From the NCBI GenBank assembly GCA_013519935.1, contig JACDUA010000053.1:1-32477 (forward strand): 32,477 bases of DNA, read 5' to 3'. Position 1 is the first letter of the stretch. Every line of letters begins with the position of its first letter. This DNA is from Ectothiorhodospiraceae bacterium WFHF3C12 (lineage in GTDB: Bacteria > Pseudomonadota > Gammaproteobacteria > Nitrococcales > Nitrococcaceae). Below, in pieces: positions 1 through 32,477 of this stretch. The position numbers and the translations under genes are program-made. The notes under the pieces were generated by a model, which worked only from the letters and a program-made list of their open reading frames with translations, did no database searches and was not told the origin of the DNA.

Positions 1-46
1 GGCGACGGCACCGTGGGAGCGGCGACCCCGCCGCGATCCCCTAGCA

Positions 47-94
47 GAAGAATCTGTGTCCATCCGTGTTCATCTGTGGCTCAGAAAAGGTTTT
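47..94. repeat. Dispersed-repeat-like sequence upstream of nasA
   Basis: Positions 54-83 read as three imperfect tandem 10-mers, CTGTGTCCAT, CCGTGTTCAT and CTGTGGCTCA, followed by AAAAGGTTTT. From memory, near-identical sequence recurs in intergenic regions of many unrelated bacteria and is sometimes mis-annotated as short proteins; this could not be checked here. It ends about 16 bases before the nasA start and so probably lies in the nasA leader or in the spacer behind an upstream gene. A frame ending in TAG at 42-44 could be the last codons of that upstream gene, but too little is present to say. Confidence 0.5.
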
Positions 95-109
95 CCAACG
101 AGGCCCGAT

Positions 110-2740
110 ATGACCGAAACGGTACGAACCACGTGTCCCTACTGCGGCGTTGGCTGCGGGGTGCTGGCGAGACCGACCGCCGAGGGCGTGGACATCGCCG
201 GCGATCCGGATCACCCGGCCAACCACGGGCGGCTGTGTTCCAAGGGCTCGGCCCTGGGCGAGACGGTGGGCCTGGAAGGCCGGCTGCTGAACCCGCAGAT
301 CCGCGGCCGGCGGGTGGCCTGGTTCAAGGCCCTGGACGAGGTCGCCGCGGGCTTCCACCAGGCCATCCAGGACTATGGACCGGACTCGGTGGCCTTCTAC
401 GTCTCCGGGCAGCTGCTCACCGAGGACTATTACGTGGCCAACAAGCTGATGAAGGGCTTCATCGGCTCGGCCAACATCGACACCAACTCGCGGCTTTGCA
501 TGTCCTCGGCGGTGGCCGGTCATGTTCGTGCCTTCGGCGAGGACGTGGTGCCGGGCAACTACGAGGATCTGCACCGGGCGGAGCTGATCGTGCTGGTGGG
601 ATCGAACATGGCGTGGTGCCACCCCATCGTCTTTCGGCGCATCCGCGAGGCACAGGCCAATGGGGCGCGCCTGGTGGTCATCGACCCCCGGCGCACCGCC
701 ACGGCCGGCGAGGCGGACATCCATCTGCCCATCGAGTCCGGCTCCGATGCCGTGCTGTTCAACGGCCTGCTCACCTTCCTGGAGAGCAACGGCGGTATCG
801 ACTACGAATACCTGGAAGCGCATACCCAGGGGTTCGGCGCTGCCCTGAAAGCGGCCCGGGACAGCGCGGGCTCAATCCCTCGGGTCGCCGGTCAATGTGG
901 TGTCCGCGAAGAGGACGTGGCGGCCTTCTACCGGGCGTTCCTGCGTACGGACCAGGTGGTGACCGTGTTTTCCCAGGGCATCAACCAGTCCAGCTCCGGC
1001 ACCGACAAGGTCAACGCCATCATCAATTGCCATCTCATCGGCGGCCGGGTGGGCAAGCCGGGCAGCGGGCCGTTCTCCATCACCGGCCAGCCCAACGCCA
1101 TGGGCGGACGCGAGGTGGGCGGCCTGGCCAGCACCCTGGCGGCCCACAGCGGCTTCGACGCCGCCGACGACGTCCAGCGCTTCTGGGACAGCCCGGTCAT
1201 CGCCCGGGAGCCGGGGCTGAAGGCCGTGGACCTGTTCGACGCCGTCGCCGACGGCCGGATCCGGGCGATCTGGATCATGGCCACCAATCCGGTGGTCAGC
1301 CTGCCCAACGCCGACAGGGTACGCCAGGCGCTGAAGGACTGCCCGCTGGTGGTGGTCTCCGACGTCACGCGCAATACCGATACCGCCACCTGGGCCGATA
1401 TCCTGCTCCCCGCCGCCGCCTGGGGCGAAAAGGACGGCACGGTGACCAACTCGGAGCGGCGCATTTCCCGCCAGCGCCCCTTCCGCGAGCCGCCCGGGGA
1501 GGCCAAACCGGACTGGTGGATCATCGCCCAGGTGGCCGATCGCCTGGGCTTCCGCCAGGCCTTTGACTACCCCGGTCCCGCCGCCATCTTCGACGAACAC
1601 GCCCGGCTCTCGGCCCTGCCCCGGGACCGACAGCCCGCCTTCAATATCGCCGGACTGGCGGGCCTGGACCGTGCGGCCTACGACGCCCTGGCGCCGGTCC
1701 AATGGCCTTACCCCGAAGGCGCCCTGGCCGGCACCGACCGGCTGTTCGCCGACGGGCGCTTCGCCACCCCCGACGGCCGCGCCGCCCTCGTGGCGGCGAC
1801 ACCCCGACGCCCGGCCCATGAGCGCGACGAGCACTACCCGCTGGCGCTCAACACCGGCCGAGTGCGCGATCACTGGCACACCATGACCCGCACCGGCCTG
1901 TCGCCGACCCTCAGCGCGCATATCGACGAGCCCATCGTCGCGGTCCACCCGCGGGACTGCCGCCGGCACGGTCTCACCGACGGCGCCATGGCCCGGTTGT
2001 CCACCCGCTGGGGTACGCTGGTGGTCCGGGTCGAGGCCAGCACCGACCAGATGCCGGGCTCCGTCTTCATGCCCATCCACTGGAGCGATCAGTACGCCAG
2101 TTCCGCTCGCGTCGGCAGTCTGGTCAACCCGGCCGTGTGCGCGGTCTCCGGCGAACCGGAGCTCAAGCACACGCCGGCGAACCTGGAGCCGGCGCCCATG
2201 GCCTGGTACGGGTTCCTGTTCACGCGGGGCGGTGTCGAAGCGAAACCGCTGGACTACTGGGTGCGGGTGACCGGTCAGGCCTTCACCCGCTTCGAGCTGG
2301 CCGGGCGGGAACGCCCGGCGGACTGGAGCAGCTGGACCCGCAGCCTGCTCGGCGCGCGTGACCCTGACGCCGACTGGCTGGAGTACCAGGACAGCCGCGC
2401 CGGACGGTACCGGGCCGCCTGGCTGGTCAATGAGCGAATGCATGCCTGCTTTTTCGCCGCACCCACAACGGAGCTGCCAGCCCGGCGCTGGCTCAGCGCC
2501 CTGTTCGGCCGCGAAGCGTTGAACGAAGCCGAGCGCACGAGCCTGCTCATGGGCCGGCCGGCCGATCCGGCGGCGGACAGCGGGCCGGTGGTCTGTTCGT
2601 GTTTCGGCGTCGGCCGCAACACCATCGTCGAGGCGGTGCGGGAGCAGGGGTTGGCCAGTGTCGAGGCCGTCGGCGAATGCCTGCAGGCCGGCACCAACTG
2701 CGGCTCCTGCATCCCCGAGATCCGGGGTCTTCTCTCGTGA
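110..2740 (+). CDS. nasA: Assimilatory nitrate reductase, catalytic subunit with fused BFD-like domain
   Basis: The 876-residue protein reduces nitrate to nitrite in the cytoplasm for nitrogen assimilation. The N-terminus has the [4Fe-4S] cysteines C9, C12, C16 and C43 (CPYCGVGCG, then LCSKG). C130 in RLCMSSA is the expected molybdenum ligand of the bis-MGD cofactor. The molybdopterin oxidoreductase body follows, with a dinucleotide-binding domain near residues 580-700. The last about 50 residues form a BFD-like [2Fe-2S] domain with C829, C831, C864 and C867, as in Klebsiella-type NasA. ATG at 110 was chosen because CPYCG follows immediately and GAGG lies 6 bases upstream; the longer frame from 56 reads through the repeat. 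There is no Tat signal, in keeping with a cytoplasmic enzyme. The next gene makes siroheme precursor, so nitrite reductase genes probably lie upstream, outside the window. Confidence 0.95.
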   Translation: MTETVRTTCPYCGVGCGVLARPTAEGVDIAGDPDHPANHGRLCSKGSALGETVGLEGRLLNPQIRGRRVAWFKALDEVAAGFHQAIQDYGPDSVAFYVSGQLLTEDYYVANKLMKGFIGSANIDTNSRLCMSSAVAGHVRAFGEDVVPGNYEDLHRAELIVLVGSNMAWCHPIVFRRIREAQANGARLVVIDPRRTATAGEADIHLPIESGSDAVLFNGLLTFLESNGGIDYEYLEAHTQGFGAALKAARDSAGSIPRVAGQCGVREEDVAAFYRAFLRTDQVVTVFSQGINQSSSGTDKVNAIINCHLIGGRVGKPGSGPFSITGQPNAMGGREVGGLASTLAAHSGFDAADDVQRFWDSPVIAREPGLKAVDLFDAVADGRIRAIWIMATNPVVSLPNADRVRQALKDCPLVVVSDVTRNTDTATWADILLPAAAWGEKDGTVTNSERRISRQRPFREPPGEAKPDWWIIAQVADRLGFRQAFDYPGPAAIFDEHARLSALPRDRQPAFNIAGLAGLDRAAYDALAPVQWPYPEGALAGTDRLFADGRFATPDGRAALVAATPRRPAHERDEHYPLALNTGRVRDHWHTMTRTGLSPTLSAHIDEPIVAVHPRDCRRHGLTDGAMARLSTRWGTLVVRVEASTDQMPGSVFMPIHWSDQYASSARVGSLVNPAVCAVSGEPELKHTPANLEPAPMAWYGFLFTRGGVEAKPLDYWVRVTGQAFTRFELAGRERPADWSSWTRSLLGARDPDADWLEYQDSRAGRYRAAWLVNERMHACFFAAPTTELPARRWLSALFGREALNEAERTSLLMGRPADPAADSGPVVCSCFGVGRNTIVEAVREQGLASVEAVGECLQAGTNCGSCIPEIRGLLS

Positions 2741-2742
2741 GC

Positions 2743-3591
2743 ATGCGGACACTCAACCGGCCGCGCGGCCTCTGGCAGGTCCTCAGAGAGGCGTTGCCGA
2801 CCAGGCACGGCGGACTCCGCCGGTGTGCCGGCGGCGACGGCCGGGAGGCCCCCGAAGGCCACGTGCATCTGATCGGCTGTGGCCCGGGAGACCCGGAGCT
2901 ACTGACACTCAGGGCCGCACGGCTGATCCGCGAGGCCCAGGTCGTTTTCTACGACCGTCTGATCGACCCGGCCGTCCTCGCGCTGACGCCGCGGAACGCC
3001 AGGCGCGTCTATGTAGGCAAACGCTGCGGCGACCATGCGGTGGGCCAGTCCGGCATCGAGCGACAGATGATTGCCGCGGCCCGGGCGGGTCGTCGCGTCG
3101 TCAGGCTCAAGGGCGGGGATCCGTTCATATTCGGCCGCGGCGGCGAGGAACTGCGTGCGTGCCGGTCGGCCGGCATTGCCTGCGCGGTAGTACCCGGCGT
3201 CACCGCCGCCCTCGGTTGCGCGGCCGAAGCGGCGCTGCCCCTGACCTTTCGTGGTGTGGCCCGAGCCGTGACCTTCGCCACCGCCCAGACGGACAAAGGG
3301 GCGGAGATCGACGGTGCGTTCGCGCCCATGCTCTCGGCGGGCCACACACTGGCCCTGTACATGGGGCGCCGAATGTTACGCGAGACGGCGGCCCGGCTGT
3401 TGAGTCAGGGCGTACCCTGCGACCTGCCGGTCGCGGTGGTGCTGGACGGTACGACGGCCCGGCAGCGGACACTGAAGGGCACCTTGGCCCAATTACCCGA
3501 CACGGGCCCCGCGCCGGAAGGGACCGCCGGACTGGTCCTGCTGGGCCGCTCCATCGCCGCCGCCGAGATTGACGTCCCGGCGAACGCCTGA
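2743..3591 (+). CDS. cobA: Uroporphyrinogen-III C-methyltransferase (SUMT)
   Basis: SAM-dependent methylation of uroporphyrinogen III at C2 and C7 to precorrin-2, the first step to siroheme (and cobalamin). Family motifs are clear: GCGPGDPELLT near residues 45-55, VYVGKR, RLKGGDPFIFGRGGEE, VPGVTAA and the C-terminal LVLLGR. It lacks the CysG dehydrogenase/ferrochelatase half. The gene abuts nasA: GTG at 2737 would overlap the nasA stop (GTGA), ATG at 2743 lies just after it, and GTG at 2863 (GAAGG four bases upstream) would remove an unconserved Arg-rich extension of about 40 residues. The ATG start gives 282 residues and is a compromise. Siroheme is the cofactor of assimilatory nitrite reductase, which explains coupling to nasA. 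Confidence 0.92.
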   Translation: MRTLNRPRGLWQVLREALPTRHGGLRRCAGGDGREAPEGHVHLIGCGPGDPELLTLRAARLIREAQVVFYDRLIDPAVLALTPRNARRVYVGKRCGDHAVGQSGIERQMIAAARAGRRVVRLKGGDPFIFGRGGEELRACRSAGIACAVVPGVTAALGCAAEAALPLTFRGVARAVTFATAQTDKGAEIDGAFAPMLSAGHTLALYMGRRMLRETAARLLSQGVPCDLPVAVVLDGTTARQRTLKGTLAQLPDTGPAPEGTAGLVLLGRSIAAAEIDVPANA

Positions 3592-3597
3592 GGCGCT

Positions 3598-4218
3598 TCA
3601 GGCAGCGGGCTGCCGGGAACGGCGCTCCAGCGGCAGCGCGTTTCGCCATCGCCGGTTGGCGGCGGGCTCGCCCGCCGCGAGCCGTTGCTCCAGTCGCCGG
3701 ATGTGACAGGCGACCGCGATCTGGCCGGCGACCTTCTCCACCCACATGATGCGTTGCGGCTCGAGGCGGCCGGCGCGGTCCCGGAACCAGGAAATGGCGA
3801 GGACGCCCACCGCCCCCTCGACGCCGTAGAGGGGAACCGCGAGGTTCGACTTCAGACCGAGCTCGACGAACTCCGGCATGGCGTGCACGCTGGCGGGGTA
3901 ATCTTCCAGGTGAACGCTGTGGCCCTCGCGCAGGGCGTGGCCGGCAATGCCCTGTTCACGGTCGAAGCGGTAGCCACGAAACGGGGCCAGGCGCTCCGCG
4001 GGCTCGCCGTTGAAGAACTGGTACTCGAAGCGCCCGGCCGGGTTGAGTAGTATCAGGGCGGCACCGTCTCCACCCACGAGGCGGCGCGCGGCGTCCGCCG
4101 CCCGCGAGAAGAAGCGGCTGAAGTCCGCCTCCAGGGTCAGCGCGTCCACCACGTTCAGCAACAGCTCGGTGGCCGCGCGCTCCCCCGGCAGGCCATTGAT
4201 CGTGAAGCTATGCGACAA
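3598..4218 (-). CDS. GAF-domain protein
   Basis: A 206-residue cytoplasmic protein made mainly of one GAF domain (about residues 30-185), with segments such as GDGAALILLN, REQGIAGHAL, GLKSNLAVPL and GVLAISWF typical of the fold. The tail is Arg-rich (RRLEQRL to RRSRQPAA) and could contact nucleic acid or be disordered. No kinase, cyclase or HTH domain is attached, so ligand and output are unknown. The start is TTG at 4218: AGGAGG sits at 4228-4233 with 9-base spacing, and the frame upstream is low-complexity. It is convergent with cobA (6-base gap) and divergent from rsmE, so it is probably a single-gene unit. A free-standing GAF protein could bind a small molecule or act as a methionine-sulfoxide reductase (fRMsr), but the fRMsr cysteine pattern is not evident. 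Confidence 0.82.
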   Translation of the reverse strand: MSHSFTINGLPGERAATELLLNVVDALTLEADFSRFFSRAADAARRLVGGDGAALILLNPAGRFEYQFFNGEPAERLAPFRGYRFDREQGIAGHALREGHSVHLEDYPASVHAMPEFVELGLKSNLAVPLYGVEGAVGVLAISWFRDRAGRLEPQRIMWVEKVAGQIAVACHIRRLEQRLAAGEPAANRRWRNALPLERRSRQPAA

Positions 4219-4227
4219 CTGATTGAT

Positions 4228-4233
4228 CCTCCT
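4228..4233 (-). promoter_or_regulatory. Ribosome binding site fixing a TTG start
   Basis: On the minus strand a perfect AGGAGG stands 9 bases before TTG at 4218. No ATG or GTG with a comparable site lies near the GAF-domain start, so this decides the start. Confidence 0.75.
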
Positions 4234-4323
4234 GGTCGATTGCGGCTCTGTACCAGCAAAATCCCTGCCAACCCGCAACTCCCTGTTTCCGGGGACATTG
4301 AGCCGCCGCGGATTACCGCTGCA

Positions 4324-4366
4324 GCCGGTTTGGCGCCAGTCTGGGGCGAGCGCGCACCAAACCGGC
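4324..4366. promoter_or_regulatory. 10-bp inverted repeat between the GAF gene and rsmE
   Basis: GCCGGTTTGG at 4324-4333 is matched by its exact complement CCAAACCGGC at 4357-4366, with a 23-base centre that can add a few more GC pairs. It lies in the divergent promoter region, 34 bases before the rsmE start and about 105 bases before the GAF start. It could be an operator for a dimeric regulator or a leader hairpin of rsmE; no T-run follows on either strand, so an intrinsic terminator is unlikely. Confidence 0.45.
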
Positions 4367-4400
4367 CCGCTGAACGGCCTCACCGGCAGGATCGCGCGGC

Positions 4401-5129
4401 GTGAGCACGGGCCGGTTTTTCGTCGGTCACCCGCTGTCGGCCGGCATGCAGCTCGAAGCCGATCCCGAGCTGCTGGCCCATCTCAAGGCACGCCGGGCAA
4501 GGGCCGGTGAGATGGTGATGCTTTTCAACGGCCACGGCGGCCAGTACGAGGCCCGCGTCGAGACGCTGCAAAAGCGCAGTGCCACACTGAGCGTGCTGGA
4601 CCACATACCCGGGGAGGCCGAATCGCCCCTGCGGGTGACCCTGCTGCAGGGCGTCTCCAAGGGCGAGCGCATGGACTTCGCGGTACAGAAGGCTGTGGAG
4701 CTGGGTGTAGCCGCCATCGTGCCTGTCATCACCCGCCACACGGTGGTCCGGCTCGACGCCGAGCGGGGGGCCAAACGGCAAGCTCATTGGCGGAAAGTGG
4801 CCATCAGCGCCTGCGAGCAGTGCGGGCGCAACACGATTCCCGGGATTCACCCACCCGTGGATCTGCGCGAGGCCATTGCGCATCCCCTGGATGGAGCCGG
4901 CCTGCTACTTGCCGCCGAGGGAGAGACTCGACTTCGGGATGCGCTGGGCGAAACCGGCCATGTCACGTTGCTCGTCGGCCCGGAAGGCGGCCTGCACCCG
5001 GAGGAAGAAGATCAGGCGCGGGCAGCCGGTTTCACGCCCGTGGCCCTGGGGCCAAGGGTCCTGCGCACGGAGACGGCGGCCGTGGCGGCGCTGGCCGCGC
5101 TCCAGGTGTTGAGGGGCGACATTGATTGA
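4401..5129 (+). CDS. rsmE: 16S rRNA (uracil(1498)-N(3))-methyltransferase RsmE
   Basis: The enzyme methylates N3 of U1498 in 16S rRNA, using SAM, in assembled 30S subunits. The 242 residues match the family length. An N-terminal PUA-like part (about 1-70, with MLFNGHGGQYEA) is followed by a SPOUT methyltransferase domain. Its signatures are QGVSKGERMDFAVQKAVELG (80s to 102), AISACEQCGRN (134-144), LVGPEGGL (191-198) and the trefoil-knot segment LGPRVLRTETAA (216-227). The start is GTG at 4401, since GRFFV matches the usual N-terminus and GGCAGG lies upstream. In E. coli rsmE is next to gshB; here the whole Pil-Chp cluster sits between them. Confidence 0.95.
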   Translation: MSTGRFFVGHPLSAGMQLEADPELLAHLKARRARAGEMVMLFNGHGGQYEARVETLQKRSATLSVLDHIPGEAESPLRVTLLQGVSKGERMDFAVQKAVELGVAAIVPVITRHTVVRLDAERGAKRQAHWRKVAISACEQCGRNTIPGIHPPVDLREAIAHPLDGAGLLLAAEGETRLRDALGETGHVTLLVGPEGGLHPEEEDQARAAGFTPVALGPRVLRTETAAVAALAALQVLRGDID

Positions 5130-5197
5130 TATTTCCGGGTCGTTCGGCGGTTCCCGCGTACGGTCCGCGCGCCTGCCGCCGTTGAGATGGGCCGAAG

Positions 5198-5256
5198 GCG
5201 TAGGTCGGCACCGGCGATCAGTTGGAATGTCGGGTGGCGGACCCGTGCGACCTACG
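5198..5256. repeat. Intergenic palindromic element, copy 1
   Basis: CGTAGGTCG at 5199-5207 pairs exactly with CGACCTACG at 5248-5256; a further GCAC/GTG pairing extends the stem with a one-base bulge. Inside is a smaller hairpin, CGGGT (about 5231-5235) against ACCCG (5241-5245). The left end, 20 bases from 5198 to 5217, is identical to 21938-21957. It lies between the convergent ends of rsmE and chpC, a typical place for REP-like elements, and the stem could also help terminate transcription from both sides. Confidence 0.65.
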
Positions 5257-5329
5257 TTCTTGATCGGGGATCGCTGCGACAACGACGCCGCAAGACGCCG
5301 TGGGGCGCCCGCGCCGGCACCGACCGACC

Positions 5330-5818
5330 CTACTCGTAGAGCCGCCGATAGAGCTCCTGCTCGAGATACTCGACGTCTGGAATCAACGCCGGCTCGCCGG
5401 TGACGAGCACCTGGGCCTCGATGGCCGCGTAGCCGCTCACGTCGCTGTCGTCCAGCGGCTCGATGGTATCGGGGTGAACCGTGATGAGGCGTGGAATCTG
5501 CTGTGTCAGGACACCGATATAGGGCATGCCCCGGTGGTTGCCGACAGCCTTGATGACGGCGATGCGGGCACGGGAACCGAGCTCGTTGGAATGGCCGAAC
5601 ATCAGCGTCTCCAGCGCCACCAGCGGCACGCGCTGTCCGCGCCAGGACACCATGCCCAGAATCCACGGGGCGTCCTCCGAATGCCCCGCCAGCGGCGACG
5701 GCTCCACGTAGGAGACCACTTCCGCCAGCAGTGTACCCGGCAGCAGCAGATTGTATTCCGAAATGGGCACCAGCAGGCTACGTACGTGCTCCGCGTAACC
5801 CTCTTGGGCTTCGGCCAT
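5330..5818 (-). CDS. chpC: CheW-like chemotaxis protein ChpC
   Basis: A 162-residue CheW-domain protein, last gene of the Pil-Chp cluster. CheW-like features are VRSLLVPISEYNLLLPG, a V..VEPSPL segment, WILGMVSWRGQRVPLVALE (the usual conserved centre) and VLTQQIPRLITV. In P. aeruginosa ChpC is thought to link additional chemoreceptors to the ChpA kinase; PilI is the main adaptor. ATG at 5818 has GGGGGT about 6 bases upstream and starts 4 bases after the chpB stop. The longer frame upstream is the antisense/overlap of chpB and was rejected. The cluster ends here: no chpD/chpE follow, and the next gene (rsmE) is convergent. Confidence 0.88.
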   Translation of the reverse strand: MAEAQEGYAEHVRSLLVPISEYNLLLPGTLLAEVVSYVEPSPLAGHSEDAPWILGMVSWRGQRVPLVALETLMFGHSNELGSRARIAVIKAVGNHRGMPYIGVLTQQIPRLITVHPDTIEPLDDSDVSGYAAIEAQVLVTGEPALIPDVEYLEQELYRRLYE

Positions 5819-5822
5819 TTGC

Positions 5823-6818
5823 TTACCCCCGTTGAGATGCCGTTGCGCCGGTCCTGGACTCGGCGTCGAGATGCCGGACCAGGTCTGCGGCGAGCTGTTC
5901 GGGATCGCCGATATGACTGACCAGGCCGGTGGCCCGCGCACAGACGGGCATGCTGTCGATGGCACAGCTCTCGCTGCTTTGAGCCCACACCACGCCCCCC
6001 GCGCCGACCATGGCGCGGCAGCCTTCGGTGCCGTCATCGCCCATGCCGGAGAAAATGACCGCTCCGGAGCGGGGCCCGAAGCGGTTGCCCACCTCGGTCA
6101 TGGCGACATCGATGCTGGGGCTGTAGCTCACCCGTTCGGGACGATCCGGCACCAGGTGAAAACAGTCGTTCTCGTCGATATGCAGTCTATGGAAGACCGG
6201 CGCGACGAAGATCCGCCCGGGTTCCAGCGCCATCCCCTCCTCGGCGACGGCAACGCTGAAGACGGTGGAGCGGTGCAGCTGCTGGGCGAGGAGCTCGTGA
6301 AACCCCTCGCCGATGTGCTGTACAAGGATGAACACGGCATCCGGCGCATCGTGGATGGCACTGAGAAAGCGCTTGACGGCTTCCGGCCCGCCGAAGGAGG
6401 CACCCAGTACCCAAACCGGCGTCTGGATACGCGTCGGCTCCGGCGCTCGCGGTACATCGTCGGCAAGCCCCGCTGGTGGCGGCGCCTGGCCCGTGACTGC
6501 CGATACGGCGCCCCGGAGCTTGTCGGCCAGCGAGCGAATCCAGCGTTTGTTGCCGCCCCGGTGGGCGGCCTCGCTGAACATCAGCGGCAGCTCGGTCATG
6601 CCGATCAGGGTGTCCAGCGCGTCGAGATCGCGGTCGCTGGCGTGTTCCAGGTCCACGAGGATGGCGTCGACGTCGTCCAGTGTATCCGGCTCGCGGACGA
6701 CGCCGCTGACACAGTCCTCGATGACTACCTCGACGCGGCACTCGACCAGGGCCGCGCGAAGCCGCCCGCGCATGGCCCGGTTGGAGCCAAGCAGCGCGAT
6801 GCGGACATCAGCCGCCAC
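5823..6818 (-). CDS. chpB: Pil-Chp methylesterase ChpB (CheB family)
   Basis: 331 residues. The C-terminal CheB esterase/amidase domain (about 133-320) removes methyl groups from receptor glutamates and should oppose PilK on PilJ. The catalytic triad is visible: S141 in GASFGG, H168 in LVQHIGEGF and D262 in FSGMGDDG. The N-terminal about 110 residues resemble a receiver (ILVDLE, D56), but the acidic pair of strand 1 is replaced by LLGSN and the conserved Lys is not seen, so phospho-regulation is doubtful. GTG at 6818 overlaps the chpA end by 11 bases with GGAGGAG four bases upstream, so translation is coupled. Its N-terminal divergence resembles what is known of ChpB compared with canonical CheB. 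Confidence 0.9.
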   Translation of the reverse strand: MAADVRIALLGSNRAMRGRLRAALVECRVEVVIEDCVSGVVREPDTLDDVDAILVDLEHASDRDLDALDTLIGMTELPLMFSEAAHRGGNKRWIRSLADKLRGAVSAVTGQAPPPAGLADDVPRAPEPTRIQTPVWVLGASFGGPEAVKRFLSAIHDAPDAVFILVQHIGEGFHELLAQQLHRSTVFSVAVAEEGMALEPGRIFVAPVFHRLHIDENDCFHLVPDRPERVSYSPSIDVAMTEVGNRFGPRSGAVIFSGMGDDGTEGCRAMVGAGGVVWAQSSESCAIDSMPVCARATGLVSHIGDPEQLAADLVRHLDAESRTGATASQRG

Positions 6819-9800
6819 GCCGCTCCTCCATCAGATCGCGGATGGTCTCCAGCAGCTCGCCCTCCTGATAGGGCTTGCCGAGGTAGCGGTTGACGCCAAT
6901 CTCCAAGGCACGTTGGCGGTGCTTCTCGCCGGTGCGCGAGGTGATCATGATGATGGGCACGTCCTTGAGCCGGCTGTCGTTGCGCATGTGCGTGGCCAGC
7001 TCGTAGCCGTCCATGCGCGGCATCTCGATGTCCAGCAGCATTACGTCCGGCAGGCTTTCCTGCAGTGTCGACACCGCGTCCACGCCGTCCTTCGCGGTGA
7101 CCACATTCATGTTGTTGCGCTCCAGCAACCGCGTGGCGACCTTGCGCATGGTGATGGAATCGTCCACCACCATGACCGTGGGCGGTCCACTTTGCTCGTC
7201 CTCCGCCGCCGGCTCCTCGGGCTCGGCGGTCTCGGCCTCGACCGCCGCGGTGGCACCGAATCGCACCAGCGCGGAGACGTCGAGGATCAGCACGACGCGG
7301 CCGTCGGCGAGGATGGTCGCGCCGAATATCCCCGGAACGGAGCTGATCTGTGGACCCACGGACTTCACCACGATCTCGCGGCTGCCAAGCAGGCCATCCA
7401 CGTGCAGGGCGAGGCGGTGGTCGCCGGCCTGCACGAGCATAATCGGGGCGCGCTTGCCCGGGCCCGGCAATACCGGGTCGCCGGCATCCAGCAGGGCCGA
7501 CAGGCTGCGCACCTCGTAGCGCTGACCGGCGTACTCGTAGACGGCCTGTTCGGGATTCTCGAACAGCCGGCTCAGCTCCTCGTGGCTCAGCCGCACCACG
7601 CCCTCGATGCTGGTCAGCGGGATGGCGTAGGCCTCCTCGCCAGCCTGGCAGAGCAGGGCCTGGTTGAGGGCCAGGGTGAACGGCAGGCGAACCGTGAACT
7701 GGGTGCCATAACCCGGCGTGGAGTCGATTTCCAGGTTACCGGAGAGCTGCTTGATCTCCGCATTGACCACGTCCATGCCGACGCCGCGGCCGGCGATCTG
7801 GGTGACCTCCTCGGCCGTGCTGAAACCCTGCTCGAGGACGAACTGCATGACCTCCTTGTCGGTCAGCGGCGCATCCTCGCGCATCAGCCCCTGCTTGACC
7901 GCCTTGGTGCGGATGGCATCCAGGTTCATGCCGCCGCCGTCGTCGCCGACGCGAATGACCACGTCCGCACCCTCGCGGGAGAGGGCGACCGTGATGGTGC
8001 CGGCCTCGGGCTTGCCAGCGGCCGAGCGCTGCTGCGGGCCCTCGATACCGTGGGCCACGGCGTTGCGCAGCATGTGCTCCAGCGGGGGGATGACGCGCTC
8101 CAGCACGGTGCGGTCCATCTCGCCTTCGGCGCCCTGCACCTTGAGCTGGGCGTTCTTGCCGAGCTCCCGGGAAGCCTCCCGGACGATGCGCCGCATGCGC
8201 GGCACCAGGTTGGCGAACGGCACCATGCGGGTACGCATGAGGCCGTCCTGGAGGTCCGTGTTCACGCGGGACTGCTGCAGCAGCAGCGTCTCCGACTCGC
8301 GATTGAGGTTCTCCAGCATCCCCTGGATGGATGAGAGGTCGTTGACCGATTCGCCCAGAGCGCGGGAGAGCTCCTGGATGTGGGAGAAACGGTCCAGCTC
8401 CAGCGGGTCGAAATCCTCGTCGTAGTCGGTCTCCGGCGTCTCGAATTCGTTCTCGCGCTCGAAGCGGTACAGGATCTGCGCTTCGGTTTCGATCTCCAGG
8501 CTGCGCAGCTGGTCGCGCAGACGCGTGACCGTCTGGCCCAGCTCACCCAGGTTGAAGCCGAAGGAACCGAGCTGTTGCTCCAGACGGGCCCGGTAGATGC
8601 TGACCTCGCCGGCGTACTTGACCAGATTGTCCAGAAGGTCGGAGCGCACGCGGACCACGTCGGCCTGACGCCGCTGCCCGTCGTCGGAAGGCTTGGACGC
8701 CGGCTTCGGCGCCGCCTCCGCCTGGGCACTGTCCTCGCGCTGCGGCAGCGGCACGACCTCTGCGCTCTCGTCGGCGGCGTCCTGCGCCACGGGCTGAGCC
8801 ACGTCGCCTGCCCGTGCAGCCTCGATGGCCTTGACCAGATCCGTGGGCTCGGCCGGGCGCTGACCATTGGCGGCCTGCTCGCGCATGGCATAGAGCCGGT
8901 CGTGAACCTGCTCGAGCAGGTCGAACAGTCCGTCGCTGGGTGAGACCTTGCCGTCGGCCACGGCAATCAGCAGCGTCTCCAGGGAATGACTGACGTTGGC
9001 GATGCCCTGCAGACCGGCCATGCGCGCGCCACCCTTGAGGGTATGCAGGGCCCGCTGCAGGTCGACGATGAGCTCGCGGTTGTCCGGTTCCGAGCGCCAC
9101 TCGTGCAGGTTGGCCTCGGTGCTCTGCAGGATCTCGGTGGCTTCCTCCAGGAAGACCTCCAGAAGCTCACGGTCGGCTGGCGGCTGCTCGTCCGCCGCCT
9201 GGCTGACGGCAGCATCGCCACCGCGCAGCTCGGCGATCCGCTGAAGGAGCGCCTCCGGGGCCTCGGGCCGGTTGTCCGCCTTGGCCTCGTCCACCATGTC
9301 GCTGATCTGCTCCAGGGCATCCCGGAGAAGATCGAAGAAGGTGTCGTCCGCCGGCACCTTGTCCGCCGCCACCTCGCCGGTGAGGCTTTCCAGGGCGTGG
9401 CAGAGGGTGCCGATGCCGTGGAATCCGGCCAGGCGCGCGCCGCCCTTGAGCGTATGCAGCGAGCGCTGCAGCTCCTGGACCGTGGCGGCGTGGTCCGGAT
9501 CGTCCTCCCAGCGCTGCACCGAGGTGTCGAGGAACTGCAGGATGTCCTCGGCCTCTTCCAGGAAGAGGTTGACCAGGTCCTCTTCGCTGCCGAGATCCGA
9601 CTGCACCGGCACGGGCTCCTCATCCTCGGCAGTCTCCACCGGAATGGGCTCGGGCGTGGGCAGGGCGTCGACCTCGTCGATTAGCGGCTGGACGTCGGGC
9701 TGCTCACGCCCGGCATCGCCCAGCGCGGCGACCAGATCCCGGATACAGGCCACGCCGCGGTGCAGGGTGTCGATGTCCTGGCTGGCGAGCGGCGCGGGGG

Positions 9801-12800
9801 CATTCTGCCTATCACGAGCCAACTGCTCGAGTCGGCGGCCAAGCCGCGCGATAGGTTCGACATCCGCCATGCGGGCACTGCCCGTTAGCGTGTGCAGCGC
9901 GCGGACCAGCGACTCCGAGGCCATGCACCGGCCTTCGTCCTTCGCCTGGCAGTCGGCCACGAATTCGTCGACTACGTCCAGGTGGTCCGCCGTCTCCTTG
10001 CTGAAGATCTCGTAGAGGGTGGGATCCATCGCCGGCTGAGGCCCCGTCCCGGGCTCAGCTTCGGCGCCCTCACCGGATTCGTCCGCCGCAGCCACCGGTT
10101 CCTCGGCCGGCGCGTCCGCGTCGGCCTCATCTGTAACGGGCAGGGGCTCCGTGGCCGCGTCCGCGTGCTGTTCCGGTGCCTCCTCGTCAGCGGCGGCGTC
10201 CGCTTCCTCCAGCTCGCCCCAGTCCCAGTCGGAAAGGTCGATGGCCTCCGCTTCATCGGCGTCCGCCGGCTCGGGGGACTGCGCGGGATCACCGAACGCG
10301 GCCAGCTCGGCCTCGAGCTCGGAGGCGTAGTCGGAGGCCGGCCCTCCCTCCCCGTCGTCGGCCTGCCGATCCTCGACAGCCGGGTCTTCGGTGTCGATGT
10401 CCGCACCCGCCGTGGTCTCCGAATCGGTCTCGTCGGCCTCGTCGTCCGCGGCGGGCGCCGCCACTTCGATCTCCTCGGCGGCGCCGAAGTCGAAATCGTA
10501 GGGGTCCTCGTCGGCCTCGTCCGGCTGCTCGGGGAGCTCGTCGAACTCGAGCGGCCCGGCATTGAATGCGTCGGTTCCTTCCGCGTCGCTCTGCGCCTCC
10601 ACATCCCTCTGTGGAGGCTCATCGGCTTTTGGGTCGTCTGATGACGCCTCCTCTCCCTGCGGCTGCTCGGAGCCGGTTCCCTCGGCCCCGGTGGATTCGG
10701 CCGGCGCCGGCACGGCGGCGTCGGGATCGGCCAGCGCCTCGGCGCGGCGCATGATGTCACGCACATCCCGTCCGGGCGGCTCGCCGCCCTTGAGCTCGCG
10801 GACCAGCTCGGGGGTGACGGCGACGGACTCGTCGAGAATGTCGAAGACACGCTGCTCCGGCGCGATGGTCTGGTCGATCACCCGATTGAGCAGGTTCTCC
10901 ATCGACCAGGCCAGCTCGCCCAGCAGAAGCGCACCGGCCAGGCGGCCGCTGCCCTTGAGGGTGTGGAACATCCGACGACTGGTGATCAGCGCATCGCCGT
11001 CCTCGGGATTCTCGCGCCAGCGCGGGAGCGTCTCACCGAGGGTCTCCAGGACCTCCTCGGCCTCCTCCAGGAAGACCTCCAGGATCTCCTCGTCCATCTC
11101 GTCGGCCATGACCTCGACGTCATGGTTGACACGGCCGCGCTTGCCGGAAACGTCCGGCACCGGTTCCGAGGCATTGCTGAGATCCGGGACGGCGGACGCC
11201 GACGAGGTCTGCTCGGCGGCGACCTCCCCGCCTTCGGGGGCCGTCGCCGGCTGCGTTTCCAGGTCGAGGTACTCGTAGTCGAGCGAGAGCGCGTCCTCGT
11301 CGTCGGCTTCCGCGGGCGCCGCCGGCACGTCCATGTCCGCGCCGCCATCGGGCTGGCCCTCGCTAACGGGGGCCGGGGTCGCGGGCTGCGGATCGGCCGC
11401 GCCGCCATAGCCGAGCCGTGAAAGGCTGGTTTCGGCCACTTCGAGTATACGGTCGGTGTTGCGGCGGCCCTCGCGCAGGGCTTCCAGGTAATACTCGATG
11501 CTGGTGATGGCGTCGGCCAGGTCATCGAGCGCCTCGCCGTCGGGCGCGGCACCGGGCGACAGGACCTGATCGGACAGGTAACGGTTGCTCCCGTCCAGCA
11601 GGTCACCGGCGCGGTCCAGTCCCAGCACCCGCAGAACACCGCGGACGTTGTCGAAATGCTGGCCCAGCCCCGACAGGCGGGAGTCGTCGCCTTCCTCGAT
11701 GTAGCGTACCAGCGCGTCCTTGATCTGCCCGACCTCGGAGAGGGACTCGTCAATGGCCGTGCCGTAAACCTGGTGGAACTCGCTCTCGAAGAGGTCGTCC
11801 TCGGTCGGCGGGGCCGCCGCCTCGACATCCTCCACGGACGGGCCGGCCCTTCGGTCGCCACGCCCTTCCACCAGCCCTTGCAGCGCCGATTCGACGTAGA
11901 GCAGCGCCTCGGCAACGCCCATGATCTTGTTCTCGTCGGGCGGGCCGCTCGCGGTTCGCAGCGAGTCCACGACCTCCACCTGCTCCTGGACCACCTGACG
12001 CGGCATGACCAGGCCGAGTACGCCCAGGGTATCCGCGGTGCGCTTCAGGGATTCGGCCACCTCGCCCAACCGCTCGGGGTCCTTCTGGCTGCCGCGCGCG
12101 AACAGGTCGAGGGTGTCCTTGATGGCGGCGAGATCCTCGCGGATGGCGTCGGACACCGAGTTCAGTACCTCGGAGTTGGGGCCGAACATGCCCTCGCGGG
12201 CACGCTCCAGCTGCTCGCCCTCCAGCAGCAACGCCTTGAGGTCGTATTGCTCCTGTATGGCCGGAATACGCTCGCCTACGGGCCTGGCGCGTCCCACGTA
12301 GAAGAGCAGGTTGCGGATGAGGTCCCGCGGCGGCTCGACCTGGAACGTGGTCAGGCCGCTGTGCTGAAGCCGTTTGATTTCACGGTCCACCTGGCCGAGA
12401 AGCATCCTGGTGGCGACGCTGTCTTCCACGGTGGACGCCAGCAGGGCCTCCACGAGGCCGGCCGCGACCCACCACAGCGTGCCGGACTGATCGTCCGGCG
12501 ACGCCTCGTCGAGGCGGTCCAGCGCGCCCAGCATCCGCTCGGCGCCGGCGTCGGGATCGGATCCCCGCAGGTACTTGAGCAGGCCCAGCTGGTAGCCGTG
12601 ACGGACCTCCCGGGCCAGCGCGGCCATGTCCTGGTCCTGGCCACGGGCATGGCGCGGCGCGGCCGATGCGGCATCCAGGTCCGGGTCGAAAAGGGCGTTC
12701 TCGGAGACCAGGTTCGCCCCGCGGGCCGCGCGCAGGTCGTTGATGAGCGGCAGGATCAGGATGGGCGCGTCGTGATGGCCGCCCTGAATACGCTCCAGGT

Positions 12801-13110
12801 AGTCCGAGAGCTGGAGGATGGCCCGCATCAGCACTTCGTAGGCTTCATCGACGTTGCCCACGCTGCCTTCCAGCAAGCCCTCGCCCAGGGCCTCCATCTC
12901 CTCGGTGAGCATGGCGGCCCCGAACAGCTCCAGCATCTGCAGGATGCCGTGGACCTGATGGAGATGGGTCACGCAGAAGCGCAGCTGCGTCTCGTCATCG
13001 GGCTGCTGCGTGTAACCCTCCAGGGCCTCGGCGGCCTGCTTGAGGGTGTCGTCCAGCTCCTTCCTGACCCAACTCAGGGTGCTGTGATCGATGTCTGTCC
13101 GTCTGTTCAT
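6808..13110 (-). CDS. chpA: Hybrid chemosensory histidine kinase ChpA (multi-Hpt)
   Basis: 2100 residues; the CheA-type kinase of the type IV pilus chemosensory system, phosphorylating PilG and PilH. Four Hpt domains carry a phosphorylatable His: H716 (HTLKGSGR), H1073 (HTLTGSAR), H1219 (HTLKGGARL) and H1356 (HTLKGGARM). Two N-terminal Hpt-like segments (near 45-110 and 470-545) lack the HTLKG signature. Then come the dimerisation region (about 1485-1650), the HATPase (N box near 1683, GDDGGGMN, GRGVGMDVV), a CheW-like domain (about 1810-1950) and a C-terminal receiver with D1983/D1984, phospho-acceptor D2027 and K2079. The P. aeruginosa protein is longer, with six Hpt plus Ser/Thr variants. 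A strongly acidic spacer spans about 800-1030. ATG at 13110 was preferred to GTG at 13119 because AAGGG lies just upstream of the ATG. Confidence 0.95.
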   Translation of the reverse strand: MNRRTDIDHSTLSWVRKELDDTLKQAAEALEGYTQQPDDETQLRFCVTHLHQVHGILQMLELFGAAMLTEEMEALGEGLLEGSVGNVDEAYEVLMRAILQLSDYLERIQGGHHDAPILILPLINDLRAARGANLVSENALFDPDLDAASAAPRHARGQDQDMAALAREVRHGYQLGLLKYLRGSDPDAGAERMLGALDRLDEASPDDQSGTLWWVAAGLVEALLASTVEDSVATRMLLGQVDREIKRLQHSGLTTFQVEPPRDLIRNLLFYVGRARPVGERIPAIQEQYDLKALLLEGEQLERAREGMFGPNSEVLNSVSDAIREDLAAIKDTLDLFARGSQKDPERLGEVAESLKRTADTLGVLGLVMPRQVVQEQVEVVDSLRTASGPPDENKIMGVAEALLYVESALQGLVEGRGDRRAGPSVEDVEAAAPPTEDDLFESEFHQVYGTAIDESLSEVGQIKDALVRYIEEGDDSRLSGLGQHFDNVRGVLRVLGLDRAGDLLDGSNRYLSDQVLSPGAAPDGEALDDLADAITSIEYYLEALREGRRNTDRILEVAETSLSRLGYGGAADPQPATPAPVSEGQPDGGADMDVPAAPAEADDEDALSLDYEYLDLETQPATAPEGGEVAAEQTSSASAVPDLSNASEPVPDVSGKRGRVNHDVEVMADEMDEEILEVFLEEAEEVLETLGETLPRWRENPEDGDALITSRRMFHTLKGSGRLAGALLLGELAWSMENLLNRVIDQTIAPEQRVFDILDESVAVTPELVRELKGGEPPGRDVRDIMRRAEALADPDAAVPAPAESTGAEGTGSEQPQGEEASSDDPKADEPPQRDVEAQSDAEGTDAFNAGPLEFDELPEQPDEADEDPYDFDFGAAEEIEVAAPAADDEADETDSETTAGADIDTEDPAVEDRQADDGEGGPASDYASELEAELAAFGDPAQSPEPADADEAEAIDLSDWDWGELEEADAAADEEAPEQHADAATEPLPVTDEADADAPAEEPVAAADESGEGAEAEPGTGPQPAMDPTLYEIFSKETADHLDVVDEFVADCQAKDEGRCMASESLVRALHTLTGSARMADVEPIARLGRRLEQLARDRQNAPAPLASQDIDTLHRGVACIRDLVAALGDAGREQPDVQPLIDEVDALPTPEPIPVETAEDEEPVPVQSDLGSEEDLVNLFLEEAEDILQFLDTSVQRWEDDPDHAATVQELQRSLHTLKGGARLAGFHGIGTLCHALESLTGEVAADKVPADDTFFDLLRDALEQISDMVDEAKADNRPEAPEALLQRIAELRGGDAAVSQAADEQPPADRELLEVFLEEATEILQSTEANLHEWRSEPDNRELIVDLQRALHTLKGGARMAGLQGIANVSHSLETLLIAVADGKVSPSDGLFDLLEQVHDRLYAMREQAANGQRPAEPTDLVKAIEAARAGDVAQPVAQDAADESAEVVPLPQREDSAQAEAAPKPASKPSDDGQRRQADVVRVRSDLLDNLVKYAGEVSIYRARLEQQLGSFGFNLGELGQTVTRLRDQLRSLEIETEAQILYRFERENEFETPETDYDEDFDPLELDRFSHIQELSRALGESVNDLSSIQGMLENLNRESETLLLQQSRVNTDLQDGLMRTRMVPFANLVPRMRRIVREASRELGKNAQLKVQGAEGEMDRTVLERVIPPLEHMLRNAVAHGIEGPQQRSAAGKPEAGTITVALSREGADVVIRVGDDGGGMNLDAIRTKAVKQGLMREDAPLTDKEVMQFVLEQGFSTAEEVTQIAGRGVGMDVVNAEIKQLSGNLEIDSTPGYGTQFTVRLPFTLALNQALLCQAGEEAYAIPLTSIEGVVRLSHEELSRLFENPEQAVYEYAGQRYEVRSLSALLDAGDPVLPGPGKRAPIMLVQAGDHRLALHVDGLLGSREIVVKSVGPQISSVPGIFGATILADGRVVLILDVSALVRFGATAAVEAETAEPEEPAAEDEQSGPPTVMVVDDSITMRKVATRLLERNNMNVVTAKDGVDAVSTLQESLPDVMLLDIEMPRMDGYELATHMRNDSRLKDVPIIMITSRTGEKHRQRALEIGVNRYLGKPYQEGELLETIRDLMEERRGG
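6823..6829 (-). promoter_or_regulatory. Ribosome binding site inside the chpA end for chpB
   Basis: GGAGGAG on the minus strand, inside the last codons of chpA, stands 4 bases before GTG at 6818. It supports the GTG start and translational coupling of chpB to chpA. Confidence 0.6.
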
Positions 13111-13125
13111 GGTACGCACCCTTGC

Positions 13126-14010
13126 TCAGCCCATCCGCTGGAACGCCAGTACGCCGGAATCACCGACGCGGCGCATCCGTGGGTTCGACCAGCCGATGAC
13201 CTCCCCGGGGGCCAGGACCAGCGTGCCGCCATCGCGCAACCGCTCGGACAGCCCGTCGAGGATCTGGCGTCGATGTTCCCGATCGAAGTAGATGAGCACG
13301 TTCTGGCAGTAGATCACGTCCATCGACGCGAAAGGCGCCCGGGCGGCGTCCAGGATGTTCGACTGCGCGAAGCACACCCGCCGGCGCAGGGTGTCGTCGA
13401 TCCGGAAGCGGCTGACACCCAGCGGTTCGCAGTAGCGCTCGCGCAGGCCTTCCGGGATCTGGGCCAGGCGGCGGTTGTGATAGATGCCCTGCTTGGCGGC
13501 GGCCAGCGAATGCAGGCTGATATCACTGCCGATAATGCCGTAATACCCGGACAGTCCGTGGCGGACCAGCTCGTTCTCCATGACCATGGCCAGCGTGAAC
13601 GCCTCCTCGCCCGTGGAGCAGCCCGCGCTCCAGAGCTGGACGGCTTCGCCGGAGCGCATGCGCTCGAGCATGGCCGGCAGGCAGGCCTCGCGAACGAAGT
13701 CCACCGACCGCGCGTCCCGAAAAAAGCGCGTCTCGTGGACCGTGAGCCGGTCCACCAGCGTGGTCCACTCCAGGTTGCCGCCGCGGCCGGAGACCAGGTA
13801 CTGGAGGTAGGCATCGTAGTCCTCGTAGCCGACCTCCCGCATGCGCAGCCCGACACTGGTAACCAGGAAGGACTTGCGCTCCCGCGGCATGCACATCCCG
13901 GTGCGCTCCCGGAGCAGCTCGACCCAGCGCTCGAACTGGCCCTCGTCCATCTCCGGGAGCTTGTCCAGGCCCGACCAGACGGCCGGCAGGGACTCATCTG
14001 CCGCGGCCAT
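13126..14010 (-). CDS. pilK: Chemotaxis methyltransferase PilK (CheR family)
   Basis: 294 residues; SAM-dependent methylation of glutamates on the receptor PilJ. CheR hallmarks are the N-terminal helical domain with TGMCMPRERKSFL, TVHETRFFRD (about 90-99), the SAM loop WSAGCSTGEEAF (about 127-138), GSDIS and YCQNVLIYFD (about 234-243). ATG at 14010 has AGAAGG five bases upstream; an in-frame GTG at 14016 would overlap that site. It lies 32 bases downstream of pilJ and 15 bases before chpA in the same direction. In P. aeruginosa loss of PilK has only mild effects on twitching. Confidence 0.93.
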   Translation of the reverse strand: MAAADESLPAVWSGLDKLPEMDEGQFERWVELLRERTGMCMPRERKSFLVTSVGLRMREVGYEDYDAYLQYLVSGRGGNLEWTTLVDRLTVHETRFFRDARSVDFVREACLPAMLERMRSGEAVQLWSAGCSTGEEAFTLAMVMENELVRHGLSGYYGIIGSDISLHSLAAAKQGIYHNRRLAQIPEGLRERYCEPLGVSRFRIDDTLRRRVCFAQSNILDAARAPFASMDVIYCQNVLIYFDREHRRQILDGLSERLRDGGTLVLAPGEVIGWSNPRMRRVGDSGVLAFQRMG

Positions 14011-14042
14011 ATTCACCTTCTATCCCCTCGCTCCAAATCCGC

Positions 14043-16109
14043 TCACTCGGGCAGCTTGAAGCCGGCAACGGAGTTACGCAGGTCGTTGGCGAGATCGGCC
14101 AGGTTACCGATCGAGGTAGCCGTCTCGTTGGTACCCGCGGACGTCTGCGACGTGATCTCCTGGATGACGTTCATGGTGTCGGAGATATTCGCCGCGGCGT
14201 TGGCCTGCTGCCTCGAGGCTTCGGAGATGTTCTGGATCAGACCCGCGAGCTGCTTCGACACGCTCTCGATCTCGCGCAGCGCCTCGCCGGCCTCCTCGGC
14301 CTGCTTGGCACCCGAGACCACGCCCGCGGTGGACTGCTCCATCGAGATCACCGCCTCGTTGGTGTCCGTCTGGATGGTCTTGACCAGCGCCTCGATCTGC
14401 TTGGTGGCGTTACCGGAGCGCTCGGCGAGGCGCTGCACCTCGTCCGCCACCACCGCGAAGCCGCGACCGGACTCACCCGCCATGGCCGCCTGAATGGAGG
14501 CGTTCAGCGCCAGAATATTGGTCTGATCGGCGATGTCGTTGATGAGCTCGACGATGTTGCCGATCTCCTGGGAGGACTCACCCAGGCGCTTGATTCGCTT
14601 GGAGGTCTCCTGAATCTGCTCGCGGATGGAGTCCATGCCGTCGATGGTCCGCTGCACGGTATCCGCACCCTTCAGGGCCAGGTCCACCGACTGCTGCGCC
14701 ACCGAGGCGGACTCCTCGGCGTTCTTCGACACCTGGTCGATGGAAACCGCCATCTCGTTCACCGCGGCGGAAGCGGCGGTGATCTGGTGGGCCTGGTGAT
14801 CCGAGGCCTCGGCCAGGTGCATGGCCGTGGCCTGGGTCTGTTGCGCGGCCGAGGAGACCTGCACCGAAGTCTCGTTGATGGTCAGCACCAGGTTGCGCAG
14901 GGCGTCGATGGCGTCGTTGAAGGCGTCACCGATGGCACCGGTGATTTCCTCACCCACGGAGGCGTTGACCGTGAGGTCACCTTCCTTCAGGCCCTCGATC
15001 TCGTCGAGGAGGTTGAGAATGGCTTCCTGGTTCTTCTGCGTCTGCTCGTCGGCGCTGCGCTTCTCTTCCTCCTTGGCCTCGATCTCGGCGCGATTCATGC
15101 GGTTGGAGACCCAGGCACGCAGCAGCAGCAGCACCAGGGCGAGCGCACCGAACGCGAAACCGAACCAGTCCTGAACCAGGCGATTCTCGGACATGCCGGC
15201 GTAGACCTCGGAGAGATAGGCGGCGGTCGCCAGCATCTGCTCGGAATCGTTGTAGATCAGGTCGGCGGCGTCACGCACGCGGTAGAGCTCCGGCGAGCGC
15301 TCGAGGACCTGGTCGACTTCCTGGGACATACCCTCGAAGACGCTCTGCGCCTCGCTCAGGCGGGACCGGGCGGTGCCGTCGCTGACGGCCGGGAGATTCA
15401 TGGAGTTGCTGCCGTTGAGCAGCGCATTGAGGGCCTCCTGGAGCTGGCCCTCGGCGCGGCCCAGGCGATCCGCGGCGGTGATATTGCCAATGCCGCCGCG
15501 CAGCATCTCGCCCAGGTGGCGGCCGATGCGCTCGGCGTAGAGCTGGCCGCGGCTGGCGTAATAGACCTGATCGCGACGGCCGTTGGTGGCAACCAGCCGG
15601 CCGGCGGCCTCGTCGAGCATGCTCTGAACGCGGGGCACGTTGACCCGGAAGCTCTCGGCCAGCTCGTTGACCGTGATGACCATGTCCTGGCGCTCGAGGA
15701 TGGTCTCGGTATTCGCCTTGACGCGCTCCCAGGGGCGCAGCACCTTCTGCAGCGCCCGCTGGGCCTCTTCGGACATTTCCGCGGTCGCCGGCAGATAGCC
15801 TTCCTCGCCTTCCTGGCGGCCGTTTATGAGGAGATTGATCTCCTCCTCGGTTCGCTCCTTGGACCGCTCCAGCAGCGCGAACGCGTCGGTTTTACCGTTG
15901 GCGGCCTCCGATGCGTTCTTGGCGATGGTCTGGGAGAGCACCCGCACCGAGTCGGCGGCACGGATGTACTGCCGGTCGTAGTTGCCGTAGTGGGCAACCC
16001 ACCAGAAGCTGACCACCATGGCCACCACCGACAGGCCGACCAGGAACGCCAGGGCGCTGGAGGCCCGGCGCCATCCCCTGGCGAGATTCGCTTCGTCTGA
16101 ACCGTTCAT
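14043..16109 (-). CDS. pilJ: Type IV pilus methyl-accepting chemoreceptor PilJ
   Basis: 688 residues; inner-membrane receptor of the Pil-Chp system, reported in P. aeruginosa to interact with pilin. TM1 is about 20-38 and TM2 about 315-333, enclosing a helical periplasmic domain of some 275 residues. A HAMP-like region and signalling coiled coil follow. The hairpin tip is typical of Pil[19 protein letters not shown] (529-546) then [18 protein letters not shown] (548-565), with SIQAAM rather than the AVEAAR of ordinary receptors. No C-terminal CheR/CheB-tethering pentapeptide is present; the protein ends GFKLPE. ATG at 16109 has GGAGG about 10 bases upstream. The 136-base gap to pilI holds no recognisable gene. 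Confidence 0.95.
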
Positions 16110-16245
16110 CGCTTCAACCCCTCCACAAGAACTCCCCGGACGGCGTGGCCCGTCTGGTCATCTATGGCGTCGCTACCGCGGTCAGCCGGACATACGACCG
16201 GCGCTGTCGCGCCCGCGTCGCACATGCGGCTCACCGCCCGAGTGT

Positions 16246-16791
16246 TTAACTGGCTACCTTGAGAAACTGTGGATGCTCGGCCAGCCGCCGCATGCTGAAA
16301 ACCGGCCACACGCCATCCTTTCGCTTATACGATCCGTCGATGTACGGGGCGATGGCCTCCTCGACCTTCCCCGTCTCCCCGCTTCTTTCTTCTTCGTCGA
16401 AATGACGCATACCCAGGACCTCGTCGACCAGAAGCCCGGCAAAGACCCCGTCATGGTCGATGACCAGCACCCGGCTGGCGCGCGTCAGGGCCACGGGGCG
16501 CTTGCCCAGGTAGCCGCTGAGATCCATGATCGGCAGCAGATTGCCACGCACGTTGGCAATGCCGCGCACCCAGCTCTTGGTATGCGGCACCCGAGCCAGA
16601 TCCGGATAGGTGAGGATCTCGGTCACCTCGTCCAGCGGCGCGACGTACCGCGCGCCGCCGAGACGGAAGCCGATACCGGCCCAGGCCTGGCGGACTTCCT
16701 CCTGGGAAGGCAGCTCCGCCGTGTGCTCACGCCCCTGACGCTCCAGGTACTGGAGTAGCTGGAAGGGATCACGCGGTTTGTTCTGCGCCAT
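16246..16791 (-). CDS. pilI: CheW-like adaptor PilI
   Basis: 181 residues; couples the receptor PilJ to the kinase ChpA at the inner membrane. CheW features: IGFRLGGARYVAPLDEVTEIL, ARVPHTKSWVRGIANVRGNLLPIMDL (the usual conserved core), VLVIDHDGVFAGLLVDEVLGMR and the C-terminal PVFSMRRLAEHPQFL. A short Gln/Glu-rich N-terminal segment precedes the domain. It starts 18 bases after the pilH stop, in the same transcription unit. Confidence 0.93.
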   Translation of the reverse strand: MAQNKPRDPFQLLQYLERQGREHTAELPSQEEVRQAWAGIGFRLGGARYVAPLDEVTEILTYPDLARVPHTKSWVRGIANVRGNLLPIMDLSGYLGKRPVALTRASRVLVIDHDGVFAGLLVDEVLGMRHFDEEERSGETGKVEEAIAPYIDGSYKRKDGVWPVFSMRRLAEHPQFLKVAS

Positions 16792-16809
16792 GACCGGCCC
16801 CGCTGGACG

Positions 16810-17175
16810 CTATCGGGACAGCGCCGTTTTGATCTTGTCCAGCAGCTCGTCTTCGGTGACGGGCTTGGTGATGTAGTCGAGCGCACCCTGGCGCTTGGCC
16901 CAGATGCGGTCGGTGTCCTGGTCCTTGGTGCTGATCATGACGATGGGAATCGCCGACGTGGCCGGGTCCTTGCTCAGCTTCCGGGTGGCCTGGAAACCGT
17001 TGGTGCCCGGCATGACGATGTCCATGAGGATGACATCCGGGCTCTCGGCCTGCGCCTTCTGGATACCGTCGTCGCCATCTTCGGCAACGGTCACCTGATA
17101 GCCATGCTTCTCCAGCATGGTCTTGAGGACGTGGGTTTCCGTCGGCGAGTCGTCAACAACAAGTACGCGTGTCAT
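16810..17175 (-). CDS. pilH: Response regulator PilH
   Basis: A 121-residue single receiver domain. D8/D9 bind Mg2+, D52 (ILMDIVMPG) accepts the phosphate from ChpA, S82/T83 and K104 (YITKPV) complete the active site. There is no output domain, as in CheY. In P. aeruginosa PilH opposes PilG or acts as a phosphate sink and is linked to pilus retraction. AAGGGGGA lies 6 bases before ATG at 17175. Its position after pilG and before pilI is the usual one. Confidence 0.93.
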   Translation of the reverse strand: MTRVLVVDDSPTETHVLKTMLEKHGYQVTVAEDGDDGIQKAQAESPDVILMDIVMPGTNGFQATRKLSKDPATSAIPIVMISTKDQDTDRIWAKRQGALDYITKPVTEDELLDKIKTALSR

Positions 17176-17243
17176 TCAATTCCCCCTTAAGCTTATCCAC
17201 CACCCGGCGCAGGCCCGCGGCACCGGATCAAGAACCGAAACCC

Positions 17244-17281
17244 CACGGGCTGCCGCCCGTGCGGCGGCGCTTCACGCCGCC
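17244..17281 (-). promoter_or_regulatory. Tandem hairpins between pilG and pilH
   Basis: CACGGGC (17244-17250) pairs with GCCCGTG (17255-17261) around a 4-base loop, and GGCGGCG (17263-17269) pairs with CGCCGCC (17275-17281) across the pilG stop codon. Read on the minus strand, the distal hairpin is followed by GGGGTTTCGGTTCTTG, a weak T-rich stretch. This could cause partial termination or stabilise the 3' end of a processed pilG message; the cluster clearly continues into pilH. Confidence 0.4.
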
Positions 17282-17676
17282 TTCTCCATGTGCCGCTTGA
17301 TGGCCCCAAGCAGCTCTTCACGCGTAAAGGGCTTGGTCAGGTACTGCTCGGACCCGACGATACGCCCACGTGCCCGGTCGAAAAGGCCATCCTTGCTGGA
17401 GAGCATGATCACGGGCGTGTCGCGGAACGCCTGGTTGTGCTTGATCAGCGCGCAGGTCTGATAGCCATCCAGGCGCGGCATCATGATGTCGATGAAGATG
17501 ATTCCCGGCTTGTGATCGGCAATCTTGGCCAGTGCCTCGAATCCATCCGTGGCCGTGACGACCTCACAGCCCTCTTTTTTCAGAAGGGTCTCCGCCGTCC
17601 GGCGAATGGTCTTGCTGTCGTCGATGACCATGACCTTCAAACCGGACAAACCTTCCTGACTCGTTTCCGTATCCAC
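17272..17676 (-). CDS. pilG: Response regulator PilG
   Basis: A 134-residue single receiver, first gene of the Pil-Chp cluster. D19/D20 and D63 (FIDIMMPRLDG) form the acidic pocket, with S93/S94 and K115 (YLTKPFT). In P. aeruginosa PilG promotes pilus extension and raises cAMP through FimV/FimL and CyaB; whether those partners exist here cannot be seen. The start is GTG at 17676 (GGGGGAG just upstream); the MDTETSQEG leader before the receiver is short, as in the family. It is transcribed divergently from gshB, as in Pseudomonas. Confidence 0.93.
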   Translation of the reverse strand: MDTETSQEGLSGLKVMVIDDSKTIRRTAETLLKKEGCEVVTATDGFEALAKIADHKPGIIFIDIMMPRLDGYQTCALIKHNQAFRDTPVIMLSSKDGLFDRARGRIVGSEQYLTKPFTREELLGAIKRHMEKAA

Positions 17677-18144
17677 CGGCTCCCCCGAATTCTTGCTTCG
17701 GCCGCGGCTGCCGCCCCCGTCGGGGCGTCAATAGCGTAATGCTTTCGGCCATTTACTGCGTTTGTTTAACACATAACTAAAGTACAATCCACCAACGGTT
17801 ACGCGGCATGCGAGCGCCTTCGCAACCGAGTGTGGCGGGGTATGTCCGGAGACTAACATTGGCCGGGGAGCAGAAATCGGCGACACGTCACAACTCGAGG
17901 GTGAATGCCGCGCCATTGGCGAACGCCGAAGGACGCCAGCGCGGCCCCCCTGCCCCCGCGGGCGACGCCCTTTCGTCGACCACGTCACACCCAGTCCACC
18001 CTTGTCCGCCCCGGGCTCCCTGCCAGCTCGGGCGTGAAGGGGGTGCACGGCGCACCGCGAGTGGGCGACAATGCCTGCGGATCCGGCGCCCGGCTCAAGC
18101 CCGCCCGCCGTTCACCATCGCCAGCTCGGAGGTAGCACTCAGCC
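17677..18144. other. 468-base divergent intergenic region pilG/gshB
   Basis: No credible gene is present; the open frames are short, Arg/Pro/Ala-rich shadows. It holds an AT-rich island at about 17735-17795 that should carry the promoters of both units, a 6-bp hairpin (CGCCCC 17712-17717 / GGGGCG 17722-17727) in the pilG leader, and GC-rich sequence up to gshB, whose GGAGG (18127-18131) is about 13 bases before the ATG. Confidence 0.6.
17762..17788 (+). promoter_or_regulatory. Candidate promoter in AT-rich island
   Basis: TACAAT at 17783-17788 is a good -10 match for rightward transcription. The best -35, TTGTTT at 17762-17767, is only 15 bases away, so the match is imperfect. The first transcribed bases would lie about 350 bases before gshB. 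On the other strand TTGTAC at the same place could be a -35 for pilG, but no convincing -10 follows. Confidence 0.25.
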
Positions 18145-19101
18145 ATGCCCGTGAAACTCGGTGTCGTCATGGACCCGATCGAGTCCATCAAGCCGTACAA
18201 GGACACCACCTTCGCCATGCTTCTGGAGGCGCAACGGCGCGGCTGGGACATCCACTACATGACCCTGGCGGACATCGCGCTGCACGGGGGCGAGGCGTGG
18301 GGCCGCAGCCGCCCTTTGCAGCTGCGGGACAACAACGACGACTATTTCACCGCCGGAGAGGCCCGCGAGTATCCGCTGTCCAGCCTGGACATCGTGCTCA
18401 TGCGCAAGGACCCGCCCGTGGACAGCGAGTATGTCTACGCCACGCACATCCTGGAGGCCGCCGAGCGTGGCGGCACGATGGTCTGCAACAAGCCCAGTGG
18501 TCTGCGCGACGCCCAGGAGAAGCTTTTCACGGCCCACTTCCCGGATTGCTGCGCGCCCACGCTCGTGAGCATGGAGGCGGATGCCATCAAGGCGTTCATC
18601 CACGAGCACGGCAAGGCGGTACTGAAGCCGCTATACGGCATGGGCGGGGAGGCCGTATTCGTGGTGCAGGCCGGCGACCCCAATACCAGCGTGATCATCG
18701 AGACGCTGAGCCACCGCGGGGCGCGTTACGTCATGGCCCAGCGCTATCTGCCGGAGATCAAGGATGGCGACAAGCGCATTCTGGTGATCGATGGCGAGCC
18801 GGTGCCCTACGCGCTGGCGCGCATTCCGGCCGTGGGCGAGACCCGGGGCAACATCGCCGCCGGCGGCCGGGGCGAGGGCATGCCCCTCACCGACCGGGAC
18901 CGCTGGATCTGCGAGCAGGTGGCTCCGGCGCTGCGTGAGCGGGGCCTCGGGTTCGTGGGCCTGGACGTCATTGGGGAATACCTCACCGAGGTCAACGTCA
19001 CCAGCCCGACCTGCATCCGGGAACTCGACGGCATCTACGGCATCAACATCAGCGGCACCTATTTCGACTACCTGGAACGCAGCCTGGATGCCCGGCGTTA
19101 G
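18145..19101 (+). CDS. gshB: Glutathione synthetase
   Basis: 318 residues; ATP-dependent ligation of glycine to gamma-glutamylcysteine. Very close to the E. coli GshB length (316). N-terminal domain with LGVVMDPIESIKPYKDTT and VLMRKDPPVDSEYVYAT; ATP-grasp domain with KPLYGMGGEAVFVV (K161 onward), QRYLPEIKDGDKRILVIDG, RGNIAAGGRGE and the metal-binding EVNVTSPTC. ATG at 18145 begins the standard KLGVVMDPI. The gene starts the rightward unit and overlaps apbE by 14 bases. Confidence 0.97.
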   Translation: MPVKLGVVMDPIESIKPYKDTTFAMLLEAQRRGWDIHYMTLADIALHGGEAWGRSRPLQLRDNNDDYFTAGEAREYPLSSLDIVLMRKDPPVDSEYVYATHILEAAERGGTMVCNKPSGLRDAQEKLFTAHFPDCCAPTLVSMEADAIKAFIHEHGKAVLKPLYGMGGEAVFVVQAGDPNTSVIIETLSHRGARYVMAQRYLPEIKDGDKRILVIDGEPVPYALARIPAVGETRGNIAAGGRGEGMPLTDRDRWICEQVAPALRERGLGFVGLDVIGEYLTEVNVTSPTCIRELDGIYGINISGTYFDYLERSLDARR

Positions 19102-20137
19102 GCGAAGCCGCGCTGGCCCGATTCTCGTCGTCCTGACCCTCGCACTGGCCGGATGCGGCCGCGAGCCCCAGCTGGTGGACCGTCAGTTTCTGGCCTTCGG
19201 AACCCTGGTGGACGTTTCCGTGTTCACCCGGTCCCCCGAGCGGGCGCACCGGGCCATCGATCAGGTTCGCGAGGCGCTGCAGCGCTGGCACGAAACCTGG
19301 CACCCCTGGCGGGGCGAGGGGCTCGCGCGGATCAACCGCCGCCTGGCTGCGGGCCGCCCGGCCGAGCTCTCGCCCGAGATACGCGACATGCTGGTGTCGG
19401 CGACGCGCTATCACCGCCTCAGCGGCGGGCGTTTCGATCCCGCCCTGGCGGGCCTGGTGCGGCTGTGGGGCTTCAACGGCGACGAGGATCCCCCGAGCCG
19501 GCCGCCGGCGGACGCGGCACTCCGGGACTGGCTGGCCGAACGGGGGAGCGTGGCGGATCTGACCCTGAGAGAAGACCGTGTCACACCCGCCGGCACCGGT
19601 GTTCAGCTGGATCTCGGCGGCTTCGCCAAGGGATACGCGCTGGATCGCGCGGTGGCCATGTTCCAGGCAGCGGGGGTCGAGAACGCCATCATCAACGCCG
19701 GCGGCGATCTGCGGGTCATGGGCCAACGCGGCGGACGAGCCTGGCGGGTGGGCATTCGCGGCCCCCGTGGCGGCGGGGTATTCGCCGCAGTGGAGGCCGC
19801 CGACGGCGAGGCCGTGTTCACCTCGGGCGACTACGAACGCTTCTTCGAGTGGCGGGGCCGGCGCTACCACCACATCCTCGACCCCGAAACCGGCCGGCCG
19901 GCGCGGGGGCTGCGTTCCGTCACGGTCATCACCAACGCCGGCGGCCTCGCGGACGCCGCCGCGACGGCGCTGTTCGTGGCGGGCAGGGAGTGGCCCGCCG
20001 CCGCCCGGGACCTCGGCCTCGATCAGGTCATGGCGGTCACCGACGATGGCACGGTGGAAGTCACCCCTGCCATGGCCGGGCGAATCCGTTTCGTGGACGC
20101 CCGGCCCGACCGGGTGGAGGAGGTCAGCTGGCAGTGA
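19088..20137 (+). CDS. apbE: FAD:protein FMN transferase, lipoprotein (ApbE)
   Basis: 349 residues; transfers FMN from FAD to a Thr (or Ser) of extracytoplasmic flavoproteins. The N-terminus is a lipoprotein signal, with lipobox LAGC and acylated C23. ApbE motifs: FGTLVDV (38-44), GRFDPAL (114-120), LDLGGFAKGYALD (174-186), NAGGDLRVMG (203-212), FTSGDYERFFEWRGRRYHHILDP (244-266) and the Mg2+/FAD-site DAAATALF (289-296). ATG at 19088 lies inside the gshB end. No protein with an FMN-acceptor motif (DxxSGAT/S type) is encoded nearby, so the substrate must lie elsewhere; NqrBC- or RnfDG-type subunits are the usual targets. The next two genes are coupled to it. Confidence 0.94.
   Translation: MPGVRRSRAGPILVVLTLALAGCGREPQLVDRQFLAFGTLVDVSVFTRSPERAHRAIDQVREALQRWHETWHPWRGEGLARINRRLAAGRPAELSPEIRDMLVSATRYHRLSGGRFDPALAGLVRLWGFNGDEDPPSRPPADAALRDWLAERGSVADLTLREDRVTPAGTGVQLDLGGFAKGYALDRAVAMFQAAGVENAIINAGGDLRVMGQRGGRAWRVGIRGPRGGGVFAAVEAADGEAVFTSGDYERFFEWRGRRYHHILDPETGRPARGLRSVTVITNAGGLADAAATALFVAGREWPAAARDLGLDQVMAVTDDGTVEVTPAMAGRIRFVDARPDRVEEVSWQ
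20116..20124 (+). promoter_or_regulatory. Ribosome binding site for the NusG-domain-II gene
   Basis: GGAGGAGGT lies inside the apbE end, 9 bases before GTG at 20134 (GTGA overlap with the apbE stop). It is the strongest site in this operon and fixes the start. Confidence 0.7.
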
Positions 20138-20511
20138 GGCGCATCCCCGTGACCTTCACCGACTGCGCCGTACTGGCGGGCGCCCTGACGCTCCTGGCGG
20201 CGCTTTACCTGGGCCTCTGGTCCCCGGCGGGACAGGCCGGCAGCCGGGCCAGCATCTGGGTATCCGGCGAGCAGCGGCAGAGCCTTGACCTTGAAACGTC
20301 CCGGACCATCCGGGTCAGCGGAGCGCTCGGGGAGAGCGTCATCGAGGTCCGCGACGGGCGGGTGCGGGTCGCGGACTCCCCGGGCCGGCAAAAGCTCTGC
20401 GTCGAGGCCGGTTGGCTGTCACGCAGCGGCGAGAGCGCCATCTGCCTGCCCAACCAGGTGGTGGTGAGAATCGAATCACCGCAGCCGCGCTTCGATACGG
20501 TGAACTTCTGA
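20134..20511 (+). CDS. NusG-domain-II-containing membrane-anchored protein
   Basis: 125 residues: one N-terminal membrane segment (about 9-27, CAVLAGALTLLAALYLGLW), then a small beta domain with the features of the NusG_II family: ASIWVSG, IEVRDGRVRVADSPG, CVEAGWLSRSGESAICLPNQVVVRI. The two cysteines (in KLCVEAG and AICLPN) are typical of the family. It is unrelated in role to the transcription factor NusG apart from the shared domain. Such proteins are often encoded beside ApbE and Gx-transporter/heptaprenyl diphosphate synthase component I proteins; their molecular function is not established. The domain should face the periplasm. Confidence 0.8.
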   Translation: MRRIPVTFTDCAVLAGALTLLAALYLGLWSPAGQAGSRASIWVSGEQRQSLDLETSRTIRVSGALGESVIEVRDGRVRVADSPGRQKLCVEAGWLSRSGESAICLPNQVVVRIESPQPRFDTVNF

Positions 20512-20513
20512 GC

Positions 20514-21071
20514 ATGGCCGCCACGCACCTGCACGCGACCCGCGAGGACATGCGCGTGGCCTACCTGGCGGCGCTGGCCATCGTCATTCATGTGGTCGAG
20601 GCCGGCCTGCCGAGCCCGTTGCCGGGCATCAAACCGGGGCTGGCCAACATCGTCACGGTGCTGGTGCTGATGTGCTTCGGGCTGCGGACCGCGGCCTGGG
20701 TGACACTGCTTCGCGTGGTCGCCGGCAGCCTGGTGGTGGGCAGCTTCCTCTCGCCCACCTTCCTCATGAGCTTCAGCGGCGCGGTGGCCGCGCTGCTGGC
20801 CCTTGCGGCGGGCGGGCTGGTGCCGGGAATGGGCGCTGTGGGCTATAGCGTGCTGGCCGGCATGGCCCATATGGCCACGCAGTTCTCGGTGGCCTACCTG
20901 CTTTTCGTGCCCCACCCCGCACTTTGGGCAATGTTTCCCGTTTTCATGACAGCGTCCGTCGGTTTTGGCGTTATCAACGGTATAATCGCCGCAGCGATTC
21001 TGGGAAGGATTAACACACGGACCGTGCAGCGGCCGCAGCAAACCATGCCCTTGAGCCAACATGGCCAGTAA
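20514..21071 (+). CDS. Gx transporter family protein (Hpre_diP_synt_I family)
   Basis: 185 residues, very hydrophobic, with about five or six membrane segments from residue 14 to 165 (for example VAYLAALAIVIHVVEAGLP, ANIVTVLVLMCFG, AVAALLALAAGGLVPGMG). The signature of the family is P-S-P-L-P-G-I-K-P-G-L-A-N near residues 35-47. The family was named heptaprenyl diphosphate synthase component I but resembles ECF-type S components/small-molecule transporters; the true substrate is unknown. Starts 3 bases after the NusG-II gene; its stop overlaps the tonB start by 11 bases. The C-terminal tail (RTVQRPQQTMPLSQHGQ) is unconserved. Confidence 0.82.
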   Translation: MAATHLHATREDMRVAYLAALAIVIHVVEAGLPSPLPGIKPGLANIVTVLVLMCFGLRTAAWVTLLRVVAGSLVVGSFLSPTFLMSFSGAVAALLALAAGGLVPGMGAVGYSVLAGMAHMATQFSVAYLLFVPHPALWAMFPVFMTASVGFGVINGIIAAAILGRINTRTVQRPQQTMPLSQHGQ

Positions 21072-21921
21072 CGAAATCACCTCCGGCGACCGGTTGTCGC
21101 TGACACTATTCCTGTCTATCACGGTCCATGCCCTGATCATCCTGGGCGTGGGCTTCACCTACGGCATGCAGAAGACAAGCACGCCGCCGCTGATCGAGAT
21201 TACCCTGGCGGAAAACCCCCAGGACGAAGCGCCCGAGGACCACGACTACCTCGCCCAGGCCAACCAGGACGGTGGCGGGCAGTCCGAGGAGAAGGGCCGC
21301 CCCAAGAAGGCCCAGAAGGCGGTCACACCGGGCGTGCCGGAAGGCAAGAGCGCAGTGCAGGCCGCACCGCAACCACAACCCGAGCCGAAGAAGGCCGACG
21401 AGGCCGTGGTTACCGCCAGGGACAGCAAGACCAGCGCACCGGAGCCGGATCAGAGTGCCAAGGAGGAGGTCAGGACGCCGTCCCGCGCCGAGCTCATCAA
21501 CGCCCGGACGCAGGTGGCGCGCTCCTCGGAATTCAGTGCCGAGTCCCGGGACGTGTACGCGCGCTACCCCACCAAGCGGCGGATCGACGCCCGCACCAAG
21601 CAGCACGCCGCAGCCGCCTACATGCGCGAATGGGTCTCCAAGGTCGAGGAAATCGGCAACCTCAACTATCCCTCGGAGGCGCGCACCCGCGGCCTGACCG
21701 GCACGCTCATCCTGGAGGTGACGCTGCGGCCGGACGGCTCTCTGATAGACACCCGCGTCCTCGACGCCTCCCGCCACCCGGTCCTGGACCAGGCGGCCGA
21801 GCGCATTGTCGAGCTCTCCAGCCCGTTCTCCCGGGTGCCCAAGGAAGTGCTCGGCGGCAACGACCTGCTGGTCATCACCCGGACCTGGCAGTTCCGCAAT
21901 CAGGGGCTGAGCGCAAACTAG
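21061..21921 (+). CDS. TonB family protein (TonB3-like)
   Basis: 286 residues; energy-transducing protein of the inner membrane spanning the periplasm. One N-terminal membrane segment (about 13-33), a Pro/Lys/Glu/Gln-rich spacer (about 50-150, for example PQPQPEPKKADEA), and a TonB C-terminal domain (about 195-286) with NYPSEARTRGLTGTLILEVTL, DGSLIDTRVLDAS and QAAERIVELSSPF. ExbB/ExbD are not encoded nearby. Its place between gshB and yqgE matches P. aeruginosa tonB3 (PA0406), which is needed for twitching motility, so a role with pili rather than iron uptake is plausible. ATG at 21061 overlaps the preceding gene. Confidence 0.88.
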   Translation: MASNEITSGDRLSLTLFLSITVHALIILGVGFTYGMQKTSTPPLIEITLAENPQDEAPEDHDYLAQANQDGGGQSEEKGRPKKAQKAVTPGVPEGKSAVQAAPQPQPEPKKADEAVVTARDSKTSAPEPDQSAKEEVRTPSRAELINARTQVARSSEFSAESRDVYARYPTKRRIDARTKQHAAAAYMREWVSKVEEIGNLNYPSEARTRGLTGTLILEVTLRPDGSLIDTRVLDASRHPVLDQAAERIVELSSPFSRVPKEVLGGNDLLVITRTWQFRNQGLSAN

Positions 21922-22175
21922 GGATCGCGGCGAGGCAGCGTAGGTCGGCACCGGCGAAGCGGGCGCCGGCAATGGGTGACGGGATGCCGGATGGCAAGCC
22001 CATCCGATCCTGGACCCAGGAAGGGGGGATTCGCGCTCCGCGGCCATGCCTTCGATTGCCGCGTGTACCCGCGCGGGCGGCGCAAGCCGCGATCCCCGCC
22101 CCGTGGCAGCGCCGCCCCCGCACAGCGCAGCAACCTCTCTTGTCCAATCCACCCGCCGTGGCCGATACTGTCGCC
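21922..22175. other. 254-base intergenic region tonB/yqgE
   Basis: No gene is seen. It begins with the second copy of the 20-base repeat and continues with GC-rich sequence of repeat-like appearance (GGGCGCCGGC, GGGATGCCGGATGG, CCCATCCGATCC). The promoter of the yqgE-pyr unit should lie here, but no clear -10/-35 pair was found. Confidence 0.5.
21938..21957. repeat. Intergenic element, copy 2 (partial)
   Basis: These 20 bases are identical to 5198-5217. The complementary arm CGACCTACG found in copy 1 is missing here, so this is either a half element or a decayed copy. It lies 17 bases after the tonB stop. Confidence 0.65.
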
Positions 22176-22739
22176 ATGGCCGAAGACAGCAGTCTCACCA
22201 ATCATTTCCTCATCGCGATGCCGGCCCTGGCGGACCCCAATTTTTCGCGCACGGTGACCTATGTCTGCGAGCACAGCGAGGACGGCGCATTGGGTATCGT
22301 GATCAACCGCCCGTCCGATCTGCGCCTCGGCGAGCTGTTCGAACACATGGAGATGGAAGTCACGGCCAGCGACACCATGGATCACTGGGTCTACATGGGC
22401 GGGCCGGTTCAGCGTGAGCGGGGCTTCGTGCTGCACTCGCCGGAACACACCTGGGAAGGCTCCATGCCCATCTCCCCGGATGTCTCGATCACCACGTCCC
22501 GCGACGTGCTCCAGGCCCTGGCGCGCGGACACGGTCCGAGCCGGTTCCTGGTGGCGCTGGGTTACGCGGGCTGGGCGCCGGGGCAACTGGAGGAGGAAAT
22601 GGCCAACAACGCCTGGCTGAGCGGCCCGGCGGACGCCGAGGTCATTTTCGAACGCTCCGATGACGAGCGCTGGAAGGCGGCGGCGGCACTGCTCGGCGTC
22701 GATCTGTCGCTGATTTCCTCGGACGCGGGGCACGCTTGA
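22176..22739 (+). CDS. yqgE: YqgE/AlgH family protein (UPF0301)
   Basis: 187 residues. Family features: LTNHFLIAMPALADPNFSRTVTYVCEHS near the start, GALGIVINRP (about 43-52), YMGGPVQRERGFVLH and FLVALGYAGWAPGQLEEE, ending NAWL and the D-E-R-W-K-A-A motif. The name AlgH comes from an alginate phenotype in Pseudomonas; a biochemical role is not settled (a redox/transcription-related function has been proposed). It precedes ruvX in most gammaproteobacteria, as here (4-base overlap). ATG at 22176 was taken; in-frame GTG at 22158 is possible but adds unconserved residues. Confidence 0.93.
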   Translation: MAEDSSLTNHFLIAMPALADPNFSRTVTYVCEHSEDGALGIVINRPSDLRLGELFEHMEMEVTASDTMDHWVYMGGPVQRERGFVLHSPEHTWEGSMPISPDVSITTSRDVLQALARGHGPSRFLVALGYAGWAPGQLEEEMANNAWLSGPADAEVIFERSDDERWKAAAALLGVDLSLISSDAGHA

Positions 22740-23179
22740 ACGAACCGCAACCTGCTCAGGGCACGGTCCTCGCCTTTGATTTCGGCATGCGCCGTATTGG
22801 CGTCGCGGTGGGCGAAACCCTTACCGGCAGCGCCCGCCCGCTGACCACGCTGGGTTGCCGGAACGGCGCGCCGGACTGGTCCGTGGTCGCCGATCTGATC
22901 CGGGAGTGGCGGCCGGTGCGGCTGGTGGTGGGGTTGCCCCGGCGGCTCGATGGTGAGGAGAGCGACCTGACCCGGGCCGCCCGGCGTTTCGCGAACCGCC
23001 TGTCGGGCCGATTCGATCTGCCGGTGAGCACCGCCGAGGAGCAGTTGAGCTCGGTGGAGGCGGAGCGAATCCTGGCTGAGCGCGGCGCCGGCCGCAGGCG
23101 CGACAAAGGCGAGGTGGACCGGCTCGCCGCGGCCATCATCCTGGAAAGCTATTTCTCGGAGCGAGCCCATCATGACTGA
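22736..23179 (+). CDS. ruvX: YqgF/RuvX, putative pre-16S rRNA nuclease
   Basis: 147 residues of RNase H-like fold; in E. coli YqgF takes part in 16S rRNA 5' maturation and was also annotated as a Holliday junction resolvase. Motifs: [14 protein letters not shown] (D15), [26 protein letters not shown] and [17 protein letters not shown]. The usual DERLST-VEA motif reads EEQLSSVEA here: the Glu is kept, but Asp is Glu and Arg is Gln. The start is TTG at 22736, overlapping the yqgE stop (TTGA); the next in-frame start would remove the catalytic Asp. Overlaps pyrR by 8 bases. Confidence 0.92.
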
Positions 23180-23681
23180 GCCGGAGGCCGTTGAACCGCT
23201 GCTCGACCGCATGGCCGAGTCACTGCGTGCGCTGTTCGACGAGCAGGGGGTCGGCGCACCCCATCCCATCGGCATTCACACCGGCGGCGTCTGGGTCGCC
23301 CGCGGGCTGCAGCAGCGCCTGGGCCTCGAGGGCCCCATGGGCGAGCTGGACATCACTTTCTACCGGGACGATTTCTCGCGTATCGGGCTGCATCCGCGGG
23401 TCCGCCCCTCGGCGCTGCCCTTCACCGTCGAGGGCGCGAACATCCTGCTGGTGGACGACGTGATATTCAGCGGCCGGACCATACGCGCCGCCCTCAACGA
23501 GATCTTCGACTACGGCCGGCCGGCACGGGTAATGCTGGCCGTTCTGGTCGACCGCGGCGGCCGCGAGCTGCCCATAGAGCCGGCCGTCGCCGGCACGCGG
23601 CTGACGCTGCCCGCCGGCGCCCGCGTGAAGCTGCGCGGCCCTGATCCCCTGGCATTGCAGATACAACAAGAACGGCCATGA
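23172..23681 (+). CDS. pyrR: Bifunctional pyr regulator/uracil phosphoribosyltransferase PyrR
   Basis: 169 residues of type I phosphoribosyltransferase fold. The PRPP loop is [18 protein letters not shown] (about 94-111) and the hood segment is [14 protein letters not shown] followed by [13 protein letters not shown]. PyrR converts uracil and PRPP to UMP and, in Firmicutes, binds pyr mRNA to control attenuation. In gammaproteobacteria with pyrRBC' clusters, its regulatory action is less clear. No attenuator-like structure is seen upstream, since the gene is embedded in ruvX by an 8-base overlap, and its stop overlaps pyrB (ATGA). Confidence 0.93.
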
Positions 23682-24646
23682 CGATCCAGCTGGACGAAAA
23701 CGGCGAGCTCCGCCACTTCCTGAGCACCGAGGGCCTGCCGCGCCCGTTGCTCACGCGCATTCTCGATACCGCGGAGTCCTTTTCCGCGGTCATCGACAAA
23801 TCCGTCAAGAAAGTGCCGCTGCTGCGCGGACGCACGGTGGTCAACCTGTTCTTCGAGGCCAGCACGCGCACGCGCACCACCTTCGAGCTGGCGGCCAAGC
23901 GGCTGTCCGCCGACGTGCTCAACGTCAACGTGGCCACCACCACGGTCAAGGGCGAGAGCCTGCTGGACATGCTGCGCAACCTGGAGGCCATGCAGGCGGA
24001 CATGTTCGTGGTGCGCCACGCCGAGAGCGGCACGGCCGAGTACATCGCCCGGCATGTCCGCGAGGGCGTGGCGGTGCTCAACGCCGGCGACGGCCAGCAC
24101 GCCCATCCCACCCAGGCCATGCTCGACGCCTATACCATCCGCCGCGAGAAGGGGGACTTCGAGCCGCTGCGGGTCGCCATCGTCGGTGACATCCTCCATT
24201 CCCGGGTGGCGCGCTCCCAGATCCACGCCCTGAACGGGCTCGGCGTCGGCGAGGTCCGGGTGATCGCGCCACGCACCCTGCTGCCGCGCCACGTCGAGAC
24301 CCTTGGCGTGCAGGTCTACCACGACATGGAGCACGGTCTGGCCGACGTGGACGTGGTGATCATGCTGCGCCTGCAGCGCGAGCGCATGGCCGGTGCCCTG
24401 CTGCCCAGCGAGCATGAATACTACCGCCTCTACGGTCTCACCGAGGAAAAGCTGCGCCGGGCGAAGCCGGACGCCATCGTCATGCATCCGGGCCCCATCA
24501 ACCGCGGCGTGGAGATCGACTCGGCGGTGGCCGACGGCCCGCAATCGGTCATCCTCAAACAGGTCACCAACGGCATCGCGGTGCGCATGGCGGTGATGTC
24601 CATGACCCTCGGCGCGCACCAGAAGACCGAGGAGGTGGCCGAATGA
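23678..24646 (+). CDS. pyrB: Aspartate carbamoyltransferase catalytic subunit
   Basis: 322 residues; makes N-carbamoyl-aspartate from carbamoyl phosphate and aspartate, the committed step of pyrimidine synthesis. Carbamoyl-phosphate site [14 protein letters not shown] (58-71), [31 protein letters not shown] and the aspartate-side [13 protein letters not shown] and LRLQRERM. The protein is of the class that forms a dodecamer with an inactive dihydroorotase (PyrC'), encoded next; no pyrI is present. Both overlaps, with pyrR and with pyrC', are ATGA. Confidence 0.97.
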
Positions 24647-25926
24647 GCGGTTTGCTGATCCGCGGCGGTCGCCTGATTGATCCAGCCAACGGAATCGACA
24701 CGGTCACCGACCTGTATGTCGTCGCGGGCCACGTTGCCGGCATCGGCGAGCGGCCCGAGGGCCTGCACGTGGAGCGGGAGATCGACGCCGCCGGCCAGGT
24801 GGTCTGCCCCGGCCTGATTGACCTGGCGGCCCGCCCCCGCGAGCCGGGTCACGAGCACAAGGCCGACATCACCAGCGAGGCCCATGCGGCCGTCCGCGGC
24901 GGCATCACGACGCTGGTCTGCCCGCCGGACACCCAGCCGGTGCTGGACACCGCGTCCGTGGCGGAGCTCATCCATCGCCGGGCCGAGGACGCCGGAGCGG
25001 CGCGCATTCTGCCGGTCGGCGCCCTTACCCTGGGACTGGCCGGGGAGCATCTCAGCGAGATGGCCACGCTCCGGAACGCCGGCTGCCGGGCCGTCGGGGA
25101 CGGCGGCCGGCCCGTGGCCGACAGCCTGGTGCTGCGGCGGGCCATGGAATACGCGGCCACTTTCGATCTGCCGGTGATGCTGACGCCGGCCGACCGCTGG
25201 CTCTCCGCCAAGGGTTGTGTGCACGAGGGCCACGTGGCGACGCGCCTGGGCCTGACCGGCATCCCCGAGGCGGCTGAGGCCGCCGCCCTCGGGCGCGACC
25301 TGGCGCTGGTGGCGCAGGTCGGCACGGCCACTCATTTTGGCCGGCTTTCCACCGCCACCGGGGCGGCCCAGCTTCGCGAGGCGCGCCGGCGCGGGTTGCC
25401 CGTGAGCGCCGATGCCGCCGTCCACCAGCTCTTTCTCACCGAGATGGACGTCTCCGGCTTCGCCAGCAACGCCCACGTCCGCCCGCCGCTGCGCACGACG
25501 GCCGACCGTGATGCCCTGCGCCAGGCGGTGGCCGAGGGCGATATCGAGATTATCTGCTCCGACCACCAACCCCACGAGAGCGACGCAAAGGATGGCCCCC
25601 TGGTGGAAACCGAGCCGGGGGTCTCGGGGCTGGACACGCTGCTGGCACTGTTGCTGCGCCTGGTGGACGAGGACGTGCTGGATCTGTCGCGGGCCATTGC
25701 CACGGCCACCGCCGCGCCGGCAAGGCTTCTGGGACTTGATTCAGGCAGACTCGACGTAGGGGCCCCCGCGGATATCACCGTCTTCGACCCGGACCGGGTC
25801 TGGTACGTCACGCCGGAACAGCTCCGCAGCCGCGGCCACAACACGCCATTCCGGGATTGGGAGCTCACCGGCCGCGTCACGCACGCCCTGGTGGGCGGCC
25901 GCCACTTCGACTTCAGCGACACGTGA
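24643..25926 (+). CDS. pyrC': Inactive dihydroorotase homologue PyrC' (ATCase partner)
   Basis: 427 residues of amidohydrolase fold. In active enzymes the segment after the first strand reads PG-x-I-D-x-H-x-H-x-R-E-P; here it is [14 protein letters not shown], so both zinc histidines are replaced (A62 and R64). Other landmarks remain: [26 protein letters not shown] and the C-terminal [13 protein letters not shown]. In Pseudomonas the matching protein (PyrC', also pyrX) has no activity but is required to assemble the PyrB dodecamer. An active dihydroorotase must be encoded elsewhere in the genome. It is followed by a gene overlapping its stop (GTGA). Confidence 0.93.
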
Positions 25927-26633
25927 GTTCGGGGGGCGCCCGTTTCCTGGGGCAGCTGCCACTGCATGGCGGCTGGTCCCTGCTGCATTTCTCCGATCCT
26001 GAGCCGCGGCGCCCGTTGCCGCCCGGGCAACTTGCGGCCGTGACCACCGAGCGCGGCCGCCTGACGCGCCCCGTCTACCAACGCGGGGCCGGAACCCTCG
26101 CCCTGCTGCTGGAACCGCCGGCTCATCCCGACGCCCTGGCCGACACGGCCCGGGAAGACCCGGTAAACCTGAGCTATGAGCCGGATGGCGGCTTCGAGGT
26201 TGTGCCGGAGCCGGGGCCGACCCTCTTGCTGGGCGTCGATTCCGGGCTCGGCGCAATCCTCGACCTGGCCCGGCGACTGGGCGAGCCGCCGCTGTTGGTC
26301 ATTGTCGGCGGCCACGCCGGCGTACCGGCCACACCCCGCCCTTCGCGCTTCCTTACGCCTCGGCTGCCGCCGGAGGCCATTGCCGCACTGCCCCAGCTGG
26401 AAGAGGCCGGCATCGTCAGCCGAGTCGCCCTACAGGAATGGCGTCCGGGCTGCTTCGATGAAGGCCCCCTGGCGCTGCTCCGGCGCTACCTCGCCGAGCT
26501 CGCCGACCGGGAACGCGCCGCGCTGCGGCTGTACGCGGCAGCCCCCGAGTCGGATCTGGATGCGGACCTGCCCGGCCTGCGGGCGAGCCTGGCGGATGTC
26601 CAGCTGGTGGAGGTGCCGCGCGAGCACAGGTAA
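25923..26633 (+). CDS. PyrK/ferredoxin-reductase-like protein, degenerate
   Basis: 236 residues of uncertain function. The N-terminal half resembles a flavin-binding beta-barrel (FLGQLPLHGGWSLLHFSDP, LPPGQLAAV, AGTLALLLEPP). Then LLLGVDSGLGAILDLARRLGEPPLLVIVGG (about 100-129) resembles the nucleotide-binding strand-loop-helix of ferredoxin-reductase/PyrK proteins. The R-x-Y-S flavin motif is absent and there is no C-terminal cysteine cluster for [2Fe-2S], so it is not a functional PyrK by sequence. GTG at 25923 overlaps the pyrC' stop; no strong ribosome site is seen, so coupling is likely. A link to dihydroorotate oxidation or pyrimidine enzymes is suggested only by position and faint similarity. 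Confidence 0.5.
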   Translation: MSSGGARFLGQLPLHGGWSLLHFSDPEPRRPLPPGQLAAVTTERGRLTRPVYQRGAGTLALLLEPPAHPDALADTAREDPVNLSYEPDGGFEVVPEPGPTLLLGVDSGLGAILDLARRLGEPPLLVIVGGHAGVPATPRPSRFLTPRLPPEAIAALPQLEEAGIVSRVALQEWRPGCFDEGPLALLRRYLAELADRERAALRLYAAAPESDLDADLPGLRASLADVQLVEVPREHR

Positions 26634-26675
26634 CGCTGCGGGCAGGGCGGTCCCGGCCCTCGCTGTCGGCGATGA

Positions 26676-26704
26676 GCCCTCTCCGGGACATGACCGGAGA
26701 GGGC
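26676..26704. terminator. Hairpin between convergent units
   Basis: GCCCTCTCCGG (26676-26686) and CCGGAGAGGGC (26694-26704) form a perfect 11-bp stem with a 7-base loop. It lies between the end of the pyr operon and the end of the minus-strand lipoprotein gene and could serve both. No T-run follows on either strand, so termination efficiency is uncertain. Confidence 0.6.
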
Positions 26705-26745
26705 GTCGTCTGATGCCGTAGCGAATCGCCCAGCGCGTTGGAAAA

Positions 26746-29187
26746 TCAGCTTCGCGTGGCGGTGAAGGAGGTCGTCCCCGAGCAGGAGAGGTCGGAGCCG
26801 CTCCACTCGAAGCTGCTGCTGCCGCTGAAGCTGTCGCCGCCGCTTTCCATGGTCGCCGACCAGCTGGTGACGGTGGTCGTGCCGCCGTCTTCCGCGTAGG
26901 AAAACGACGAGTCGGAGCTCACCGTATCGCCGCTGATGCTGCCACTGAAGCTGCCGCTGGGCTTGATGCCGTAGACCTCCACATCGGTTCCGCTCTGGGT
27001 GATGGTGATGGTCCCTGAGGACGTGCCGTCATCGCCGCAGTTGCTGGACTGGGTGGAAGTGCCATTCCAGCTGCCGGAGAAATCGACGGTCGTCGAGCCG
27101 TCACCGCCACCGGAGCCACCGCCGGTGGAATCATCCACCGAGAACACGCGCGCCATGACGCCGCCGTCGCCCGTCTCGTTTCCAACCCAGGCCACGACGA
27201 AAGCACCATTCGGCAGTGCCTTGATGTCGGGCCGGGAATCATAGTAGCCGAAGTCATTGAGTGCCTCGGGCACCTCGAACTCATTGCCGGCGGGACTACC
27301 GTCACTGGAATAGCGCTGTCCGTACACGGTCCACTGACCGTCACGGGTGGCCTTCCAGATCACGACGAAGCCGCCGTCCGACAGAGCCGTTGCGGCGGGG
27401 CGGATCACGTTTGCCGCCTCGGTGGTGTTGACCCGGAACTGATCGCCGGCCGGAGCGCCGGCGGCGTCAAAACGTCGGGCGAAGATGGTATCGGAGCTGC
27501 CATTGTGCCAGCTCACGACGAAGCCACCGTCCGGTAGCTCGGCGATGTCCGGGGTGAAAAGCCCCGGCGCGCTGGCCAACGCTTCATTGTTCACCAGAAA
27601 CTCCCCTCCCACGGGGTTGCCACTGGCGTCGTACCGCTGCCCATAGATCCCGCCGTCCTGGAGAATCGATTGCCAAACCACGACGAAGCCGCCGCCAGCG
27701 AGCCCGGCGACATCGGGCCAGGACTGATCGTTGGCGGTCTCCGTATTGGCCCGGAACTCACCTCCAACTGGCGCGCCTGAGGCATCGTAGCGCTGACCGT
27801 AGACACCCAGCTCGTCACCATCCTGGCCTTGTGACTGCCAGGCCACGACGGAGCCGCCGCCGGCCAGGCGGGCCACGCTGGAGCGGTTCTGCGAACCGCT
27901 GGTCTCGGTATTGACCAGGAACGCGCCACCCACGGAGTTGAGACCGCTGTCGAATCGCTTGCCTTCCACCCCTTCGGCCTCGGCACCCGCGTCATCGCCG
28001 TCGTAGGTGGCAATCATGCCGCCACCGGCCAGTCCCGCCGCAGCGGGGTTCCCGGCATCACCACCGAGCACGATCTCACCGGTGACCGACGTGGCGGTGC
28101 CGTCATAGCGCCGGGCGACCACGCCGCTCATGAAATCCTCCCAGACTACAACGAAGCCGCCGCCGCTCAGCACGGCGAGGTCCGGGTCCAGCTGTTGAAG
28201 ATTCGTGGTGGTGTTCACCTGAAATGGCGCACCATCGGCGGTGGGCGTCAACGAGGCGTCCGTGCTGCCCGAGCCGTCCGATCCGCCGTCCCCGGTCGAG
28301 CCGTCGCCCGAACCGCTGCGCGACAGCACAGCGAGCGTGCACTCGCCGGGCGGCGTGGTCGCCTCGCACCCGGCATAGAGCACCATGAACTGGCCGTCGT
28401 AGCTCGTGTAGGCATCGGCCGGCAGGCTCTGGCTGCCGGGGCAGTCGTCGGCGGTGGTACCTTGACCGCCGGTGATCGTGCCGGCGTCGTAGATGCCGTA
28501 GGTGGTGTCGATGGCTCCCAGGGCGGCGTTAATGTCGCGGCATTCGTTGCCGGTGCCCCGGTCGACGATGGTGAGGTCGTCGGCGCTGACGGTGCCGGCG
28601 CTTTCCTGGAAGCTTCCCTGGACATCGGAGAAGCTCTCCGCATCGAAGCTGGCGCCGATGTAGACGGCGCTGCCCGCCCAGGTACCGGCGGCGGCATCGT
28701 TGACGAACGCACCGGGGCTGCTGGGCGGATTCTTCTGCACGACGCCGACGCTGCCGTCCTCGAGCAGCAGTCCAGCGTGCTCGGCGCTGGCGTCGGTGTA
28801 AAAGCCCAGAGCGTCGCCGGCGAGGTCGTAGACGAACAGCTGCCCGGAGCCCGTATCCGTGCTCTGCAGCGTGCCGCTCACGCCGGAGAGCGGCTGCCCG
28901 TTGATGCGCACCGCGGTGATGTTGCCGCTGGCGTCAATATCCAGGCCTACGGAGGAAAAGCTGTAGTCGGCGCTCTCCAGCGTGCCGCCCCAGGTTCCCG
29001 CCAGGTCCGAGGCGGATACGCCGGCGTCACCCGGGGAGCTCGGCTCGTCGGTAGTGCCCGGATCGCCACTGCCCCCGCCACCTCCGCCTCCGCAGGCGGC
29101 GAGGCCCAGCGCCGCAATAAGCAGGGCCAGCGCGAGCGGGACCCTGTTCGATCGTTTGCATGAATGACGGCTGACGTATCTGAACAT
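26746..29187 (-). CDS. Large repeat lipoprotein, predicted seven-bladed propeller
   Basis: 813 residues, not matched to a named protein. Lipoprotein signal: basic N-region, hydrophobic LALALLIAALGLA, lipobox LAAC with C32, then a Gly run. Residues 60-290 hold two G-T-W-started units (DLAGTWGGTL, AAGTWAGSAV) with a Cys-containing loop. After a Gly/Ser/Asp linker, residues 320-686 hold seven repeats of 46-56 residues, each with a strand like GGGFVVVW (342, 388, 443, 498, 554, 604, 660), most followed by YGQRYDASGxPVGGEF and VNTE. A second linker leads to a C-terminal beta domain (701-813, FSGSWNGT onward) with C717 and C802. ATG at 29187 has GGGGGAG 8 bases upstream. Position between pyr genes and pilU suggests a later insertion; it is probably a surface or periplasmic binding/adhesion protein. 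Confidence 0.8.
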   Translation of the reverse strand: MFRYVSRHSCKRSNRVPLALALLIAALGLAACGGGGGGGSGDPGTTDEPSSPGDAGVSASDLAGTWGGTLESADYSFSSVGLDIDASGNITAVRINGQPLSGVSGTLQSTDTGSGQLFVYDLAGDALGFYTDASAEHAGLLLEDGSVGVVQKNPPSSPGAFVNDAAAGTWAGSAVYIGASFDAESFSDVQGSFQESAGTVSADDLTIVDRGTGNECRDINAALGAIDTTYGIYDAGTITGGQGTTADDCPGSQSLPADAYTSYDGQFMVLYAGCEATTPPGECTLAVLSRSGSGDGSTGDGGSDGSGSTDASLTPTADGAPFQVNTTTNLQQLDPDLAVLSGGGFVVVWEDFMSGVVARRYDGTATSVTGEIVLGGDAGNPAAAGLAGGGMIATYDGDDAGAEAEGVEGKRFDSGLNSVGGAFLVNTETSGSQNRSSVARLAGGGSVVAWQSQGQDGDELGVYGQRYDASGAPVGGEFRANTETANDQSWPDVAGLAGGGFVVVWQSILQDGGIYGQRYDASGNPVGGEFLVNNEALASAPGLFTPDIAELPDGGFVVSWHNGSSDTIFARRFDAAGAPAGDQFRVNTTEAANVIRPAATALSDGGFVVIWKATRDGQWTVYGQRYSSDGSPAGNEFEVPEALNDFGYYDSRPDIKALPNGAFVVAWVGNETGDGGVMARVFSVDDSTGGGSGGGDGSTTVDFSGSWNGTSTQSSNCGDDGTSSGTITITQSGTDVEVYGIKPSGSFSGSISGDTVSSDSSFSYAEDGGTTTVTSWSATMESGGDSFSGSSSFEWSGSDLSCSGTTSFTATRS
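27130..28230 (-). repeat. Seven coding repeats of about 46-56 codons
   Basis: Protein residues 320-686 of the lipoprotein. The consensus of a unit is roughly VNTET..... PDVA.L.GGGFVVVWQS...DG..YGQRYDASG.PVGGEF. Units three and four are the most alike; units one, two and seven are the most diverged. Confidence 0.7.
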
Positions 29188-29281
29188 GCCGATGGCTCCC
29201 CCAAGGTCGTCAAGATCCAGAGCGCCTTCACTGCGCGAGTGTTCCCTGGAGCAGAGCTTGGGCGGAGGGTCATGGGCGGGT

Positions 29282-29321
29282 CGTCACCCATTCGGGTGAC
29301 GGGAGGCGCCGGCGGGTGACG
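29282..29321. promoter_or_regulatory. Three copies of an 8-mer upstream of the lipoprotein gene
   Basis: CGTCACCC (29282-29289) faces its complement GGGTGACG (29294-29301) over a 4-base gap, and a further GGGTGACG lies at 29314-29321. The region is about 95-135 bases upstream of the lipoprotein start, a plausible place for regulator binding. Confidence 0.35.
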
Positions 29322-29364
29322 ACGCTCACACATTCGGAAATCCGCCGGGGAATGTTCCATCCCG

Positions 29365-29403
29365 GAAACCGGTCGAATCCGCCGCGCGGGAAGCACCGGT
29401 TTC
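29365..29403. promoter_or_regulatory. 9-bp inverted repeat in pilU/lipoprotein spacer
   Basis: GAAACCGGT (29365-29373) and ACCGGTTTC (29395-29403) are exact complements, 21 bases apart. Each arm contains the self-complementary ACCGGT. The spacing of arm centres is about 30 bases (about three helical turns), which would suit a bound oligomeric regulator; chance in GC-rich DNA is the alternative. Confidence 0.35.
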
Positions 29404-29605
29404 AAGAATTCGCCCGGCGCCGGGCTGGCTGACACCAAAGAACAGGAAGGACGGACCGTGGACGGGAGACGGCTGCAAGGGACATCGTGGAACGTGCACG
29501 CAGCCGCGGGCGCGGCCTCGTGCCCTGACAGCGAGCGGGATCAGACGGAAAACCGGCAAGGTAGCCGGCACCCTCGGCCTCGGAGGCTCGTTTCCGGCCG
29601 CGACC

Positions 29606-29625
29606 ATCCCGCTGCGGGGCGGGAT
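29606..29625 (-). terminator. Hairpin after pilU
   Basis: ATCCCGC (29606-29612) and GCGGGAT (29619-29625) form a perfect 7-bp stem with a 6-base loop, starting 7 bases beyond the pilU stop on the minus strand. There is no U-rich tail, so it may be a 3'-end stabiliser or a weak terminator. Confidence 0.45.
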
Positions 29626-29631
29626 CCCGGG

Positions 29632-30780
29632 TTAGAAACGCCTGCCGTCGCCCTCCCCGTCGTCCTCCATCATCAGGCTGATGCCCTCCGCCGCCGTCTC
29701 CAGGCGCTCCTGCGAACCCTCCGAGCCGAGCTTCGCCATGAGCCGCACTTCGTTGGTGGAGTCGGCGTAGCGCAGGGCGTCCTCGTAGGTGATCATGCCC
29801 TCGGTGTAGAGCTCGTAGAGATGCTGGTCGAAGCTCTGCATACCCTGCTCGCGGGAGCGCTTCATGATCTCCTTGAGCTCGTGGACCTCGCCCTGGTGAA
29901 TCTTGTCGGAGACCAGGGGCGTGCCGATCAGGATCTCCACGGCCGGCACCCGGCCCTTGCCGTCCGGTGTCGGAATCAGCTGCTGGGCGATTACGGCCTT
30001 GAGGTTGAGCGAGAGGTCGGTGAACAGCTGGCTGTGCCGGTCGGCCGGGAAGAAGTTGATGATGCGGTCCATGGCCTGGTTGGCGTTGTTGGCGTGCAGC
30101 GTGGCCAGGCACAGGTGACCGGTCTCGGCGAAGGCGATGGCGTGGTCCATGGTCTCGCGCGATCGGATCTCGCCGATGAGAATGACGTCCGGCGCCTGCC
30201 GCAGGGTGTTCTTCAGCGCGACCTCGAAGGACTCGGTGTCGATGCCCACCTCGCGCTGGGTGACGATGCAGCCCTTGTGCTGGTGGATGTACTCGATGGG
30301 GTCCTCGATGGTGATGATGTGGCCGGTGCTGTTCTCGTTGCGGTGGCCGATCATCGACGCCAGCGACGTGGACTTGCCGGTGCCGGTGGCACCCACGAAG
30401 ATGATGAGACCGCGCTTGGTCATCGACAGGTCCTTGAGGATCGTCGGCAGACGCAGGTCCTCGATGGACGGAATGTTGGTCTCGATCCGGCGCAGCACCA
30501 TGCCCGCGTTGTTGCGCTGGTAGAAGGCGCTGACGCGGAAACGCCCCAGGCCCTTGGCGCTGATGGCGAAGTTGCACTCGTGGTGCTCCATGAACTCCCT
30601 GCGCTGCTTTTCGTCCATGATGGACAACACCACCTGACGGGCCTGCTCGGCGGTGAGCTTGGTCTTGGTCACCGGCGCTATGCGGCCGGCGACCTTGATG
30701 CACGGCGGCATGCCGGCGGTGATGAACAGGTCCGAACCCTTCTTCGAGACCATCAGTTCCAGCAGGGAATTGAAATCCAT
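29632..30780 (-). CDS. pilU: Type IV pilus retraction ATPase PilU
   Basis: 382 residues; PilT-dependent accessory retraction motor at the cytoplasmic base of the pilus. N-terminal PAS-like domain, Walker A GATGTGKST (130-138), Asp box EDPIEYIHQHKGCIVTQREVG, Walker B VILIGEIRSRETMD and His box ATLHANN. The C-terminus is longer than in PilT and ends in an acidic MMEDDGEGDGRRF tail. ATG at 30780 has AGAGGT 8 bases upstream. It follows pilT by 39 bases, the usual pair. Confidence 0.94.
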   Translation of the reverse strand: MDFNSLLELMVSKKGSDLFITAGMPPCIKVAGRIAPVTKTKLTAEQARQVVLSIMDEKQRREFMEHHECNFAISAKGLGRFRVSAFYQRNNAGMVLRRIETNIPSIEDLRLPTILKDLSMTKRGLIIFVGATGTGKSTSLASMIGHRNENSTGHIITIEDPIEYIHQHKGCIVTQREVGIDTESFEVALKNTLRQAPDVILIGEIRSRETMDHAIAFAETGHLCLATLHANNANQAMDRIINFFPADRHSQLFTDLSLNLKAVIAQQLIPTPDGKGRVPAVEILIGTPLVSDKIHQGEVHELKEIMKRSREQGMQSFDQHLYELYTEGMITYEDALRYADSTNEVRLMAKLGSEGSQERLETAAEGISLMMEDDGEGDGRRF

Positions 30781-30819
30781 GACCGATTACCTCTGCGCGT
30801 TGCGCGGCTCGTACGGCGC

Positions 30820-31860
30820 TCAGCCGCCGAACTGATCCTTGTTGGTGGCCTTGACGCGGGCATCCTGACGGCTGATCTGACCGGACTGCACCAGCCGCTG
30901 CAGGCACTGGTCCAGGGTCTGCATGCCCGATCCCTGACCGGTCTGAATCGCCGAGTACATCTGCGCCACCTTGTCCTCGCGGATGAGGTTACGAATGGCC
31001 GGAGTGCCGATCATGATCTCGTGGGCGGCGATACGCCCGCCCCCGACCTTCTTCAGCAGCGACTGCGATATGACTGCGCGCAAGGACTCCGAGAGCATGG
31101 AGCGAACCATGGATTTCTCGGCCGCCGGGAAGACGTCGATGATGCGGTCGATGGTCTTCGCCGCCGAGCTCGTATGCAGGGTGCCGAACACCAGGTGCCC
31201 GGTCTCCGCGGCGGTCAGAGCCAGCCGGATTGTCTCCAGGTCGCGCAGCTCGCCCACCAGTATGACGTCGGGGTCCTCGCGCAGCGCCGAGCGCAGCGCT
31301 TCGTTGAAGCCCAGGGTATCGCGGTGTACCTCGCGCTGGTTGACCAGGCACTTCTTGGACTCGTGGACGAACTCGATGGGATCCTCGATGGTGAGGATGT
31401 GCTCGTGGTAACTGTCGTTCTTGTAGTCGATCATCGCCGCGAGGGTGGTGGACTTGCCGGAACCGGTCGGCCCGGTTACCAGCACCAGCCCCCGCGGGTT
31501 GTCGGAGATCGTCCGGAAAACGTCCGGCGCCCCCAGATCCTCCAGGCTCAGCACGTTGGAGGGGATGGTCCGGAACACCGCGCCGGCGCCGCGGTTCTGG
31601 TTGAACACGTTGACGCGGAAACGGGCGAGCCCCTTGATCTCGAACGAGAAGTCCGTTTCCAGGAACTCCTCGTAGTCCCGCCGCTGCTTGTCGTTCATGA
31701 TGTCGTAGATCAGGCCGTGGACGTCCTTGTGCTCCATCGGCGGCAGGTTGATTCGACGGATATCACCGTCGACACGTATCATCGGCGGCAATCCCGATGA
31801 TATGTGCAGGTCCGAGGCGTTGTTCTTGACGCCGAATGCGAGCAGGTCCGCAATGTCCAT
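30820..31860 (-). CDS. pilT: Type IV pilus retraction ATPase PilT
   Basis: 346 residues; hexameric ATPase that depolymerises pilin filaments, driving twitching motility. Walker A GPTGSGKST (130-138), Asp box IEDPIEFVHESKKCLVNQREVH, Walker B VILVGELRDLET (199-210), His box GTLHTSSA, and the PilT signature AIRNLIRE (288-295). ATG at 31860 is preceded by AGGGGGT. It is first in the minus-strand unit with pilU and divergent from yggS, as in Pseudomonas (PA0394/PA0395). Confidence 0.97.
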   Translation of the reverse strand: MDIADLLAFGVKNNASDLHISSGLPPMIRVDGDIRRINLPPMEHKDVHGLIYDIMNDKQRRDYEEFLETDFSFEIKGLARFRVNVFNQNRGAGAVFRTIPSNVLSLEDLGAPDVFRTISDNPRGLVLVTGPTGSGKSTTLAAMIDYKNDSYHEHILTIEDPIEFVHESKKCLVNQREVHRDTLGFNEALRSALREDPDVILVGELRDLETIRLALTAAETGHLVFGTLHTSSAAKTIDRIIDVFPAAEKSMVRSMLSESLRAVISQSLLKKVGGGRIAAHEIMIGTPAIRNLIREDKVAQMYSAIQTGQGSGMQTLDQCLQRLVQSGQISRQDARVKATNKDQFGG

Positions 31861-31962
31861 CTGTACCCCCTACGGGCGACTGCGCGTATTGTTGTTTCCG
31901 TACCCTGGCGTGCAGGGGAATACCGGGCCCGTCCCGTGTGCCCGTGCGCGCCAAAGTATCCT

Positions 31963-31968
31963 TATAAC
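31963..31968 (+). promoter_or_regulatory. Possible -10 element upstream of yggS
   Basis: TATAAC, in CCTTATAACCG, is the best -10-like hexamer in the 122-base pilT/yggS spacer. It is only 14 bases before the yggS ATG, so a transcript from it would have a leader of about 7-8 bases; no good -35 was found. Confidence 0.25.
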
Positions 31969-31982
31969 CGGGACCGAGCAAC

Positions 31983-32477
31983 ATGACCGACATCGCCACG
32001 CGGCTCGAGACCGTGCGTCAGCGCATCCGCGACGCCCAGCACCGCTTCGGCCGCGAAGCCGGGACGGTGCAGCTGCTGGCCGTGAGCAAGACCCAGCCGG
32101 CCGCCGCCGTGGCCGAGGCGTTCCGCGCCGGCCAGCATGCCTTCGGCGAGAACTACCTTCAGGAAGCGCTGGAAAAGATCGAGTCGCTATCCGGCGAACC
32201 GCTGGAATGGCATTTCGTTGGTCCCCTGCAGTCCAATAAAACAAAAGCGGTCGCCGAGCACTTTGATTGGGTTCACAGTCTCGATAGATGGAAGATCGCG
32301 CGGCGCCTGAGCGAGCAGCGTCCGCAGCGCCTGCCGCCGCTCAATGTCTGCCTGGAAGTCAACGTCGACGAGGAAGGCAGCAAGTCCGGGCTGACGCCGG
32401 CCGACGTGGCCGCGCTGGCACCGGAGGTGGCCGCGCTGCCCGGGTTGCGCCTGCGCGGGCTGATGGCCATCCCGGCA
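31983..32477 (+). CDS. yggS: PLP homeostasis protein YggS/ProSC family (partial)
   Basis: The first 165 codons of a gene cut by the window end; the full protein is usually about 230 residues. It binds pyridoxal phosphate without known enzymatic activity and buffers vitamin B6 supply. K36 in LLAVSKTQP is the PLP-binding lysine; GENYLQEALEK, WHFVGPLQSNK, VHSLDR and CLEVNVDEEGSKSG follow in the family order, then LRGLMAIP. The start ATG is at 31983, divergent from pilT. Confidence 0.95.
   Translation, partial: MTDIATRLETVRQRIRDAQHRFGREAGTVQLLAVSKTQPAAAVAEAFRAGQHAFGENYLQEALEKIESLSGEPLEWHFVGPLQSNKTKAVAEHFDWVHSLDRWKIARRLSEQRPQRLPPLNVCLEVNVDEEGSKSGLTPADVAALAPEVAALPGLRLRGLMAIPA

Follow-up and report, generated by a model that had tools for sequence, protein, structure and literature searches.

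A candidate split FAD-delivery system for ApbE and Rnf in Gammaproteobacteria, with a divergent ECF-T homologue at a separate locus

We describe a compact gene trio, apbE-eetA-eetB, in the genome of Ectothiorhodospiraceae bacterium WFHF3C12, which, together with a fourth component encoded elsewhere, is probably best read as a split FAD exporter that serves ApbE and the Rnf complex and whose ECF-T homologue, termed T, has lost canonical ATPase coupling. The trio lies in the window, that is, the whole analysed stretch of 32,477 nucleotides of contig JACDUA010000053.1 (Table 1), and its best explanation as a whole, which we hold with reasonable confidence, is that the three genes belong to a split system for FAD delivery and flavinylation. 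In the proposed mechanism, EetB would be an ECF-S-like carrier that moves cytosolic FAD across the inner membrane to the periplasmic side. EetA, its constant companion, would perhaps hand the FAD to ApbE, and ApbE would use FAD to attach FMN to two subunits of the Rnf complex, RnfG and RnfD, whose genes lie on contig C82. T would act as a docking subunit in which the ECF-T fold is kept and the Arg signatures are gone, and transport by EetB and T would be drawn by cytosolic FAD supply and irreversible consumption by ApbE, without canonical ATPase coupling.

Table 1. Genes of the trio and its conserved flanks, in window coordinates.
Feature	Coordinates	Strand	Basis and remarks
gshB	18145..19101	+	NF003573 and TIGR01380 above cut-off; conserved upstream flank, outside the system
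ApbE-family FAD:protein FMN transferase, lipoprotein	19088..20137	+	PF02424, 246.6 bits (cut-off 25.6)
EetA-family protein, NusG-II domain	20134..20511	+	GTG start; PF07009, 89.3 bits (cut-off 29.6)
EetB-family protein, ECF-S-like, predicted FAD exporter	20514..21071	+	PF07456 (Hpre_diP_synt_I), 117.3 bits (cut-off 30)
tonB-like gene	21061..21921	+	PF03544, 52 bits; conserved downstream flank

A preliminary description of this DNA had already recognized three tightly coupled genes, and both the Pfam families and the packing agree with it. The overlaps amount to 14 bases between gshB and apbE, 4 between apbE and eetA, and 11 between eetB and tonB, and a 2-base gap separates eetA from eetB. Beyond the gshB and tonB flanks, our reading and neighbourhood queries place algH, yqgF, pyrR and pyrB next, and ndh2, pplA and demethylmenaquinone genes are not among the immediate neighbours of the trio, which are gshB and tonB. 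ApbE has the PF02424 domain, an export signal and the conserved HxxDPxxG block (HHILDPETG) of its family, and its lipobox, LALAGC, whose cysteine C23 is present in 61 of 65 aligned sequences, supports its earlier naming as a flavin transferase lipoprotein. Additionally, W74 of ApbE aligns with a position occupied by Asn in 4ifu and by Tyr in 4xdt. EetA, which has PDB matches to 4esn, 3ld7 and 2kpp, combines a hydrophobic N-terminal helix with a NusG-II domain. Of the two cysteines noted in this membrane-anchored protein at first reading, C89 is conserved in 65 and C104 in 64 of 67 aligned sequences. Pfam gave no further match to EetA except a sub-threshold one to T2SSM (E 0.021). EetA is present in 77 of the 79 genomes with EetB and in 1 of 197 others, an association that also holds when eetA and eetB are separated. 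In Listeria, deletion of eetA was without effect on activity (PMC9973259).

The trio had been viewed as inserted between gshB and tonB, a view that our survey renders doubtful. All five genes, gshB, apbE, eetA, eetB and tonB, are present together in 58 of the 79 EetB loci of Gammaproteobacteria, and tonB adjoins eetB in most EetB loci of the class. Furthermore, EetB distances track those of gshB (Mantel 0.60) and pyrB (0.62), with permutation maxima of 0.20 and 0.29. Because the block occurs across the class between unchanged flanks, and because EetB distances follow gshB and pyrB, it looks ancestral, and loss from the lineages without it is likelier than insertion. E. coli K-12 carries gshB, yqgE and yqgF as one uninterrupted run that lacks the trio. 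The association is conserved beyond this genome. It is also a known one, since the PF07456-ApbE-EetA association has been published, mostly from Firmicutes; the suggestion of an incompletely described system holds for Gram-negative bacteria.

The flavinylated partner had been said not to be encoded here, and indeed the gshB-apbE-eetA-eetB-tonB block contains no flavinylation target; the likely partners, RnfG and RnfD, are nevertheless encoded in the same genome, on contig C82. Its rnfABCDGE genes are confirmed by NCBIfam and TIGR01947, RnfG is the sole FMN_bind match in the genome, and the motifs DQLTGAT and SMAT are found in RnfG and RnfD, respectively. Among the genomes compared, EetB is present in 69 of the 161 with RnfG (counted at E < 1e-27) and in 10 of the 115 without it (Fisher p 1.8e-10, kinship ignored), so that its presence is not independent of RnfG. 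Seven of the 10 EetB genomes without RnfG have other FMN_bind matches, and three (G009, G066 and G273) have none. The remaining 92 RnfG genomes have no EetB, and the control genome of E. coli carries RnfG without PF07456, indicating that other FAD routes exist.

The fourth component appears to be new. It is a divergent ECF-T homologue encoded at a separate locus between fimV and truA (in the genome studied here, G000:C45:1781-2446). Profile searches against the PDB (4hzu_T, E 5.6e-12; 4huq_T, 6.6e-12; 5d3m_D, 1.9e-11) indicate that T is homologous to ECF-T, with single copies standing at the edge of PF02361: 10 of 23 weak matches reach the 25-bit cut-off, and the copy of this genome scores 17.2 bits. 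A model of one copy (L185; pLDDT 88.5) has a predicted ECF-T fold, with chains of ECF transporter entries at Foldseek ranks 1-11 and ECF transporters at all VIA-align ranks 1-12 (Z 12.7-15.4; next 4.5). Of 78 genomes, 72 have T no more than about 430 bases from fimV and 52 have it close to truA, counts that are lower bounds because some loci are short. Being encoded outside the window, T was missed in the preliminary description.

The distribution of T closely follows that of EetB. T was found in 76 of the 79 EetB genomes and 2 of the 197 others, or, without the 20 genomes that seeded the profile, in 57 of 60 and 1 of 196; at the family level, it occurs in 44 of 45 families with EetB and in no family without it. 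At most ten candidates per genome were scored for T, so a recorded absence may be a miss, and five genomes (G054, G128, G140, G198 and G238; E 6e-7 to 4e-4) were dropped from the T counts because ordinary-strength CbiQ matches lie at the same places. In a wider sample of the phylum (n=120, weak matches kept), 58 genomes have EetB, 59 have T and 55 have both; T without EetB occurs in G198, G310, G349 and G364, and EetB without T in G296, G315 and G347. The Mantel correlation between EetB and T (0.63) is no higher than that between EetB and its flank pyrB (0.62) and does not separate the pair from background.

T seems to be without the canonical pair of Arg-centred ATPase-docking signatures (consensus Ala-Arg-Gly). 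With the narrow pattern [AGS]R[GS], none of the 78 T proteins has two signatures and 13 have one. Since this pattern misses the signatures of the CbiQ control itself, we added the loose pattern [ACGST]R[AGS], by which 46 have none, 26 have one and six have two or more; a pair spaced as in EcfT or CbiQ occurs by this pattern only in G156, leaving 77 of 78 without. In the alignment, 70 of the 78 T proteins have a gap at either R column, and R stands in the first signature column in four. Both controls, EcfT of 4hzu and CbiQ of G140, carry both signatures. The loss of the Arg pair suggests that EetB and T probably work without canonical ATPase coupling; for outright independence from ATP, we see about even chances. 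The fuller proposal, to which we give slightly less than even chances, is that EetB, EetA and the degenerate fimV-truA ECF-T form an undescribed ATP-independent ECF-type exporter dispersed over separate loci. In many Gammaproteobacteria, as in other members of the phylum, this exporter may supply ApbE with FAD for the flavinylation of Rnf, a part of the proposal held just as tentatively. Equally tentative is the suggestion that T lost its docking signatures as a consequence of transport being driven by the FAD supply and by consumption through ApbE.

Alternatively, export could be ATP-driven, with T and EetB recruiting a scattered pair of ABC ATPases through non-canonical contacts. FAD export in Listeria depends on EcfA/EcfA' (PMC9973259), ABC ATPases matching TIGR04520 below its cut-off occur in all 79 EetB genomes, and an alignment read by eye shows R-G retained at the second site in 7 of 11 relatives of T from outside the class. 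We nevertheless consider this unlikely. The signature pair is absent in the class, and in the consulted part of PMC3246461, Arg replacements are described as inactivating subgroup II ECF transporters, although the available excerpt on BioMNY has single Arg replacements partly tolerated. No ATPase reaches the TIGR04520 cut-off in any of the 79 EetB genomes, compared with 3 of 14 control genomes. Moreover, in 20 T neighbourhoods no gene with Walker A and LSGGQ motifs lies directly beside T, and one neighbourhood (L120) has such a gene about 2 kb downstream. Twenty of the 23 weak PF02361 matches were retrieved, and L186 was left out of A4.

It is considerably less probable that EetB acts alone and that T is kept in the same lineages for another function. 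Transport by S units lacking an ECF module is known, as the excerpted text of PMC11109136 describes, and T and EetB are mostly distant from each other; in G017, G090 and G115, each assembled as a single contig, they lie 0.40, 0.44 and 1.87 Mb apart. However, the two distributions are nearly identical (Jaccard 0.94), a match not shared by canonical CbiQ, defined as 24 PF02361 matches better than E 1e-20 (Jaccard 0.16). In addition, one genome from outside the class (G327) encodes rnfB, C, D, G and E followed by T, apbE, eetA and eetB on one strand; Pfam confirms these families apart from T, which the profile picked up and which matches no Pfam entry. EetB also keeps A16-x3-A20 in 71 of 76 aligned sequences, resembling the A-x3-A motif that an excerpt on Lactococcus links to S-T contact.

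The polytopic protein, whose substrate was initially called unclear, most likely carries FAD, since its family, PF07456, is the one used to search for EetB homologues (PMC9973259). Listeria EetB binds FAD, was modelled as ECF-S-like and is required for flavinylation (PMC9973259), and we infer both transport and its direction here. Sequence and profile searches of EetB against the PDB returned no match, and a single-sequence model of EetB had low confidence (pLDDT 54.3). The majority of ECF-S proteins are importers, and EetB might accordingly move FMN or riboflavin, or import periplasmic flavin. This we regard as slightly more improbable still, given that Listeria EetB does not substitute for RibU in uptake and is needed for FAD export (PMC9973259), and that its constant association with ApbE, which takes FAD as donor according to the consulted part of a review, fits export. 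A quinone- or isoprenoid-linked redox system, as first suggested, has in its favour only the name that Pfam gives to PF07456 ('heptaprenyl diphosphate synthase component I'). It is very improbable given FAD binding and flavinylation in Listeria, the linkage to ApbE and the co-occurrence with RnfG, which support an extracytoplasmic flavin system and speak against an isoprenoid one.

Our study provides a list of parts for one FAD-to-ApbE pathway in Gram-negative bacteria, among them a T subunit that is encoded at an unrelated locus and scores close to the family cut-offs, and the pathway is testable by single-gene deletions. If T indeed works without ATPases, the system would represent an exporter of the ECF type that is decoupled from ATP and in which successive stages of motif loss can be seen.

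Several known systems share parts of this arrangement. The EetB-FmnA-EcfA/A' system of Listeria monocytogenes with FmnB (Rivera-Lugo 2023, PMC9973259) likewise combines a PF07456 EetB, an adjacent EetA, an ApbE-type transferase and an ECF-T-like partner (FmnA there, T here) and provides FAD for extracytoplasmic flavinylation. Here, in contrast, T sits at the separate fimV-truA locus without the Arg pair, a dedicated ECF ATPase was not found, and Rnf, instead of the PplA of Listeria, is the likely client. The EcfT of Bacilli, for which the accessible part of PMC8046335 gives the gene order ecfA1-ecfA2-ecfT-truA, resembles T in profile and fold match and in lying directly before truA, whereas T is downstream of fimV and has neither adjacent ecfA genes nor the Arg pair; PMC5285504 does not mention a truA gene. 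Solitary BioY and BtuM, in the excerpt of PMC11109136, are ECF-S-type carriers without ATPases, as proposed for EetB, but they are importers without a module, while a T homologue is retained here. Finally, the eetB-rnf gene clusters of Clostridia, reported in 572 genomes (PMC9973259), tie EetB to Rnf, often with ApbE, as in our genomes. In Clostridia eetB and rnf stand together, whereas here the parts are dispersed over the genome and T comes from a divergent family; the run in G327 represents the joined rnf-eetB form in this phylum, comparable to the clostridial clusters.

The gene layout given in the preliminary description held: gshB, apbE, eetA, eetB and a tonB-like gene are co-directional, and the three middle products score far above the curated cut-offs of their families. 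The overlaps are 14 bases for gshB/apbE, 4 bases for apbE/eetA and 11 bases for eetB/tonB, with a 2-base gap between eetA and eetB. We take eetA to be the NusG-II family gene. The window ApbE carries a lipobox and an HHILDPETG block, and its W74 aligns with Asn of 4ifu and Tyr of 4xdt, at a position that is presumably the hydrolase/transferase switch. According to a review, one mutation may bring about such a switch. A second ApbE-family gene of the same genome (contig C13, 11909-12739; locus L005, 10781-11797) has a signal-like start and no evident lipobox, and is followed by TPR proteins.

Coordinates of the gene block in the window and of T, the divergent ECF-T homologue encoded elsewhere in the same genome
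Feature	Coordinates	Strand	Remarks
gshB	18145-19101	same as trio	
apbE	19088-20137	same	family score far above curated cut-off
eetA (NusG-II)	20134-20511	same	family score far above curated cut-off
eetB (PF07456)	20514-21071	same	family score far above curated cut-off
tonB-like gene	21061-21921	same as trio	
T	contig C45:1781-2446		between fimV and truA, both NCBIfam-confirmed

The polytopic protein had been described as having an unclear substrate. PF07456, to which Pfam gives the name 'heptaprenyl diphosphate synthase component I', is the family used for the EetB homologue search of Rivera-Lugo et al. 2023 (PMC9973259). In that paper, eetB adjoins eetA in 3,328 genomes, apbE in 2,169 and rnf in 572 Clostridia; Listeria EetB pulled down FAD and was modelled as ECF-S-like; and PplA flavinylation depends on EetB, on FmnA as the ECF-T unit and on the EcfA/A' ATPases. 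Because PF07456 is this published EetB family, with its eetA, apbE and rnf linkage counted, the trio as such is already known and, by analogy, FAD is the most likely substrate.

A conserved association of the trio beyond its own genome, for which a survey had been proposed, was borne out in Gammaproteobacteria. From 78 genomes other than the source genome, 79 EetB loci were fetched with about 8 kb on each side (G057 contributed two contigs), and gshB, apbE, eetA, eetB and tonB were all present in 58. Ten of the other 21 loci end at contig ends, and 11 differ in content (L045, L051, L061, L071, L072, L074, L075, L088, L098, L107 and L114). In G019 and G246, two genomes of family f21 whose other locus was also fetched, gshB-apbE-eetA lies apart from eetB-tonB. 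EetA was found in 78 of the 276 genomes sampled from the class, 77 of them with EetB. In G201, EetB is shortened to about 83 residues (L114, contig C22, 7944-8195) and neither EetA nor T gave a match, which looks like decay of the system.

A PF02361 (ECF-T) search of the 276 genomes returned ordinary CbiQ/BioN-like hits and 23 weak hits, 21 of which fall in EetB genomes by hand count. The 20 weak-hit loci that were fetched all have a fimV-like frame upstream, and 12 have a truA-like gene. A profile (A1) built from 20 of these T proteins matched in 83 genomes, of which 78 were kept as T after five weak ones were dropped. T and EetB occur together in 76 genomes, T alone in 2, EetB alone in 3 and neither in 195; without the 20 seed genomes, the counts are 57, 1, 3 and 195. 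T is present in 44/45 families with EetB and in none without, and its Jaccard index with EetB is 0.94, against 0.96 for EetA and 0.16 for canonical CbiQ. In the Pseudomonadota sample (120 genomes), T occurs in 59, EetB in 58 and both in 55. In G017, G090 and G115, each assembled as one contig, distances of 0.40, 0.44 and 1.87 Mb, respectively, separate T from EetB; fimV is within about 430 bases of T in 72/78 genomes, and the longest truA frame is near or overlaps T in 52/78.

Individual T proteins are at the edge of family detection: 10/23 weak hits attain the PF02361 cut-off (25 bits), the T of the source genome scores 17.2 bits, and TIGR02454 matches 14/20 far under its cut-off. The T profile matched EcfT in the PDB at E 5.6e-12, with no match to any other protein under 0.29. 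An AlphaFold model of the L185 T, from 20 sequences, reached pLDDT 88.5; Foldseek placed ECF transporter chains at ranks 1-11 (E 2.5e-6 to 0.13), and VIA-align at ranks 1-12 (Z 12.7-15.4, rmsd 4.0-5.3 across 209-229 residues), with the next row at Z 4.5.

T units couple to ATPases through two Arg-centred signatures of consensus Ala-Arg-Gly, according to PMC3246461. Both are present in the controls EcfT 4hzu and the CbiQ of the class genome G140, which is encoded next to an ATPase. Under a narrow pattern, 13 of the 78 T proteins show a single signature and none shows two. In their alignment, 70 sequences are gapped at each R column; four carry R at the first and none at the second. A loose pattern over the final 110 residues found none in 46, one in 26 and at least two in 6, with EcfT-like spacing in G156 only. 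Outside the class, by eye, 7/11 T proteins (L276, L278, L280, L284, L286, L288 and L290) have R-G at the second site and 0/11 a clear first-site signature; these may be intermediates, and the alignment looks like stepwise motif loss. No EetB genome (0/79) has an ECF ATPase above the TIGR04520 cut-off, against 3/14 control genomes, despite plentiful ABC ATPases. A16-x3-A20 of EetB is kept in 71/76 sequences; in S units of Lactococcus, signatures of this A-x3-A kind have been tied to contact between S and T.

A genome from outside the class, G327, carries rnfB, rnfC, rnfD, rnfG, rnfE, T, apbE, eetA and eetB one after another on one strand (L275). The longest frames of the last four overlap, and a 202-codon frame without a Pfam match lies between rnfE and T. 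This T has no Pfam match and was detected by A1 at E 6.0e-24. Among the 55 phylum-sample genomes with T and EetB, G327 alone has the two matches within a few kb of each other, and its cluster connects T with EetA, EetB and ApbE, and the whole set with Rnf.

The source genome (168 contigs) has a single FMN_bind match, RnfG, whose gene belongs to a run, rnfABCDGE-nth, on contig C82; NCBIfam confirmed RnfA to RnfE as well as Nth, and no NqrC scores above cut-off. RnfG contains the motif DQLTGAT and RnfD the motif SMAT. PF07456 occurs in 79, RnfG above cut-off in 161 and NqrC in 45 of the 276 class genomes. The proposed comparison with rnf and nqr showed that EetB goes with RnfG (69/161 genomes vs 10/115 without; p 1.8e-10, kinship ignored); for NqrC the figures are 7/45 vs 72/231, again with kinship ignored in the p values. 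By type, EetB is found in 63/127 Rnf-only, 1/11 Nqr-only, 6/34 genomes with both and 9/104 with neither. Among the 10 EetB genomes without RnfG, 7 have other FMN_bind matches and 3 have none (G009, G066 and G273). In four such neighbourhoods the scan took in further proteins besides the FMN_bind protein, or a long FMN_bind protein: the FMN_bind protein of G026, G174 and G097 (L248, L250 and L252) has a PepSY_TM neighbour and is a possible other client, and G201 encodes an FMN_bind plus Fer4_5 protein. Downstream of T at a locus of G030 (L175, contig C77, 4460-6424) come first a redoxin-like protein and then an RnfG-type FMN_bind protein; EetB of this genome is elsewhere.

The analysis itself establishes homology, the predicted fold of T, gene linkage, co-occurrence and the loss of the motifs. 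From these we infer FAD transport, its direction, its energy source and the role of EetA as follows: EetB, docked on T, would move FAD outward, EetA may pass it to ApbE, and ApbE would use it on RnfG and RnfD. Transport without ATPase docking would run downhill. However, the Listeria system requires its ATPases, eetA is dispensable there, EetB is absent from 92/161 RnfG genomes, and the coevolution signal is not above background.

In the open-licence PMC literature, we found no paper that combines FimV with EcfT or CbiQ, and apparently no treatment of EetB partners in Proteobacteria; the PMC9973259 data set may list such genomes, and PMC10572741 mentions EetB and Proteobacteria. In Bacilli, ecfT directly precedes truA, in the order ecfA1-ecfA2-ecfT-truA (PMC8046335), and T likewise often has truA directly downstream, for example at L165 (1781-3342); this shared adjacency may be either ancient synteny or chance. 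Beside the known trio, we regard the split arrangement, with a T that lacks the motifs, as a new variant.
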